A DNA stretch of 64,000 bases, taken from the NCBI GenBank assembly GCA_039962225.1, contig JAMPKV010000006.1, forward strand, positions 310,001-374,000, in the 5' to 3' direction. Positions 1 through 64,000 of the stretch are shown piece by piece (within the stretch, counting starts at the first letter, position 1; the number at the start of each line of letters is the position of its first letter). The notes under the pieces were generated by a model. It was not told the DNA's origin. It did not search any database and saw nothing but the letters and a program-made list of their open reading frames with translations. This DNA comes from Microcoleus sp. AS-A8. GTDB taxonomy: Bacteria > Cyanobacteriota > Cyanobacteriia > Cyanobacteriales > Coleofasciculaceae. The translations under genes and the position numbers were made by a program.

Positions 1-266
1 AACTCTTGATTTTCCTCAAAGTGAGCTAAAAGTTGAGGAATCTGAGGATGATTCCCCAACCGATAGAGGACTTGTGCTTCTGCGTTGAATAGCTGTGCCG
101 CTACCTTGAGATTATTCGGATCAGTTGCTTCAGGTTTGAGTTGCTTAACAATACATCGAGGATTACCGGGTAGCTGCCGATCTTCAGCCAAGAAGGTAAT
201 ACCATACCCGCCCTGTGCCAATTGACTGATGATTTGATAACGTCCACCCAGTATTCGTCCTTCCAT
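1..266 (-). CDS. Serine/threonine protein kinase, N-terminal part (runs off left edge)
   Basis: Only the first 88 or so residues are in the window. They read as the N-lobe of a Hanks-type kinase. The protein starts MEGRILGGRYQI, the glycine-rich loop is LAQGGYGITF (residues 16-25), the ATP-binding lysine is in IVKQLKP (K41), and the helix-C glutamate is in FNAEAQVL. The phrase LGNHPQIPQLLAHFEE is typical of cyanobacterial kinases that carry C-terminal repeat or sensor domains. The C-lobe, with HRD and DFG, and any sensor domain lie outside the window, so activity and role cannot be judged. The start is the ATG complementary to 264-266. The kinase family is sure; the full architecture is unknown. 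Confidence 0.85.
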   Translation of the reverse strand, partial: MEGRILGGRYQIISQLAQGGYGITFLAEDRQLPGNPRCIVKQLKPEATDPNNLKVAAQLFNAEAQVLYRLGNHPQIPQLLAHFEENQE

Positions 267-300
267 GAGATTTATTTCGATATGGCAATAACGTGTTATA

Positions 301-335
301 GCAGAGGGCAGAAGGCAGAAGGCAGAAGGCAGAAG
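301..335. repeat. Heptanucleotide tandem repeat (STRR-like)
   Basis: Four perfect head-to-tail copies of GCAGAAG occupy 308-335, preceded by one imperfect copy, GCAGAGG, at 301-307. Short tandemly repeated heptanucleotides of this kind are known from intergenic DNA of filamentous cyanobacteria. It lies upstream of the kinase start at 266. Nothing else is recognised between 267 and 508. Confidence 0.8.
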
Positions 336-508
336 GGAAAAGATTGATGGGTCAAGGTTCCAGTATTTACATGTGTCCTAATCGCCTTGGCGACTGCTAT
401 AACTGTTCCAATCGGGGTGAAGTTGAATTATCCTCGCCCGCAATCTGACCATTATTATGAATATTCCGTGCTTGCCATAATTCCTACCCAGAATTATCAG
501 TGGAAGTG

Positions 509-1615
509 TCAAAAACAGGCCGTACTGAACGCGCTGACTATTTCAGCAAATTCCTGATTGTGTTCCATTAAACTCATATGTCCACTTCCCTTTAAAGACA
601 CAAATTCAGATTGAGGTAATTCCGCTTTCATGCGAAGGCTGGCATCTGGTTTAGTCGCAATATCTGAAGCACCAACGATGAGTAGTACCGGAATATGAAT
701 GGTGGAAAGTGTTGCCGTTTCCTCATACTTAAACATCGCTAGGGTGCCGCGTGCCAGAACACCAGGCGAACCCAAAGCTGATAATAAAGCGGAGAAGTCT
801 AATTGACCCCGTGTTTCAGTCCCTTTAAATCCCGATAATTCTACACTGATATGTAATGAACCATTGAAATAGCTCAACCAAGTCATCAACCAAAGGACAG
901 GTGATAAGCCAATGGTAAGGTACAACAAGGGTTCGAGTAATGGCTTCTGCACGGCGCGTAAGACCTTGCTCAAAATAGCCGTTTTCACGGGATTGGTATA
1001 GGTGGTATCCGCGAGAATTAAACCTGCCACCCGACTCCCCAACTGTTCTGGAAACAGCCGACAAAATGTGAGTGTGAGCATACCGCCCATACTGTGTCCG
1101 AGTAGGATAACCGGCTTCCCCACTAAATCAACAATCGCTTCAAGATCGCGGGCATATTTTTCGAGTGAGTAATCCTTATTGTTGGGTTTACTTGATTTTC
1201 CTAATCCCGGCAAATCCCAAACAATCACGCGAAAGCGATCGCTTAATTGTCGCTTGGCGTAATACCATACAGTACTGTTTGGCCCCCACCCATGTGACAA
1301 GATAATGGGTTGTCCATCCTCTGGGCCATAAAACTCGACCTGAAGTACGGTACCATCCGGACGCCGCAAACGCTGCACCGTCTCAGAACGAGTGCGCTTA
1401 GGTTCATCCCGTCCCGCACGTCGAAACAGCGGCAAACTGATAAAACGACCCCCGAAAGACCAGAGAATCATCCCCAGTCCACCCAGCAAATAGGACATAC
1501 CATCCAGTTCACCGATATACCACTCATACAGGATGTAAATGCCCCCACCCAATATACTGATGGACAGCAGCCCTACTAGCCAGATGAGGAGGAAATTGAA
1601 GGGCATAAACACCAT
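509..1615 (-). CDS. Membrane-anchored alpha/beta hydrolase
   Basis: A 368-residue alpha/beta-hydrolase-fold enzyme. Two N-terminal hydrophobic segments (about residues 5-31 and 40-56) should anchor it in the membrane. The soluble domain has the oxyanion-hole HGW (109-110), DLPGLGKS (134-141), the nucleophile elbow GHSMGG (Ser175), an acid-region aspartate in VGASD, and a late SGHMSLME that supplies the catalytic histidine. The substrate cannot be predicted; esterase, lipase and haloperoxidase-like activities all fit. An upstream TTG at 1654 is open, but the ATG at 1615 is preceded by a strong GGAGGT about ten bases away, so I start there. It lies downstream of the histidine kinase on the same strand, with a gap of about 100 bases. 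Confidence 0.85.
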   Translation of the reverse strand: MVFMPFNFLLIWLVGLLSISILGGGIYILYEWYIGELDGMSYLLGGLGMILWSFGGRFISLPLFRRAGRDEPKRTRSETVQRLRRPDGTVLQVEFYGPEDGQPIILSHGWGPNSTVWYYAKRQLSDRFRVIVWDLPGLGKSSKPNNKDYSLEKYARDLEAIVDLVGKPVILLGHSMGGMLTLTFCRLFPEQLGSRVAGLILADTTYTNPVKTAILSKVLRAVQKPLLEPLLYLTIGLSPVLWLMTWLSYFNGSLHISVELSGFKGTETRGQLDFSALLSALGSPGVLARGTLAMFKYEETATLSTIHIPVLLIVGASDIATKPDASLRMKAELPQSEFVSLKGSGHMSLMEHNQEFAEIVSAFSTACF

Positions 1616-1720
1616 GAACCAAAACCTCCGATAGGGTATGCTCTTCGTTGTCAAAGAGCCTAATACCGAGGTTAGACCAGAGTTTGCTTGATCGCAACTA
1701 AGCGGCGGTTTGAAACCAAT

Positions 1721-4348
1721 TCAATACGACCGTCCCCAGTCTCCATCCTTCATCCCTATCTGGATCGGAATCATCACTGTAAACGTGGTACCTACTCCTA
1801 CCTCACTGGTAAACATGATTCTGCCGCCATGTAAATCCACACACTTTTTCGCGACCGTCAGCCCCAATCCTGAACCGGGAATACTCTCAACATTCGCTCC
1901 CCGATGAAAGGCTTCAAACAGATGAGGTTGATCGGATAAGGGAATGCCAATTCCCCGGTCATAGATTTGCAATAAAATAGCTTCTTGATTCCGCAGAATT
2001 TCTAAATTAATCTCACCTCCTTGAGGCGAATATTTAATAGCATTTGAGAGTAAATTTGATAAAATATAACGCAAAAGCTTTTCATCCATCAAAGCCCATT
2101 CTGCTTCGCTTTGGTTAGAAAAAACTAAGGTATGCAAAGCCGTGGCATAAATCCGCATTTCTTGGAGCATTTGCTGACAAAAAGCATTGAGTTCAATGGG
2201 CGTAGGAGCAAACTCTAGTCTTCCGGTTTCGGCTCGATTAATGGTTAAAATATCATCCAGCATTTGCCTCATTTCTTTAGCCGCCGAGACAATCCGCTGG
2301 AGATTTCTGGTTCGTTTCTCCTGAGACCATCCCTGAGCAGACGATTCCAGAATTTGAGCCGTTAGTAAGATAGTACTCAAGGGAGTACGAAACTCATGGG
2401 ATGCCATGGAAAAGAAACGGAGTCGCAGTTCACTAAGCGCTTGCTCTCGTTCTAACGCCCGACGCATATCTTCCGCTCGTTTTCGATCCGTGATATCAAT
2501 GCCAATACCGATGATATGTTTAGTCGAGCCATCGGTATCGAGAATCACCGTATTAAACCAAGAAATCAGGTTGCGACTGCCATCCCGTGCGATCCAGTAA
2601 TGTTCAGACTCGTTGGGAAATTGACCTGCTTGGAGTTCCTGAATCATCGCTTGGACTGCTTCCACCTCCTTTGGGATTAAAAACAAATCCCAAATATATT
2701 TCCCCTTAACTTCCTCCAACGAGTAGCCTGTAATTTGTTCACAAGCGCGATTAAAACGAACGAATCTTCCCTGGTCATCGAGAACTACAATTAAAGCATT
2801 GACAGCTTCCAAAATGGCTGAAATAAAGTTACGTTCTTCCAGTAAAGCTATCTCGACTTGCTTGCGTTCTGTTATGTCGCGCAGAATGGACAAATGCCGT
2901 CCGGGTAAAAAGTCAGCTTTCGCTGCATAATCCACGCTTCGCACAGTTCCGTCCAAGTGTAAAAGGCGCATTGTCCCCGTTAACTGTCCCTGTTTGCGGA
3001 AGGAGCGCCACGCCGATGCAAAATCAAACCCCGGTTCCATAAACTCTACAATCCGCCTGCCCAAAAGCTCACTCAAGGGCAGACCTAACAACTGGCAGGC
3101 CGCGGGATTCGCTTCTAGATAGCTTCCCTGATCATCTGTGATCATAATGGCGTCCAGTGACTGCTCGAAGATCGCTCGTAACTGCTGTTCCCTAATCCGA
3201 ATGCTCGTGATATCCGTAGCCGCGCAGGTGATGCCTACAACGTCCCCGGTTGACCCAAGTAACGGTTCTACCGTCAGGTCGTAATAGCGAATTTCTTCCT
3301 TGACCGTAACAAATACCTCTTCGCGCGTTCCTATCCCGTTTGTCAGCACTCGCTGCTTGATGGCTGTCAGCCGTTTGGCGTCTTCAGGAGCCATAATTTC
3401 AGCGTCTGATTGACCGATGGCTCTCTGGATTTGGCTCTCTGGATTCGGATTGTAGATCCAGGTGTAACGTAACTCGCTGTCTTGAGAGAACACAAAGGTT
3501 GGCGAATTTTGCAGCGCCACCCTGAAGCGCTGCTCACTACTTCTGAGCGCTTCTTCCATCTGCTTGCGCTCGGCAATTTCAGTGAGTAAGTCCTGGGAGG
3601 TTTGGATTAATTGAGTTAGGCGCTCTGCGATCGCAATTTCTAGCTCCTGATTGACTTTTCGTAATGCCTCTTCTGCCTGCTTGTAATCGCTGACATCACG
3701 AGCCACTGCATAAACCAACCCTTCTTCCAGAAACGGGACAGCCGTCCAAGACAGCCATTTGTAAGAACCATCCTTGCGGCGATAGCGATTCTCAAACCGA
3801 GTAATACACACACCCCTGCCCAATTGCTCCATCTGAGCTTGGGTGGCTTCCACGTCTTGGGGATGAACAAAAGCGATCCAAGGTTGGGCTTTTAATTCCT
3901 CAAGCGTAAAGCCCAAGATTCTCTCCCAAGCTGGATTGATATGGGTGACATAACCGTCTGTGTTGCTAATCAGGAGCATATCCAGCGACAGGTTAAAGAA
4001 GCGCTCGGCGCTTGGGGACTCCTCACTGTGCTGACGCTCAGGTTGTAAGGCTGAATCTAAGGGTTCTGCAACGCTTTCCCCCTCAGGATTGGGTTGTGTA
4101 CTTTGGTGCAGCACGTCTTCAGAGAACGGCAAATGAGTGAAACCAAGCCCCAGCCGAGAGTACGCCCAAGCGAGTACCACCAGACTGCAACTGTTAGCGA
4201 TCGCGACTATCAGCATGGGATTGAACCCATTCCCGCTCCAGGGTTTGCCCATTAGGCTCCCATACGAAAAAATAGTCACTCCACTGATCAGGCACAGTGC
4301 CAACCCAAACCCGATACTAAGGGTTCTTTTTGTGATAAGCATTTTCAT
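1721..4348 (-). CDS. Multi-PAS sensor histidine kinase
   Basis: An 875-residue membrane histidine kinase. Two transmembrane helices (about 11-29 and 45-64) are followed by a PAS domain with PAC (about 115-230), a coiled linker, and three further PAS repeats (about 265-640). The repeats are marked by phrases such as ITGYSLEEVKGKYIWDL and GIGIDITDRKRAE. The HisKA H-box is in MASHEFRTPLS (His near 655). The ATPase domain has the N-box SNLLSNAIKYSPQGG, the G1 box DRGIGIP and the G2 box GSGLGLTVAKK. All catalytic boxes look intact. The stimulus is unknown. It is divergent from the OmpR-type regulator at 4678, which is the obvious candidate partner, although not in one operon. The start is the first of two close ATGs (4348 and 4342). 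Confidence 0.93.
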   Translation of the reverse strand: MKMLITKRTLSIGFGLALCLISGVTIFSYGSLMGKPWSGNGFNPMLIVAIANSCSLVVLAWAYSRLGLGFTHLPFSEDVLHQSTQPNPEGESVAEPLDSALQPERQHSEESPSAERFFNLSLDMLLISNTDGYVTHINPAWERILGFTLEELKAQPWIAFVHPQDVEATQAQMEQLGRGVCITRFENRYRRKDGSYKWLSWTAVPFLEEGLVYAVARDVSDYKQAEEALRKVNQELEIAIAERLTQLIQTSQDLLTEIAERKQMEEALRSSEQRFRVALQNSPTFVFSQDSELRYTWIYNPNPESQIQRAIGQSDAEIMAPEDAKRLTAIKQRVLTNGIGTREEVFVTVKEEIRYYDLTVEPLLGSTGDVVGITCAATDITSIRIREQQLRAIFEQSLDAIMITDDQGSYLEANPAACQLLGLPLSELLGRRIVEFMEPGFDFASAWRSFRKQGQLTGTMRLLHLDGTVRSVDYAAKADFLPGRHLSILRDITERKQVEIALLEERNFISAILEAVNALIVVLDDQGRFVRFNRACEQITGYSLEEVKGKYIWDLFLIPKEVEAVQAMIQELQAGQFPNESEHYWIARDGSRNLISWFNTVILDTDGSTKHIIGIGIDITDRKRAEDMRRALEREQALSELRLRFFSMASHEFRTPLSTILLTAQILESSAQGWSQEKRTRNLQRIVSAAKEMRQMLDDILTINRAETGRLEFAPTPIELNAFCQQMLQEMRIYATALHTLVFSNQSEAEWALMDEKLLRYILSNLLSNAIKYSPQGGEINLEILRNQEAILLQIYDRGIGIPLSDQPHLFEAFHRGANVESIPGSGLGLTVAKKCVDLHGGRIMFTSEVGVGTTFTVMIPIQIGMKDGDWGRSY

Positions 4349-4677
4349 TATTATTGGATTTTAGTCGTCATAACTTGATCTTTAAAGTCATAACTTGATA
4401 TTTAACTTGCTATTGAACAGAGAGGCAAAATTAGGAATGGGTAAGAGTGGGGGAGAAAATTTAATGATGTTTCTTTCCTCGGAAAATAGCAGAGGTCTCT
4501 GGAGAGCCGACTGAGTGAACAATTGTTAAGCTTTGTATCTTTAAGGTAAAGATGTTATGATTTGTCTTTCATTAATCCGCCATTTCACCCTTGCCGAAGT
4601 GAACTTAAGCGTAATGGTTTCTTCAACCTCCCTCCTACCTGTCTATTTAACTATTTCAAACTCAATAGGGTTTGGCT
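4349..4677. other. Divergent intergenic region between histidine kinase and response regulator
   Basis: These 329 bases must hold the promoters of both divergent signalling genes. A near-duplicated phrase, GTCATAACTTGAT followed by TTTAA, occurs at about 4367-4402, close to the kinase start, and could be a pair of binding sites. No RNA gene or further ORF is convincing here. Confidence 0.4.
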
Positions 4678-5355
4678 ATGAGAATCCTGCTAGTCGAAGA
4701 TGATGCGGGCTTTGCTGAAGCCCTAGCAGAAGCCCTGACGGATCAATGGTATGTCGTGGATGTTGCGAGTGATGGGGAAGCCGGTTGGATGCAAGCCCAA
4801 GCGATGGACTATGACTTGATGTTGCTGGATGTGATGCTTCCTAAACTAGATGGGATCAGCCTTTGCCAGAGATTACGGGCTAAAGGCTACAGCAATCCAA
4901 TTCTGATGATTACGGCTCGCGATACTAGCTACGACAAAGTGAGCGGCTTGGATGCTGGAGCGGATGACTATGTGGTTAAACCTATCGATCTCCCCGAATT
5001 GTTAGCCCGTGTTCGCGCTTTGTTGCGTCGAGGCATGAGTTCAACGTCGCCTGTGTTGGAGTGGGGGGGTTTGAAGCTTGACCCTAGTACCTATGACGTG
5101 TCTTACGATGACAAACCCTTGCGTCTGACGCCTAAAGAGTATGCGCTCTTGGAGCTTTTCTTGCGGAGTGGGCGGCGGGTACTCAGCCGCAGTCTCTTGA
5201 TCGAACATATTTGGTCTTTAGAGAGTCCCCCAACCGAAGATACGGTCAAAGCACATGTTAAGAGTTTACGCAATAAACTCAAAACCGTAGGCGCGCCTAA
5301 TGATTTAATTGAGACGGTTCATGGTCTCGGCTATCGCCTCAAACAGAGTTCTTAA
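4678..5355 (+). CDS. OmpR/PhoB-family response regulator
   Basis: A 225-residue two-domain response regulator. The receiver domain (1-115) has the acidic pocket E7-D8-D9, phospho-acceptor D51 in LLLDVMLPKLDG, a switch threonine in MITARD, and K101 in VVKPID. The C-terminal winged helix (about 125-222) has LTPKEYALLELFLRSGRR and ends with the wing SLRNKLK followed by TVHGLGYRL. It should be a DNA-binding transcription factor controlled by phosphorylation. A TTG six bases upstream is also open, but the ATG at 4678 starts exactly at MRILLVEDD, as is normal for the family. It sits head-to-head with the PAS histidine kinase at 1721-4348, its likely kinase. Confidence 0.93.
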   Translation: MRILLVEDDAGFAEALAEALTDQWYVVDVASDGEAGWMQAQAMDYDLMLLDVMLPKLDGISLCQRLRAKGYSNPILMITARDTSYDKVSGLDAGADDYVVKPIDLPELLARVRALLRRGMSSTSPVLEWGGLKLDPSTYDVSYDDKPLRLTPKEYALLELFLRSGRRVLSRSLLIEHIWSLESPPTEDTVKAHVKSLRNKLKTVGAPNDLIETVHGLGYRLKQSS

Positions 5356-5630
5356 TTCTTATTTACAAAAAACGTTTGTTGGTTTGGGCGTTCTTACCCA
5401 AATTTTTCACTTCCACGCTGTACATTCAGCGGAGTAAACCCATCGTAGAGGCTCTGACCTTTCCCGCTCTCCTGTCTGTTGCAGAGGGAACTACAGAGGG
5501 CAGCGAAGAGTGGCTTGGTCTGTACTTAGGTACACAGGTCTTTTGGTTCAAGAAGCGATCGCTGAGGGTTTATTCATTTTTCCGCGTGGATTAGCGTTAG
5601 TTGGTAGCCCATCGATTTGAGGAGCGAAAC

Positions 5631-5999
5631 ATGTCATCACCAATGCCCAAAGAGAGTGAAAACTTGGGAATCGTGGTCATCAATGAAGAAATTACAAATG
5701 CCTTAGAGCTGTATCCTGATGAACCTTACAAGCAAGCTTTTGCTAATCCTGAATTACGCCAAAAATTAGTGGACTATGTTAGGAGTGGAATTCAGGGACT
5801 TTATCCTGTTTTTGCCAATCAGCAAGGCTGGCCGGTCAAGACCAAGTTTCCATATCGTTCCTTAGAGCTGCGTTTGCATATCGAGAATTATGTTCATTGG
5901 GGAATTGAGCATCTTTTGGCTGCTAATTCTGACTGGCTTGTTCGCTTCAGAACCCAGGACGCTCAACCTAGCTATACCCCTTCCCATCGCTTTAGCTAG
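5631..5999 (+). CDS. Conserved-looking hypothetical protein, 122 aa
   Basis: I do not recognise a domain. The protein is soluble and mixed alpha/beta, with no membrane segment or signal peptide. Regions that look constrained are ALELYPDEPYKQAFANPELRQ, VDYVRSGIQGLYPVF and the aromatic stretch LRLHIENYVHWGIEHLL. The start at 5631 is chosen because GAGGAGCG lies about four bases upstream; an open GTG at 5601 lacks such a site. It follows the response regulator on the same strand after 275 bases, with no obvious operon. The hydrophobic open frame at 5376-5594 between them is not convincing. Coding is likely; function is unknown. Confidence 0.65.
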   Translation: MSSPMPKESENLGIVVINEEITNALELYPDEPYKQAFANPELRQKLVDYVRSGIQGLYPVFANQQGWPVKTKFPYRSLELRLHIENYVHWGIEHLLAANSDWLVRFRTQDAQPSYTPSHRFS

Positions 6000-6054
6000 A
6001 TTTTAAGCGTGTTAAGGAGGTAGTGAGTGCAGATGACCCTTCCAGCCAACTTCT

Positions 6055-7284
6055 TTAAGCCGATCCAACGGCTTCTATAGCCGCTTCTAGCGCGATCGCC
6101 ACATGAGTCCAATGGGTTCCCCCTTGACAAAAGGCAATATAGGGCTTTCGCAGGGGGCCATCGGCGGAAAATTCGGAAGTGCTGCCATCAATAAACGTAC
6201 CTCCTGCCATGACCAACTGGCTCTCATAACCGGGCATCTCTGCGGGCACGGGGCTGAGATAAGAGCCGATGGGTGAGTGCTGTTGAATCGCTCCACAAAA
6301 GGCAATCAGCTTCTCTGGTGAACCTAGTTGGATGGCTTGAATCACATCCCGCCGGGGTGCCATGGGCAGCGGATTCACCGGGTAGCCTAGTTGGTGGAAG
6401 ACATAAGCCGTTAAGTGATTCCCCTTCATGGCTTCTCCCACCATTTGGGGGGCTAAGAACAGCCCTTGAAACAGCAGCCGATTTTGCTCGAAGGTTGCGC
6501 CCCCCGCACTGCCAATTCCAGGGGCCGTCAAGCGACAAGCGGCGGCCTCAACTAAATCGGATCTTCCGGCGATGTAGCCTCCCGCTGTGACAATAGTGCC
6601 ACCCGGATTTTTAATCAGGGAACCGGCTATTAGGTCAGCCCCAACGGCTGGGGGTTCCCGGTTTTCAATAAACTCGCCATAACAGTTATCCACAAAGCAA
6701 ATCGTGTCGGGGTTTTGTTGTTTCACCACCTGGACGATTTTTTCAATGTCGGCAATGGAAAGGCTGGAGCGCCAGGAATAGCCACAAGAACGCTGAATTA
6801 AGACAAGGCGCGTGTTATCGCTCACCCCTTGACTTAAATTGTGCCAATCTACGGTTCCCTCCGGGGTGAGAGGTAACTCACGGTAACCAATGCCAAACTC
6901 CCTGAGAGAGCCTTGGTTTTGACCTCGTAAACCAATCACCTCTTCTAACGTGTCGTAAGGCGCACCTACCACCGCCAGCATCTCGTCACCAGGACGCAGG
7001 ACACCAAACAGGCAACAGGCGATCGCATGGGTTCCTGAAACCAACTGCACCCGTACCGCCGCTGCCTCAGCCCCCATCACATCAGCAAACACCTGATCCA
7101 GCGTTTCGCGGCCCAAATCATCATGCCCGTAACCGCTGACCCCGGCAAAGTGATGAACTCCTACACGGTGACGGCGAAAGGAATCCAGCACTTTTTTGAA
7201 ATTTTGCTTGACGGCGGCGTCAATTCCGTAAAAAATCGGAACTAGTGCCTTTTCTGCTTCTTGCAGTTGCTTATCGCTGTTCAT
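6055..7284 (-). CDS. PLP-dependent methionine gamma-lyase / aluminium-resistance family protein
   Basis: A 409-residue fold-type I PLP enzyme of the family annotated as methionine gamma-lyase-like or aluminium-resistance protein (YnbB-like). It has VQLVSGTHAIACCLFGVLRPGDEML, a cofactor-binding aspartate in CFVDNCYGEF, and the Schiff-base lysine in AGSLIKNPGG (about residue 226), followed by TAGGYIAG. Length fits the family. The enzymes cleave sulphur amino acids or a related substrate; the exact reaction is not settled by sequence. The gene is divergent from desC with a 129-base spacer that contains an inverted repeat. The start is the ATG at 7284. Confidence 0.88.
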   Translation of the reverse strand: MNSDKQLQEAEKALVPIFYGIDAAVKQNFKKVLDSFRRHRVGVHHFAGVSGYGHDDLGRETLDQVFADVMGAEAAAVRVQLVSGTHAIACCLFGVLRPGDEMLAVVGAPYDTLEEVIGLRGQNQGSLREFGIGYRELPLTPEGTVDWHNLSQGVSDNTRLVLIQRSCGYSWRSSLSIADIEKIVQVVKQQNPDTICFVDNCYGEFIENREPPAVGADLIAGSLIKNPGGTIVTAGGYIAGRSDLVEAAACRLTAPGIGSAGGATFEQNRLLFQGLFLAPQMVGEAMKGNHLTAYVFHQLGYPVNPLPMAPRRDVIQAIQLGSPEKLIAFCGAIQQHSPIGSYLSPVPAEMPGYESQLVMAGGTFIDGSTSEFSADGPLRKPYIAFCQGGTHWTHVAIALEAAIEAVGSA

Positions 7285-7307
7285 TAATCAATCAATTTGT
7301 GATTGGC

Positions 7308-7365
7308 GATTTTTGAAGGTTGGATTTTTCACAAATCAAAACTCCAGAATCCATCCTTCAAAATC
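7308..7365. repeat. Inverted repeat between divergent genes
   Basis: Left arm GATTTTTGAAGGTTGGAT (7308-7325) pairs with AATCCATCCTTCAAAATC (7348-7365) with about two differences and a loop of about 22 bases. It lies between the PLP-enzyme start and desC, so it could be an operator or an mRNA-leader hairpin. It may also be just a mobile-repeat scar. Confidence 0.5.
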
Positions 7366-7413
7366 TCAAATAAGATAACAGATTAGGCTACACAATTTAA
7401 ATAAAACTTACAG

Positions 7414-8253
7414 ATGACGAGCGCTACCTCAAATCCAGAAAAAGTGGAGATTTCCTCCCCCTTACGCCCCGATTGGGTCACCATCATTTTCATGGCGGTG
7501 TTACACATCGGTGCTCTTTTTGCCTTGCTCCCTAGCAATTTTAGCTGGAAAGCTATTGGCTTAGCTATCTTGCTCCACTGGGTCACTGGTGGTTTAGGAA
7601 TTACTCTAGGATTTCATCGCTTAGTCACTCATCGGAGTTTTCAAACTCCTAAGTGGCTGGAATACTTCTTCGTTTTCTGCGGCACTTTAGCTTGCCAGGG
7701 AGGACCAATCCGGTGGGTTGGTTTGCATCGCATCCATCATTTACATTCTGATACTCAACCCGATCCTCATAATTCCAATCGGGGATTTTGGTGGAGCCAC
7801 ATGGGTTGGATGCTCTATAATATCCCAGCGGATGTAGATATTCCTCGCTACACAAAAGACATTTCAGATGACCCTGTTTATCAGTTTCTACAAAATTATT
7901 TTGTCCCCATTCAAATCGTTCTGGGCTTGATTTTCTACGGGCTAGGAGGCTGGCCTTTTGTTGTTTGGGGCATTTTTGCCCGTATCGTTATCGTGTTTCA
8001 CTGCACTTGGTTGGTCAACAGTGCAACTCATACGTTTGGTTATCAAACGTATGACGCGAATGACCACTCAAGAAACTGTTGGTGGGTGGCTTTACTGACC
8101 TATGGTGAAGGCTGGCATAACAATCATCACGCCTATCAATATTCGGCTCGACACGGTATGAAATGGTGGGAAATTGACCTCACCTGGATGACGATTCAGT
8201 TTTTACAATTGTTAGGTTTGGCCCAGAAGGTCAAACTGGTAGGAAAAGAATAA
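7414..8253 (+). CDS. desC: Acyl-lipid delta-9 desaturase
   Basis: A 279-residue membrane fatty acid desaturase. It introduces the first double bond into acyl chains esterified to membrane glycerolipids. Three histidine boxes are present at HRLVTH (68-73), HRIHH (105-109) and HNNHH (235-239); this spacing and the HRIHH form are those of DesC/stearoyl-type delta-9 enzymes, not DesA or DesB. Hydrophobic pairs lie at about 24-63 and 155-200. [18 protein letters not shown] is a family signature. It is a single-gene unit ending in a strong hairpin shared with the convergent proA-like gene. Cyanobacterial desaturase genes are often cold-regulated; nothing in the upstream sequence proves that here. 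Confidence 0.92.
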
Positions 8254-8257
8254 TAAC

Positions 8258-8348
8258 GGGTAATTGTAATGGGTAATTGGTGCTTGGTCATCGGTCAGGC
8301 AAAAGGCAAAAACAGTTTTTACTCTTTGCTTACCCATTACAATTACCC
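8258..8348. terminator. Perfect 18-bp inverted repeat between convergent genes
   Basis: GGGTAATTGTAATGGGTA (8258-8275) is perfectly repeated in inverse at 8331-8348, with a loop of about 55 bases. It lies between the stop codons of desC and of the convergent proA-like gene, so it should act as a bidirectional terminator or 3-prime stabiliser. The long loop is unusual for a simple intrinsic terminator. Confidence 0.6.
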
Positions 8349-8352
8349 ATTC

Positions 8353-9615
8353 CTAATATTTCCCATTACCCTGAATCACCTGCTTAAGTGTTGTGAGCGC
8401 CTCCAAGCTAATCATTCCTCGACGATAGCCCTTTTGGTTGGACATCCCCAGAAAAACCGCATCTGCCCGTTTTGGGTTGCGGGAAAATCGAGGCGAGGAA
8501 TTAATATAGACCGAGGCGCTATCAACACCTAAGGCAAATTGGCGACTTTCCTGATAAGACTCTGTGACAATGCAGTCAGCATGACCACTACTGTACTGGT
8601 TCAACCAGCTAATCGCGGACTCGATGTTATCGACGACTTTAAAGGCAATAGTGTTATTGAGATAAGGTTGATTCCATTCCGATTCGGCTGCCAAGGTTAA
8701 CTGTTCGGGAAATTCAGCCACCAGTTCGTCATCGCCTTTGAGTTTGAAACCCTTTTCCTTGAGGCTATTCCAGAGCATGACCAAGGAGGATGGTTTTTGA
8801 TGACGATTAATCAAAATCTTTTCAATCGCATTCACTGGATCAGGTTCACTCGCCTGACTGTCTAAAATGACCCAACGAACCATATCTAGCGTCCCTGTGG
8901 CAGACCAGTACAGGTAACAGTTGCCCATGGCGGACCTTAAAACCGGTGCTGTGGATTGCTCCAGCACTTGCTGTACCAGCGTGGGTCGTCCATAGGGAAT
9001 GACTAAGTTGAGATAGCGGTCTTGGGTAACTAAATCCCGAATCGAAGCACCTTGTTCTGAGGGCAACAGTTGTAGGCATCCTTCTGGCAACCCGGCTTCA
9101 TCTAATGCTGTTTGTAAAGCCTGCGAAATCACTAAATTAGATTGACTCGCTTCACTTCCCCCTCTGAGAATCAGGCAGTTGCCAGTTTTGATACAAAAGC
9201 CTGCGGTGATCGCACTTAACTCTGGAAACGCTTCATAAATTAGAGCAATGACGCCCAGTGGCATCAGGTGGCAATAGGTTTGAGAGTGATCCAGTTGGTA
9301 GGAGGCGTTCATCACCCGCCGGATTGGATCGGATAGCTCCCCAATCCTTTGCAAAATCTGGATGGTCGTCTGAAGCCGCTCAGGCGTCAGCTTGAGCCAC
9401 TCCCAAATGATCTCTGGCACTGCCATCTCTCGGCTGGCTTCCAGGTCGAGGGTGTTGGCTTCCAAAATATCATCAAAGGAGTTAGAGAGCGCCTTCGCCA
9501 TGGCTTGAATCCCGCGACTGCGGTCTACTCCTGTAGTCGTTGCTAAGACTAAAGAAGCCCGATAGGCACGGAGTACAGCATCAGTGGGGTTAGGCGTAAA
9601 GCCATCAGTCTCCAT
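8353..9615 (-). CDS. proA: Glutamate-5-semialdehyde dehydrogenase-like protein (divergent ProA)
   Basis: A 420-residue ALDH-superfamily protein of the gamma-glutamyl phosphate reductase type, which would reduce glutamyl-5-phosphate to the semialdehyde in proline synthesis. LMPLGVIALIYEAFPELSA (118-136) and LILRGGSEA are family signatures. Cys233 in SAMGNCYLYW aligns with the catalytic cysteine. Other usually invariant segments have drifted: VIPYGRP replaces VIPRGG, and the C-terminal NADPH-side motif reads VFLGMSNQKGYRRG instead of the usual VGISTNKIHARG. It may be a second, specialised paralogue rather than the housekeeping ProA. The ATG at 9615 has AGAAGG upstream. It lies 12 bases after the zinc-ribbon gene, so they are probably cotranscribed. 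Confidence 0.8.
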   Translation of the reverse strand: METDGFTPNPTDAVLRAYRASLVLATTTGVDRSRGIQAMAKALSNSFDDILEANTLDLEASREMAVPEIIWEWLKLTPERLQTTIQILQRIGELSDPIRRVMNASYQLDHSQTYCHLMPLGVIALIYEAFPELSAITAGFCIKTGNCLILRGGSEASQSNLVISQALQTALDEAGLPEGCLQLLPSEQGASIRDLVTQDRYLNLVIPYGRPTLVQQVLEQSTAPVLRSAMGNCYLYWSATGTLDMVRWVILDSQASEPDPVNAIEKILINRHQKPSSLVMLWNSLKEKGFKLKGDDELVAEFPEQLTLAAESEWNQPYLNNTIAFKVVDNIESAISWLNQYSSGHADCIVTESYQESRQFALGVDSASVYINSSPRFSRNPKRADAVFLGMSNQKGYRRGMISLEALTTLKQVIQGNGKY

Positions 9616-9627
9616 TTTCACCTTCTG

Positions 9628-10062
9628 CTAACGCCGATGAGCTAGCCAAAGCCAGAGAGAAGGCAGTACCGCTATCAGCACCGCCAGCAACACCAATACA
9701 AAGGTGACGGCTTTGGGAGCGCGTAACGCTATCGGAAGCCAGACAACCAGGAGTACGAAGACCATCCCCACTGCAATCGGTAAGTAATATTCCCCAAAAC
9801 TCGAATTCGCTGTACTCCACCGATGCCCTGTCCAACGCCACACTTTTTTGTAGGGGTAGCTAGTAGAAAGTTGTTCTATGACATACCCACTTTCTTCAAC
9901 CACAAAGATCTGCTGACAGCGATTGCAGCCAAAGGCATCTGTCAGCGTGATCGGTATTAAAGAACCCCGACGCCGACAAGGGCAGGGGTACTCATTGTTT
10001 AAGTCAATCTTTTGAGATTTCTGAGATGGCACAGGCGCTATTTCATTACCCAAACACTTCAA
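9628..10062 (-). CDS. Zinc-ribbon-like protein with two C-terminal membrane helices
   Basis: A protein of up to 144 residues. The N-terminal part has four cysteines arranged as CPC (about 27-29) and CNRC (about 46-49), which suggests a small metal-binding ribbon. Two transmembrane helices follow (about 93-110 and 117-136), with a short basic tail WLAHRR. Similar unnamed proteins occur in cyanobacteria, but I know no function. It ends just before the proA-like gene and is probably in the same transcript. The start is weakly supported: the frame opens with TTG at 10062 and no clear ribosome-binding site was found for it or for the in-frame GTG inside. Confidence 0.7.
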   Translation of the reverse strand: MKCLGNEIAPVPSQKSQKIDLNNEYPCPCRRRGSLIPITLTDAFGCNRCQQIFVVEESGYVIEQLSTSYPYKKVWRWTGHRWSTANSSFGEYYLPIAVGMVFVLLVVWLPIALRAPKAVTFVLVLLAVLIAVLPSLWLWLAHRR

Positions 10063-10338
10063 GCAAAGATTATCCTAACTTGCACGAGCCGTAGTGTTGG
10101 TCAATCCCATTTAGGCGAGAGTAACCAGCGACTACTGCCTGAGACGCGATCGAGACCCCGGATTGAGCGATGCAGAGGAAATGCCCATTTTTAATATACT
10201 AGCGCTTCCCTTAACATGCACTACCCTAGATCAGCATTTAGACTTAATGTTGTCAATGTTTTGTATAATTTACAAGCCATAGTAACTCAGTAACAAGCAC
10301 TGATATGATTCGCTATTTTAACTTGTACTTTTTTTAAA

Positions 10339-10409
10339 GCGGGTAACGCGATTCGAACGCGCGACATTCACCTTGGCAAGGTGACGCTCTACCACTGAGC
10401 TATACCCGC
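10339..10409 (-). tRNA. tRNA-Gly(GCC)
   Basis: The reverse complement folds into a 71-nt cloverleaf. The acceptor GCGGGTA pairs with TACCCGC, the D-arm is GCTC...GAGC, and the anticodon loop TTGCCAA gives GCC (reads GGC/GGT). The T-arm is CGCGTTCGAATCGCG with one offset. No CCA is encoded. It lies in the intergenic space between the zinc-ribbon gene and ribH. Confidence 0.95.
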
Positions 10410-10594
10410 ATCGTTTCCACAATTTCTAGCTTGCCAGAATAATCACCATCTGTCAACTGATGCGTGAATTTTAGATTTTGGATGTTGGATTGGGGATTGG
10501 GAAAACGGAAAGACACCCAAGGTGGACACGGGAGAAAAACTGGCTTGTCCCCCGTGTCTGAGTGTCCCCCGTGTCCCCTTCCATGCCCCAATTG

Positions 10595-11197
10595 CTACTC
10601 AGCCGACGGTTGGCGTTCAATCCTTGCCTCTGAAGTGATTGTCCGATTAGAGGAAATCGGTAGCACCTGAGGGGTAACAGCACTTTCTTCATAAGTAGCA
10701 TAGGCTGAAGCTATCCCGTTTCCCTTGAAGTGCTGCATTAAGCTGGCCATCTCCAAGGCATTCAGGGCATAATCCCAGCCTTTATTGCTCTTGATACCCG
10801 CTCGTTCTAAGGCTTGCTGCATGGTATCGACTGTCACAACTCCAAAGATTACTGGCACACCTGTTTCCACACCAGCCGCAGCAACCCCCTTGGCCACTTC
10901 AGCAGCGACATAATCGAAATGAGGGGTTTGCCCCCGGATGACTGCGCCTAGGCAAATCACGGCATCATAGCGTCCCGTGAGTGCGGCTTGACGAGCCATC
11001 AGAGGCACCTCAAAAGCACCAGGTACCCAAATATAATCCACTTGAGTACCGTGGGGATTGGTATCAACACCGTGGCGTTTCAGACAATCTTCACACCCTG
11101 CTAGAAGTTTGCCGGTCACTAAATCGTTGAATCGACCAATGATAATTGCAAACCGTAGGGGTGTAGATGAAGTAAAAGTTCCTTCGAAAACTGCCAT
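10595..11197 (-). CDS. ribH: 6,7-dimethyl-8-ribityllumazine synthase
   Basis: A 200-residue lumazine synthase, the penultimate enzyme of riboflavin synthesis. It condenses 5-amino-6-ribitylaminouracil with dihydroxybutanone phosphate. Motifs are [18 protein letters not shown] at the N-terminus, the substrate-binding [10 protein letters not shown] (about 57-66), [16 protein letters not shown] with the catalytic histidine (about 82-97), and [16 protein letters not shown] with [14 protein letters not shown]. The core ends near residue 157, so there is an extra tail of about 40 residues that is not part of the known fold and looks disordered. It is followed upstream by psbZ on the same strand, an arrangement also known in Synechocystis (ribH next to psbZ). 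Confidence 0.95.
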
Positions 11198-11252
11198 GGC
11201 TGTTGTGTTAAATCATTAAGAGCGAGAATTTGGCTGGCGGCGTGTACGTTGT

Positions 11253-11441
11253 TTACACCACCAAAAAATTCAAGACACCCACTAAAAGAACAAGAGCGAT
11301 CCAAACGCCGGAACCTAAAAAGATTAACTGTTTGGATTGATTCCAGTTCTGTGGAGAGGCGTAGGCGACGGGCACACCGACAACCATAACAAAGGACAGG
11401 GCAACCAGAGCAGCAAGTGATATTTGAAATATGATAGACAT
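11253..11441 (-). CDS. psbZ: Photosystem II protein PsbZ
   Basis: A 62-residue protein with two transmembrane helices (about 3-26 and 40-60), matching PsbZ/Ycf9. Characteristic phrases are [26 protein letters not shown] and the second-helix start [14 protein letters not shown]. PsbZ is a small peripheral subunit of the photosystem II core near CP43 and helps stabilise interaction with antenna and supercomplexes. The start MSIIFQ at 11441 matches the family; an upstream in-frame GTG/ATG-type start at 11456 would add five residues and is not needed. It is upstream of ribH on the same strand, with about 55 bases between them, so the two could be cotranscribed. Confidence 0.93.
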
Positions 11442-11964
11442 TTCTTGTTCTCCCAAATTAAAAGCAGTGAGCTGGATAGAAACTATTCAGCCCGAATTTG
11501 ACTGATAGTGAAGTACGACAGGGACTCTTCCCGTATCATTCCTAGCTTCATCCGCCGATGCCTTTTAGAGCAAAGCCTAATGGGTCTTACTCAGCGTCTC
11601 CGAGAAAACACCCTCCCAGAAAAGGCGTAATCAGAGTTTGGAGCTTGGCTTACGCCAACAGGACAAGTGCTTTGCCCTTTGTCGTTTGGAGTTTCCCTGG
11701 CTGTGCTAGTTGCAGCCCACTTATATCTAAATTGTGGATATGTGGATTTTGTGATTCAGCCATCCAGGCAGGGAGTGCAACCAAATAATATAATCTCATG
11801 GCAAGAGCTAGAGTTTTCTCTTTTATTGCCGGGTTTTTATCGAGACCGACTCTGGAAAGCCTTCTTCCTCAGTCTGATTAAATCCTTTGTATCAATTAAG
11901 CTACCAAAAGTTGACCGACTTTGGCTGAAATTTCCGAGCGGTTAAACCCCTCACCCCGCGAACC
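11442..11964. other. Intergenic region between psbZ and the DHH-CBS gene
   Basis: These 520 bases separate two divergent genes and must contain both promoters. Open frames at 11558-11788 and 11667-11945 lack a recognisable protein family and a good ribosome-binding site, and I do not call them. A TATAAT-like hexamer occurs around 11789. I see no RNA gene. Confidence 0.4.
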
Positions 11965-14772
11965 ATGGATCTGATTTTGTGCCACACCACCGCTGATTTC
12001 GATGCTCTAGGAGCCGCCGTGGGGTTGACGCGCCTGAAGCCGGGAGCCAAGCTAGTTCTGACTGGCGGTGCCCACCCAGCGGTTCGGGATTTTTTAGCCC
12101 TGCATCGGGATGAGTATGCCCTGATTGAGCGTCGGTCTGTCAACCCCAAACAAATTCAATCCCTAGTTGTAGTCGATACCCAAAAGCGCGATCGCTTGGG
12201 AAAAGCCGCTGAGTGGTTCGACTTACCCCATTTAACCGCGATTGAAATCTACGACCATCACCTGGATATTGATAGCGATATCCCCGCCACACAAATTCAG
12301 CTTGAGCCAGTGGGAGCAACGACGACTCTGATTGTCGAGCAGTTGCAGCAAACTTCTATGGCGTTAACCACGGCGGAAGCAACGGTCATGGCACTAGGTA
12401 TCCATGTGGATACAGGTTCTTTGACCTATGACCAGACGACAGCACGAGATGCTGCCGCTTTAGCCTGGTTGATGCTACAAGGGGCAAATGTGCGGCAAAT
12501 TGCCGAATATGTCGATCCGGGACTGTCTCCTCAACTCCAAACCCTATTAACACAAGCCCTGGATAATTTACACTCACAAGACCACTTGGGCTACAAAATT
12601 TCTTGGGTACTCCTGAAAACAACAGGCTTTGTACCTGGATTATCCGGCTTGGCGTCCCGACTGGTTGAACTCACGGAAAGCGACGCCTTGCTCCTAGCCG
12701 CGGAGTATCCGCGAAGAGGGGAAGCTGGGCAAGTTGGGGAAGCTGAGGGATCTGAGGGATCTGAGGAAGCCACGAGGCAACAGGTCCCTATCGTTGCTCA
12801 TCCCCTTTGCCCCTCATACTTGACAGTGATTGGGCGATCGCGAATTGAAGGAACGAATTTGAATGAGTTATTCCAACCTTTGGGTGGGGGTGGACATTCC
12901 CAGGCGGCATCGATGAGGCTGCGAGATGTGGATGTCCTGGCAACTGTAGAGCAGCTTGTTCACCAACTTAAAGACCAAATCCAAGAGCCGCTAAGCGCCA
13001 GGGAGTTAATGTCGTCGCCAGTACGCACCATTCGTCCCGAAACAACGATTAGCGAAGCCCAACGGATTTTGCTGCGTTATGGTCATTCGGGGCTTTCGGT
13101 GGTAGATGAGAATGACCAACTGGTTGGGGTTGTTTCACGGCGAGACTTGGATTTAGCATTACATCACGGGTTTGGTCATGCACCTGTTAAAGGTTACATG
13201 ACCCGAAATGTCAAGACGATCGCGCCCGAAACCTCTTTGCCAGAAATTGAGTCGCTGATGGTGACTTACGATATTGGGCGTCTTCCCGTTTTGGAGAAGG
13301 GACAGTTAGTCGGAATCGTCACCCGTACCGATGTCCTGCGGCAACTGCATCAAAATGGCAGTGGAGACTGGGAAGCAGGGGAAAATGTGTGTCCGCTACC
13401 GATGACCCATCCTCAAGCTATCATCCCTAATCTTCGCGATCGCCTCGCTCCGGCGCAGTGGGAACTCCTCACCCAAGCTGCTCAGGAGGCTCAATCTAGG
13501 GGTTGGCATCTTTATTTGGTGGGGGGAGCAATCCGCGATTTATTACTGGCTGATGCGTCACAGATGCTACTGCTTAAAGATATTGATGTAGTAGTGGATG
13601 GGTTTCATCGCTCAGCGGATACGGGTGCAGGGGTAACCCTAGCTCAAGCGATTCAGAAACTCTACCCAAACGTTCGTTTAGACGTTCATGGAGCCTTTCA
13701 GACGGCAGCTTTGTTATGGCACAATGACCCAGTTCTGGACTCCTTATGGGTAGATATTGCCACCGCTCGCACGGAATTTTATCCTTATCCGGCGGCGAAT
13801 CCCGAAGTTGAAGCCAGTTCGATTCGTCAAGACTTGTATCGGCGAGATTTTACAATCAATGCTTTGGCGGTTCGCCTGACGACTTCTCGGAGTGGGGAGT
13901 TGCCCTTATTGGATTTCTTTGGGGGATTGCTCGATTTGCGATCGCGTCAAATTCGAGTCTTACACGCCAACAGCTTTATTGAAGACCCCACCCGGATTTA
14001 TCGCGCTGTACGGTTTGCCGTGCGCTTGGGATTTGAGATTGAACCCCAAACCGAAGCGTATATTCGTTATGCAATGGAAAGTGGAGTCTATGAGCGATCG
14101 CTCTCCCAGAATGACAAAGCCCCTGCCCTCCAAACCCGCCTCAAAGCTGAACTGAAGCATATTTTACAGGCACCTTATTGGCAGAGAGCTTTACAGCTTT
14201 TAGCCTCATTAGGTGCACTGCGCTGCATCCATCCCACCCTAAAGCTCAATGAAACGCTGTGGTGGCAAGTACGTTTGGTTGACCGCAGGCTGCGGCGGTT
14301 TGACCCTACTCGACGCCTAGAACACTGGCAGATGCGTCTAGAAGTGTTGCTGGCATCCCTAGATCCCGAAGAACGAGCGACTGTGGCAGAAAATCTTCAG
14401 TTGCCACTCGATAGTATTGAGCGCCTCCAGCAACTCGCCCAAGCACAAGCACAGCTAGAACAGTCCTTGCCGAATACCCAGCGTCCCAGTGAAGTCGTCT
14501 GGTTACTGCGTCAGTATAAGTTACCCACTTTAGTTTTGATGGCGATTCAGGCTCCCAGAAGCATCAGGCGGACGTTCTGGAAATATCTCACAACTTGGGC
14601 CGATATACAGGCACCGCTCAATGGTAACGACCTGAAAAAGCTGGGTTATAAACCAGGGCCACAATACCGAGAAATGTTGGACAAACTCTTAGCCGCAACC
14701 CTGGATGGAGTGATTCAGGATGAGGCAGAGGCTAAAGCCTTTCTGGCAGAACATTATCCGCCGCTCCCGTAA
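11965..14772 (+). CDS. DHH phosphoesterase - CBS pair - tRNA nucleotidyltransferase/poly(A) polymerase fusion
   Basis: A 935-residue three-part protein. (1) A DHH/DHHA1 domain (1-330) has [37 protein letters not shown] and the glycine-rich [11 protein letters not shown]. (2) A CBS pair (about 345-465) has [10 protein letters not shown] and [10 protein letters not shown]. (3) A class II nucleotidyltransferase head (about 500-640) has [11 protein letters not shown], the metal-binding [18 protein letters not shown] and [20 protein letters not shown], with a helical C-terminal body. All catalytic motifs look intact. The fusion is known in cyanobacteria and some other bacteria. It probably combines nanoRNA or cyclic-nucleotide hydrolysis, adenylate sensing and tRNA 3-prime end (A- or CCA-) addition. 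Residues about 250-275 are a low-complexity, repeat-derived insertion inside the DHH part. Confidence 0.92.
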
Positions 14773-15091
14773 GACTCAATCCGTTTCGAGCACCTCCTTA
14801 TTCCCTAAAGGAGGGGGAGAGGGGGGCCGGATCTCATACCAGGATGGGGAGACATTGTTTAGACCCTTAACAAAGGGGTCTACAAGTCGGATTTGGTATA
14901 AGGCTGTTCACTTGAGATATAAACACTATTTATAAAGTGACCTAACTCACAATAATTTGAGACAAAAATCACTCATCTTCTACAGAAAAATCACCAACAG
15001 CATTGATTGATGACACGTAATCTCTTTGGGGAATAGCTGAAGATTAAGAGTAGGGTCAATAGTTTATCCTTTTACATTCGAGGCAGAAATT
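14773..15091. other. Intergenic stretch downstream of the fusion gene
   Basis: It contains a purine-rich run (about 14805-14830) and the dispersed repeat at 14835-14899. The rest, up to the candidate small ORF at 15092, shows nothing I recognise. The AT-rich part at 14940-15080 could hold a promoter. Confidence 0.4.
14835..14899 (+). repeat. Dispersed repeat, copy A (second copy at 61081-61150)
   Basis: It starts CATACCAGGATGGGG and continues through TTGTTTAGACCCTTAACA and GTCTACAAGTCGGATTTGG to TGGTAT. The same series, with about ten changes and one short indel, is found on the opposite strand at 61081-61150. It has an internal hairpin (TAGACCC...GGGTCTA) and outer ATACCA/TGGTAT arms. That fits a small non-coding mobile repeat. 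Confidence 0.7.
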
Positions 15092-15175
15092 ATGTTAGGG
15101 TTTTTAGTTTTAGCGGCTTACCTCGCTGGTTCTACGGTTTTTCTTGATACTTTGTTTCGCCAGCAGGTAGACTAG
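15092..15175 (+). CDS. Candidate 27-residue single-helix membrane peptide
   Basis: ATG at 15092 opens a 27-codon frame ending at TAG 15173-15175. The product begins MLGFLVLAAYLAGSTVF and ends with a charged tail RQQVD, so it would be one short membrane helix (about residues 2-18). A GAGG-containing stretch lies about ten bases upstream. Cyanobacteria encode several such tiny membrane subunits of photosynthetic complexes, but this sequence does not match PsbX, Psb30, PetL, PetN, PetM or PsaM as I know them. It is in an otherwise empty 730-base gap. Chance is a real alternative. Confidence 0.35.
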   Translation: MLGFLVLAAYLAGSTVFLDTLFRQQVD

Positions 15176-15506
15176 TTTTGTGTTTACGGTTTTGCGTACC
15201 GTTTGAAGATTCGCTTGCTCACCCGCTCAAAATGAGCTCAATTATCACCAGGGTGAACATCTTTACACTCCCCACACTGGAGCTAGCGCTCAAATTGAGA
15301 GAGTTTCATTTCTTCCCTTTCATCGAGTTGCCAGACCATTAATTCAACAACTCGTCATATCATTTCCATTTGCATCGGAATTATTCAAAAACCTCGGCGT
15401 TCCTCAGCCTCCCCTGAAGCGCTCTGAAGCGTTAAAAGAATATGATTCCAATGCAAAGGGATTCGATATCACCCCTTCAGACTGGGAAGAGTGGCAAGAC
15501 TCCTAT
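15176..15506. other. Intergenic stretch, nothing recognised
   Basis: About 330 bases between the candidate small ORF and the stop codon of the secreted repeat protein. No RNA, repeat or convincing coding signal was seen. Confidence 0.4.
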
Positions 15507-17348
15507 TTACATAGCCAGCTTGGCTGCTATCGCCGCTATTGTCTTGGCTTTAAGTTCATCCTCTTCAATGCTTTCAGCCGCTTTCAAGGCTTGCGCTCCC
15601 TGCCCTAATTGGGCAAATTTATCAGCAATTTCAGTTAAAATTTTGGCTCTTTCACTTCCTTCCAGGGATGATGGACTGTCTGGGAGGGAAGATGCTATTT
15701 GAAGTGCCCGATCCAGTTGACCCAATTCCACGAGCTTGGACGCGACTTGGTTCAAGACTGTCGCTCTAGAACCTTCTCCTTTGAGGCTTTTAGTCAGTTT
15801 TAAAGCTGGCTCAAGCTGTCCTAAATCTGCCAGTTTGACAGCAATATCTGTTAGGGTTGTTTCTCTTCCCAAGTCACTTGGGATCGATTCAGCCATCTGG
15901 AGAGAACGCTCAGTTTGTCCAACCGTAACAAGTGCAGTTGCAATGTGGCTGATCGGCTGAGACGCCCAAGAGTCATTGGGTTTTGTGGATGTTGGTGGTA
16001 AGGGTAAATCTTGAAGTAATTTTGAGGCTTGTGACTCTTGTTTTGTTGTTTGCAAAACTCTGGCGATCGCAATTATAGCTAGGGCTTTGGCTTCAGTATT
16101 GGGAATGGAGTTTGCTACCTGGAGTGCTTGAGAAACTTGCCCAGCCAGTGCCAGTTGGTGGGCAATCTCACCCAAGGCTGTGTCTTTGATACTGGGTTGG
16201 GGAAAGATATCGGACTCCTGCATTGAGCCAGATACTGACTGGGGTGATGCTGTCATGCCCTGTACCACTTGCATTGCTGCGTCAAACTGTTGCTTTTGTG
16301 CCAGTTTAAGGGCGATATCCCTCAACGCATTTTCCTTTGTACCAAAATTGATCATCGTCCACTCTGGGCTATAGTCCTTTACAGGAGGAATTGCAGCAAT
16401 TTTTTGAGCGATCGATAAAGCGAGGGGTACTTCTCCCATCTCTATCAGTTTGATGGCGATCGCAGACCAAGCGATCGATTGCTCCAAAGGACTTTGGATG
16501 GCTTGGGCACTTGTCCACGTTTGCTTGACTGAGTCTATTTTTGTCAGATGGCTAAGAATGCCGAGAAATGCCCAGGCTTGATAGTCCTGAGTCGATTGCC
16601 CAGCGGCGGAACTACAGCCAGAGACGCTTCCCGCCACTTGCAGGGCACTGTCTAACTGAGACAGCAAACTTAAATTGCCAGCGATTTTAGAGAGTACCGC
16701 AAATTTCTCGTTGCCGCAAAAGCCATTCGATTCATAGGCATAGTCTCCGGTAATGCCTCTGGCAAATTGCAGCGCCTCTAATAGGATCGGCTGGGCTTGC
16801 TGCCATTGTCCTCGATCCGCAAGACTCGCGGCGATTTCATTGAGAGCTTGAGCTTTCAGGAGATGGGAAGAAAGTGTCTTCGTTAATTGCAATGCTCGTT
16901 CGGTCTGTCCGGCTTGAGCCATTTGAATGATAATATCCCGCAATGCTGGGCCTTGATCGTACAGGTTAAACTCAGGAGTGGTTTGTTTGGTGAGCTGTAC
17001 GGCTGTGTTAAACAATTGTTCTGAGCGCGCTGTCTGCCCTACTTGTGCCAGATTAAAGGCGATCGCAGACAAGGCCCTGATTTTAGCAGCCCGATCCGAA
17101 ATCACCTGTGTCACCTGAATGGCACGCTCGAAGAGTGGCTGGGATTGCTCAATGTTTCCACTCGTAGCTAGGTTGAAAGCCAAAACGGCTAACACTTCAG
17201 CCTGACTGGAGGGATGACTGGCTGTAACGGTTTGGGCTGGTGTAGCCTGACGGTTAGTAGCAACGGAACTGGCAATTCCTGGCGATCCCAAAATCATCAG
17301 CAGGGAGAGGGCGATCGGTGGAAAATAAGTCTTTTGTGATGGCATCAA
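15507..17348 (-). CDS. Secreted helical-repeat (TPR-like) protein
   Basis: A 613-residue protein with a signal peptide (about 1-27, ending near ASSVA) and no later membrane helix, so it is probably periplasmic or exported. The rest is built of 30-40-residue helical repeats with the pattern G-Q-x-x-x-A-L-x-x-A-x-S-I, then A-x-x-x-I-A-x-x-L-A, for example GQVSQALQVANSIP, GQTERSLQMAESIP and GQLEPALKLTKSL. This resembles TPR/Sel1-like alpha solenoids that mediate protein binding. There is no catalytic motif. It is divergent from the kinase-like gene at 17460, with only 111 bases between the starts, so the two may share regulation. Its binding partner is unknown. Confidence 0.8.
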   Translation of the reverse strand: MMPSQKTYFPPIALSLLMILGSPGIASSVATNRQATPAQTVTASHPSSQAEVLAVLAFNLATSGNIEQSQPLFERAIQVTQVISDRAAKIRALSAIAFNLAQVGQTARSEQLFNTAVQLTKQTTPEFNLYDQGPALRDIIIQMAQAGQTERALQLTKTLSSHLLKAQALNEIAASLADRGQWQQAQPILLEALQFARGITGDYAYESNGFCGNEKFAVLSKIAGNLSLLSQLDSALQVAGSVSGCSSAAGQSTQDYQAWAFLGILSHLTKIDSVKQTWTSAQAIQSPLEQSIAWSAIAIKLIEMGEVPLALSIAQKIAAIPPVKDYSPEWTMINFGTKENALRDIALKLAQKQQFDAAMQVVQGMTASPQSVSGSMQESDIFPQPSIKDTALGEIAHQLALAGQVSQALQVANSIPNTEAKALAIIAIARVLQTTKQESQASKLLQDLPLPPTSTKPNDSWASQPISHIATALVTVGQTERSLQMAESIPSDLGRETTLTDIAVKLADLGQLEPALKLTKSLKGEGSRATVLNQVASKLVELGQLDRALQIASSLPDSPSSLEGSERAKILTEIADKFAQLGQGAQALKAAESIEEDELKAKTIAAIAAKLAM

Positions 17349-17459
17349 TGCTTAAACAACGTTCCAAAGAAAGACTGAAAAGCTCGTCAACCACTTTGAG
17401 GGTTTGCTGACCGACTCCTAAGAGGTAGCATATGTAGGGAAAACGGCGAGTGAAATTTT

Positions 17460-18755
17460 ATGAATTTGACGGCTGGAGCAGCCTTACATCAAGGAAAATA
17501 TCTCCTCAATGCCCATCTAGGCCAAGATGCCCTGACACTCACCTACCGAGCCATCGATACAGAGTCTGGTCAAGCCGTCGTCATCAGAACCTTAACCGAA
17601 AATCTGCGTCAACACTCAGAGTTTGAGCGATTCAAGCCGCAATTTCTAGAGCTAGCCGAGCGATTGAAACGCTTTAAGCATCCGAATCTCGTTCAGGTAC
17701 TCGATGTCTTTGAAGACGCTGGATGTCCTTACGTTGTGATGGAATATGTCCCAGGGCAGACTCTTGCGGAACTCATTCAAAGGTCGGTACTTTCAGAAGC
17801 CAAAGCGATTGACTATATTCGTCAAGTGAGCAACGCCCTAAGTTCTCTCCACAAGGCAGGGTTGCTACACCGCGATATCAAACCTCAAAACATGATTCGG
17901 CGACAAAACACGGATCGGGTTGTACTCACTGAGTTGGGGATGTTCACTGAGTTTTTACCTGGAACGATGCAAGCCCAAGCTGATTTGCTCTCGGCTGGAT
18001 ATGCTCCACTGGAGCAGTATTCCCACGAGCAGCCGCGTACACCAGCGACAGATATTTACAGCTTGGCGGCAAGTTTATACACCTTGCTGTATCGGAACCC
18101 ACCGTTACCCGCACCCGTTCGCCAAAAGCTTCAAGCCGATGGAGGCGATCGCCTTTTCTTACAAAACTCTCATCACGTCACGCCGAAGATTAGTCAAGGC
18201 GTTAAACGGGCGATTTGGCGCGGACTGGAAATAACCGCTCAAAAACGCCCCCAAACGCTGGAAGCTTGGCTTTCTCTATTGCCTAAGTTGGAGCAGAAAC
18301 CAACGCCTCAAGCCACTCTGCAAGATTGTTTAATCGCTCAATCTAAAGCCAATCCCGAAGGATTGCCCTGTGATAGCTCTAGTAACAACGCTGCCAAATC
18401 GCCTGCCGCCAACGGCAAAACATCGGCGTCGCCAACGCCTCAATCTGCCATGGGTCAGATTTTCGTAACAAAACTCCAAACTTTGGTTAATTTTAGGAAC
18501 ACGACGGCAATAAAATTTAACCTTCTGAATGAGCGTGCAGCGGAATTATCCTGTACTTTACGCGAAAACTCACGCAAGAGGACATCGCTCCTACGAGCAC
18601 TCCTTATGACCGGTGCGATCGCCGCCGCAGCCGGGTTAGGATTTGGCTTTGCACTTCGAGTCAACGGGCCTCAAGCTCCGGGTTCGACCTTCTTGCACAC
18701 CGAACAATCTTTTCCCCCTAGAAGCGATTGGCCTGTAGCAAAACCCCGGCTCTAA
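17460..18755 (+). CDS. Membrane Ser/Thr kinase-like protein, probable pseudokinase
   Basis: A 431-residue Hanks-type kinase fold (about 12-275) with a proline/serine-rich linker and one C-terminal membrane helix (about 378-400). The HRDIKPQN catalytic loop is intact (137-144) and YAPLEQY is present. However, the ATP-lysine position reads VVIRTL (R43 for K), the metal-binding DFG reads ELG (158-160), and the glycine loop LGQDALTLTYRA has lost its second and third glycines. Family knowledge says these three losses together usually mean weak or no phosphotransfer. I therefore call it a likely pseudokinase or scaffold, but some cyanobacterial kinases tolerate odd residues. It is divergent from the secreted repeat protein. 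The product may display an extracytoplasmic tail of about 30 residues. Confidence 0.85.
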   Translation: MNLTAGAALHQGKYLLNAHLGQDALTLTYRAIDTESGQAVVIRTLTENLRQHSEFERFKPQFLELAERLKRFKHPNLVQVLDVFEDAGCPYVVMEYVPGQTLAELIQRSVLSEAKAIDYIRQVSNALSSLHKAGLLHRDIKPQNMIRRQNTDRVVLTELGMFTEFLPGTMQAQADLLSAGYAPLEQYSHEQPRTPATDIYSLAASLYTLLYRNPPLPAPVRQKLQADGGDRLFLQNSHHVTPKISQGVKRAIWRGLEITAQKRPQTLEAWLSLLPKLEQKPTPQATLQDCLIAQSKANPEGLPCDSSSNNAAKSPAANGKTSASPTPQSAMGQIFVTKLQTLVNFRNTTAIKFNLLNERAAELSCTLRENSRKRTSLLRALLMTGAIAAAAGLGFGFALRVNGPQAPGSTFLHTEQSFPPRSDWPVAKPRL

Positions 18756-18904
18756 GTGGAACGTGGGTCACTTAACCAGTTAAAGGTTATATTCAGAACC
18801 TTCAAACCGCCCAACTATCGAACGTTCAACCTTCACATCAGTTTCCATACCCTCTCCTGACAAACAAGTTATAATTTTGTTGCGGATGCTAAAGAAATTT
18901 TTTC

Positions 18905-19231
18905 ATGAGCAATTCTGTAATTCATGCCTTTTTTGTGGGTAGAGCTCTGGCGCAAGCCCTGAATGAGCAAGTAGAAGATGCCCTAACCAATGCCCTCAGT
19001 GAACTCGGCAAATTTGATGCCGAGCAACGCGAACGGCTACGACAATTTACCGATCAAGTCCTGGAAAAAGCCCAACGCGAGGCTGAGGCGGCAAGTCTTG
19101 GGCGAACGACGACCACGATTGTGCCCTTTGGTTCTCACTCGGGTGATCTTCAGGCCACCATCGATGAGCTGCGCTCCGAGATTGCCCGATTGCGTGCGGA
19201 GTTGAAAGTCTACCGCAATCAATCCGTCTAA
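18905..19231 (+). CDS. Conserved cyanobacterial coiled-coil protein, 108 aa
   Basis: A small soluble protein of a type I have seen widely in cyanobacteria, without an assigned function. The N-terminal half, HAFFVGRALAQALNEQVEDALTNALSELGKFD, is helical and conserved in appearance. A short variable linker (about 66-78) follows, then a C-terminal coiled coil (about 80-103, LQATIDELRSEIARLRAEL). There is no signal peptide or membrane helix. It sits between the kinase-like gene and the ABC1 protein and is followed by its own hairpin terminator, so it is probably monocistronic. The ATG at 18905 is the natural start. Confidence 0.8.
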   Translation: MSNSVIHAFFVGRALAQALNEQVEDALTNALSELGKFDAEQRERLRQFTDQVLEKAQREAEAASLGRTTTTIVPFGSHSGDLQATIDELRSEIARLRAELKVYRNQSV

Positions 19232-19304
19232 GAGCGGAAACTCCTAAGCGGATTAAATTTGTATTCTAGTTGTGGGAGAGACAAAGATTGAGCCAAAAAA
19301 TCAA

Positions 19305-19338
19305 TAATCCTGCTTAATCGCAGGAATTAAAAGCTTTT
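19305..19338 (+). terminator. Rho-independent-like terminator
   Basis: TAATCCTGC and GCAGGAATTA (one bulged A) pair around the loop TTAATC. The hairpin is followed by AAAGCTTTTTTA. It is downstream of the coiled-coil protein gene. Confidence 0.6.
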
Positions 19339-19379
19339 TTAGACGACTGATTTTTTGAAACACTATTTTAGGAATCCGA

Positions 19380-21137
19380 GTGTCTGCTCTCTCTAAAGAC
19401 CCTATCAACCTTAAATCCAGTCAGGAACGTCCGGTCTCTCCCCAGCGCTCCGCCGATAAAGTTTACAAAGACAAAGCCTATCGCTGGAATCGAGAAAGTT
19501 ATTCCCGAAATCGGCGATTCGTTGACATTTGGGGTTTCTTTTTAACCCTACTGTTTGGGTTATGGCTTGATAACAAACCTTGGAGCTATCCTGGCGGAAT
19601 CACGGATGAAAAACGAGCGCGTCGTCGCAGAACCAAAGCAATTTGGATTCGAGAAACTTTCTTAGATTTAGGCCCAACTTTTATCAAAGTGGGTCAACTT
19701 TTTTCAACGCGTGCCGACCTATTTCCGAGTGAGTACGTCGAAGAACTGAGTAAGCTGCAAGACCGGGTGCCTGCCTTTCGTTACGAGCAGGCTGAAGTTA
19801 TTATTAAGCAGGATTTTGGCAAGTCGGTAACAGAACTTTTTTGTAATTTTGAACCGATTCCGCTTGCCGCCGCTAGCCTGGGACAAGTTCATAAAGCCCA
19901 ATTACAGAGTGGAGAAGAGGTTGTCGTTAAGGTACAAAGGCCGGGGTTGAAGAAGCTTTTTACCATCGATCTCCAAATCCTCAAAGGTATTGCTCGTTAC
20001 TTTCAAAACCATCCCGACTGGGGACGAGGGCGAGACTGGTTGGGAATCTATGAAGAGTGTTGCCGCATCTTGTGGGAGGAAATAGATTACCTCAGCGAGG
20101 GCCGTAATGCCGATACGTTTCGCCGCAATTTTCGGACGTATGACTGGGTGCGGGTGCCACGAGTATACTGGCGGTATACCTCTCCTAGGGTGCTGACACT
20201 TGAATATGTGCCGGGGATTAAGATTAGTCACTACGAGGCTATAGAAGCCGCCGGCCTAGACCGGAAATTGATTGCTCATCTGGGAGCGAAAGCTTACCTA
20301 CAGCAGCTACTCAATGACGGATTCTTCCATGCTGACCCCCATCCGGGGAATATTGCGGTCGATCCTGAAGGGGCCTTGATCTTTTATGATTTTGGCATGA
20401 TGGGGCGGATTAAATCGAATGTGCGTGAGCAATTGATGGAGACGCTCTTTGGCATTGCCGAAAAAAATGCTGACCGAGTTGTCACATCCCTGGTGGAATT
20501 GGGTGCTCTTTCCGCCGTCGATGATATGGGCCCAGTACGGCGATCGATTCAGTATATGCTGGATCATTTCATGGACAAGCCCTTTGAGAATCAATCGGTG
20601 GCTCAAATCAGCGATGATCTCTACGAAATTGCTTATGACCAGCCATTTCGCTTTCCCGCTACATTCACCTTCGTAATGCGAGCGTTCTCGACCTTGGAAG
20701 GTGTAGGGAAGGGCTTAGATCCAGAGTTCAACTTTATGGAGGTTGCAAAACCTTTTGCATTGCAGATTATGACAAACGGCAACACTCCCAACGGTAATAG
20801 CTTCCTCAATGAGCTGGGACGCCAAGCCGCGCAAGTGAGTAGCACGGCCTTGGGTTTGCCTCGGCGAATTGAAGATACGATTGATAAACTAGAACGCGGC
20901 GACCTGCGTGTGCGAGTGCGGTCTATCGAATCAGACCGGATTCTGCGACGCATTAGTAGCATTCAGTTGGGAACGAACTATACTTTACTCATCAGTGCGT
21001 TCACACTATCAGCTACCCTCCTATACGTGAGTGGGAACTATGAGCTGGCGTTAGTCGTTGCTTTGGTGGCGGCTGTTGCGGCGTTTGCCCTGATTCGCTT
21101 GCTCAGAAGGCTTGATCGGTTTGACCGCATGTTCTAA
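19380..21137 (+). CDS. ABC1/AarF/UbiB-family atypical kinase
   Basis: A 585-residue member of the ABC1/UbiB protein-kinase-like family. It has the hallmark KxGQ extension (FIKVGQLFSTRADLFP, about 100-115), the A-rich loop AAASLGQVHKA (about 161-171), the lysine in VVVKVQRPG, the catalytic-loop region FFHADPHPGNI (about 317-327) and the metal-binding IFYDFGMMG. Two hydrophobic segments near the C-terminus (about 529-570) anchor it to membrane. Members in cyanobacteria and plastids act in prenylquinone and lipid metabolism or plastoglobule-type functions; the exact target is not predictable. The start is GTG at 19380; no better ATG exists upstream. It is followed after 35 bases by a PP2C phosphatase on the same strand. 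Confidence 0.92.
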   Translation: MSALSKDPINLKSSQERPVSPQRSADKVYKDKAYRWNRESYSRNRRFVDIWGFFLTLLFGLWLDNKPWSYPGGITDEKRARRRRTKAIWIRETFLDLGPTFIKVGQLFSTRADLFPSEYVEELSKLQDRVPAFRYEQAEVIIKQDFGKSVTELFCNFEPIPLAAASLGQVHKAQLQSGEEVVVKVQRPGLKKLFTIDLQILKGIARYFQNHPDWGRGRDWLGIYEECCRILWEEIDYLSEGRNADTFRRNFRTYDWVRVPRVYWRYTSPRVLTLEYVPGIKISHYEAIEAAGLDRKLIAHLGAKAYLQQLLNDGFFHADPHPGNIAVDPEGALIFYDFGMMGRIKSNVREQLMETLFGIAEKNADRVVTSLVELGALSAVDDMGPVRRSIQYMLDHFMDKPFENQSVAQISDDLYEIAYDQPFRFPATFTFVMRAFSTLEGVGKGLDPEFNFMEVAKPFALQIMTNGNTPNGNSFLNELGRQAAQVSSTALGLPRRIEDTIDKLERGDLRVRVRSIESDRILRRISSIQLGTNYTLLISAFTLSATLLYVSGNYELALVVALVAAVAAFALIRLLRRLDRFDRMF

Positions 21138-21172
21138 CTCTCGTAAAGTTAAAAGACGCCAGTAAACAATTT

Positions 21173-21910
21173 ATGAAACGTAGCTTCACGGGTCTCACCG
21201 ATCCGGGCTTACTTCGTACTGTCAACCAGGATGACTACTATATCGACCCTGACGGACGCTTTTTCGTAGTGGCCGACGGCATGGGAGGTCATGCCGGTGG
21301 GCAGGAGGCTAGTCAACTTGCTACAGAGGCAATACACGCTTATTTAGATAAACATTGGCAATCTGACATCCCATCTGATGAGATACTGGCGCAGGCTCTC
21401 TTAGAGGCCAATGAGGCGATTTTGCAAGATCAGCACAATCATCCAGAGCGTTCAGATATGGGCACCACTGCCGTTGTCGTGATGTTTCGTCAAGAGCAGC
21501 CTTGGTTCGCTCATGTCGGAGACTCTCGCCTCTATCGCTTACGAAACTCCAAACTAGAACAGATTACGGAAGACCACACTTGGGTGGCACGAGCGATGAA
21601 AGCGGGTGATATTACGCCAGATCAGGCTCGGATACATCCCTGGCGACATGTCTTGTCTCAATGTTTGGGCCGCAAAGACTTGCAGCCGATTGAGGTTTAT
21701 CCCCTAGAGGTTCAGCCTGGGGATCGTTTGCTCTTATGTAGCGACGGTCTCACGGAAGAACTCTCCGATGATTTAATTACTTCCCATCTTCAGCCCGGTT
21801 TAAGCAACGACCAATCCTCGACCCAACTGATTGAGGCGGCTAAAGAGAAGGGAGGTAGAGACAACATCACCGTGGTGATTGTGGAAATTAACGAAACGGG
21901 TCATGAATAA
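21173..21910 (+). CDS. PP2C-family Ser/Thr phosphatase
   Basis: A 245-residue PPM/PP2C phosphatase catalytic domain and nothing else. It carries the motifs in order: TVNQDDYY (16-23), VADGMGGHAGG (33-43, metal aspartate D35), GTTAVVVMF, HVGDSRLYRLR, ITEDHT, LLCSDGLTEEL and GGRDNITVVIV. All metal ligands appear present. It dephosphorylates phosphoserine or phosphothreonine and would oppose Hanks-type kinases. It is 35 bases downstream of the ABC1 gene and likely cotranscribed. Confidence 0.95.
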   Translation: MKRSFTGLTDPGLLRTVNQDDYYIDPDGRFFVVADGMGGHAGGQEASQLATEAIHAYLDKHWQSDIPSDEILAQALLEANEAILQDQHNHPERSDMGTTAVVVMFRQEQPWFAHVGDSRLYRLRNSKLEQITEDHTWVARAMKAGDITPDQARIHPWRHVLSQCLGRKDLQPIEVYPLEVQPGDRLLLCSDGLTEELSDDLITSHLQPGLSNDQSSTQLIEAAKEKGGRDNITVVIVEINETGHE

Positions 21911-22051
21911 CGGTTAAGGGCGGGTGCCTGCCCTTGAAACCAATCGATATGGCCTATTGTTTTAAGCCCAAAAAGCTTTCTGCCTGGGAACACTCAACAG
22001 GGTGCGCTGATCACAGATAATAAATCCCTGACCATTAACAACGCATGACGA

Positions 22052-22933
22052 ATGACAAAAACTGCATGGGTGTTTCCAGGACAGGGTTCTCAGGCCATTG
22101 GCATGGGAGTCGATTTAGTAGACTTACCCTTTGCTCAGCGTCAGTTTGAGCGAGCTCGAAAGATTCTCGGATGGGATATTCTAGAAATTTGTCAAAGCCA
22201 GGAAGACAAGCTCTCTCGCACACTTTACACCCAACCTTGCCTGTATGTTGTGGAAAGCATTCTGGCTGATGTCCTGATCGAGCGTGGCAACACACCTAAT
22301 CTGGTAGCAGGTCACAGTTTGGGCGAATATGTCGCGCTTTACGTCGCCAGAGTATTTGACTTTGAAGCGGGTTTACGCCTAGTCAAGCGCCGTGCGGAAT
22401 TAATGGATAGCGCTTCTGACGGCATGATGGCGGCTTTGATTGGGTTTGACCGCGAACAGCTTGAACAACAAATTCAACAAACACCGAACGTTGTCCTCGC
22501 CAATGACAACAGTCCCGCTCAAGTCGTCATATCTGGGACGCCAGACGCCGTTAAGGATGTCCTCGCCAAAATTAAAGTGAAACGTGCCGTCCCTTTAAAT
22601 GTATCTGGTGCTTTTCACTCTCCCTTAATGGCAGAAGCAGCTGCCGAGTTTCAGGACGTTTTGCAGTCCGTCCCTTTTGCCAACGCCCAGGTGCCAGTCC
22701 TGTCGAATGTGGAACCCGTGCCAACCGTTGAGGCAGAACAGCTCAAGCATCGTCTCCAGCGTCAGATGACCGGTTCCGTGCGCTGGCGAGAGATTAGCTT
22801 ACAATTACCCGTGGCAGGCATCGAGCGAGTGGTGGAAATTGGCCCCGGTAAAGTCCTCACGGGTCTGATTAAGCGGATGTGTCCTGACTTAGTGTTGGAA
22901 AATATGAGTAACCTTGCCGAGTTGCCCACTTAA
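22052..22933 (+). CDS. fabD: Malonyl-CoA:ACP transacylase
   Basis: A 293-residue FabD. It moves malonyl from CoA to acyl carrier protein for type II fatty acid synthesis. GQGSQ (10-14) starts the fold. The active-site serine is in GHSLGEY (Ser89). The substrate-carboxylate arginine is in VKRRAELMD, and the catalytic histidine in AFHSPLM (about 196-202). VVEIGPGKVLTGL is the usual C-terminal motif. Length is normal and no polyketide-type neighbour is seen, so this is the housekeeping enzyme. plsC follows after 71 bases, linking fatty acid and phosphatidate synthesis. Confidence 0.96.
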   Translation: MTKTAWVFPGQGSQAIGMGVDLVDLPFAQRQFERARKILGWDILEICQSQEDKLSRTLYTQPCLYVVESILADVLIERGNTPNLVAGHSLGEYVALYVARVFDFEAGLRLVKRRAELMDSASDGMMAALIGFDREQLEQQIQQTPNVVLANDNSPAQVVISGTPDAVKDVLAKIKVKRAVPLNVSGAFHSPLMAEAAAEFQDVLQSVPFANAQVPVLSNVEPVPTVEAEQLKHRLQRQMTGSVRWREISLQLPVAGIERVVEIGPGKVLTGLIKRMCPDLVLENMSNLAELPT

Positions 22934-23004
22934 GGATTAGCGATCGCTCCACAGGTTAATCTGTTAAAACCTCTCAACCCTCAACCTTCCAACATTCAAC
23001 CCCC

Positions 23005-23643
23005 ATGGGCAGAAACCGCGAACCCGTTGCCAGCCTAGTTCTCTACCACGCGTTTAAGTGGTCGGTCGTTAGCCCGGTGCTTCATACTTATTTGCGCGGT
23101 CGCATTTACGGAGCCGAAAATGTACCCCAAGAAGGGCCTTTAGTGGTCGTGAGTAACCATGCTAGCGACTGTGACCCACCGCTTTTATCTTGTTGCCTGG
23201 GGCGTCCAGTGGCCTATATGGCTAAAGAGGAATTGTTTCGCATCCCTGTCTTAAAGCAGGCGATCGAGTTGTATGGTGCTTATCCGGTGAAGCGAGGAAT
23301 GGCAGACCGAAGTGCGCTTCGCTCAGCACTCAATTGTCTGACAGAGGGGTGGGCTGTTGGTGTCTATTTGCAAGGAACAAGGACGCCTGACGCCCGCATT
23401 ACAGACCCGAAACTGGGTGCTGCTTGGATTGCAGCTAAAGCCCAAGTGCCACTGCTACCCGTCAGTTTGTGGGGTACTCAGCATGTTCTCGTCAAAGGTT
23501 CACCCCTACCGCGTCCCGTACCTGTAACGGTGCGAATTGGTCAGGTGATTGATGCCCCCACCTCGACAAAACGAGAGGAACTGGAAGCCTTGACCCAACA
23601 TTGTGCAGACGTGATTAATGCCATGCATGACTTAGGACGTTGA
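23005..23643 (+). CDS. plsC: 1-acyl-sn-glycerol-3-phosphate acyltransferase (PlsC-type)
   Basis: A 212-residue acyltransferase of the LPAAT family, which acylates lysophosphatidate to phosphatidate at the membrane. The HX4D active site is NHASDCD (His52, Asp57). The phosphate-binding region is YPVKRG, and block III-like GVYLQGTRTPD replaces the more usual FPEGTRS. There is no strong transmembrane helix; association is probably peripheral. It follows fabD on the same strand and probably shares its transcript. The ATG at 23005 follows a pyrimidine-rich leader without an obvious SD. Confidence 0.9.
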   Translation: MGRNREPVASLVLYHAFKWSVVSPVLHTYLRGRIYGAENVPQEGPLVVVSNHASDCDPPLLSCCLGRPVAYMAKEELFRIPVLKQAIELYGAYPVKRGMADRSALRSALNCLTEGWAVGVYLQGTRTPDARITDPKLGAAWIAAKAQVPLLPVSLWGTQHVLVKGSPLPRPVPVTVRIGQVIDAPTSTKREELEALTQHCADVINAMHDLGR

Positions 23644-23711
23644 GTCGGCACACCTAGAGGCGAACTATCCTGAAAAGGAAGTCATTTAACCTGTTCGCAT
23701 GCTTGATTTCT

Positions 23712-24761
23712 ATGAGTGAGACACCCACAAAGACTCTTTTGGAGCGACTGAACAACTCGGTATTACTCCGATTTCTACTTTTGTTCGCCTCTGGGTGGGC
23801 ATTGATTCAAATTTTAGATTACTTTGAGACGGTCATCGTCATTTTCACGATCGCTGCCATCGTCGCTTTTTTGCTCAGCTATCCAGTCGGGTGGCTACGT
23901 CGTTTCTTGCCTCACGGCGTAGCCGTTGGCTTGGTTTTTTTGTTGGGTATGCTCATACTAGCTAGTCTGACCCTCACGGTGGGATTAGCGCTGTTCTCAC
24001 AAGGGCAACAATTCATCGAAAGCTTAACTACATTTTTGAACTCTCTAGTACCGTTAGTGGAGAGATTAGAAGAGTTTCTGCGGACTCGAAATATTCAGGT
24101 CAACTTGAATGATTTTGAACAGCAATTCAGAGACCAGGTTTTAGCCGGTCTGGGTGTAGGAATCGGCTATAGTATGGAAACTATCAAAGTTTTTCTCTCT
24201 AATTTTTTAAATTTTATATTTATCGCCGCTACTAGCTTTTTTATGCTATTTGATGGCGAAAGGATTTGGAGTTTCATCATAAAGCTGTTGCCCAAGTCTT
24301 TACAAAAGAAGTTTGATAAAATTATTCAACGCAGCTTTTTGGGATTTTTCCAAGGACAGATTCTCTTAAGCCTCTTCCTCATCACTTCAACCTTTATTGT
24401 ATTTTTAATTTTAAACGTACCTTTTCCTTTACTTCTGTCATTAGTGGCTGGAGGATTTGACATTATTCCTGGGATTGGAGCCACGTTGGGAGTTATTGTC
24501 GTTTTTTTAATTGTCTTATCTCAAAATGTTTTTTTAGCGTTTCAAGTCATAGCCGCTTGCATTATCCTTCAGCAGATTCAAGATAATTTAATTGCGCCTA
24601 GGATTATGCAAAACTCGCTCAATATTAATCCAGTTGTCGTATTTTTTGCCTTGCTCGTTGGCGCTAGAGTAGCCGGTTTACTGGGTATTTTTATTTCTAT
24701 TCCGATCGCTGGTGTCATCGTGAGTTTGTTTGAAATTGATGAAATGAAAGCGGAGGAATAA
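23712..24761 (+). CDS. AI-2E/PerM-family membrane protein (copy 1)
   Basis: A 349-residue polytopic membrane protein with about seven or eight helices, arranged as in the AI-2E transporter (PerM/YdiK) family: paired N-terminal helices, a central amphipathic stretch (LTTFLNSLVPLVERLEEFLR), then the conserved GGFDIIPGIGATLG and the NLIAPRIMQNSLNINPVVVFFALLVGARVAGLLGIFISIPIAG block. Substrates are generally unproven. The ATG at 23712 is preferred to an open TTG at 23703. A second family member lies at 27910-29007 on the other strand. A small hairpin follows the stop. Confidence 0.9.
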   Translation: MSETPTKTLLERLNNSVLLRFLLLFASGWALIQILDYFETVIVIFTIAAIVAFLLSYPVGWLRRFLPHGVAVGLVFLLGMLILASLTLTVGLALFSQGQQFIESLTTFLNSLVPLVERLEEFLRTRNIQVNLNDFEQQFRDQVLAGLGVGIGYSMETIKVFLSNFLNFIFIAATSFFMLFDGERIWSFIIKLLPKSLQKKFDKIIQRSFLGFFQGQILLSLFLITSTFIVFLILNVPFPLLLSLVAGGFDIIPGIGATLGVIVVFLIVLSQNVFLAFQVIAACIILQQIQDNLIAPRIMQNSLNINPVVVFFALLVGARVAGLLGIFISIPIAGVIVSLFEIDEMKAEE

Positions 24762-24779
24762 GGGAACTGAAAAATGTAG

Positions 24780-24807
24780 TAGGGAGTATGAAGGATGAAA
24801 CTCCCTA
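24780..24807 (+). terminator. Hairpin after the AI-2E-family gene
   Basis: TAGGGAGT and ACTCCCTA form an eight-base-pair stem with a 12-base loop, 18 bases after the stop. There is no T run, so it may end or protect the transcript less strongly than a classical intrinsic terminator. Confidence 0.45.
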
Positions 24808-24963
24808 CCCGACAGGGATGGTCATATACCGCTCAATTCTCTTCTCACTTTATCCTTCAGGCTTTACACTTGAGACTTGTTTAGTCAATCCCTCTAGGGA
24901 TATGGAATTGCCTTGAACTTGAACCAGTACAATAAAACCTAATTAAAACGGAATTTTGTCAAA

Positions 24964-25269
24964 ATGCAAGAGTTAAGGGCGCAGTTAGCAGAAACCTTGG
25001 ATGAAGCCGAGTTGGAGTGGCTCAAACCTCATATCCAACGGGATGTGGTGGTGGTTGTCCATCCCCAATTAGATTTGTTGGATGTGGGAATCGCGATCGC
25101 TCGTGACGATGCTTTGTCAGTACAGCATTGGATTAGTGAGCAGCTTATTCATAAGCCATCTCCCAACCAACTCGCCGATTGGAACACGGATCAAACGAAG
25201 CGCTTTCAAGCTCTAATCGTGCAACCCTATGTTTTAGTGCAAGAGTCAGTCACAAAGGGGCGTGATTAA
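24964..25269 (+). CDS. DUF2288-like protein, 101 aa
   Basis: A small soluble protein that I recognise as DUF2288-like: LRAQLAETLDEAELEWLKPHIQRDVVVVVHPQLDLLDVGIAIARDD, followed by VQHWISEQLIHKPSPNQLADWN and the tail FQALIVQPYVLVQE. The family is widespread in cyanobacteria and proteobacteria and has no known function. There are no catalytic motifs, membrane helices or signal. It is convergent with the YdcF-like gene, with their stops about 20 bases apart. The ATG at 24964 is the only good start. Confidence 0.75.
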   Translation: MQELRAQLAETLDEAELEWLKPHIQRDVVVVVHPQLDLLDVGIAIARDDALSVQHWISEQLIHKPSPNQLADWNTDQTKRFQALIVQPYVLVQESVTKGRD

Positions 25270-25288
25270 TTGGGTCCCTTAATTGTTA

Positions 25289-25903
25289 TTAATTTTTTTC
25301 ATTTTTGATACTATACCGCAGGGTGGCTCCTGTATAACCGGTCGTCACCCAAAGGATAGCTCTAGCGCCATCTCGAATCGCTTTCTCGATCGGTTCAGGC
25401 GATCGCCCCGTGGGAATTTCTACAGGCTTCACTGCAATTCCTCGGCTACCAAACACAATTTCACCAATGACGCGAGCACGACGCATATGGTCGTCAGAGG
25501 TAATCAAATAGACACTATCAATCCCTTCCGATTGCAGCTTATCCACTAAAGTCGTGAAGTTGGTGACCGTATCCTCGGCCTTATAGTCTAGGTGGATGCG
25601 CTTCGTCTCAATTCCCGCCTTCGTAAACACCCGCTTTGCATACCATTGAGGGCTACCCGAAGACACCCAAATCGGTATTCCTGGATGCTTTTGAGCAAAC
25701 TTAGCGGCAAATAACTCTCGTTCCTCTTCTCCTCCTAAGACAAAAATGGCTTTCGGCTGTACGAAATAGCTTTCAACTTGCTTATAGCCATAGATGAGCG
25801 AAAGCGCCAGTACTGGCATCAGCAAAGAAAATAATCTAACTCTCGATCGCCGAGTGGGTGAAATTAGTTCTTGTCGTTTACGCGAAGCAATCCTCAGAAG
25901 CAT
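25289..25903 (-). CDS. YdcF/SanA (DUF218)-family membrane-anchored protein
   Basis: A 204-residue protein with a basic N-terminus, one membrane helix (about 24-44), and an extracytoplasmic DUF218 domain. The family marks are IFVLGGEEERELFAAKFAQKHPGIPIWVSSGS, a central DYKAEDTVTNF (E and T of the active site-like groove), and YLITSDDHMRRARVIGEIVFGSRGI. Relatives are ElyC and SanA, linked to cell envelope maintenance; biochemical activity is unclear. It stands alone, convergent with the DUF2288 gene. Confidence 0.85.
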   Translation of the reverse strand: MLLRIASRKRQELISPTRRSRVRLFSLLMPVLALSLIYGYKQVESYFVQPKAIFVLGGEEERELFAAKFAQKHPGIPIWVSSGSPQWYAKRVFTKAGIETKRIHLDYKAEDTVTNFTTLVDKLQSEGIDSVYLITSDDHMRRARVIGEIVFGSRGIAVKPVEIPTGRSPEPIEKAIRDGARAILWVTTGYTGATLRYSIKNEKN

Positions 25904-26303
25904 GAATCAAGGGATGAATCAGGTTATCTCGCTGCCATTTCTACACTAATGCACTACATTTGAGTTCTTTCCTATCGACCCATCTCCCAATCTCTCCCTC
26001 AAGGTTGAACTTCAACCCGCTAGAAATGAAAGGGAGTGTTGTGTTTGGAGTTTGACTAGGAATCTCCTTAACGTAGCCACATAACAGTCTAAGAGTACTG
26101 CCAACCGTCTCGAAATAAATACAAGAAACAGTCGAACTGACCGCCTCAACACTTTCCTCCAGGAAACTCTGGCAGTCCGCACAAATTTGTAGAAACTCGC
26201 TGGTTATCCTGAACTAGTTAACATGAAAGCATCTGCCTGACGTTGCAACAAAACCTTAAAGAACAAATGGCTCTAAGGTAACCCTGATTAGATTAACAGA
26301 AAA
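25904..26303. other. Intergenic region, nothing recognised
   Basis: About 400 bases between the YdcF-like start and the 3-prime end of tRNA-Arg. No ORF, repeat or RNA is convincing. The sequence just before the tRNA end (26290-26303) may carry its processing or termination signal. Confidence 0.4.
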
Positions 26304-26619
26304 CGGGACAGGCCGGATTCGAACCGGCGACCTAGCGCTTCAGATTGGTGTGAGTTTCCCCACTCTCTGGACTATACCTTCACCATAGGCTGAAAGCCTT
26401 TAGGTGGTGGCCGTCTAGTCTCTAGACCTTCCTGATAACAACGTTGACGATTGATGCAATCGCGTTGAGTCAGGCTTGGCTCGGTATTGCCGTAGGGTGC
26501 CCAGCAAAAGGGTCACTCTTTAGGTTTCACCGAATTTGACCACATTCACTCATGGAGTTTCCTCCACGGTGCCCGATTGTTCAGGAGGCGCTCGCTCTAT
26601 CCATCTGAGCTACAGCCCC
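26304..26619 (-). tRNA. tRNA-Arg(CCU) split by a group I intron
   Basis: On the minus strand the 5-prime exon (26583-26619) ends in the anticodon loop after CCT, and the 3-prime exon (26304-26340) resumes with AAGCGCT. Joined, they give a 74-nt tRNA: D-arm GCTC...GAGC, anticodon stem AGCGC/GCGCT, loop CTCCTAA (anticodon CCU, reads AGG), T-arm GCCGG TTCGAAT CCGGC, discriminator G, no encoded CCA. The acceptor has one U-U mismatch (6-67) and one G-U pair (4-69). The exon ends with U and the intron with G, as splicing of group I introns requires. Confidence 0.9.
26341..26582 (-). ncRNA. Group I intron in tRNA-Arg(CCU)
   Basis: A 242-nt intervening sequence with the conserved core elements of small tRNA introns of the IC3 type: a P4-side GGTGAAACCTAA, a Q-like ACGGCAATACCGAGCC, an R-like GTCTAGAGACTAGACGG, the S element GAAGGTATAGTCC, and a 3-prime GTGGGGAAACTCAC hairpin before the terminal G. 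It has no ORF, so it probably self-splices without a homing endonuclease. Cyanobacterial tRNA-Leu(UAA) introns are the closest well-known class. The minimal size suggests a functional, streamlined ribozyme. Confidence 0.88.
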
Positions 26620-26736
26620 AATGTACGCACCCATTATAGCCAAAGCCGTTGACGAACAGAGAGCATATTGTGAAGAAGTGGAGAAAATTTTGCCCACTTC
26701 TACCCTTTGGGGAAAGGATTACTCAGCCCGAAAAGC

Positions 26737-27843
<1,107 letters not shown>

Positions 27844-27909
27844 TTATTCTACATATTGCCTGTTTTTCAGTATGCGCGGTCACGCTTACGGGATGCTCTA
27901 GGAATAACT

Positions 27910-29007
27910 TTATGTCGGCTCTTCATTTTCACGAGTTGCTAAATCTGGCAAAGGCTCCTCTAGCTGAGGCGGGAGTTGGTCTAGGGGATTTCTATGCCAA
28001 TTGTTGAGTACATCTTTAACTAAAACTTCGCTCAGCCAAATTTTGAAAACAATCACAAGCGGGACGGAAAGAAATACACCTGCAAATCCAAAAAATGTAC
28101 CGAAAACTACCACTGATAATAAAGTAGCGGCTGGCAACAAAGACACCTGTTGCCTCATCACGAATGGCACGAGAAGATAAGCTTCAAATTGCTGAATTAG
28201 GAGGTAAAGGATAAGTACTGCAATGGCTTTCCAAGGTTCATCCAATAAGGCAACTACGATCGGTGGGATCACACTCAAAATAGGGCCAATATTAGGAATA
28301 AATTCTAATAAGCCTGCTAAGAGAGCATTGGCTAGTGCTAATGGCACCCCCAAAATCAATAAACCAATAAAGCTCACCACACCAATGGCTGCCATATTAA
28401 TGAGAGTGGCTGTCATCCAGCCAACTAGAGTGGTTTCACACTCTGACAGGATTTCATCGGCACGCCGACGATAAAAGGCGGGAAATAGAAGTATTAATCC
28501 CCGTCGATAGGGTACGGGATTCGCCAATAGCATGATGGTCAGAATGATGACCAATAATACGTTAATGAGAATTGCCAGGAAGTCCGAGAACCAGTTATAG
28601 GCATTACCCAATAACTGAGTTACCAAAGGTTGAATTCTTGGAATAAGATTGCCAAGGTTACGGACATCTAACAGTTGCTGTGGAACGAAGGTAGAGAGTG
28701 AATTTAACCAGTCACGCAGCCGATCTAACAGCTTAGGTACGGCGTTAATCAATTGTTCCAGTTGCGTCGCAAAAGAAGGCCCAATCAGTGCGAACAGGAT
28801 AACGAAGATTAACAGTAGGCTAATAACTGTAATTGCAATGGCGTGTCCTCGCTTGACTCCTCGCCCCTGAAGCCAGCGCACCACTCGATTTAAGGCAACG
28901 GCAAACACAATTGCGGCAAAAACCAGCAAAAGGACTTGCCGGATCTCCCACAAAATATAAAGAGAAACTGCAAAGGCGAGTAAGCCGATCAATTTCCCTA
29001 AACTCAC
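27910..29007 (-). CDS. AI-2E/PerM-family membrane protein (copy 2)
   Basis: A 365-residue polytopic protein of the same family as 23712-24761. It has the N-terminal helix pair (LLAFAVSLYILWEIRQVLLLVFAAIVFAVALNRVV), the amphipathic segment LEQLINAVPKLLDRLRDWLNSL, the conserved EFIPNIGPILSVIPPIVVALL, and the C-terminal block LLPAATLLSVVVFGTFFGFAGVFLSVPL. The C-terminal tail is acidic and proline-rich. Its specificity is unknown. The two copies are clearly diverged, so this is not a recent duplication. It is in the same orientation as the tocopherol cyclase and separated from it by about 70 bases. Confidence 0.9.
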   Translation of the reverse strand: MSLGKLIGLLAFAVSLYILWEIRQVLLLVFAAIVFAVALNRVVRWLQGRGVKRGHAIAITVISLLLIFVILFALIGPSFATQLEQLINAVPKLLDRLRDWLNSLSTFVPQQLLDVRNLGNLIPRIQPLVTQLLGNAYNWFSDFLAILINVLLVIILTIMLLANPVPYRRGLILLFPAFYRRRADEILSECETTLVGWMTATLINMAAIGVVSFIGLLILGVPLALANALLAGLLEFIPNIGPILSVIPPIVVALLDEPWKAIAVLILYLLIQQFEAYLLVPFVMRQQVSLLPAATLLSVVVFGTFFGFAGVFLSVPLVIVFKIWLSEVLVKDVLNNWHRNPLDQLPPQLEEPLPDLATRENEEPT

Positions 29008-29216
29008 AACATTGCCTCCATTTTATGGATATTTAAAAGGATTTACCTGACTTTAAGCGGTTCGAGTAATTTTGTCATCTTTCTCAAGAAAGTTACAAAA
29101 GTTTCTTGAGTCTGTAAGCTCAACAAAAACACCTTTAATGGTGTTCCCAAAAATTTAGCAACTTTGTGGAACCTTACGGCCAACGATATTCTCTAGACTG
29201 TAACTTTCACAGTGGT

Positions 29217-31661
29217 TTAGGCAAATTTTCCTTGAAGCCAAACCTGCTTAAAAGGAGGGACGTGATTATCAATAAGACGTTGCCTAGCGCACTCTACAAC
29301 ATTTCCCTGGCAAGAGACTTCTTTCCCATCAATCCAAGCTTGCTGGAGCTCCATACCGTGTAGATGAACCTGGACACTCGTGTAAGGAAAAGGATAATTC
29401 CCCTGTTGCTCCCAGGTTAGCTCGATGCCGTTCTCACCCTTGTCCATCCGGAAGCGATCGCATCGCCACTCCCCATATCCATCCCCTGCATCACTATACA
29501 GGCAACCTTCACTGCTTCCTTGCACAGGTGGGTAGACATGAAGAATTAGTTGTTCCCCTTCTTCCATGGGGATCAGACTTCCCGCCCTTACCAACACAGG
29601 AATTCGCTCTAATGGAGCGTCTAAAGTAATCTCGTTTGCCCCTGTGATCAGCGCATCATCCCAGAAGTTGTACCAGCCGCCTTTGGGAAGGATAACCTGA
29701 CGCGATCGCACTCCTTCTTCCATCACCGGACACACCAGCAGCGCATCACCGAGGCAAAACACATCCTCCACACCCCACAGTCTCTGATCATCGGGATCGC
29801 ACCAGAAAAGGGGACGAATCAGGGGATGCCCCGTCTGAGTGGCTTCCCAAGCCAAAGTATAAAAATAGGGAATCAGACGATAGCGCAGGCGCAAGCATTC
29901 CCGAACATGATTGAGAATCGTTTCACCATAACTCCACGGGGTGCGCGGCTTGACATTATTTGCAGAATGTGTTCTACAAAAGGTAAGAAAACTTGCCATT
30001 TGGAACCAGCGCAGGTAAAGCTCATCCGAGGGATTGCCCTTAAAGCCGCCAATATCAGGCCCCGTGTAAGGAATTCCGGAAAGACTCATCCCTAGAATAG
30101 TCGGCACCGTTTGCCGCAACCCTTGCCAACTGGTTTCTACATCCCCCGTCCAAGTCCAGGCATAACGCTGCAACCCGGCCCAACCCGATCGCGAGACAAT
30201 AAAAGGACGTGTTTCAGGGTGGTACTCGCACAGGGCTTCATACCCAGCCCGCGCCTGCTGCAACCCGTAAACATTATGCGCCTCGACATGGGTGCCGCCT
30301 CTACCTTCCATCAAATGCCGAGTCGGGCGGGGAAGCGTGGCATCTCCTCGCAGGGTAAAAACTCCCGGTTCATTCATATCGTGCCAGAATCCCGTGACCC
30401 CTAAATCGAGCAGGGATTCATACTGCCGACTCCACCAATGACGGGCAAGAGGATTGGTAAAATCGGGGAAGGCGCACATCCCAGGCCAAACAGGGGCGAG
30501 GACGAGTTTGCCGTTGGGATAGGTGCAAAACACCTCTTGTGCTCGTCCTTCCTCGAATAAGTCGCTGTTGCGATCGGCTTTGACTCCAGGGTTGACAATG
30601 CTAATTAAGCGAACTCCTTTGGCGGCGAGTTCCTGGTTAAACTCCCTAAGTTTGGGAAAGCGATCGGGATCGATGGTAAATGACCGGAAATTGTCTTTGC
30701 AGTCGATATCGAGGTGGATCGCACTCAAGGGTAAATCGTGTTCCTGAAACCCTTGAGCCGTTTCTCGGACAGCTTCTTCAGTTTCATAACCCCAGCGCGA
30801 CTGGTGATAGCCCAATGCCCAACGGGGAGGGAGGGGAGGGCGTCCGGTTAATTCGGTGTAGCGTTCCAGCAGTTGTGTCGGTTGCCCCACACTCAGGTAA
30901 TAACGCAGTGCGCCGCCTTCAAAGGAGACTTCAGCCACATCTTTCAAGGTAACGTTGCCGGAATGGGTGTTTTCGTAAAAAACGAGGTAACTTCCTTCTC
31001 TGTGTAAACCCAAATACACTGGAATGCATAGGTAAAGGGGGTCAGTCCCGGAACTATACATCCCGCCTGCGTCATAGTGCCAAAGTCGATAGGTTTCGAT
31101 TCGCTGCGCCTCAGTTTTGGGTCTACGGAGGTCGAGAGAAGCTGCCCGTTCTCCTAAACCGTAAATGTGTTCTTCCTCTCGCAGTTGTGCCCGATGAGTC
31201 CAGGCTTCACCTTGTCGTTGGGGGGGTAGTTCTTCCCGGATTATCTGCCCGTTAGAGTTGTGCAATTTTAGGTTGCCATTATCTGCAATAACGACTTTCA
31301 GGGCAGTACTAGACACCACCCAACCCTCAGCCGTTTCCTGTAAATTCGTTTCTACTTCCGGCCAATCTTGACGAGCAATTCCATAAGGAATCGGAGGGAT
31401 TCCAGGCTTCCAATCGACTCGGACTAAATCGACAGATAAAAAGTTAATTTCAAGTTCGGCTTGCTCAAAGTAGAAGCGTCCTCCGCTTGCTGTTGGTTCA
31501 GCTTGAAGGAGTTTTCCCGGTTCTTGCAAGGGTTCCGAAGTTTGAGAACTGGGAGACTGGCGTTCCCACCCGTCTCGCTGATAAGAAAAGAAGAGTGAGC
31601 CAAGAAAGCGCTGAAATCTGACGAACCGTAGTAAGAGGGAGAGTTGCTTGACGCTATTCAT
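29217..31661 (-). CDS. Glycoside hydrolase family 31 alpha-glucosidase
   Basis: An 814-residue GH31 enzyme. It has the N-terminal beta-sandwich (about 60-260, with YGLGERAASLDLR), a TIM barrel with PPRWALGYHQSRWGYETEE, the nucleophile aspartate in FWHDMNEP (about 426), the acid/base aspartate in WTGDVETSW (about 505), FTRTH-like CRTHSANN, and the C-terminal sheets. It should cleave terminal alpha-glucosyl residues from glycogen-derived or osmolyte-type oligosaccharides. There is no signal peptide, so it is cytosolic. The first 45 residues, up to about QPEPSGG, look less conserved, so the start could be further in. No operon partner is seen. Confidence 0.92.
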   Translation of the reverse strand: MNSVKQLSLLLRFVRFQRFLGSLFFSYQRDGWERQSPSSQTSEPLQEPGKLLQAEPTASGGRFYFEQAELEINFLSVDLVRVDWKPGIPPIPYGIARQDWPEVETNLQETAEGWVVSSTALKVVIADNGNLKLHNSNGQIIREELPPQRQGEAWTHRAQLREEEHIYGLGERAASLDLRRPKTEAQRIETYRLWHYDAGGMYSSGTDPLYLCIPVYLGLHREGSYLVFYENTHSGNVTLKDVAEVSFEGGALRYYLSVGQPTQLLERYTELTGRPPLPPRWALGYHQSRWGYETEEAVRETAQGFQEHDLPLSAIHLDIDCKDNFRSFTIDPDRFPKLREFNQELAAKGVRLISIVNPGVKADRNSDLFEEGRAQEVFCTYPNGKLVLAPVWPGMCAFPDFTNPLARHWWSRQYESLLDLGVTGFWHDMNEPGVFTLRGDATLPRPTRHLMEGRGGTHVEAHNVYGLQQARAGYEALCEYHPETRPFIVSRSGWAGLQRYAWTWTGDVETSWQGLRQTVPTILGMSLSGIPYTGPDIGGFKGNPSDELYLRWFQMASFLTFCRTHSANNVKPRTPWSYGETILNHVRECLRLRYRLIPYFYTLAWEATQTGHPLIRPLFWCDPDDQRLWGVEDVFCLGDALLVCPVMEEGVRSRQVILPKGGWYNFWDDALITGANEITLDAPLERIPVLVRAGSLIPMEEGEQLILHVYPPVQGSSEGCLYSDAGDGYGEWRCDRFRMDKGENGIELTWEQQGNYPFPYTSVQVHLHGMELQQAWIDGKEVSCQGNVVECARQRLIDNHVPPFKQVWLQGKFA

Positions 31662-31962
31662 GCCGCTTTCTTGAAATTAGGATAAATTTTTTTGACGCTT
31701 AACAGTTCTGTTAGTTTTTTACAAATACTGGCTAAAATAATCATCTATCTCAGGTATGGATTAAGCATTGCGTTTAAGATTTTGTTGGCCAAAGCTACTC
31801 TATAAGCTGTTGTGCATTTAAGAGAGCGATTTAGGTTTCAGCCTTTTTCTGGTGGCATGGGCCTCCTTCCTGTCCAAGTTATGCAATGTTTTATGCCGAT
31901 TAGGTGAGTTGTTGAGTATCAATGTTCTCGTCATTCCATGTTTAAAAATAATAATTAAAGCT
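31662..31962. other. Divergent intergenic region
   Basis: About 300 AT-rich bases between the GH31 gene and the NodB-type gene. The frame of the deacetylase is open back to 31852, but that extension has a poor composition and no ribosome-binding site. No RNA or repeat was noticed. Confidence 0.4.
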
Positions 31963-32697
31963 ATGTTTCTGAATCGCAATATTATTAAAATCTTGATATT
32001 TTTATCAACTGTGGCTTTGATATTTCTGGGATTAAAACTATTAAACAAACTTTCAATTAGTTTGAAGTTTCAAAGCTTTGGTGAACTCATTAACCAGGTG
32101 AATACAAAAGATAAAGTAGTGGCGTTGACGTATGATGACGGCCCGAATCCACCCTATACAAATCAGTTGATAGAGATTTTAGAGCGCCATCAGATCAAAG
32201 TCACTTTCTTTGTCGTGGGCAAAGCAGTTGAACAACACCCAGATACCGTTCGATTAATCCTAGCCAAGGGACATGAGCTAGGAAATCACTCTTATTCTCA
32301 CAAAGCGCTGATTTCTGAAAAACCTGGGTTTATTTGGTCAGAGATACAGAAAACAGATCAACTTCTGCGTCAATTAGGTGTGAAAGATGAAATCCATTTC
32401 CGCGCTCCCTATGGACGTAAACTGTTCGTGCTTCCCTACCTTCTCGCCAAGTTACACAAGAAAAATATATTGTGGACGATTGATTCCAAAGATTATGAAG
32501 CATCCAACTCAGAGGTGATAGAGACGCGTGTGCTTGAACAGGTTCATCCCGGCTCGATTATACTCATGCATGATGGCGGAGGAGATCGTTCACGAACAGT
32601 CGTGGCGACTGAACGGTTGATTGAAAACTTGAAGAAGAAGGGCTATAGTTTTCAAACCGTTTCTAACCTGATCAGTAAGAAGTCAATTATAAAGTAA
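31963..32697 (+). CDS. NodB-type polysaccharide deacetylase
   Basis: A 244-residue membrane-anchored carbohydrate esterase family 4 protein. One N-terminal helix (about 7-28) is followed by the NodB domain: ALTYDDGPNPPYT carries the catalytic and metal aspartates, the zinc histidines lie in HELGNHSYSH, motif 3 is FRAPYGRK, and motif 5 is SIILMHDGGGDR. All five motifs look complete. It removes acetyl groups from N-acetylglucosamine-containing polymers such as peptidoglycan or an exopolysaccharide. The inner ATG at 31963 is chosen over 31852 because it gives a normal signal-anchor. It lies near the polysaccharide cluster but is not in its operon. Confidence 0.9.
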   Translation: MFLNRNIIKILIFLSTVALIFLGLKLLNKLSISLKFQSFGELINQVNTKDKVVALTYDDGPNPPYTNQLIEILERHQIKVTFFVVGKAVEQHPDTVRLILAKGHELGNHSYSHKALISEKPGFIWSEIQKTDQLLRQLGVKDEIHFRAPYGRKLFVLPYLLAKLHKKNILWTIDSKDYEASNSEVIETRVLEQVHPGSIILMHDGGGDRSRTVVATERLIENLKKKGYSFQTVSNLISKKSIIK

Positions 32698-33201
32698 ACA
32701 TTAAGCGCCAGTAGGGTACGTTAGGCGCATCATATCAGGCAATTTTATCTCTATTGGGCGATTTTCTGCGCCGTAATGCATCGTCTTGAGCGGGTGGATT
32801 ACAGTGCGTTAATGCACCCTACATATTTAAGATTTATTTTATAAATCAGCTCTCAGTCAATCCAAATATTCCGTAAAATGATCTCTTCGCTAGCGTAACG
32901 CCGTCAAATCTTGGTGTCGAATTTAAGTGCATCATACTCATCGGTTCGATGGGCAGAGTCATCATCGCTATTAAGCACGAGCGTGCTCAGCTTTACAGTC
33001 TCCTCAAAAAGAGGGTACTTTTTCAAAAGGATGATGAACTTTCATCTATCTAAGGAAATACTTAAGGTTAAGAGGGCTAGAATCAGCTCATTGCATAAAA
33101 GATGCATTCAAGGGTGATAAGTACTATAGCTAGATAGCCAGTACTGACTTCAGTAAGACATCTACTCGACCTCAACACTTATTCTTCAAGTACTAATTGA
33201 C
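32698..33201. other. Intergenic region holding an inverted-repeat element
   Basis: About 500 bases. The first part contains the element at 32711-32822. The rest (32823-33201) is non-coding as far as I can tell and would hold the promoter of the small membrane protein at 33202; an open frame at 32911-33117 is not convincing. Confidence 0.4.
32711..32822. repeat. Inverted-repeat element with GTAGGGT ends
   Basis: GTAGGGTACGTTA at 32711-32723 is repeated in inverse with two changes at 32810-32822 (TAATGCACCCTAC). The 112-base unit is non-coding and resembles the dispersed GTAGGGTGCGTTA-type repeats common between cyanobacterial genes. Flanking duplications are not evident. Confidence 0.65.
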
Positions 33202-33480
33202 ATGGAACGTAATCAGTTGGAGCCATCAAACCGAGTTACACAGTGTTTGAGCTTTATCCTTAAGTCGAGAATCGTTGTGCTTGCAGGAAGTCTGGCTCAG
33301 AGACTCACCTCTATATTCTTAATGTTGGTGTTTACGGCTGTTGCCTTCGTCGTTTTGGCCGCTTCAGCCGTTGTGGTAACCGGCGAATCCCTAGTTAAAA
33401 CGGTACTCTCACAAGTAAAAGCCCCAAAAAACGGGAGTTGGCAGAACCTGATCAAGGACGAACCCGTCTCTCCCAACTAA
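33202..33480 (+). CDS. Small membrane protein, paralogue 1
   Basis: A 92-residue protein. A basic amphipathic N-terminus (RVTQCLSFILKSRIVV) is followed by a long hydrophobic helix region (about 33-65, LTSIFLMLVFTAVAFVVLAASAVVV) and a charged tail (VKAPKNGSWQN...). I know no family. It is clearly related to the protein at 33962: both share LTSxxLMLxxTxxAFVVLAxSxVVxTxESLV. That constraint across 45 residues, with third-base changes in the DNA, argues that both are real genes. It is separated from its relative by 480 bases that contain a MITE. No strong ribosome-binding site was seen. Confidence 0.65.
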   Translation: MERNQLEPSNRVTQCLSFILKSRIVVLAGSLAQRLTSIFLMLVFTAVAFVVLAASAVVVTGESLVKTVLSQVKAPKNGSWQNLIKDEPVSPN

Positions 33481-33566
33481 CCTTCCCACTACCAGAATGC
33501 ACTAGCGCTCTAGGATATTCCTGCTGGGCGCTCATGCGCCTGACTGATGCTTGCTCTATAAAGAGC

Positions 33567-33689
33567 AGGACTTACGCAAGTGGCATATTATTTTCGATTC
33601 GTAGTCAGGACTGTAGTCCTCCTTCCAAAGGCGTCAAACCCTGAGTACAAACGAAAAAACAGATTTTTTGTGGCACTTGCGTAAGTCCT
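33567..33689. mobile_element. MITE-like element, 123 bp
   Basis: A perfect 16-base terminal inverted repeat, AGGACTTACGCAAGTG, bounds the element (33567-33582 and inverse at 33674-33689). The interior has no transposase. Ends of the GGACTTACGCA type are found on insertion sequences in cyanobacteria, so it is probably a non-autonomous derivative mobilised in trans. I could not find a convincing target duplication. It sits between the two small membrane protein genes. Confidence 0.8.
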
Positions 33690-33961
33690 AAATGGGTAAC
33701 ATGCAAGACGGATGAATGTTTAGCTAAACTTCGACACAGATGGGGTTTTCAACTTTCATCGGAGTTGAGTAACCCCTGAGAGTTAGTCGCGCTATGGTAG
33801 CCACTCACTTAGATGCATATTTTAGGTAATTGCACAATTGCTATTTTGCTTATTTATAATAGATTCATTTCTATAAAATTCAGAAAATTCACGGATGCCA
33901 ACACGGCATACTCTCTCACATGCTGGAAGAGTGAAGCTACCTTATACTGGAAAATCTCTAT

Positions 33962-34195
33962 ATGACAGCAGTCCTAAAAAAACTAACTTCTGTGGTGTTG
34001 ATGTTAGGTCTCACCGTTGGTGCTTTTGTTGTTTTGGCCGTTTCGGTTGTTGTAATGACCGCCGAATCCCTTGTTTCCTCCCTATTTTCACCAGCCAAAA
34101 CGGCGAACAAGAGGAGCTTGAAAGAACGTATTATCGGTGAAAAAGTAACGTCTAGAGAGTCTCAAAATCGTTCTAGGCTTGGAACTTCTTCTTGA
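33962..34195 (+). CDS. Small membrane protein, paralogue 2
   Basis: A 77-residue protein with a short basic start (MTAVLKK), one or two tightly packed hydrophobic segments (about 8-33, LTSVVLMLGLTVGAFVVLAVSVVV), the shared TAESLV motif, then a long basic, serine-rich cytosolic-type tail (AKTANKRSLKERIIGEK...). It lacks the first 30 residues of paralogue 1. The function is unknown; small single-span proteins of this kind often regulate or stabilise larger membrane complexes, but nothing here shows which. It is followed, convergent, by the GH74-like gene. Confidence 0.65.
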   Translation: MTAVLKKLTSVVLMLGLTVGAFVVLAVSVVVMTAESLVSSLFSPAKTANKRSLKERIIGEKVTSRESQNRSRLGTSS

Positions 34196-34345
34196 AAGCT
34201 TCCGATGCATATTCAAGGGAGCGAAAAAAAAGCCTCTCAAACTTAGATTGACGCGCCAAACGACTTATCGCACGGATGTAAAAAGCCTGGGATACTCATG
34301 GACTCCTCGACTCACCGCGTTCCAGTTGGTGGAAGATTTAACTTC

Positions 34346-36499
34346 CTACTGCTGAGGACTGTCTGGAGTTCCGTAGAAAATGCCCCTGCCGTTAGTGCCA
34401 ATAAAGACTAGTCCAAATTGCTTCCAACTTGCTTCCATCACATTTGGCTCACCACCAATCGGGTTTTGTAAAGAACCAATGCTAGTCCAGGTTTCCCCTC
34501 TGTCGAGGGAACGGAAGATTCCGTCCCCCATGCCAGCCACTCTCCCATATAAATAAAGCGTTGGAGTCGTACTTCCTGCCTGCGGCTTTCCGAATGCAAA
34601 CAGATGTGCCTGCTCCACCGAAGACAGCTTTGTCAGGGTTTTACCGCCATCAGTTGAGCGGAACAAACCGTTCCAGTCTAAGCTGAGCCAAACTTCATCT
34701 TTAAAACCGGGTACTGTTTTCAGCGAATACCAATCCCATTTGCGGGTGGGAAGCGATGAGTTAACCACGCTGAAAGATGCGCCCCCATCCGTGCTGCGAT
34801 AGACTTTACCCTCGTTGTAGTAGTAAAAACTATTACCCTCTACCTTGTCAGCAACCAATGGCTGACCCCAATACCACGGGCCTTCAGCACCATTGGGTAA
34901 TCCGGACACTTTGCTCCATGAAGCACCTCCATCGGTTGTGCGAACAGGTTGAGCTTTGCTCAGCGTCACGACGAACAGCTTAGGGTTCGTTGCCGATACA
35001 GCCACACGCAGGGGTATTGTTTTCGGCGGAAACGACGGAAACTTTTTCCAAGTCAACCCGCCATCTTGAGAAGTTGCTCCTGTAAAGGTTGAGTTCCAGC
35101 GGCTACCACCCAGGCGCACGATGTGCAAGGGTTTGCTTTCGGAATAGGCAATGCTAAAGGTATCCCGATTTACACTATTCGATGCAGCAATGCCGTCAAA
35201 TCTTTTAGATGGAAAGGCGTCAAGCTCATTATTGTGATAAAAACCATCTACATCAGCAACGCCACTCAACAACATAGTCCCCTGTGCAGGTGCCGCTAGA
35301 GCAAAAGCTACAACTTCCTCGTGTCCCTGCTGATGATTAGTCCAGACTACTGGATTGGCGTTGATATTGTCCGTTTGCCAAATTCCAAACCCATTCGTCA
35401 TCCAGACTTTGCCGGAAACGTTTGGGTCAAACTCAATGGCGGAAGTCCATGTTGCAAACATCGAGTCATCCCACCAAGGAACCCTGTGGTTGATGGATGC
35501 CTTTTTTTCAATCCAGGTATCTCCTCCATCTAAGGTTTCATAGATTTTAGTAGAGGTTGACTGTCCCAAGGCGACCAAGATGTGTTTGGGATTCGTTGGG
35601 TTCACTCCCAAGGCGTTGAAAGAGGAGGAGTTGCCATTGGGGGTGATATTGCGCCAAACTCCGTTTGCATATTCGCTCACTCCAGAGTTATGGGTTACAT
35701 AGAGTACTCCGTTACTCGCCACCGCCATTCGCTGTGCCTGCTGGGGACTGCCCTCGATTTTGCTCCAAGTCACACCCGCATCAGTGGACTGATAGACTCC
35801 ATCTCCATAGGCATTCATGTAAATTAAACCGGGCACTCGCTGGTCAAACACGATGCCCAGAATGCCAATCCCTTTTGTGAGAGTAGCGGAACCAGATGTC
35901 ACTTTGCTCCATGTCACCCCCGCATCCGACGACTGCCACAACCCATCGTGCCGTGAACCAAAAAAGATGTGGTTAGAATTCGATGGATTGACAACCAGCC
36001 TCTCTCCTGCCCAACGCTGCTGGTCATTGCTATCCATCCCTAAATCTATCTTCAGCTTAGTCCAAGTTTTACCCCGATCCGTAGACTTAAAAATTGACCC
36101 CTTTGGCTCCCACTGGGAGTATTTGCCTGCCGCCATGTAGACAATATTTGCGTTGTTCGGATCAACCGCTAGCGCTTCTCCGCCGTAGTAGGTTTTTTGG
36201 GCAAGGGGAAAGCTGTCATTTAAGGGAATCCAGCTCTTATCTGCCGCATTCCAACGATAAAAGCCACCCACGTCAGTCCTAATATAGACCAGATCTTTTT
36301 CGAGGGGATGGGGGTAAACACCCGTAACAAAGCCTCCCCCGCCTAGAGACACGTTAGCCCAGCGATACCCATTCTGCCCGATCGCTGAGTTCATGGGGGC
36401 GGCATGTGTAATCGCTTGAGGCGTTTGATTATTAGTGGCGCACCCAACGATAAAGCCCATCAAAACAGGAGCCACAACCCAACGAATTAGCTGTGGCAT
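34346..36499 (-). CDS. GH74/BNR-repeat secreted lipoprotein (xyloglucanase-like)
   Basis: A 717-residue lipoprotein. The signal peptide ends in a lipobox GFIVGC (Cys20). The mature part is a repeated-Asp-box beta-propeller of glycoside hydrolase family 74 type. It opens YRWANVSLGGGGFVTGVYPHP and YIRTDVGGFYRW, which matches the xyloglucanase N-terminal motif with a catalytic aspartate. Repeats such as SxDxGxTWxK recur (STDRGKTWTKL, SSDAGVTWSKV, TTDGGASWSKV, SLDRGETWTSI). It could hydrolyse an extracellular beta-glucan or the cell's own exopolysaccharide. The inner ATG at 36499, with AAGGGA upstream, gives a better lipoprotein signal than the upstream start at 36538. It lies right after the exopolysaccharide cluster. 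Confidence 0.85.
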   Translation of the reverse strand: MPQLIRWVVAPVLMGFIVGCATNNQTPQAITHAAPMNSAIGQNGYRWANVSLGGGGFVTGVYPHPLEKDLVYIRTDVGGFYRWNAADKSWIPLNDSFPLAQKTYYGGEALAVDPNNANIVYMAAGKYSQWEPKGSIFKSTDRGKTWTKLKIDLGMDSNDQQRWAGERLVVNPSNSNHIFFGSRHDGLWQSSDAGVTWSKVTSGSATLTKGIGILGIVFDQRVPGLIYMNAYGDGVYQSTDAGVTWSKIEGSPQQAQRMAVASNGVLYVTHNSGVSEYANGVWRNITPNGNSSSFNALGVNPTNPKHILVALGQSTSTKIYETLDGGDTWIEKKASINHRVPWWDDSMFATWTSAIEFDPNVSGKVWMTNGFGIWQTDNINANPVVWTNHQQGHEEVVAFALAAPAQGTMLLSGVADVDGFYHNNELDAFPSKRFDGIAASNSVNRDTFSIAYSESKPLHIVRLGGSRWNSTFTGATSQDGGLTWKKFPSFPPKTIPLRVAVSATNPKLFVVTLSKAQPVRTTDGGASWSKVSGLPNGAEGPWYWGQPLVADKVEGNSFYYYNEGKVYRSTDGGASFSVVNSSLPTRKWDWYSLKTVPGFKDEVWLSLDWNGLFRSTDGGKTLTKLSSVEQAHLFAFGKPQAGSTTPTLYLYGRVAGMGDGIFRSLDRGETWTSIGSLQNPIGGEPNVMEASWKQFGLVFIGTNGRGIFYGTPDSPQQ

Positions 36500-36620
36500 T
36501 TTAAACGTTTCCCTTCTGATTATTCCCGGTTTCATCAATATATAAGGATGACAATAAGGGTGATGTTAAAAACTTAATTTTTTGAGGCATTGAACACGCC
36601 AAAATAACAGCTTTGAAAGA

Positions 36621-37985
36621 CTACCTCAGCCTTCGCACAACATGGGCGAATACAAACCTCAAAATCAGCGCGTTAGTCATTAACTGGCCAATTTTTAGAA
36701 ATGGACGATATAACAGGAAAATAACGTAATCAACTAATCCATAGGAAATCACAGTTGCGATTGCCGCACCGGTTTCTTGATAAATGGGAATCAACCAAAA
36801 ATTTAATATAATATTCACAATAGCTCCGGCACTGGCAAAGACTAAGGCATACATCGTAAATCCCTCGGTAACGATCCAAGTGATTCGAGCGATGCCTAAA
36901 AAAGAAAATAATTGTCCCCAGATATAAATCGCCAACACCCCTCCAGAGGAGGCATAACTTTCACCAAATAGAAGGACAACAATTTCTTGGGACAGAAACG
37001 TAGTGGGAATCGCAATTCCATAAGCTAAAACCGTCATAATATTGAAAACTTTCTGTAGCTTATTATAGTAAAGCTCTTCACTCACTTTCTTCGCTTCAAT
37101 AATAGAAGGATTAAAGGAAGAAACAATCGCTGTCGGCACAAAGCCCCAAAGTTCTGATAGTCGTGATGCGACTGAATAAATTCCCACAGACTCAGAACCG
37201 ATGAGTTCACCTAACATAATCTGATCGATTCTCACGTAAATCATGATCGATAGGCCAGCAACGATCATGGGCCAGCTTTCTTTCAGCAACAGTTTGGCTT
37301 GCAGCCAACTGAAACGCCATGCTTTAAAGTTTTGTCCCCTTAATGTATATGCAAGAACTAAACCTACAGCACCCAAAGCAATTTCTAATAAACCTGTCCA
37401 GGCAAAAGCAATCAGAGGAGCCTTACTTTGGATTAAAGCAATTTTGATAACCGTGATAATGATAAAAGCTGTATTCTTAGCAACAACCGTATATTTGGAA
37501 TCAACTTGAAACTGAAACCACAAATCGATGGTATCAAATGCCTGAAAAATCATGCCTGTTGCTGTGATTCCTACCAACCAGCGAGTTAAACTGTCGTCAG
37601 GCCGTAGCAGGTGAATGATTCCAAGCGTTAGAAATAATGTGACAAGTCCGCCAATAAATTTTAGGGCAAAGGTAGTACCTAAAGTTTCATCTTTACAAGA
37701 GGGTTCACGAACAATATTACGCACCACAATTTGGTCTAATCCCAGTGTGGCAAGCGCAGTAAACAGGGAAACAAAAGCGATCGCGTAGTTGTATAAACCA
37801 AACTGCTGCGGCCCTAGATAACGGGCTACCCAAGCGCCGACGAGAAATCCTACACCCATTCGTAGGACGCGATCGGCAAACAGCCAGCCTATATTCTTAA
37901 TAATTTTACGGAGTCCTGGACTGAGCTTTTGGGTTACCGCCGTTAACTTATTCACAATGCAGCTCAATAAAGTAAGTAGACACAA
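36621..37985 (-). CDS. Wzx-type polysaccharide flippase
   Basis: A 454-residue membrane protein with about 12 helices of the MATE/oligosaccharide flippase family (polysaccharide_synt type). Typical N-terminal phrases are NIGWLFADRVLRMGVGFLVGAWVARYLGPQQFGLYNYAIAFVSLF and LGLDQIVVRNIVREP. It should move undecaprenyl-linked repeat units across the inner membrane. The N-terminal 15-20 residues before SPGLRKII look like an extension; a start at a later codon is possible. It is the last gene of the exopolysaccharide cluster. A ruined second flippase lies at 42865-43400. Confidence 0.9.
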   Translation of the reverse strand: MCLLTLLSCIVNKLTAVTQKLSPGLRKIIKNIGWLFADRVLRMGVGFLVGAWVARYLGPQQFGLYNYAIAFVSLFTALATLGLDQIVVRNIVREPSCKDETLGTTFALKFIGGLVTLFLTLGIIHLLRPDDSLTRWLVGITATGMIFQAFDTIDLWFQFQVDSKYTVVAKNTAFIIITVIKIALIQSKAPLIAFAWTGLLEIALGAVGLVLAYTLRGQNFKAWRFSWLQAKLLLKESWPMIVAGLSIMIYVRIDQIMLGELIGSESVGIYSVASRLSELWGFVPTAIVSSFNPSIIEAKKVSEELYYNKLQKVFNIMTVLAYGIAIPTTFLSQEIVVLLFGESYASSGGVLAIYIWGQLFSFLGIARITWIVTEGFTMYALVFASAGAIVNIILNFWLIPIYQETGAAIATVISYGLVDYVIFLLYRPFLKIGQLMTNALILRFVFAHVVRRLR

Positions 37986-38090
37986 AAACAGCGAAATAGC
38001 AAACCGATGCTCTAGGCTATCAATAAATGATATTTTTACATTAACCTTGAAAAGGTAAGAATTATCTAAACCTGTCGTGCGAGCATGAAT

Positions 38091-39044
38091 TTATTGAAAC
38101 TTAGTATTTTTGATGTAATTGTAAAGTGCCCTAATATAAATTTCGAGTTTTTCTGGAAGCGTAACCGAAGTCAGATAATTTTCCACAAATTCTTGGCATT
38201 CCGCCTCAACTCCTCCTGCACGTTGATACATTCCCAAACCCGTTGCCAATAAATTATTCGTAAACTTAGAAAACTCCGGGAATTTAGTTCGCATCCAATA
38301 GGCTGTTAAGACGATGATTCTGGCCTGTATTTTTTGACTGTCTTTTCTTTGGGCATAAGCATTAGAACCATGTACCCGATAAAGCGCTAATTCTTGATTT
38401 AAGATTATGCCTTTACTCAGCCCGATTGCCGTAAATTCTAAATACCCATCATTCAAACCAATTCTTTTGGCCTCAGGCATGGGAAGAATCTGTTGTAGAA
38501 GCGATCGCGTAAAGCAAAGACCGGTGGTAGAGGGAAGATTGTCTAATTTATCCTTGAGTTTGCCTTTTTTAATGTGCGCTCTCAAATCGTACTCGTGAAT
38601 TAGACTTTCATGACTGTTTTGAGGAATCGATGCATCTTCTTGGCTGTTTTTATGAATAGAGGGTTTGCCATCGGCATCCACCCACTTAAGGAAATGGAAA
38701 CACCAACCCGCATCTTGGCGATCGCCCAATGCCTGTACGATTTCTGCCGCCTTTTCCGGCACAAAGAGATCATCCGCATCTAAAAAGCAAATAATATCCC
38801 CTCGACTCGCAGCAAAGCCAGCATTGAAAGCCGAAGCTTGTCCCCCATTTTCTTTAAAAACAGGGATGATTTTATCCCCATAATTGGTGATAATTTCCTT
38901 GGAGTTATCCGTAGAACCATCATCCACCACAATCACCTCAACGTGGGGATAGGTTTGGTTTAGGGCGCTCTCAATCGCCTCCGGCAGGAAACGAGCATAA
39001 TTGTAGTTATTAATGGCGATGCTAACGAAAGGATTATCCTTCAT
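38091..39044 (-). CDS. Family 2 glycosyltransferase
   Basis: A 317-residue GT-A fold enzyme. The N-terminal VSIAINNYNYARFLPEAIESALNQTYPHVEVIVVDDGSTDNS (about 7-48) and ICFLDADDLF with the metal-binding DxD region (about 90-99) define GT2. It carries no membrane helix. It should transfer one sugar during assembly of the exopolysaccharide repeat unit on the cytosolic face; donor and linkage are not predictable. It lies between the flippase and the GT4 enzyme on the same strand. Confidence 0.9.
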   Translation of the reverse strand: MKDNPFVSIAINNYNYARFLPEAIESALNQTYPHVEVIVVDDGSTDNSKEIITNYGDKIIPVFKENGGQASAFNAGFAASRGDIICFLDADDLFVPEKAAEIVQALGDRQDAGWCFHFLKWVDADGKPSIHKNSQEDASIPQNSHESLIHEYDLRAHIKKGKLKDKLDNLPSTTGLCFTRSLLQQILPMPEAKRIGLNDGYLEFTAIGLSKGIILNQELALYRVHGSNAYAQRKDSQKIQARIIVLTAYWMRTKFPEFSKFTNNLLATGLGMYQRAGGVEAECQEFVENYLTSVTLPEKLEIYIRALYNYIKNTKFQ

Positions 39045-39197
39045 GTTTTACCCCTTGATGCATTTAATATCATGACAAGCGTTGGGCGAATCGTCCTAAA
39101 TAGGTTTAGGCTTGGTGTAAAGCGATCGCACCACCCAAAAAAGTTATCCAAACACAACCGTAAATCAGGCGGTTTGAAGCCGCAAAATGGGGTGATA

Positions 39198-40292
39198 TTA
39201 GCCGACCTGCAATACCTGCCGATATTGTGCAACCGCCTTATCGACCGAGAAATCAGCCGCCCTGCGTTGTAGCACTTCAGGGTTAGGCGGCTCCTCCAAG
39301 CTACTTAGAATTGCCTCTGCAATACCGTTAATGTCGCCCACCGGCACTAACTTGCCGTATTGCCCGTTGGACAAAATCTCTGCCGGCCCACTCTCGCAGT
39401 CGGTAGAAACAACCTTGGTTCCCCCTGCGATCGCCTCAATCAGTACTGTGGGCAACCCCTCAAATAGAGAGGATAGGACGAATACTGCGGATGAAGCCAT
39501 GTAAGCATAAGGATTTGCCACAAACCCAGGTAAAGCCACATCTTTCCCTAGCCCTAGTTCCTGCACTAAAGCCTCAATTGCTGGTCGTTCTTGCCCTTCA
39601 CCCAAGATCATCAGCCTAACTGGACGATGTTGTCGCACTTGAGCGAAGGCTCGAATCAGCGTGGGAAAGTCTTTCTGCTTTGCCAATCGTCCCACACCCA
39701 AAATCACTGGAGGTGAATCTGGTTCAAACCAAGGATGGTCAATAGGTTCGGCAACTTTTTCAAAAACCTCTGGGGTCACGACTGGGTTGTAAATCACGCG
39801 AATCTGTTTTGAGGATAAACCTAGACGCATCAAATCGTCCGCGGACCCTTGGGATACGGTAACAATAGCATCCGCCCAAGGATAGAACAATCGTGCTAAG
39901 TACGGTGCAAATCGTCGCTTCAACTGGGCTGAGTTGTGGGACTCTTGCGAGACGGTGTTGTGTACACTCACGACCACACGGGTGGATACGCCCGCGAGCT
40001 TCCGACTCCAGAGTGCTACTAGGTTAATATCTTGCATTGCCGAGAGCAGGGCGACAGGTTTGTTCTGTTGCAGGTAGCGTACCAAAGCGGGGATGCTAGA
40101 TATCAGGCGCTTCCCGTTCAGGTTCACAATTCGCACCTCTGGCGGTACCAGGGACAAAAACTCACCTTCCTCCCTGACTAAAACTAAATCTACGCTTAAA
40201 CCTTGCTCGACAAAACCACGAGCTAAGTTAAGAATTACTCTCTCGACCCCACCTCCACGGAGATAAGTCAGAAAAATTGCCACTCTAGACAT
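39198..40292 (-). CDS. Family 4 glycosyltransferase
   Basis: A 364-residue GT-B enzyme. The N-terminal domain starts LTYLRGGGVERVILNLARGF. The C-terminal domain has VILGVGRLAKQKDFPTLIRAFAQV, the LILGEGQERPAIEAL segment, and the EX7E-type ALSSLFEGLPTVLIEAIAGGTKVVSTDCESGPAEIL. These are classic GT4 retaining transferase marks. The protein is soluble, acting at the membrane surface on a lipid-linked acceptor. The stop is about 150 bases from the start of the GT2 gene, and it follows the methyltransferase gene by about 40 bases, so this is an operon. Confidence 0.92.
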   Translation of the reverse strand: MSRVAIFLTYLRGGGVERVILNLARGFVEQGLSVDLVLVREEGEFLSLVPPEVRIVNLNGKRLISSIPALVRYLQQNKPVALLSAMQDINLVALWSRKLAGVSTRVVVSVHNTVSQESHNSAQLKRRFAPYLARLFYPWADAIVTVSQGSADDLMRLGLSSKQIRVIYNPVVTPEVFEKVAEPIDHPWFEPDSPPVILGVGRLAKQKDFPTLIRAFAQVRQHRPVRLMILGEGQERPAIEALVQELGLGKDVALPGFVANPYAYMASSAVFVLSSLFEGLPTVLIEAIAGGTKVVSTDCESGPAEILSNGQYGKLVPVGDINGIAEAILSSLEEPPNPEVLQRRAADFSVDKAVAQYRQVLQVG

Positions 40293-40333
40293 TTTTTATG
40301 CTGGAATAAACGTCTGCCAATAAATTAAATTTT

Positions 40334-41365
40334 CTATTGTATGCCTCGATAAAGCTTTATCAGTTCTCGATCCCCCAGAACGCGATCGCTTTTTGTGCCG
40401 ATGAAATAATATCCAGATGCCGCATCAAAGGTTCCTGGTTTATCTATTAAGAAATAATCGAAATATTTTAACCAAAAAGAAGTTAATCGAGTAAAAGCTT
40501 TGACAATGTTTTTTGCTGCTGATGATTTGACAAAACTCAAAAGAAAGTACTGATAAGACCAAGCTAATGCCATTCCAGGCCCACAGGCTGGGCCACTCGA
40601 AACCTCTTCAAATTTCCGAAATAAGCGACGATGTCCTAAGTGAGTAAATCGAGTGAAATCATATCTCCCCATGTGAACTTGTTGCATAAATGGAGTTTCG
40701 GCATAAACCACTCCATTTTCTTTCAGTACTCGATGAATTTCTTCAACACATCGATTGGGGTCTAAAACATGTTCAAGTACCGCTTGAGCGATTACACCAT
40801 CAAACAAATTATCCTCAAAGGGGATATCGTGGGCATCACAGATCAGGGCTGTACAAGGCCCAAAAGAAACATCACTGCTAACGAGCTCCACAGAGGGATC
40901 GGACAATATATCTTCCATGCCATCCCCCACGATTCCTCCACCGAGTACCAAAATCTTAGGTCTTTCATTCGGCTTCTTCACAAGCTCTAAGAACTTGTTA
41001 TAATTCCGCTTCCCCTTCATATTTGCATTAATATCGGGCAGGCGATTAGTTAAGAATTTTTTGATTTTAGACTGAGACTGAAAAGTGAAGGTGGTATCCT
41101 TTTGACTTAAAAAGTCGCTGAAAGAGAAGATACTAGAAGATTCATTAATCAAAACTGGGATACCATCAACTATCGGAAACTGCGTTTTACAAATAGGGTT
41201 GGTGCATTCAATCTGCTCCTGATTCAATATCAATTGCGACCTGCAAACTGGACAGCTAAGCATTTGATGCATACTTGTCGGAAGTTTTGCTTGGATAGTC
41301 ATAGACCTATTCTCTGCCAGGGATTTGGATGGTAAATCAGTTAAGCCGACAGATTGGTTGAGCAT
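40334..41365 (-). CDS. Class I methyltransferase with Trm112-like zinc ribbon
   Basis: A 343-residue SAM-dependent methyltransferase. The N-terminal region (about 30-75) is a zinc ribbon, LSCPVCRSQLIL...ECTNPICKTQFPIVDGIPVL, with four cysteines, as in Trm112-like (UPF0434) domains. The Rossmann core has LVLGGGIVGDGMEDIL, DAHDIPFEDNLFDGVIAQAVLEHVLDP and RCVEEIHRVLKENGVVYAETPFM. A C-terminal hydrophobic stretch may bind membrane. In this setting it probably methylates a sugar or lipid-linked intermediate, perhaps as a chain terminator. This is inference from position. Confidence 0.88.
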   Translation of the reverse strand: MLNQSVGLTDLPSKSLAENRSMTIQAKLPTSMHQMLSCPVCRSQLILNQEQIECTNPICKTQFPIVDGIPVLINESSSIFSFSDFLSQKDTTFTFQSQSKIKKFLTNRLPDINANMKGKRNYNKFLELVKKPNERPKILVLGGGIVGDGMEDILSDPSVELVSSDVSFGPCTALICDAHDIPFEDNLFDGVIAQAVLEHVLDPNRCVEEIHRVLKENGVVYAETPFMQQVHMGRYDFTRFTHLGHRRLFRKFEEVSSGPACGPGMALAWSYQYFLLSFVKSSAAKNIVKAFTRLTSFWLKYFDYFLIDKPGTFDAASGYYFIGTKSDRVLGDRELIKLYRGIQ

Positions 41366-41429
41366 AATAAGTAGGGATATTAGAGAGAAAGGTAACAGAT
41401 GTGTGAATTAGATGAATAGCGAAGCCTTT

Positions 41430-42752
41430 CTAAATCTGTTCGACTAAGTCTTTCTTTTCTCGGATTTCACTTTCTTCCCCAATCTTCACCCACTTTCCAC
41501 CTTTTAAAGAGAGACTTATTGCTACAAACAATACCCAAAAGATAGAGTTTTGCTCTACAGTTGTAGTCTCGGTATAGTTAAACATCAGTAAGAATGTCAC
41601 GTATATTATTGGCCATAGCTCTGCGGATGTTTGATCTGAACGCACGCATCTTATTGCCCGGACGTAGGTGAAAAGCATACTCAGCGAGTAACACAACAAC
41701 CCTAATAAGCCAAGCTCGATCGCTATATTTAAAAACCCATTATGAGCTTGGTAGACTAGGTACTGAACGGCACGAAAAACATAGACTGATTCCCCTTTCT
41801 CCTCCCAAAACCCGTGATACCCATAACCTAACCACGGGCGCTGCCACAATCGTTCAATTACAGCATCCCAGATATGAGTCCGACCGCTGAGGGTAGGGTC
41901 TTTCCCGTAACTAAACAGTAAGTCATTCCAATTCGTGCCAGCCCATAAAGCTATACCTCCAGCCACGGTTATCATAGTAATAAAGAAGGGAATAGCCAGG
42001 GAGTCGCTCAACCGCAAAGCCCTGTAAAGCGGCAAGAGAATCACAAGGGTTAGAAAGACGATTAAACCGGTTCCTGAATCTGAAAGCAGAAGCAGAGCAA
42101 CAGAAAGACCACAGCCAGCCCACATCAGGTAACGATACCTGCCACTGTTGAAAGCAGCCAGTAAGCAAACTAGCGCAGATACGACCATAAGCCGACCAAA
42201 GTGGTTTTTGTGTATCAACGGTCCGCGCCAAGAGCCTGAATGAGTTCCTTGCTCTATGCCAGCCCCCCGAAACGCTAGGGTGTACAGTAAGCTAAACACT
42301 GCGGCTATAAGCAATGCCCACGCGATTATCCGTAGTTGCTCTTTCAAGGTAAAGCGCGAAGCCAAGTATAGTCCAAACAAGGTTGTATATAAGGTTTTTA
42401 TACCGGCTTTTTGCGAGAGTTCGGGGAAATCAGACCAAATAAAAGAGAACACGATAAGTCCTACCAAACCCCATAGGAATGGGTCTCTCAGCGCAGGAAT
42501 AACAACACTTTTTAATCGCGCAAGCAACAGGAAGATAGTAACCGCATAAATTCCCAACTGCATCAGCGATGCGGCAGTGTCCAACCTGGAAGAGACATAA
42601 AAACCATATCCTCCGATGCCCTCCGACACGTTGTAATAGCTTGAACAAGTCAAGACTCCCGAAAAAACGAGTACGCCAAAAGTCGCGAATCTCTCTTCGG
42701 CAAAGTGTAAGAGCGGGTTAACTAATTTACGTGGTGGTAAAGGCTCTAGCAT
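41430..42752 (-). CDS. O-antigen ligase/polymerase (Wzy/WaaL/ExoQ-like) membrane protein
   Basis: A 440-residue protein with about 10-12 helices. The periplasmic-loop motif WRGPLIHKNHFGRLM (about 181-195) and the later GRTHIWDAVIERLWQRPWLGYGYHGFWEE (about 288-316) are hallmarks of the Wzy_C/O-antigen ligase family. The HKNHFG form is that of ExoQ-type polymerases. It should join repeat units at the outer face of the plasma membrane. It is preceded upstream by the flippase pseudogene and the Wzc-like gene, and followed by the methyltransferase after about 65 bases. Confidence 0.9.
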   Translation of the reverse strand: MLEPLPPRKLVNPLLHFAEERFATFGVLVFSGVLTCSSYYNVSEGIGGYGFYVSSRLDTAASLMQLGIYAVTIFLLLARLKSVVIPALRDPFLWGLVGLIVFSFIWSDFPELSQKAGIKTLYTTLFGLYLASRFTLKEQLRIIAWALLIAAVFSLLYTLAFRGAGIEQGTHSGSWRGPLIHKNHFGRLMVVSALVCLLAAFNSGRYRYLMWAGCGLSVALLLLSDSGTGLIVFLTLVILLPLYRALRLSDSLAIPFFITMITVAGGIALWAGTNWNDLLFSYGKDPTLSGRTHIWDAVIERLWQRPWLGYGYHGFWEEKGESVYVFRAVQYLVYQAHNGFLNIAIELGLLGLLCYSLSMLFTYVRAIRCVRSDQTSAELWPIIYVTFLLMFNYTETTTVEQNSIFWVLFVAISLSLKGGKWVKIGEESEIREKKDLVEQI

Positions 42753-42864
42753 TAATCTGGAGTCCCTCTAGTAGTGCAACTGAGGAAAGATAATTTTTTA
42801 CAAATTCGATTTTTTTACAAATTCCGGTTCTTCTGGTTCACGGTGTTGTAGTTAAGGCTGTAAC

Positions 42865-43400
42865 TTACCAGTTTCGTTGCAGCACGTAAAGCGTAGAAGA
42901 ATGCATGTTAAACATGGAGTTGCTTAGATAGCTCAAGGCCATAAATAAATAAAAGGATAGACCTTTACCACTGGGAGCCAACGGGAACCGAACACGAGAG
43001 GAATAAGCCAGGGCGCAATCTAGCTGACTACTGCTAAGAGAGGCCCCAAAGCTAAGATCTGAAGACCTATGCCCTCGCTCACGGCCTTGAGCCGCCGCTC
43101 TCGGTTCCCCTGCAAGCGGGCTAGGGTAGCGATAGAAATTCGCCCAGTCGCAATCTTCACGAAACTGAGAATCTCGCCCACAAAGCTAATAGACCTCTTG
43201 CATAAATCCGAGAAACCCCTCCCCAGCCCTCCCCGAAACGGAGAGGGAGCAAGATTTATTCCCCCCGCATCGGGGGGATTGAGCCGGAGATCATACGAGG
43301 AGGTCAATTTGACTTTTGCAAGAGGTCTAATGATCACCCCTAGCCCCTGACGGAGTAAAAGGTAGGTTCCTCCACGCAGGACTTGAGTCTTTAGGCTCAT
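42865..43400 (-). pseudogene. Disrupted polysaccharide flippase gene
   Basis: The N-terminus (MSLKTQVLRGGTYLLLRQGLGV) and a later stretch (SFVGEILSFVKIATGRIS then RLQGNRERRLKAVSEG) match flippase/lipopolysaccharide biosynthesis proteins. Between them about 200 codons are missing, and the 138-bp MITE at 43191-43328 sits at the junction. After AVVS there is a TAG stop; the frame continues IAPWLIPLVFGSRWLPVVKVYPF. Then a small indel in a TTTATTTATTT run shifts the frame to ALSYLSNSMFNMHSSTLYVLQRNW before a stop at 42865-42867. Four independent lesions make it clearly dead. The open part would give a 126-residue product of no use. Confidence 0.85.
43191..43328. mobile_element. MITE, 138 bp, with 3-bp target duplication
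   Basis: Ends AGACCTCTTGCA and TGCAAGAGGTCT are perfect inverse copies. AAT precedes (43188-43190) and follows (43329-43331) the element, which fits a 3-base duplication as made by IS5-group transposases. The interior has a GC-rich hairpin CCCCCCGCATCGGGGGG. No transposase is encoded. With its duplication it is 141 bases long and keeps the host reading frame open. Confidence 0.85.
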
Positions 43401-43450
43401 ACCTGTCCCCTGACGTAGGTAATAATACGGGGATAACCTTTCATATCAAC

Positions 43451-45667
43451 TTAAGATCGGTTAGAAATTTTTTCCGTCTGAGCTGTCGTGACCTCTTTCG
43501 AGGTTGTGAAGTCCTCTTGGTAGTAGGACTTGGCATGGTGGAAGTAACTATCAGGTTCGTTTCCAACTCTTACACCATTAATGACTAGACCTAAAACTTT
43601 CTGTCCTGATTGCACCAAAAATTCTTTAGCAGCGGTAGCGCTGACTCGGTCAAGAATACCTGGTCGAGCTACCAATAAAACACCATCAGTCATTTTGCTC
43701 AAACTTAGGGCATCAGCCGCCAAGATCAGAGGAGGCGTATCAAGAATTACAAAATCATAGGTCTGAGAAAACTCCTCAACTAATGAGTTCATTCGCTTGG
43801 AGTCAAGCAGAGCCAACGGATTGGGAGGTATCACTCCCGATGGCAGGACATCTAACTTATCCATCACTTCTCTCACCGCGATGCCAAATTCAGACCGATT
43901 CACGATGACATTGCTCAATCCTACCGCATTAGCTAAGTGCCATATATGATGCTGCATCGGATGATGCAAATCCGCATCAATCAACAAGACCCGGTGACCC
44001 AATTGAGCCATAGCTACAGCCAAATTAGCAGAGACCGTAGACTTGCCCTCTTTGGAAACAGAACTGGTTACTACAACGACTTTCAGCTCTTTATCGGGAC
44101 TCAGAAATTTTAAGTTAGCCTGTAGCATCCGGTACGCTTGAGAACTTACCGCCTGAGGAGCATCTCTCACGGGAAGTGGCGGCACAAACTCGTCTTGTTT
44201 TCTGGTATGAAAGAACCCTTTTTTCTTTGAATTAGGAATCATTCCTAACCAGCTATACCCATATAACTCCCGTACATCTTTTGCTGTTTTGATCGATGGG
44301 TCTCTTAGGTCTAGAAGGAAAGCAACGACTACGTAAAACATGCTACCCCCCACAATTCCTGCGCCTAGGAGTAGCTTTTTTTTAGGACCAACAGGCTTGT
44401 CTGCCACGCTGGCATACGCCAGTACGCTGGCGTTACCTACATTTTGATTTTCCGCAATCCGTACTTCTTGGAGATTTTTTAAGAGAGCTTGATAGGACGA
44501 TTGAGCGGCATCCACTTGCCGCTGTAAATCCCGCTGACCCTGTTGCAATCGGGGTATGACATTAACCCGTTGTTTGTAGGCAGATCGAGCCTGATAGAGG
44601 TAAGTGACTTGATTCGCCAAATCTTGGCGTTGCACCTCGGCATTCACTAGGTCTGCGATCAGTTTTTGCTTTTGCTCCCCCATCTGCAAATTCGTGCCCG
44701 GAACTTGCTGTCCACTACCAAGAACCTGGCTTATCCGATCCTGTAGTAGTGCCTTTTTAGCGTCTAAATCGAGCTTCAGGTTAACGATGTTGGGGTTTTG
44801 GTCTCGGAATCGGGTTTGCTCAGCAGCGAGCTTGTTTTCTAGCTTGTGGACTTCTTGGAGCGCTTCCTGAACCCCAGGAGACTGAGTAAGGGAGTTCAGA
44901 GCCATAGCTTGCCGTGAATTGAGACCTGTCTTCCTCTGGAGTTCTTCGACCCGAGCCGTTACACCTTCAAGCTCAGTTCGAGTTTGGTCTACTTTCTTGT
45001 CTAGCTCCGCAATTACCTCCACAGCGGTGTTGGCTTCTTCTTCTAGTGCGACAACGTTGTTCTTTTCTCTAAAGATACGCAGATTCGCTTCTGCTTGACG
45101 CACAGTACCCTCACTGGCGGGTAGCTGCTGGGTGATAAATTGGCGAGCTGCAACGGCCTCTGCTCGATTACTAAGTATATTGTTCCGCTTATAGAGATCG
45201 ATGAGTGTGTTGACTATCTTTGCCGCTTCCTGTGGAGACTTGCTTTTAAAAGAAATCTCCAATATATCGGTTCCTTTGATGCCTTTTACTGTGAGTTGTT
45301 TTAGGAAGTCCTCAGGTTTTAGAGGCTTCCCCTCTTTGTCTTTTAGTTTTAAGGCATCTATGGTTTTTTGGATCAGGGGGATGGAACGAATTACCTCCGC
45401 TTCTGTATCCAGAGGCGTATTCATGAAATTTAAGGATTCCAACTGTCCTATTTTTGCTGATGCCTCTGTTACTAAGCCAGATGTTGGATTTGTCTTCTTA
45501 ATTACAAGCCTTCCTACCGCTGAATAGGTGGGCTTTTTCAAGAACGCCAAGCTGGTTGCGAGCACAACAATCACCACAAAGGCCGTCGTACCGGGTAGCC
45601 AATGTCGTCTTAAAATAAGCCAGTACTTTTGAAAATCTATATCTTCGACGTAATGTTTAGATTCCAT
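43451..45667 (-). CDS. Wzc-type polysaccharide copolymerase with tyrosine-kinase domain
   Basis: A 738-residue PCP-2a protein. The N-terminal Wzz part has YWLILRRHWLPGTTAFVVIVVLATSLAF as TM1 and a long coiled coil (about 190-400, including RQFITQQLP, LEEEANTAVEVIAELDKKVDQT). The second helix is near 430-450. The cytosolic BY-kinase domain has Walker A VTSSVSKEGKSTVSANLA (about 532-549), Walker A-prime VLLIDADLHHPM, and Walker B FVILDTPPLI (about 640). The short C-terminus carries tyrosines (SYFHHAKSYYQEDF) that could be autophosphorylated. It controls export and chain length together with the Wzy and Wzx proteins downstream. It is the first gene of the cluster. Confidence 0.93.
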   Translation of the reverse strand: MESKHYVEDIDFQKYWLILRRHWLPGTTAFVVIVVLATSLAFLKKPTYSAVGRLVIKKTNPTSGLVTEASAKIGQLESLNFMNTPLDTEAEVIRSIPLIQKTIDALKLKDKEGKPLKPEDFLKQLTVKGIKGTDILEISFKSKSPQEAAKIVNTLIDLYKRNNILSNRAEAVAARQFITQQLPASEGTVRQAEANLRIFREKNNVVALEEEANTAVEVIAELDKKVDQTRTELEGVTARVEELQRKTGLNSRQAMALNSLTQSPGVQEALQEVHKLENKLAAEQTRFRDQNPNIVNLKLDLDAKKALLQDRISQVLGSGQQVPGTNLQMGEQKQKLIADLVNAEVQRQDLANQVTYLYQARSAYKQRVNVIPRLQQGQRDLQRQVDAAQSSYQALLKNLQEVRIAENQNVGNASVLAYASVADKPVGPKKKLLLGAGIVGGSMFYVVVAFLLDLRDPSIKTAKDVRELYGYSWLGMIPNSKKKGFFHTRKQDEFVPPLPVRDAPQAVSSQAYRMLQANLKFLSPDKELKVVVVTSSVSKEGKSTVSANLAVAMAQLGHRVLLIDADLHHPMQHHIWHLANAVGLSNVIVNRSEFGIAVREVMDKLDVLPSGVIPPNPLALLDSKRMNSLVEEFSQTYDFVILDTPPLILAADALSLSKMTDGVLLVARPGILDRVSATAAKEFLVQSGQKVLGLVINGVRVGNEPDSYFHHAKSYYQEDFTTSKEVTTAQTEKISNRS

Positions 45668-45736
45668 AAAAAACTCCTGTAATAGGGTAGTAAGGATTCA
45701 GGTACCGAGTTGAGGTAAGGGGGAGAGTAGAGACTT

Positions 45737-46363
45737 CTACCCTGCCTTAGCCATCGAGACTTCCTGGAAAAACGACCGCACCCCCCTTCCCTGTAGTCGA
45801 CTGGTCTGTACTACACTCAGCAAGTCTGCTGTTTGAGCAAATTGATTCATTGAGCGCGATCCCCTGTGCGCCTGCTGCTTACTCACGGCTAGACACAATG
45901 AGACACAATGCGCTAAACGGCACGCCTCAGGCTCTGCCACGTTATTGATCGAAGGAATTTGCGGATATTCAAAGAAATACCACCACTGCTGGATTTTGTC
46001 GTGCCGGGAACGCAGTAATCTGCCTGCTTCATATCCCGCTTGCACTGTCCACCTCTGTAGGTTAGGCTTGAGACGAAAATTCAACCCGTTTGTCCACACT
46101 CGGTAAGCTGCTTCATTTTCACTTAAGCGCCGCTGACGATGCTGGGCAAAAGCTTTATCAATCAAGTCCCAGAACACTTGTCCACGCTCAGAATTGTTGC
46201 CGTGGCCCAAGTTAACTTCTTGCTTAATGTGACGCCAAAGATGCAGCAGACATTTCTGTTGAGCCTTGACTGCGTAGCCTTTGTCGGCTCTGTACTCATC
46301 ATTGCTGACAAGACCGTCAAACTTAGACCGTAACTGAAGACACTTCATAGTAGATGCTGACAA
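45737..46363 (-). pseudogene. IS66-family transposase remnant (C-terminal part)
   Basis: About 208 codons match the C-terminal half of IS66 transposases: FDGLVSNDEYRADKGYAVKAQQKCLLHLWRHIKQ, GHGNN, FWDLIDKAFAQHRQ, AGYEAGRLLRSRHDKIQQWWYFFEYPQIPSINNVAE, GSRSMNQFAQTADLLSVVQTSRLQGR. The first half, with the zinc finger and first catalytic residues, is missing. The segment where NNxAERxLR should appear is garbled (CRLAHCVSLCLAVS) because ten bases, AGACACAATG, are duplicated in tandem at about 45892-45911. No accompanying IS66 small ORFs or ends are seen. It is not functional. Confidence 0.85.
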
Positions 46364-46658
46364 GCCGCTGTTACAACAAACGTATGAGGCTGATAAATCT
46401 CCTTAGAAGTACTTTTTTATGGTTAAGCTTGCACAAGTAAATATAAATCTACCTGCATCTAACCATTTATAGAAGTTACACAATAAGGATGAAGCATGCA
46501 TAAGTAAATCAAAATCACCTGAATTTTACGGAAGCTCCATCAATTTTTCTACCTTTTTCATAAAAACTTCACACGGGGAATATATTTTTATGGGTCAAAT
46601 TATATATCATCTATCTAAAGGAATAAAAGTAAGAACGTATTTATTCTGACTCAACCGT

Positions 46659-48161
46659 CTACTTCCGTCCTTGGCACAAAGGGGCAGTAGAAGAGGCAAC
46701 GGGTAGTAGTACTTTGAACGTAGAACCTGCCCCCACCCGACTTGTAACAGAAATCGAACCCTGGGAGCGTAGTAATAAATGCTGAACAATGGTTAAACCC
46801 AAACCCGCGCCTGGATTTTCGCTAATTGTTGAGCGTCCTCGATAAAAAATGTCGAAAATTCTGGGTATTTCATGGGCGGCAATCCCAATACCCGTGTCGT
46901 CAAATGCCACTTGGACATAGTCGCCCTCTAGCGTTGAATGCACCTTAACCTGACCACCAGGCGGAGTAAACTTTAAACTGTTATGCAGCAAATTGATCAG
47001 GATTTGTCGCAGCCACCTGTCTACACAGGAGACAGCAGGAAGACCCGGAGGCATGGTGTAGCCTAGTTGGATGCCTTTGTCGCGAGCGATGGGTTGATAG
47101 GTGCTAACTACGCCAGGAATGATATCTGCCAATTGTACGGACGGCATCACAATCGGTTGGGATTCGCTGTCGAGCTGGATTAACTCTAGCCAGCCAGTCA
47201 TCAGAGAATTTTGATGATCGCACTCTGTATTGAGAAGCTGCATGTAGCGTTGACGCTGAACTGGTTTGAGTTGCGCCGAATCCAGAAGCTTCAGCGCCGT
47301 TTTCATATTCGTTAACGGCGTCCGTAGTTCTTGAATCACTCGTTGGAGAAGCTCATCTTTGTTACTTAAGCAATCATCTGGTGGCGCTGGCGTCGGTGTG
47401 GCGCTCTCGGCTAATGGTGTGAACTCCACTGACTCTAACGAGACAACGGAGTCGCACGGGCTTAAAGGGCTAGGGGTAGGGGGGTGAAGACGTTCTTCCA
47501 TACGCTGTATTTGCTTGACCAACAGTCGGCTCAGTAGAGTCTTCTCTTCTGAGAGCGAACATTGGGGCAATCGAGTTTTCCAGAACTCTAGTACCTCTTC
47601 AGAAATAGAATCATCCACCGCGATCGCTTCTTTGATCCCCTCGAAGGTTCGCTGAATGACTTGGCATTCCAGGGTAAAAATCGTTGACACTGGTTGAGCT
47701 TGAGGCAATGCCGTGGGTCTAGAGGATTCCGATGGCTCAATCTGCTGAGCTACCATCAAACAACTAAACGGCTCAGAGAGAATCAACAAGAAGTATTCTC
47801 GTTCTAGCTGGCTACCCCCTGTTAGTTGAATCGGGAAAAATTGACTCTCTTGATTGACATTAGCAAGCTGGACAACCCCATCCTTAGCCTCTAATAAATC
47901 GTCATCTAGGCCGTTGCACAGATAAATTTTGTGTGAAATAAAAGCTTGTTGTTGGTACCGCTTGAGTTCTGTCAACCAGCCCGATCTTGATGGTAATTTG
48001 ACCCAAAGTGTTGCCGGTATTTTTCCTTCAATCAAGACATCTATTAAGGCCGCTACCAGCGAGTTGAGCGTATCACAACTGACTCTAAAAGACTGAGAAA
48101 TTCCCAGTGCTTCTAGAGCCAATTGATAGAGAGACAAACCTTGAGACGAGGGTAGGGTCAT
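46659..48161 (-). CDS. Histidine kinase with DICT-like sensor domain
   Basis: A 500-residue soluble kinase. The N-terminal region (1-150, with SPLYQLALEALGISQSFRVS-like start and REYFLLILSEPFSCLMVAQQ) resembles the DICT sensor domain found in cyanobacterial signalling proteins. HisKA follows (about 258-325). Its H-box is unusual: VIQELRTPLTNMKTALKLLDSAQ has a glutamine-glutamate-leucine in the usual HELRTP position, so the phospho-accepting histidine appears replaced (IQELRTP rather than SHELRTP). The ATPase domain is intact: LLHNSLKFTPPGG, DDTGIGI and GAGLGLTIVQHLLL. If so, it may not autophosphorylate on this site. The role is unknown. It lies after the IS remnant and before murE on the same strand. 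Confidence 0.82.
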   Translation of the reverse strand: MTLPSSQGLSLYQLALEALGISQSFRVSCDTLNSLVAALIDVLIEGKIPATLWVKLPSRSGWLTELKRYQQQAFISHKIYLCNGLDDDLLEAKDGVVQLANVNQESQFFPIQLTGGSQLEREYFLLILSEPFSCLMVAQQIEPSESSRPTALPQAQPVSTIFTLECQVIQRTFEGIKEAIAVDDSISEEVLEFWKTRLPQCSLSEEKTLLSRLLVKQIQRMEERLHPPTPSPLSPCDSVVSLESVEFTPLAESATPTPAPPDDCLSNKDELLQRVIQELRTPLTNMKTALKLLDSAQLKPVQRQRYMQLLNTECDHQNSLMTGWLELIQLDSESQPIVMPSVQLADIIPGVVSTYQPIARDKGIQLGYTMPPGLPAVSCVDRWLRQILINLLHNSLKFTPPGGQVKVHSTLEGDYVQVAFDDTGIGIAAHEIPRIFDIFYRGRSTISENPGAGLGLTIVQHLLLRSQGSISVTSRVGAGSTFKVLLPVASSTAPLCQGRK

Positions 48162-48253
48162 TGCTGTTAGTTACCAGTCATTCGCCATCAGTCATCATCG
48201 CTTGTCCCATGAGGATTTTTAAACTCAAACCTCACAAGTCATTCGCTTTTGGA

Positions 48254-49756
48254 CTAGGCTAATCGCTCAGCAAGGGCCTCTCTTGCTTGTTCTCGGTCAT
48301 CAAAGTGAATTTTTTCAGTGCCGAGAATTTGATAATCTTCGTGACCTTTACCCGCAATTAAAACGCCGTCTCCCGGCTGAGCTTGCAAGATGGCAGTCCG
48401 AATGGCTGTGGCGCGATCGCCTTGTACAATTGGCTCTACGGATGACGGAATCCCTTCGAGAATGTCTTGTAAAATTCGCTCTGGGTCTTCCGTGCGGGGA
48501 TTATCAGAGGTCACGACCGCCACATCAGCGAGTTCGGCAGCAATTTTACCCATTTTGGGACGCTTCGTGCGATCGCGATCGCCCCCACACCCAAACACAC
48601 AGATCATCTTGCCCTGAATAAAGGGTCGCGATGCCTTGAGCAAATTCTCCAAACTATCGGGCGTATGAGCATAATCTACAATCACACTCACGTCCTGTTC
48701 CGGCTTGATTTGCACCCGCTCCATGCGTCCAGGGACTCCCACAAACTGCGGGAGTGCCTCCACCACCGTCTCTAACTCCAAACCCACATGTAAAACAGCT
48801 CCTACCGCCGCCAGCCAATTGGATAAATTGTACTGACCCACCAAGGGCGAACGGAAAGGAGCCTCACCCGCAGGCGTATGCAGTATCCCACTCACCCCAG
48901 TCGATTCATACTTCAGGTCACTCGTCCACAAATCAGCCGAGGGGTCATGCACACTGTAAGACCAGACCTGTTCTGGCTTCAACTGTTCTACCAATCGTTT
49001 GCCATAGGGGTCATCGATATTAATAATCGCCCTTCCTTTCAGATAATTGGCATTAAACAGAAGCGCTTTGGCCGCGAAGTAATCTTCCATATCGCGGTGG
49101 AAGTCCAAATGGTCTTGGGTCAGATTGGTAAATACCCCGACCTCAAACGAGCAACCGAGTACTCGACCTTGCGCCAAGGCATGGGAACTAACTTCCATTA
49201 CACCCAACTGGCACCCTGCCTCCAAGGCTGACTTGAGCTGTTGTTGCAGTTCCACCGCAAACGGCGTTGTATGAATCGCTGTCTGTTGGAAACCAGGCCA
49301 ACGGGTATAAAGGGTACCTAGAAGCGCTGTAGGGCGCTGAGCATGAGTGAGGAGAAATTCAATGAGATGGGTGGTTGTTGTTTTGCCGTTGGTACCCGTC
49401 ACACCAATGAGCTTGAGTTGCTGTCCTGGGTATCCATAGAAGGCGGCAGCGGCTTCGGCACAAGCGGTGGTCATATCTGTCGCAGAAATCACACAAGCGC
49501 TTGCCCCTAAATCTTCTGGGGAAGGGCTTTTTTCAGCAGCTTGGGTTGAAATTAGGGCAGCGATCGCACCGGAGGCGATCGCACTTTGCCAAAACTCTCC
49601 TCCATCGACCCGCGTTCCGGGCATCCCAATAAATAAATCCCCGGCCTTACAGGCATGGGAATTGGTCGAGAGTCCTTTCACCTCAGCCTCCAGTGCTGGG
49701 TGGTCCGGCATTTGCACAATGTTAGGAATCGTAGCTAATAGCTGGCGTAATTTCAT
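48254..49756 (-). CDS. murE: UDP-N-acetylmuramoyl-tripeptide synthetase MurE (meso-DAP-adding)
   Basis: A 500-residue Mur ligase. It adds meso-diaminopimelate to UDP-MurNAc-L-Ala-D-Glu in the cytosol. The N-terminal UDP-binding domain contains GLSTNSHACKAGDLFIGMPG. The ATP P-loop is GVTGTNGKTTTTH (118-130). The Mg-side segments are TNLTQDHLDFHRD and the lysine-containing region AAKALLFN. DNPRTEDP (about 417) is the signature for DAP rather than lysine. AGKGHEDYQ is at the C-terminus. Length is normal. The glutaredoxin-like gene lies upstream on the same strand with a 109-base gap. Confidence 0.96.
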   Translation of the reverse strand: MKLRQLLATIPNIVQMPDHPALEAEVKGLSTNSHACKAGDLFIGMPGTRVDGGEFWQSAIASGAIAALISTQAAEKSPSPEDLGASACVISATDMTTACAEAAAAFYGYPGQQLKLIGVTGTNGKTTTTHLIEFLLTHAQRPTALLGTLYTRWPGFQQTAIHTTPFAVELQQQLKSALEAGCQLGVMEVSSHALAQGRVLGCSFEVGVFTNLTQDHLDFHRDMEDYFAAKALLFNANYLKGRAIINIDDPYGKRLVEQLKPEQVWSYSVHDPSADLWTSDLKYESTGVSGILHTPAGEAPFRSPLVGQYNLSNWLAAVGAVLHVGLELETVVEALPQFVGVPGRMERVQIKPEQDVSVIVDYAHTPDSLENLLKASRPFIQGKMICVFGCGGDRDRTKRPKMGKIAAELADVAVVTSDNPRTEDPERILQDILEGIPSSVEPIVQGDRATAIRTAILQAQPGDGVLIAGKGHEDYQILGTEKIHFDDREQAREALAERLA

Positions 49757-49865
49757 CTCAATTGTTGCTCCTCACAAAGAACGGGAATGGGGCATGGGGA
49801 ATCACTCCCCCTGGATCAAGCTTGTGCAGTTTTCTCGTGTTCCCCCTCTCTCCGTGTTTCTGCGC

Positions 49866-50138
49866 TTATTTTGCCTCATCTACCAATAAATAGTTCTGTA
49901 ACATTCGTTCCAACTGCTGCACGGTGAGGCGAGGAGAAGGACGAGGCAAGGGTTCTTCCTGACCTGCATAGCCTCGGCACAAAACCGGCACTTCATACTG
50001 ATAAGCTTGGAACCAATCCTCACGCGTCGTAATATCTCGCACATCTAGAGCAAAGTTTAAGCCCTGAATCTGTTCGAGCTTTTCTTGTAGTCCTTCACAC
50101 AGGTGGCAACCGGGCTTGCTATATAGGATTAATTGCAT
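49866..50138 (-). CDS. Glutaredoxin/thioredoxin-fold small protein
   Basis: A 90-residue protein of the glutaredoxin-like DUF836 type. The redox motif is KPGCHLCEG (Cys11, Cys14), followed by LQEKLEQI, LDVRDITTREDWFQAYQYEVPVL, where the cis-proline is in YEVPVL. The fold is complete and the protein is probably a cytosolic thiol-disulphide oxidoreductase or chaperone. The ATG at 50138 is chosen because GGAG lies six bases upstream; an open TTG at 50150 overlaps that site. It is upstream of murE on the same strand. Confidence 0.85.
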   Translation of the reverse strand: MQLILYSKPGCHLCEGLQEKLEQIQGLNFALDVRDITTREDWFQAYQYEVPVLCRGYAGQEEPLPRPSPRLTVQQLERMLQNYLLVDEAK

Positions 50139-50418
50139 AATTGTCTCCAAAATTATTTTGTTAAACGAAGAGTTTGCTCGTTCCGACCAGAAGCAGCCTC
50201 TACTTTTTGCTCAATCCGCCAGTTTCTTCTGCTTGCCTTTGTTGCGCCCAGAATTCCATCGATTTAACCAAAAATTGAACGTGTATTCGGTAATATACAG
50301 CTTTATTGGTAAGACTTTTCGCCAATTGATGTACGGTTTTCTGGTGGGTTCATCTCGATGGAGTTAGTTAGGATGAACTGGATTGAACAGTCTGCAAAAA
50401 TTAGACGCGAAAGCTATT

Positions 50419-51150
50419 ATGACTCAATCGACACCCGCATCAGTTCAATCTCCCAATTTTGATTTAGAGGAACTCAATCAGCGCTTCGAGACGGCTGATC
50501 CGAAAGACATTTTGGCTTGGTGTGTTGAGAATATCCCCACAGGTCTAGTGCAGACCAGTGCCTTTAATGTTGATGATTTAGTGATTACCGATATTCTCTA
50601 TCGTGAGCTTAAACCAGTAATATGGGTTCCGGTGGTGTTTCTTGACACGCTACATCATTTCCCTGAAACCTTAGAGCTAGTTGCCAAAGCCAAAGAGATT
50701 TACAATCTAGACCTAAAAACGTATCGGATTCTTGATATTGATAGCCGTGCAGCCTTTGCAGCGCGTTACGGTGACGCACTCTGGGATGAAGATATTCAAC
50801 AATTCCATCATCTGACCAAGATTGAACCGCTACAACGAAGTCTGGCAGAACTCAATACAGTCGCTTGGATTACGGGGCGTCGGCGTGACCAAGCCATGAC
50901 GCGTGTGGATATGCCCATCTTTGAAATGGATGGACAGGGGCGCATCAAGGTTAATCCTATCGCCGGTTGGACACGCAAAGAAAGCTGGAAATATGTCAGT
51001 GAACATGGGGTCATTTACAATCCACTGCACGACCAAGGCTATGCCAGCATTGGCGATGAACCCATCACGACGCCGGTAGCAGAAGGTGAAGATGAACGTG
51101 CGGGTCGTTGGCGGGGTACGGGCAAAACCGAGTGTGGCATTCATATCTAG
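50419..51150 (+). CDS. cysH: Phosphoadenylyl-sulphate reductase
   Basis: A 243-residue PAPS reductase. It reduces activated sulphate to sulphite with thioredoxin. The family signatures are SAFNVDDLVITDIL, VVFLDTLHHFPETLELV, KIEPLQRSL, WITGRRRDQAMTR and the C-terminal active-site KTECGIHI with Cys239. The two extra cysteine pairs that bind a 4Fe-4S cluster in APS reductases are missing, so PAPS is the expected substrate. The ATG at 50419 starts MTQSTP; an open TTG at 50383 is weaker. The gene stands alone, divergent from the glutaredoxin-like gene. Confidence 0.95.
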   Translation: MTQSTPASVQSPNFDLEELNQRFETADPKDILAWCVENIPTGLVQTSAFNVDDLVITDILYRELKPVIWVPVVFLDTLHHFPETLELVAKAKEIYNLDLKTYRILDIDSRAAFAARYGDALWDEDIQQFHHLTKIEPLQRSLAELNTVAWITGRRRDQAMTRVDMPIFEMDGQGRIKVNPIAGWTRKESWKYVSEHGVIYNPLHDQGYASIGDEPITTPVAEGEDERAGRWRGTGKTECGIHI

Positions 51151-51270
51151 ACCACAAAGCGAGAGTGGCAGACCCTTAGCGTTTGGGGGAAAATTTCTGA
51201 CTGAATCTCAGCCGAGGTTTTTGCGCGACGCCTCGTCTTGCCTCTTCCAAGTCTTGTTTTGCCAGGAGTA

Positions 51271-51343
51271 CGCCCTCGGTAGGATTCGAACCTACGACCA
51301 AGGGATTAGAAATCCCTTGCTCTATCCCCTGAGCTACGAGAGC
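51271..51343 (-). tRNA. tRNA-Arg(UCU)
   Basis: The reverse complement is a 73-nt tRNA. Acceptor GCTCTCG pairs with CGAGGGC with one G-U-like pair, the D-arm is GCTC...GAGC, anticodon stem AGGGA/TCCCT encloses TTTCTAA (anticodon UCU, reads AGA), and the T-arm is GTAGGTTCGAATCCTAC. No intron and no encoded CCA. It lies downstream of cysH, on the opposite strand. Confidence 0.95.
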
Positions 51344-51792
51344 ATAAATGTATCATACAGAATTCCAACACCAAACATAGCGCTTGGCTAGTTGGTTAGA
51401 ATAGGTTTCACCCTCGCCAGAAGGTCAGTGTGAAATAGGATAACAATTCCATGCTAAAAACAGATGATAGTCTTTTTGAGCAAGTCAGTTGGATAATATT
51501 AAGTATTGTATTGGTGCGACACTCATGATGGCAAGTCAAGATTCTCAACACTTCATGGGTAATCGCGGCAAGCGGCTTGACGAGCAAGGTACACTATAAA
51601 CCATCATCCTCAGGTGCTTGTATAGGTAGCGGTATGACTCCAAGGGATAAGCCCCCGGCAGAGGCGCTTGCGTGTCTATCGCAGCTCAGTTAAACCCTCA
51701 CTACAAGCGCACTGGAGAGAGATGGTTGCTTGGGTATTACAGCGCGTCCCCCCAGCACCCGCCGGCCCGGTCAAGAGTCATTTACCAATGTC
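51344..51792. other. Intergenic region, nothing recognised
   Basis: About 450 bases between tRNA-Arg and the Npun_F0813-like gene. Several open starts reach back to 51730, but the conserved part begins at 51793. I saw no repeats, RNA genes or clear promoter. Confidence 0.4.
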
Positions 51793-52452
51793 ATGTTTAT
51801 TCTGAAAAAGCAGGATGTTGAAATCTCTACCATTCAGCACCCGAAGCGGGACCAACAAATCCCAATTCTCAATTATCAGGGGCAATCTTTTCGTTTGATT
51901 AGCGTATTTAGTGCCAATCAAGCAGAAGAGGCAAAAGCCTTCTGGCGAGACCTGACGGATAATCGGGGCAAAGTCTGCGTCTTATTAGAGGAGCCTGAGC
52001 GCTACAGCGTTTGGGGAAAAATCCGCCTTGAGCAACTCGGAACTGAAAGTAGTCCTGACGCCAAAATTGTCCCCTTTACCCAAGCCTGCCTTTTACTGCT
52101 ACAAACCGTTTATATGGATATTGAAGACCTTCTGGGCGGTCGGCAAGCGGGATTGTTTCAGAAAGATATCACCCAAGTCTTTCAGCAGTGGCACTTTCCG
52201 AAAGCTGACTCACCGGCGGCTGTGAAACACTTGCTCAGCATAGACCCACTCACCGCCTTACAGGTACCACCTTGGGAAGAACACCATCTTATTACTCTAT
52301 TACAGGAACTCTATCGCCTTGGAAAGGAATATTTTGGGAATACCAACTTTGCCGAAGGAGTGAGAGATATATTGCAAGATATGTCAGCGACTGAACTGGC
52401 GCAGTTTCTAGAGTGGCTTCAATCTTCTCCACTGGGTAAGCTATGGCGATAA
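51793..52452 (+). CDS. Npun_F0813-family conserved cyanobacterial protein
   Basis: A 219-residue soluble protein that I recognise as the Npun_F0813-type family, present across cyanobacteria and without known function. It begins MFILKKQDVEISTIQHPKRDQQIPILNYQGQSFRLISVF, then VLLEEPERYSVWGKIRLEQL. The middle is EDLLGGRQAGLFQKDI, and the C-terminus is helical with LAQFLEWLQSSPLGKLWR. No catalytic motif is seen. The start at 51793 matches the family; the 21 extra residues from an upstream start at 51730 are not conserved-looking. Confidence 0.85.
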   Translation: MFILKKQDVEISTIQHPKRDQQIPILNYQGQSFRLISVFSANQAEEAKAFWRDLTDNRGKVCVLLEEPERYSVWGKIRLEQLGTESSPDAKIVPFTQACLLLLQTVYMDIEDLLGGRQAGLFQKDITQVFQQWHFPKADSPAAVKHLLSIDPLTALQVPPWEEHHLITLLQELYRLGKEYFGNTNFAEGVRDILQDMSATELAQFLEWLQSSPLGKLWR

Positions 52453-52580
52453 GCTAGAAAGAAGGTTAAATCAATATGCCATGCTTGGGCTATCCAAAGG
52501 CAAAACCGCTGCGCCAGTTCGTCAGTTTACAACATTAGCTTTTGGGGATTTCCCTTGTAAGTGATAAGGGTGAAAGTCTT

Positions 52581-53624
52581 ATGAGCAGCTCTGTAGAAAA
52601 ATCATCAGGTACTCCTTCCTCCTTAAACGGTCAAAAGATCGTCTACGGAGGAATCGCTTGGGCCGTGATCTCGCTATTGTTTTTTCTGTTGTTCAGTATT
52701 ACACCACCTGGGGAAGAAAGTCCGCTGTGGTACTTGATTGGTACCTATGTGCTGGAAACTCTTCCTTTTTTAGGGGCGGCTATACTCTGTTACAGAAACT
52801 GGCGTAGTCCTCAGATTGCTAGCGGACGTAATGTTTGGCTAGGAATTGGTCTGGGAATGATCTCGTGGTTTATTGGTAACTTAATATTTGGAGTGTGGGA
52901 ACTCTATTTCGGCCTTAGTCCCGAAGTGTCACCGGCCGATTTGTTTTACATTACTTTCTATGTGTTTCTTAGCTGGGGTATGGTTTTAGCCGTTCTTCCC
53001 AGGCGTTTGAATTTAGAAGTTTGGCAGTGGGTAACGGTAGGGTTTATCGCCGTTTTGGGGATTGCCTTAGCGGTTTTGGTTTTGCTGTCTACACCTAATG
53101 CTGGCTCGAAGGCAGCAGGGGTAGTTTCCCCGCTTAACGCGATTGAGCAGACAACCACTGGAGCAACTTTACCCCTAGAGGCAGGTTCTCCAAAGGCTCT
53201 GCTAGTTCAAGCTAGCGAGGCTGAGTCAGCCTCGCCGTCTGTAGAAGCAGAATCTCAAACTGGAGACAATCGGGCACCCGGTTGGGCGATTGCCATCCAA
53301 GAAACGCTCAGACCATTCTCTAAATCCGTTAATTTCTTCTATATTGTTGGCGATGTCTTCCTTCTGATTATTGCCTCAACTCTGTTTTTAGCGTTTTGGG
53401 GCGGACGGTTTGCTCAGTCTTGGCGAGTGATTGCTGCCGCAACGGTCTGTCTTTATATTGCGGATATGTACTTTAAGTACGAAGATGCTACACAGACAAA
53501 ATACCAAAGCGGTAGTCTACTAGAAGTCTTTTTTGTTTTTAGTGGTGTACTGTTTGCCATTGGTGCTGCTCTAGAATATGACGTATCAAGCCGCTCTCGC
53601 CGTAGTGCGCGCAAGCGAGCTTAA
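52581..53624 (+). CDS. Polytopic membrane protein of unknown function
   Basis: A 347-residue protein with about eight predicted helices: roughly 21-41, 53-70, 88-110, 119-138, 149-168, then a hydrophilic loop (about 172-235), 252-272, 284-302 and 312-332. It ends in a basic tail SSRSRRSARKRA. The pairs of helices and the aromatic residues (GNLIFGVWELYFGLSP) recall membrane sensor-type domains in cyanobacteria, but I cannot assign a family. The start at 52581 (MSSSVEK) is preferred to 52542. The stop is eight bases from the start of the HTH/acidic-repeat gene, so the pair is almost certainly cotranscribed. Confidence 0.75.
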   Translation: MSSSVEKSSGTPSSLNGQKIVYGGIAWAVISLLFFLLFSITPPGEESPLWYLIGTYVLETLPFLGAAILCYRNWRSPQIASGRNVWLGIGLGMISWFIGNLIFGVWELYFGLSPEVSPADLFYITFYVFLSWGMVLAVLPRRLNLEVWQWVTVGFIAVLGIALAVLVLLSTPNAGSKAAGVVSPLNAIEQTTTGATLPLEAGSPKALLVQASEAESASPSVEAESQTGDNRAPGWAIAIQETLRPFSKSVNFFYIVGDVFLLIIASTLFLAFWGGRFAQSWRVIAAATVCLYIADMYFKYEDATQTKYQSGSLLEVFFVFSGVLFAIGAALEYDVSSRSRRSARKRA

Positions 53625-53632
53625 CTTAAGTT

Positions 53633-54709
53633 ATGAGTCCAAGAAAACTATCGGATGCCGACAAAAGCGATATCTTAAACCTGTATCGACACCCAGAAGA
53701 GACAACCTCAACTCTGGCCGTGCGCTATGGCGTAAGTAACTCGACCATTAGCCGCATCCTCAAAAGCAACCTATTAGAGTCTGAATACGAAGATCTTATT
53801 CAGCAAAAGCGATTAAATCGTACTCCAGGGAGTGGAGCTTCGCCGATTATCCAATCGCCTGAGCCAACACTCGAATTGGAGGTAGAACCAGCACCCGTTA
53901 TTCAGCCCTCGAAGCCACGAACGGTAGAATTGCCGCGAAAGGTAGAATTAGAGACTCCATCATCCGAGTCAAGTTCTATCGATGGGCGTCGGCGACGTAA
54001 ACGTTCCTCCGTACCTCACCCAGCCGAGCCGGAGTACAGGGCTATCCAGACTGAATTACCGCTGAATATTCCTGCAATAGTTCAGGTAGATGAGCCGGAT
54101 GAGCCAGAGGAGCCGGATGAGCCAGTTCAGCCACTTAAGCCAGTTCAGCCCGTTCAGCCACTTAAGCCAGTTCAGCCCGTTCAGCCAGTTCAGCCCGTTA
54201 AGCTTCTCGATGAAATGGAACAGGCAGAGCCTAGCCGTTTAGACGAGTTGTTGGATAGCGACTTAATGGATTTAGATGATGAGGATGATGACTTAGATGA
54301 TGAGGATGATGATGACTGGGAAGACGACGGAGACGATGACCACAGCCAACAACTTTTAAAAACGTCTTTTACCGGAAGCGGTGTTAATGTTCAAGTTTTG
54401 CCCCTTTCGGAAGCCTCTCTTCCTAGAACCTGCTATTTGGTTGTAGACCGAGCAGCAGAGTTAATTGCTCGACCGCTTAAAGAGTTTAGCGATTTAGGTC
54501 AGATTCCGGCTGACGAAGTTCAGGAGAGAACGCTACCGATTTTTGATAATCACAAAGTTGCACGACGTTTTTCTAATCGTTCTCAGCGAGTGATTAAAGT
54601 TCCTGATAGTCGGATGCTTCAGAAGACTCGCTCTCATCTGCAAGCTAAAGGAATTACCCGGCTGTTAATTGATGGTCAGGTCTATTCCCTACTACCGACT
54701 CAGCCCTGA
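53633..54709 (+). CDS. HTH protein with proline repeat and acidic tract
   Basis: A 358-residue protein with three parts. An N-terminal helix-turn-helix of transposase/psq type (about 5-55, LSDADKSDILNLYRHPEET...VRYGVSNSTISRILK) should bind DNA. A central disordered region has VQPLKPVQP-type repeats (about 160-186) and a run of aspartates and glutamates (about 213-240). A compact C-terminal domain (about 250-356) contains SLPRTCYLVVDRAAELIARPLKEFSDLGQIPADEVQERTLPIFDNH and ends with ARRFSN-like and TRLLIDGQVYSLL phrases. It is a known cyanobacterial type but not characterised. It is probably a regulator, not a transposase: no catalytic domain is present. It shares a transcript with the membrane protein before it. 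Confidence 0.8.
   Translation: MSPRKLSDADKSDILNLYRHPEETTSTLAVRYGVSNSTISRILKSNLLESEYEDLIQQKRLNRTPGSGASPIIQSPEPTLELEVEPAPVIQPSKPRTVELPRKVELETPSSESSSIDGRRRRKRSSVPHPAEPEYRAIQTELPLNIPAIVQVDEPDEPEEPDEPVQPLKPVQPVQPLKPVQPVQPVQPVKLLDEMEQAEPSRLDELLDSDLMDLDDEDDDLDDEDDDDWEDDGDDDHSQQLLKTSFTGSGVNVQVLPLSEASLPRTCYLVVDRAAELIARPLKEFSDLGQIPADEVQERTLPIFDNHKVARRFSNRSQRVIKVPDSRMLQKTRSHLQAKGITRLLIDGQVYSLLPTQP
54117..54200 (+). repeat. Intragenic proline-rich codon repeat
   Basis: Within the HTH gene, units of GTTCAGCC alternate with ACTTAAGCCA, encoding repeated VQPLKPVQP-like and VQPVQPVKL-like runs. Such near-identical DNA units suggest recent slippage and a length that varies between strains. Confidence 0.6.
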
Positions 54710-54738
54710 GGTTAATGGAACTTAGGGTGCTTTTGAGA

Positions 54739-54772
54739 AAGGAGCGATCGCCCCTTTTGGTGATCGCTCCTT
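54739..54772 (+). terminator. Hairpin terminator with HIP1 core
   Basis: AAGGAGCGATC and GATCGCTCCTT form an eleven-base-pair perfect stem around GCCCCTTTTGGT, about 30 bases after the stop of the HTH gene. The left arm contains GCGATCGC. It lacks a long T run. Confidence 0.65.
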
Positions 54773-55601
54773 ACTAATAACGACTCAGTCACACGAATCA
54801 TTTATAGGCTTCGGAACCTCCAACATGGATAACCGAGAGAGTCGTTGCTCGATTCGACAAATTCCGGTCTTACATTGAACGTTGAGACTTAGTACTTTTC
54901 GTCCCTACTCGTGCGAAGAACGCTGTGGGAACGTTGTGAATGATAGTTCATGGATATCCTATTGGGAAAATTGGGAATTCTTGGTTTTTGTGCATTCCTT
55001 ATCTTCCCCGTAAATGTAAATAAACATGAATATTTCCTTAGCCGAATGGTGCAAGATGTAAAGTTATACCTATTTGCTTGGGGGAGGGTACATAATATCT
55101 TTTGGGAGGGTACATAACATAGCACAGAGACTTCGAGCCAACAGGAGAGTGATGTGCGAGTCGTCTTAATAATAAAGGCTATTCTTAGTCACCGTTTCAG
55201 ACGGTATCTTGAAACTTTTTGACGAAAATACTTCAGAAGCCGTAAAATTGCACAACTCCGTCTACCCATTTTTTAATATATTTAAACATCCACAAACGGC
55301 TCTTAATTCACTTTCGTGAATGCCAAATTAGTGAGACGAAATCAACACAAATTTGCTAAAGTTTAACAAAAATTCATTTGACCTTTATCAAGAAATCTGA
55401 GTGGCTTGATAAAATTAAAAATGAAACCTTAATTTTAAATTAATTATAAGTTTTATTTTAATTGGTGATGAGAACTTAAAAAACCTAATCAGATCTTTTC
55501 TAATGTTAATCATGAGCTACGACTGATATGGTGATTAAAGTTGGTAATCCAAGTCTTTTAAATCGTTTAGGTGAAAGCGTCGTCATTGGAGTGTCTACGC
55601 T
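54773..55601. other. Long AT-rich intergenic region with direct repeats
   Basis: About 830 bases. At 55082-55117 a 14-base word is repeated in direct order, GGGAGGGTACATAA, with a 22-base period. The remaining part (55150-55600) is AT-rich with short homopolymer-like runs and probably holds the promoter of the pentapeptide gene. No RNA gene is recognised and the open frame at 54889-55125 is not convincing. Confidence 0.45.
55082..55117. promoter_or_regulatory. Two direct repeats with 22-base spacing
   Basis: GGGAGGGTACATAA occurs at 55082-55095 and 55104-55117. The centre-to-centre distance of 22 bases is two helical turns, as expected for a dimer or cooperative protein site. Its position, about 480 bases before the pentapeptide gene and 370 bases after the HTH gene, leaves the target unclear. 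Confidence 0.4.
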
Positions 55602-56456
55602 ATGAAAGTGAAATATCTGCTCCACGTTTATGACCAAGGAGTTAGGGATTTTTCTGGTGTTGATCTCAGCGGAGCAGACTTAAGGGGAGTCACTCTGATT
55701 GGAGTCAACCTCACAGGAGCTAACTTAACCGGTGCTAACTTGAGTCGAGCGTTTCTCACCAAGTCAGATTTGAGTGGTGCTCAGATGAACTGGGCTAATC
55801 TCAGTTTTGTCAAAATGAGCGAAGCCAAACTCGTAGAAGCCGATTTAACGAAAGCCAACTTGAGCGGAGCTTTCATGGTGAAGTCAAAACTTCCAGGAGC
55901 TAAGCTGAGTGGCGCAAATCTTAGTGCCACTAATCTGAGGCGTGCTAACTTATGGGGGGCTAACCTCTGCTCGGCAGATTTACAAAGAACGAATCTACGA
56001 GATGCCAACTTGAGTGGTGTCAACTTCAATTGGGCGAATTTATCAGAGGCGAGATTAGTTGGAGCAAAGCTGTATGGGGCTTCGTTGAATGGGGTGAACT
56101 TAAGTAAAGCCTTTTTAAAAGAAGTCGATCTGGGTGGCGTTGATTTAGAAGGTGTAAGCCTGAGGGAAGCTAAATTGAGCGGTGCTAACTTGGAAGGAGC
56201 GAACTTGACAAGGGCTGATTTGAGTGAAGCCAATCTACACGGTGCCAATCTCAAAGGAGTAGACTTCACAGGAGCTAACCTGACAAAAGCCTCTCTAGAT
56301 CAGGCCAATCTAACATGGGCGATTTTGAAAAAGGCAGATTTAAGGGGAGCGAATTTGAGTGAAGCCAAGCTGAATGGAATTGACTTTGAGGATATGCAGA
56401 TTGGTGGTGCGATTCTCCCGGAATCAACAGACCGCTTCTTGTATTACGCAATGTAA
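55602..56456 (+). CDS. Pentapeptide-repeat protein
   Basis: A 284-residue protein made almost wholly of A(D/N)LXX repeats from residue 17 to about 270, for example LSGADLRGVTLIGVNLTGANLTGANL. This folds as a right-handed quadrilateral beta-helix. No other domain, signal peptide or membrane segment is present. Cyanobacteria have many such proteins, mostly without known roles; some mimic DNA or cap complexes. The long uninterrupted run of about 50 pentapeptides is typical. There is no partner in the immediate operon. The ATG at 55602 follows a long AT-rich region. Confidence 0.95.
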   Translation: MKVKYLLHVYDQGVRDFSGVDLSGADLRGVTLIGVNLTGANLTGANLSRAFLTKSDLSGAQMNWANLSFVKMSEAKLVEADLTKANLSGAFMVKSKLPGAKLSGANLSATNLRRANLWGANLCSADLQRTNLRDANLSGVNFNWANLSEARLVGAKLYGASLNGVNLSKAFLKEVDLGGVDLEGVSLREAKLSGANLEGANLTRADLSEANLHGANLKGVDFTGANLTKASLDQANLTWAILKKADLRGANLSEAKLNGIDFEDMQIGGAILPESTDRFLYYAM

Positions 56457-56675
56457 AAAGTCAGCGTCATTTGAGCAGGGCAAAGGCTCTGAATCCCTAT
56501 TAATTGTTGCCCTGCTACCTAATCAAATAGGTATGGAGCTTAAAGTTTGAATGCGAGTGAATTCATATTACATTCGTGAGCATCCCAATATTATGTTTTT
56601 TAACGCAGAGGGATGCAGAGAATGCGAGAGCTAATTTTTTGTTAATTTTGATTGGATAGGAAACAATCAGACAGG

Positions 56676-58688
56676 TCAGAATGGGGTTGGGTTATTCCCT
56701 GGCTCAGGCCCAGGGCAGTGATAAAGTCGATACCAGTAGCTATCCACCTTAGGCAAGCGCTGGGGAGCCGCAAAACATTTTTGTTGGGCTAAGTCTATAC
56801 CTGCGTGGAAATTCACGAGCCATACATCCAGGGGGCGAGGTAGTCCAGCTACTGTTTCTTGAAGTGTAATTGTCGGGTTTTTCCCTTGAGAATCTAACTT
56901 GTCACGAGCTAGGAGAAACGTAGGAGACGTTGTATCCCGACTGGCTGAGGAATTAGACGAGTCAAGGTGCTTGAATTCCCAAGCTAACCCCATCATTCTA
57001 CCGGTATGACCATGGTGTTGATGGGTCGTAGCAATCAGAACGGGAGCATCTGACAGTTTCTCAATCACATTGACCATCAGATCGGGACGAATGCTTTGCA
57101 AATAGCCAAGATTCCAAGTCACTGTCACTCCTCCCAAAAGTCCCATCAACCAAATCAGGATGATGGCTTTTTTACCCCCTCTTCTGGAAAAGCGAACCCT
57201 AGAGGATGGCTGAGGCGCTGTTAAGGGCATCTGAGCGGGTTGGGTCAAGGTATGCCAAGACGTTGCCAGTGCTGCTCCAATTAAAGCGATCGCCACTGGA
57301 AAGTAAACGAACTGATAACGGGGTGCCAAGGTCATATCAGCACCCAGAGTATAGGTAATGCTGAAAAATAGCACCATAGCCCCGATCATAAAATCACCCA
57401 AAACCTGAAGATTCAAACGGATATCGGGGGAAAAGTGTTCAGGTTTAAGACCATATCTGAGAATAGGAATTGCCCACACTACGAAGATCAGTGTCACGAC
57501 GCCAGAGACGATCAACATTGCCATCGGTAGCGTTGTCAATTCCATCGGTAGCGAGGTGAGAATGGTGATCAACCAAGCCAACACTCGACCGATGGGTTCT
57601 AGCCAGCGTTCCAGGGGATTGCCGTCATAAATCCAATGGGTCAGTTCGTAATCGTAGTTGGATTGTAAAATCGGTAGCCAAACTAGACTTCCTGCTACCG
57701 TACCTGCCGCCACCCAGTAAATCCTCCGCCAAGGTTGAGAGAAGAATTGAGGGTTAGCTTTAGTTCGAGTTTGACCGAGAGCCAGAGAAAGGGAGTGAGG
57801 AGGTGATAAGGTTTGTGTCGGGTTTTCCGTTCGGCGTAATCGTTGCCAAAATGTCGGAGTAACGGAACGAGGTTTGGGGGTAAAGGCGGCTTCCCCGTCT
57901 TGGGTTAAATTTAAAAACTTCTCCCTCTCCCTGTTTCCTTGACGCCATGCCACTGCCAACAACACCAACGCTTCAGCACCCAGCGTCAGGGCAAAAAAGT
58001 AATGGGTTGCAACCCCTAGGGTGTTAATCAAGACCCAGGTTAATCCCACCCCAAGGGGTAATAGGGTACGCTGATACAGGTGTTGTACTGCCACGATTAA
58101 GCAGCACACAGAGGCAATCACCCACAAAATAGCCAAGCTGTAATGGCGCGCTTCCTGAGCCAAGAATATACCAAAGGGTGAAACAGCCATAATCGCGGCT
58201 GCCATCTGCCCGACTAATCGAGAACGAAAGGCAAGATAACCCAAACCGTACATGGCTGGGATGGAGAGTGTACTAAAAACAGCGGGAAGCGATCGCGCCG
58301 CCCACATTGACACTATCCCGTCCTCTGGCGGAAACCACCGCATCCACAGGTGAGCGAGCACGAAATACAGGGGGGGATGATTACTCTGTTTGAGTAAGTA
58401 ATGAATGACATCCCCAATACCCGTGCTGGGGTCGGGTTCGATCGGTTTCAGGAGAACGTCAATGGAGATCGCTTGATCCAGGGGTACTGTTCTAAAACTA
58501 TGACCCAAGCTAAACACAATGGTGGCGAATTCATCCGTCCAAGGGGTTTTGGCGGTTAGACGCATCAAGCGCAAGCCAATACCAACGGCCACCCAGAGCA
58601 AGAGCAGCAGAGGATGGAACCAACGACTAGCCCGAATAGCCTTTACAAAACTCAACACGCTCCTCACACCCCTCAGTGATGAATACAA
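56676..58688 (-). CDS. GT39-like membrane glycosyltransferase
   Basis: A 670-residue membrane protein with about 11-12 helices and an N-terminal catalytic loop. It has WTDEFATIVFSLGHSF (about 52-67), whose acidic pair resembles the GT-C/ArnT-PMT active loop, followed by DVIHYLLKQSNHPPLYFVLAHLWMRWFPP, typical of bacterial GT39/phospholipid-carrier-dependent enzymes. A central hydrophilic loop (about 245-310) and a C-terminal hydrophilic domain (about 570-670) are present. It probably transfers a sugar from a polyprenyl carrier on the outer side. The acceptor is unknown. It is followed on the same strand by the S9 peptidase, with no obvious functional link. Confidence 0.85.
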   Translation of the reverse strand: MYSSLRGVRSVLSFVKAIRASRWFHPLLLLLWVAVGIGLRLMRLTAKTPWTDEFATIVFSLGHSFRTVPLDQAISIDVLLKPIEPDPSTGIGDVIHYLLKQSNHPPLYFVLAHLWMRWFPPEDGIVSMWAARSLPAVFSTLSIPAMYGLGYLAFRSRLVGQMAAAIMAVSPFGIFLAQEARHYSLAILWVIASVCCLIVAVQHLYQRTLLPLGVGLTWVLINTLGVATHYFFALTLGAEALVLLAVAWRQGNREREKFLNLTQDGEAAFTPKPRSVTPTFWQRLRRTENPTQTLSPPHSLSLALGQTRTKANPQFFSQPWRRIYWVAAGTVAGSLVWLPILQSNYDYELTHWIYDGNPLERWLEPIGRVLAWLITILTSLPMELTTLPMAMLIVSGVVTLIFVVWAIPILRYGLKPEHFSPDIRLNLQVLGDFMIGAMVLFFSITYTLGADMTLAPRYQFVYFPVAIALIGAALATSWHTLTQPAQMPLTAPQPSSRVRFSRRGGKKAIILIWLMGLLGGVTVTWNLGYLQSIRPDLMVNVIEKLSDAPVLIATTHQHHGHTGRMMGLAWEFKHLDSSNSSASRDTTSPTFLLARDKLDSQGKNPTITLQETVAGLPRPLDVWLVNFHAGIDLAQQKCFAAPQRLPKVDSYWYRLYHCPGPEPGNNPTPF

Positions 58689-58780
58689 AATTCAAACATC
58701 TAAATTCAAAACGACTAAGATTAACTTAAATTACGTTTTTGAATTTTTGATTTTGAACTTTGAATAGTTCCTAACGGGGT

Positions 58781-60682
58781 TTATTGTAAGACGCAGGAAT
58801 GTCCTGGAATGTCTCCAATCGGTTCAAAGCGACCCCCTAAATATTTGGCGAGGAATTCTTCTGCGATCGCAAAAAAATGCAGTCGGTTTTCTGGACGAGC
58901 AAAGCCGTGTCCTTCATCGGTGTACAGGGCATATTCCACGGGCTTACCCGCCTTTTTCATGGCTTCAACGATTTGTTCGCTTTCTGCCTGCTTGACCCGT
59001 GGGTCGTTGGCACCCTGTCCAATGAGTAAGGGTTTTTGGATGCGGTCAACAAAAAATAGAGGCGATCGCGAATTGAGAAACTCTTCTTCTGTCTCTAAGT
59101 TGCCAATCCGATGGTACATGTTAGCCAGCAGGGGTGCCCAGTAGGGTGGGATACTTTTGAGCAACGTCACTAAGTTGCTAGGGCCAACAATATCTACACC
59201 CGCCGCAAACACTTCTGGGGTAAAGGTTAACCCAACCAATGTGGCATAACCTCCGTAGGAACCCCCCATAATTGCCACCTTCTTCGGGTCAGCAATCCCC
59301 TGTTCGACCAACCAATTTACCGCATCAATCAGGTCATCATGCATGGTTGCCGCCCATTGGCGATTCGCTGCATTCAAAAAGTCTTTGCCGTAGCCAGTAG
59401 AACCCCGGAAATTGACTTGCAACACCGCATAACCTCGGTTGGCTAGCCATTGCGCTTCCGAATCATAACCCCAAGTATCCCGTGCCCAAGGGCCACCGTG
59501 AACCAGGAGAACGGTGGGCAAATTTTTCGTCGGGATGCCCACGGGTGTTGTCAGGTAGCCATGAATGGTTAATCTGTCTCTAGCTTGGTAAGCAATCGGT
59601 TCCATCGAAGCCAGGGATAATTCTTCCAGTTCGGGTTGATTGCTGAAGAGTAACGTGCTGGACTTGGAGGCGCGATCGTAGATGTAGTAGTAAACAGGGC
59701 CATTATCGATCATATAAGCCACTAGCCAGGTATCATCCGCCAGAGTGCGGCTACCAATGCCAAACTCGCCTTCACGGACTTGGGAAATGGCCTCAAAATC
59801 GACGGCAATACTTTCGTCAAGGATCTGCCACTTCACTTTATCCTTGTAGACAGAAACCGCCTGAATGACTCGTGTCGTGGGATGTGCTATAATTCCACCC
59901 ACGTCATACTGACTATCCTCTGCCATTACGGTTTCTTGGTGAGTAGCTAGGTCAAGGCCAATCAGGCGCTGAGTGTTAGCCTCATGAGAGCCAATTAGAT
60001 AAAGGGTTTTGCCATCGGCAGAAAAGCCAACAGCCCCACCTTCATCATCGGGTCCCCAATGACGCAGGGTTTCCCAAGGCTTGTCCAACGTTTCCCGAAC
60101 TAATAAATCCGAACCTCCGTCAGGCGTTGCAGCCGTTGCGGCTCTTACCTTAAACTCGGCATCTGCCGTCCAGCTAACGATATTACCGGGGTTCTCTGTC
60201 TCAAACTCCACAGCACCGTTATTCAGGTTAATCCGGTAAACATCGAACTTTTGAGGGTCATTTAAGTTCAGCCCCACTAGCACTTCGTCTGGGAAGTTGG
60301 GGTCAAGATCGACGACCTGGGCTTTAACATTTTGGAAGGGAGTCAAGTCCCGGACGATATTTGATTGGATATTGACTAAGTAAAGGTGGAAGTTCTCGTC
60401 ACCATCTGAGTCTTGGAGATAAATCAGTTGCTGGGGGCTGTATGTCCAGAAGTACATGCGAATCCCGCGTTTTTGATCGTCTGTCAGCTTCCGGTCGTCT
60501 TCTTGCCCCACGGTTCGCAGCCATACCTGTAAGACGTTTTTCTCATCTGGCGCGAGATAGGTGAGATACTGACCATCCGGCGATAGTTGAGGACGGGCAC
60601 GTTTTGGGTTGCCAAACAGAATTTCACGGGGAATAAGTGGGGGTAGCTGAGTGGCAGATTCACTGGTTGTTGTCGTTGTCAT
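58781..60682 (-). CDS. S9-family prolyl oligopeptidase-like peptidase
   Basis: A 633-residue serine peptidase of the S9 (prolyl oligopeptidase/acylaminoacyl peptidase) family. A seven-bladed beta-propeller (about 20-370) is followed by the alpha/beta-hydrolase domain with TVLLVHGGPWARDTWGYDSEAQWLANRGYAVLQVNFRGSTGYG, nucleophile GGSYGGYATL (about 475-480), aspartate GANDPRV and histidine DEGHGFARPENR. The catalytic triad is complete. No signal peptide, so it is cytosolic. The start at 60682 (MTTTTTSES) has GGAAG upstream; a longer frame from 60736 is open. Confidence 0.92.
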   Translation of the reverse strand: MTTTTTSESATQLPPLIPREILFGNPKRARPQLSPDGQYLTYLAPDEKNVLQVWLRTVGQEDDRKLTDDQKRGIRMYFWTYSPQQLIYLQDSDGDENFHLYLVNIQSNIVRDLTPFQNVKAQVVDLDPNFPDEVLVGLNLNDPQKFDVYRINLNNGAVEFETENPGNIVSWTADAEFKVRAATAATPDGGSDLLVRETLDKPWETLRHWGPDDEGGAVGFSADGKTLYLIGSHEANTQRLIGLDLATHQETVMAEDSQYDVGGIIAHPTTRVIQAVSVYKDKVKWQILDESIAVDFEAISQVREGEFGIGSRTLADDTWLVAYMIDNGPVYYYIYDRASKSSTLLFSNQPELEELSLASMEPIAYQARDRLTIHGYLTTPVGIPTKNLPTVLLVHGGPWARDTWGYDSEAQWLANRGYAVLQVNFRGSTGYGKDFLNAANRQWAATMHDDLIDAVNWLVEQGIADPKKVAIMGGSYGGYATLVGLTFTPEVFAAGVDIVGPSNLVTLLKSIPPYWAPLLANMYHRIGNLETEEEFLNSRSPLFFVDRIQKPLLIGQGANDPRVKQAESEQIVEAMKKAGKPVEYALYTDEGHGFARPENRLHFFAIAEEFLAKYLGGRFEPIGDIPGHSCVLQ

Positions 60683-61166
60683 GGATGCTTCCGATTGCGA
60701 TGGGTCATCTATGTGACACTTTAGCGAATTAGCCAACCGTCAAGAATAGAGTATTCCAGTAGACCGAAAACTCGTGCAGGGTGGCAGAAATAACTCACCT
60801 CTTGGGAGTGGGGAGAAAGCGCCAGAGATTGAAGATTACGGTTTATTACAATAGAACATCGCGAGTCCTAGTCGTAGTCATTTCGAGTACGATGTACTAA
60901 GGTAAACTCATAACGACTACACAGAAGAAGGCAACTGAGATGTAGCAGGTAACAATACGCCTGTGTTCTTCATCCGTGATCCCCTCAAGTTTCCTGATTT
61001 TATCCACACACAAAAGCGCAATCCGCAAACGAATTGCAAAGATGCCAACGCCAAAACTACGAACCCAATAGCGATGACAATCCCAATCCGTCTTGTAGAC
61101 TCCTTTGTCAAGCGTCTAAACAATCTTTCTCCCTCCCCCATCCTGGTATGAACTCCAGCGCTGCTG
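60683..61166. other. Intergenic region holding a dispersed repeat
   Basis: About 480 bases between the peptidase start and the stop of the small response regulator. Open frames at 60917-61216 and 60963-61151 overlap the repeat and do not look coding. The region contains the repeat at 61081-61150. Confidence 0.4.
61081..61150 (-). repeat. Dispersed repeat, copy B (partner of 14835-14899)
   Basis: Read on the minus strand it starts CATACCAGGATGGGGGAGGG, continues TTGTTTAGACGCTTGACA, and ends GTCTACAAGACGGATTGGGA. It matches copy A over its whole length with an insertion of about six bases after the first segment. The hairpin TAGAC...GTCTA is kept. Two copies in 64 kb, in opposite orientation and both intergenic, indicate a multi-copy element. 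Confidence 0.7.
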
Positions 61167-61559
61167 TTATGGCTGTGCGGCAAATGTCCAACCGAGAACC
61201 TCAGCCACCCGTTCAACTAGTGCGATCGCATCAAACGGTTTGGCGATCGCGTCTACAACCCCCAGTTCCCGCAGGAGCTTGGGATCGGCGAGATCTACTT
61301 TGGCTGTGAGCAGCACCACTGGAATAGAGGGATTATCATCATTGGCTCTGAGCCGTTTGAGAAATGCGATGCCATCCATTCCTGGCATCATCTCATCCAA
61401 GACGATCGCATCCGGTTGTTCTGCAACGACCTGTTCTAGTCCTTCTCGTCCGGAACTGGCAAGCAGCACCTCCCACCCTGCCACATCCTCGAAACAGCCT
61501 TGCACGACTTCTTGAATCACGTCTTCATCGTCAATGACTAAAATCCGTTTGGACAACAT
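61167..61559 (-). CDS. Single-domain response regulator (1)
   Basis: A 130-residue receiver domain without an output domain. The acidic pocket is D10-D11 after ILVI, the phospho-acceptor is D55 in AIVLDEMMPG, the switch threonine lies in VVLLTAK, and the lysine is in AIAKPF (about 108). It would act as a phosphorelay intermediate or by binding a partner. It resembles the neighbour at 61763 but is not identical. The ATG at 61559 (MLSKRILVIDDE) is the family start. It lies downstream of the response regulator and histidine kinase genes on the same strand, probably in one transcript despite the 200-base spacer. Confidence 0.9.
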   Translation of the reverse strand: MLSKRILVIDDEDVIQEVVQGCFEDVAGWEVLLASSGREGLEQVVAEQPDAIVLDEMMPGMDGIAFLKRLRANDDNPSIPVVLLTAKVDLADPKLLRELGVVDAIAKPFDAIALVERVAEVLGWTFAAQP

Positions 61560-61762
61560 AACTTCTACCCTCAGAGTGGAGGATGGCAAAATCTGTATCG
61601 AGCGAGCGAATCGAAATCATTAAGCGCTAGAGCATCATCGACACAGTTGACCGGATTGGGCAAACCTAATCGCAGAGACAGCCAAACCGACTGTGACTCG
61701 ATCAAACCTGTTGGCTTCTAAATTACAGAAAAGAATTGAAGAACGTTTGAAGTTATAAAACT

Positions 61763-62140
61763 TTACAATTCCCAGCCCAAGACGGCTGCCACCTGCTCGG
61801 CTAATTCCATGGGGTTAAACGGCTTGAGAATCAAACCCGCCATTCCTAATTGTGCAAATTTAGCCTTGTCTTCGGGTTGGACTCTAGCCGTCAACAAAAT
61901 CACCGGAATTCCCTGAGTGGTCGGATTCTCCTGTAATTGTTGCAGCACCTCAAACCCAGTCATTCCCGGCATCGACACATCGAGCAAAATGCCATCGGGC
62001 CGTTGCGATCGCGCCATTTCTAATCCCTCAATGCCCGATTCGGCGGTCAGAACGTCCCATTGGGCCAACTCTTCTAAGCAACCCTGAATCACTTCCAGAA
62101 TCACCTCTTCGTCATCAATCACCAGAATGCGTTTTGGCAT
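61763..62140 (-). CDS. Single-domain response regulator (2)
   Basis: A 125-residue receiver domain: D9-D10 pocket, D54 in GILLDVSMPGMTG, VILLTARV with the switch threonine, and K in LILKPF (about 105). There is no output domain. The ATG at 62140 overlaps the 3-prime end of the histidine kinase gene by 26 bases, so the two are translationally coupled and almost certainly partners. It is closely similar in layout to the regulator at 61167, so the pair looks like a duplication. Confidence 0.92.
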   Translation of the reverse strand: MPKRILVIDDEEVILEVIQGCLEELAQWDVLTAESGIEGLEMARSQRPDGILLDVSMPGMTGFEVLQQLQENPTTQGIPVILLTARVQPEDKAKFAQLGMAGLILKPFNPMELAEQVAAVLGWEL

Positions 62141-64000
62141 TGTCCTCAATAAATTCTTTATTAGCTGGAATAGGCAGGGTAAAGTAAAAAGTACTGCCTT
62201 CGTTAACCACACTTTCTGCCCAAATTTTCCCTTCGTGCTGCTCAATGATTTTACGGCAGATCGCTAATCCCAACCCCGTACCTCCCTTCTCACGGGAATC
62301 TGACGCATCTACCTGTTGGAAGCGTTCAAAAATGATTTCGAGCTTGTCGGAGGGAATGCCCCGCCCTTGGTCTTTAACAGAGAAAAGAGTATAGGGTATG
62401 GACGGTAGAGTCTGGGGATTTGGGATAGTGTCGTTAGTGTACTCTTCGGTTGCTTGAGTGCCCTGTTCCTCCGGATTCACTAATTGAGCCGATAGCCAAA
62501 CCTTGCCACCGGGAGCAGAAAATTTGATGGCGTTGCTGAGCAGATTTGTCAGGGTTTGGATGATGGAATCCGGGGATGCCCAAACTTGAACCGGTAATAG
62601 ATGAACCACAAGCTGAATCTGGTTTTGTTCCGCATAGGATCGCATGGTGTCAGCCGACTGCTGGATTAAATTCGCAGCATCGCACGCTTGCATCACGAGC
62701 TTCATTTTGCCAGATTCCAACCGCTGCAAGTCGAGAATATCATTAACCAGACGCACGAGGCGATCGCTCTGGCTCGCTGCAATTTCGATCATCCGCTGTT
62801 TCTTCTCCGGTTTCTTGTCGTAAATGCCATGCGCCACTAACCCTAGTGAGCCTCGGATCGCGGTGAGCGGAGTGCGGAGTTCATGACTGACAATCGAGAT
62901 AAATTCGCTTTTCATCTTAGCGATTGCCCGTTGCTGTGTGATGTCACGAGCAATTTTAGAGGCACCAATAATTTTACCTGTTGCATCTTTGATGGGAGAG
63001 ACGGTTAGAGAGATATCGACGACAGTTCCATCTTTTCGCTTGCGTACTGTTTCGTAGTGCTGAATGTGTTCTCCCTGCTGAAGTCGCTCCAAGAATTGAG
63101 CTTCTTCATCCAGCTTATCGGCGGGAAGAAGCAGAGAAATTGAACGCCCGATCGCTTCGCCTGGTGTGTAACCATATAGTTTTTGGGCACTGGCATTCCA
63201 ACTGGTGATCGTACCGTCCAAAGACTTGCTGATGATGGCATCTTCTGAAGACTCAACGATCGCTGCCAATTGAGATAAAGTGGCTTCTGCTTGCTTGTAA
63301 TCGCTGATATCTCGCAGGATCGCTGTGAAAAGCGTCTCGTTACCCAGGTTTAATCGGGAAATGGACGCTTCTGCCGGGAATTCACTCCCATCTTTGCGAA
63401 GACCAAAAATCTCGCTGCGCTCTCCCATCCGTCTAGCTTTGCCATCTGAGTGAGCAAAGCCGCTCATATAGCGGCGGTGGGGTGTGACAAATCGTTCCGG
63501 CAGAAGCAGGTCAAGGGGTTGCCCCAAAATTTCCTCACTCGTGTAGCCAAAAATTGCTTCCGCTCCCTGGTTAAATAGCGTAATTCGTTGGTTAGCATCC
63601 ACCGAGATAATCGCATCTTTGGCAATCTCTACAATGCCTGCAAATCGAACCTGGGAAGTTTTTAAGGCGACTTCTGTGCGTTTGCGTTCGCTGATATTAA
63701 AGATGATGGAACGGCTCATGATGAAATTGCCGGATATATCTTTGAGAGCTGTTGCACTCAAACATACCGGTAGACTTGAACCATCTTGACAAATCAAGTG
63801 AAATTCTAGGTTCTCGATCCAACCTTGCTGCTTAAATTGTGGAAAATTTGCTTGAAAGATTGGCAAGCTTTCTGGTAAGAGGAGGTCAGTAAATTTTTTG
63901 CCAATAATTTCATCGCGGTCATAGCCTAACCATTGGAGTTCTGTGTTGTTAATGCGGATGAACCGACCTTCGTGATCGAGGGAGTGGTAACCACAGGGGG
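62115..64000 (-). CDS. PAS-domain hybrid-type histidine kinase, N-terminal part beyond right edge
   Basis: The C-terminal 628 or so residues are in the window; the protein continues past the right edge. At least three PAS domains are visible. One is cut by the edge (GRFIRINNTELQWLGYDRDEIIGKKF), and others contain RITLFNQGAEAIFGYTSEEILGQ and ITSWNASAQKLYGYTPGEAIGRS. HisKA has FISIVSHELRTPLTAIRGSLGLV. The ATPase domain has TLLSN-like LTNLLSNAIKFSAPGG, VKDQGRGIP, FERFQQVDASDSREKGGTGLGLAICRKI. All boxes are intact. The stop overlaps the response regulator start. Sensor input is unknown, PAS suggests a redox, light or ligand signal. The frame is open at the edge, so the start is outside. Confidence 0.93.
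   Translation of the reverse strand, partial: PCGYHSLDHEGRFIRINNTELQWLGYDRDEIIGKKFTDLLLPESLPIFQANFPQFKQQGWIENLEFHLICQDGSSLPVCLSATALKDISGNFIMSRSIIFNISERKRTEVALKTSQVRFAGIVEIAKDAIISVDANQRITLFNQGAEAIFGYTSEEILGQPLDLLLPERFVTPHRRYMSGFAHSDGKARRMGERSEIFGLRKDGSEFPAEASISRLNLGNETLFTAILRDISDYKQAEATLSQLAAIVESSEDAIISKSLDGTITSWNASAQKLYGYTPGEAIGRSISLLLPADKLDEEAQFLERLQQGEHIQHYETVRKRKDGTVVDISLTVSPIKDATGKIIGASKIARDITQQRAIAKMKSEFISIVSHELRTPLTAIRGSLGLVAHGIYDKKPEKKQRMIEIAASQSDRLVRLVNDILDLQRLESGKMKLVMQACDAANLIQQSADTMRSYAEQNQIQLVVHLLPVQVWASPDSIIQTLTNLLSNAIKFSAPGGKVWLSAQLVNPEEQGTQATEEYTNDTIPNPQTLPSIPYTLFSVKDQGRGIPSDKLEIIFERFQQVDASDSREKGGTGLGLAICRKIIEQHEGKIWAESVVNEGSTFYFTLPIPANKEFIEDNAKTHSGD

Follow-up and report, generated by a model that had tools for sequence, protein, structure and literature searches.

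We regard it as very probable that in the window (the whole stretch of 64,000 nucleotides of Microcoleus sp. AS-A8 DNA analysed here) a tRNA-Arg(CCU) gene, itself probably functional, is split by a small group I ribozyme, and that this intron comes from a two-type family which has entered, been lost or been replaced at one site.

The split tRNA-Arg(CCU) gene

The split gene occupied positions 26304-26619 on the minus strand, where a 242-nt intron separates two tRNA parts of 37 nt each. The following elements were assigned at the locus:

26583 to 26619, minus strand: exon 1, from the 5' strand of the acceptor stem through C34 C35 U36 of the anticodon; 37/37 identical to that of the same-genus genome G001
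26341 to 26582, minus strand: group I intron of 242 nt with type A core and without ORF, the last base (26341) being omega-G; from RF00028, fold and covariation
26304 to 26340, minus strand: exon 2, from A37 to discriminator G73; holds U67, mismatched with U6
26633 to 26638, minus strand: TATAAT, a candidate -10 box 13 nt upstream of the tRNA, found by eye
25289 to 25903, minus strand: DUF218 gene (PF02698), downstream of the tRNA and a frequent neighbour at the tRNA locus of relatives

The sequence-only reading had described the tRNA-Arg(CCU) intron as group I, compact and ORF-less, and this was borne out by Rfam, ARAGORN, the fold and covariation. A covariance-model search, which it had proposed, matched RF00028 at 26348-26595 with 64.4 bits (cut-off 50) and an E-value of 4.8e-14. 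In intron mode, ARAGORN reported tRNA-Arg(cct) with a 242-nt intron, and in no-intron mode it missed the window's tRNA-Arg(CCU) gene. The position after CCU in the anticodon loop and the length of 242 bases had been given exactly, as the intron (26582-26341) is inserted between U36 and A37; its 5' end is GAACAA and its 3' end AATCTG. When joined, the exons gave a full cloverleaf with a CCU anticodon in ARAGORN. The reported acceptor-stem mismatch was also present, pair 6-67 being U-U, and pair 4-69 of the same stem was G-U. TATAAT-like motifs were seen by eye upstream of many homologues, and a consensus scan returned neither a sigma-70 promoter pair nor a terminator at the window's tRNA gene.

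Fold and covariation of the intron

The structure was evaluated in 25 of the 33 introns measuring 300 nt or less, after exclusion of six that carry a stem in J7/3 and two that nearly duplicate others. Helices P1-P9, including the P3/P7 pseudoknot, had 95.2% standard pairs across these 25 homologous introns, and controls with slid partners reached 31.6-42.1%. Two-sided changes were found at 22 of 51 pairs, versus 12.8 in column shuffles. The covariation support stems from P2, P3, P4 and P6a; P1, P5, the P6 base, P7, the P8 base and P9 showed little or no variation, so no covariation signal arises there, and the tip of P8 was weakly paired (57 and 80%) in the 25 introns. The single-strand fold energy had a z-score of -4.0, and none of 200 shuffles was as low. 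The core elements of the window intron were placed as follows:

26572 to 26574, minus strand: internal guide GGG, which forms P1 with CCU of the exon, the splice site lying at U36-G; invariant in 25/25, with no covariation support
26538 to 26543, minus strand: P3 5' strand GUGGUC, partner 26407-26412; 100% paired, two-sided changes at 3/6 pairs
26529 to 26534, minus strand: P4 5' strand, partner 26480-26485; its sequence distinguishes types A and B; two-sided changes at 4/6 pairs
26416 to 26420, minus strand: P7 5' strand GACUA, partner UAGUC at 26370-26374; invariant in 25/25
26413 to 26415, minus strand: short J7/3; its type B equivalent is a 38-82-nt stem or a 626-662-nt LAGLIDADG ORF insert
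26407 to 26412, minus strand: P3 3' strand GGCCAC; in ORF-bearing relatives it codes part of the ORF tail
26350 to 26363, minus strand: P9 hairpin with a GAAA loop; 4/5 pairs never vary

P1 consists of 3 bp between CCU and GGG, its U36-G pair marking the 5' splice site in all 25 introns, and the terminal G was present in all 48 introns read. The ORF tail of most ORF-bearing relatives ends at a TAA just after the P3 3' strand. The intron has the hallmarks of group I, namely a conserved P3-P8 core with the P3/P7 pseudoknot, a U-G pair at the 5' splice site and omega-G. Judging by this anatomy, guanosine would attack at the U36-G pair of P1, omega-G would set the 3' site, and the exons would join to yield the tRNA.

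Copy number and state of the tRNA

The window genome had 68 matches to RF00005. No second tRNA-Arg(CCU) was present among the ARAGORN-typed genes at these matches, nor was one found in the genome by DNA similarity or by an intronless-junction pattern with one mismatch allowed; a weak match within an array, left untyped by ARAGORN, had the anticodon CTC by eye. A second intact gene, which the sequence-only reading had named as evidence against its proposal, was thus looked for and not found, and the window copy is apparently the genome's sole tRNA-Arg(CCU) gene, a missed copy being conceivable in an assembly of 54 contigs. RF00028 matched the genome once only, at the window intron, in a search blind to some ORF-bearing introns (L022, L030 and L090, the three tried, gave no match at the gathering score). 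On one contig of the window genome, 32 ARAGORN tRNA genes were arrayed (L062, G000:C7:262500-269800), many of whose isoacceptors duplicate ones present elsewhere in the genome.

The genome also contained two tRNA-Arg(UCU) genes. These could read AGG by wobble, and the tRNA-Arg(CCU) gene may therefore be dispensable. Such wobble reading forms part of an alternative in which the gene is a pseudogene or unspliceable relic whose U-U mismatch marks decay. The mismatch itself fits a relic, as U67 was read in just two of 48 introns (those of the window and of same-genus G001) and A67 in the other 46, and so does the presence of the two tRNA-Arg(UCU) genes. The comparison with G001 points the other way. 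The exons were identical at 37/37 and 37/37 positions (74/74), whereas the flanking intergenic DNA was identical at 104/118 and 347/400 positions (87-88%). The intron (231/243, 95.1%) exceeded both neighbouring ORFs (1022/1105, 92.5%, and 578/615, 94.0%), and the core helices were intact. We consider a relic very unlikely. A working tRNA is likely because the exons stayed identical while intergenic DNA diverged, and because U6-U67 occurs in both species; the window's tRNA-Arg(CCU) is accordingly predicted, as the likely case, to work in the cell. The acceptor mismatch may lower the stability of the tRNA.

Distribution among cyanobacteria

In the nearby set of 57 genomes, the window's own included, 54 matched the gene and the match extended into the intron in 36 (the copy of G010 was partly N, and G009 gave no match). 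Within the window's family, the Arg intron was found in 19 of 20 genomes. In the class sample it occurred sporadically, in at least 22 of 290 genomes from 12 families, all 22 being read; these counts may miss divergent or ORF-bearing copies. Any group I intron match was found in 149 of the 290 class genomes, and only 21 of the non-Arg introns behind that figure were assigned to a gene or inspected. The sequence-only reading had called introns of this tRNA far less frequent than the tRNA-Leu(UAA) intron of cyanobacteria. The contrast between the Arg count and that for any group I match agrees with it across the class sample; it fails locally, given the family's near-complete occupancy and this genome's tRNA-Leu(UAA), which ARAGORN found uninterrupted.

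Several loci whose 5' matches ran up to query positions 50-56 had been suspected of divergent introns; these, L099-L108, were read as intronless, and so were L109-L119, the further loci read as a check on them. In these 21 intronless alleles (L099-L119), CCT is joined straight to AA. Carriage of the window gene by phages or plasmids was also considered and rejected, as neither the phage nor the plasmid collection gave a match to it and viral contigs had no exact junction pattern.

A DUF218 gene followed the tRNA at 17 of 29 loci in L002-L031 (L017 excluded), at 2 of 19 short loci (L080-L098), at 13 of 17 loci in L120-L136, which are partly the same records as earlier loci, and at 1 of 21 intronless loci. 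The locus is therefore common to many intron-bearing genomes and less so to the intronless ones read.

Two core types and the J7/3 insert

The 48 introns read fell into type A, with the P4 of the window (26 introns), and type B, with another P4 (22 introns). In type A, the anchors GAGACT and ACGGCC around J7/3 are separated by 2 nt. The corresponding segment of the 22 type B introns measured 626-662 nt with a LAGLIDADG frame in 11, 38-82 nt in nine and 2 nt in two; the frame of L027 was disrupted, its longest open stretch being 125 aa. In each of the 20 inserts, 6-8 of the 8 positions at the base of the J7/3 insert could pair, the letters varying; the best offset had been picked per row, which biases the figure toward pairing. 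The usual start codon of the LAGLIDADG ORF was ATG, with ATA in its place in L031 and L089.

The window intron is of type A and has no ORF. In another type A intron, L090, a 462-nt segment in P5 carried an antisense HNH ORF. The same-genus locus L084 was without this segment, and its gene was otherwise 90-92% identical.

Movement of the intron

For the alphaproteobacterial tRNA-Arg(CCU) introns compared below, sporadic distribution and horizontal movement were reportedly treated by Paquin et al. in 1999, to go by the title. The sequence-only reading had suggested a phylogeny that would reveal horizontal movement and a comparison with the tRNA-Leu and tRNA-fMet introns. Trees were built with 42 of the 48 introns; G004 was dropped (partial rpoB), G007, G015, G016, G019 and G268 were unused, and G010 lay outside the 48. 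The intron alignment had just 202 columns and many nodes were weak; the split between types A and B was supported at 100/100. Movement was supported, as the intron alignment rejected the rpoB topology (AU p 8.3e-7, SH p 0). Monophyly of the window's family gave AU p 0.0025 and SH p 0.202, that of G020 with G051 AU p 0.017 and SH p 0.349, and that of family f48 was not rejected (AU p 0.356, SH p 0.727). The AU test did not separate a single entry of type B into this family from two entries (0.456). In G046 (C101:28324-28946) and G055 (C160:94493-95175), rpoB frames 1321 and 1349 aa long held about 207-227 aa extra near model positions 690-702, perhaps an intein.

Genomes G020 and G051 have RpoB proteins 99.4% identical, yet their introns are of types B and A, respectively. 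Their exons at the locus are identical, and a collinear alignment of 2.2 kb that includes the tRNA is 84.9% identical. At least within this genus, the intron was swapped at a common locus. The same pair of genomes (L224 for G020, L223 for G051) also had a group I intron in tRNA-Asn(GUU), read as lying between positions 35 and 36.

An old and purely vertical family, with types A and B as ancestral paralogues or alleles and the patchiness left by loss alone, would accord with retention of the intron throughout all but one genome of the window's family, with the recurrence of the DUF218 neighbour across families and with those tests in which monophyly stood, namely of f48 under AU and of the window's family and the G020/G051 pair under SH. 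It is opposed by the rejection of the host topology under both AU and SH, by the difference in type at one collinear locus between two such close genomes, and by the 57-genome search, in which no genome showed more than one tRNA-Arg(CCU) place with a match spanning the intron. Purely vertical descent is hence improbable in our view, scarcely less so than the relic discussed above, and gain, loss and replacement at the site is the reading we retain. As for the marks of a mobile intron, the history of the intron departs from that of its host, and the window intron, being ORF-less, has no endonuclease gene.

In the comparison with other tRNA introns, the Arg(CCU) introns of types A and B clustered together on a branch separate from the Leu and fMet introns (node support 96.4/67; some nodes weak). 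From these trees, movement of the intron appears to stay within the same tRNA, with moderate support. The intron of tRNA-Arg(UCU) in G087 fell among the Arg(CCU) introns, on a very long branch. Loci L232, L233 and L239 had RF00028 matches without an ARAGORN tRNA and perhaps lie in protein-coding genes.

LAGLIDADG and HNH proteins of the related introns

Three intron ORFs that were scanned matched PF03161 (2.1e-39, 5.5e-33 and 1.7e-25), and the HNH ORF of L090 matched PF13391. The LAGLIDADG profile and fold were nearest to I-WcaI and I-SceI (model pLDDT 79.1). A genome scan returned 17 LAGLIDADG loci, which overlap with the 11 ORF-bearing type B introns; all were cyanobacterial, 16 lying between tRNA-Arg(CCU) exons and one being cut by a contig end.

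Two Asp positions, which we take to be catalytic, match D44 and D145 of I-SceI, and this fits the alignment obtained here. The first Asp was present in 6 of 16 intron ORFs, the second in 3 of 16 and both in one of 16 (L120), the search words having forced parts of the motifs around the two positions and not the positions themselves. Among the 22 loci of the viral relatives, of which 20 are distinct, the first was present in 21/21 and the second in 22/22 of the loci covering it. Most LAGLIDADG ORFs thus look catalytically impaired, and homing by them today is doubtful for that reason. Over the 19 columns conserved at 90% or more in the viral relatives, the two Asp columns alone dropped under 40% among the intron ORFs, and all others stood at 62% or higher; the neighbouring G28, D122 and G124 were at 100%. 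Omega, obtained by simple counting along branches part of which may predate the loss of Asp, was 0.09 for L123-L124 (dS 0.39; the first Asp altered in each, the second retained), 0.17 for L132-L134 (dS 0.73; both Asp changed) and 0.13 for L128-L130 (dS 1.80; both Asp changed), and it reached 0.36 in pairs with L135. Stops within the matched stretch occurred in 4 of 16 intron ORFs, L134 included.

A maturase role is suggested because omega is low although the catalytic Asp residues are mostly lost. We put at nearly an even chance the proposal that the LAGLIDADG protein in the loop of the extra J7/3 stem repeatedly gave up DNA cleavage and was retained as a splicing maturase, with ORF-less forms such as that of the window managing without it. 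The type B ORFs may instead be endonuclease genes decaying after fixation, in a cycle of gain and loss, and not maturases. Decay would leave stops such as those in the four named ORFs, the shortened open stretch of L027 and the higher omega seen with L135, and the ORF-less 38-82-nt stems at the same place resemble remnants. It sits poorly with a loss confined, among the virally conserved columns, to the catalytic pair beside invariant neighbours, and with omega values of 0.09-0.17 in three pairs with common changed catalytic sites. We hold decay to be a serious contender, though somewhat short of an even chance; the maturase proposal is the one carried forward below.

Relatives of the HNH protein outside L090 numbered two at E 1e-10, in G087 and G234. 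In G087 (L220:1180-1430), a tRNA-Arg(UCU) gene had its own group I intron, read as lying between positions 34 and 35 (RF00028 33.4 bits, below the cut-off). A divergent HNH gene lies just upstream of that tRNA gene and is 55% identical to the intron HNH of L090. The relative in G234 (L221:1501-1800; 47% over part of the L090 ORF) has tRNA genes on either side; they belong to an array of which the available sequence contains 22 tRNAs.

Discussion

The tRNA-Arg(CCU) introns of alphaproteobacteria (Agrobacterium; BbgpI of Bartonella) are likewise small group I introns of the same tRNA, with 232 nt from amplicon sizes given in the accessible portion of the source (PMC7717549). According to the same portion, CCT direct repeats flank BbgpI (PMC7717549), and the likeness to the window intron is one of description only. 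Within open-access literature, the tRNA-Arg(CCU) group I introns found were alphaproteobacterial only (accessible text of PMC7717549). For cyanobacterial tRNA introns, tRNA-Leu alone is mentioned in the available part of a 2025 review (PMC12702839), and by the available part of a 2017 report, introns had before it been known in Leu and fMet only (PMC5733544). That part also reports 'group I introns' of 22-49 nt in other tRNAs (PMC5733544); that length is insufficient for the core described above.

The tRNA-Leu(UAA) intron of Anabaena is also small and situated in the anticodon loop; it resembles the window intron in its core and has a P1 of 3 bp (PMC12702839, in part). It differs in interrupting another tRNA and in its separate branch of the intron tree, and it is absent from the window genome. 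The cyanobacterial tRNA-fMet intron is also a group I intron in a tRNA gene, and its Synechocystis copy carries the endonuclease ORF I-Ssp6803I (PMC1995217, in part). This enzyme is of the PD-(D/E)XK kind, whereas the Arg family has LAGLIDADG_2 ORFs in J7/3 of type B introns or, in a single type A intron, an HNH ORF lying antisense in P5, and the tRNA-fMet intron stands on a branch apart from the Arg(CCU) introns. LAGLIDADG maturases such as the protein of the Thermotoga neapolitana 23S intron and I-AniI are encoded by introns and aid their own intron (PMC3984707, PMC1995217, PMC3943268, each in part). Their introns lie outside tRNA genes, and for the Arg-family ORFs a maturase role is only inferred. 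The P7.1/P7.2 extension of Synechococcus L2593 and phage Twort likewise enlarges the P7 region with additional structure (PMC1995217, in part), but the extra stem of Arg type B lies in J7/3 and its loop often holds an ORF.

The window lineage would have the compact ORF-less type A form of a family with gains, losses and replacements at one tRNA-Arg(CCU) site. Its spread would most simply be explained by homing or gene conversion through intron-borne endonucleases, with cleavage and homing presumed; the endonuclease-type ORFs observed are the LAGLIDADG frames of type B, located in J7/3, and the antisense HNH frame within P5 of one type A relative. The window intron is an ordinary ORF-less addition to a known kind of intron, and the family is more interesting. 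A default tRNA finder run without introns misses the gene, and the genome would then seem to be without tRNA-Arg(CCU). Alleles lacking the intron, alleles whose intron has no ORF, alleles with a stem alone and alleles with an ORF all occur at one site, and one genus has both types. With nuclease-type ORFs that have changed active sites and are under selection, the question of a passage from endonuclease to splicing helper becomes directly testable. If the maturase reading is true, the family would provide a natural contrast between maturase-dependent and maturase-independent forms of one tRNA intron.
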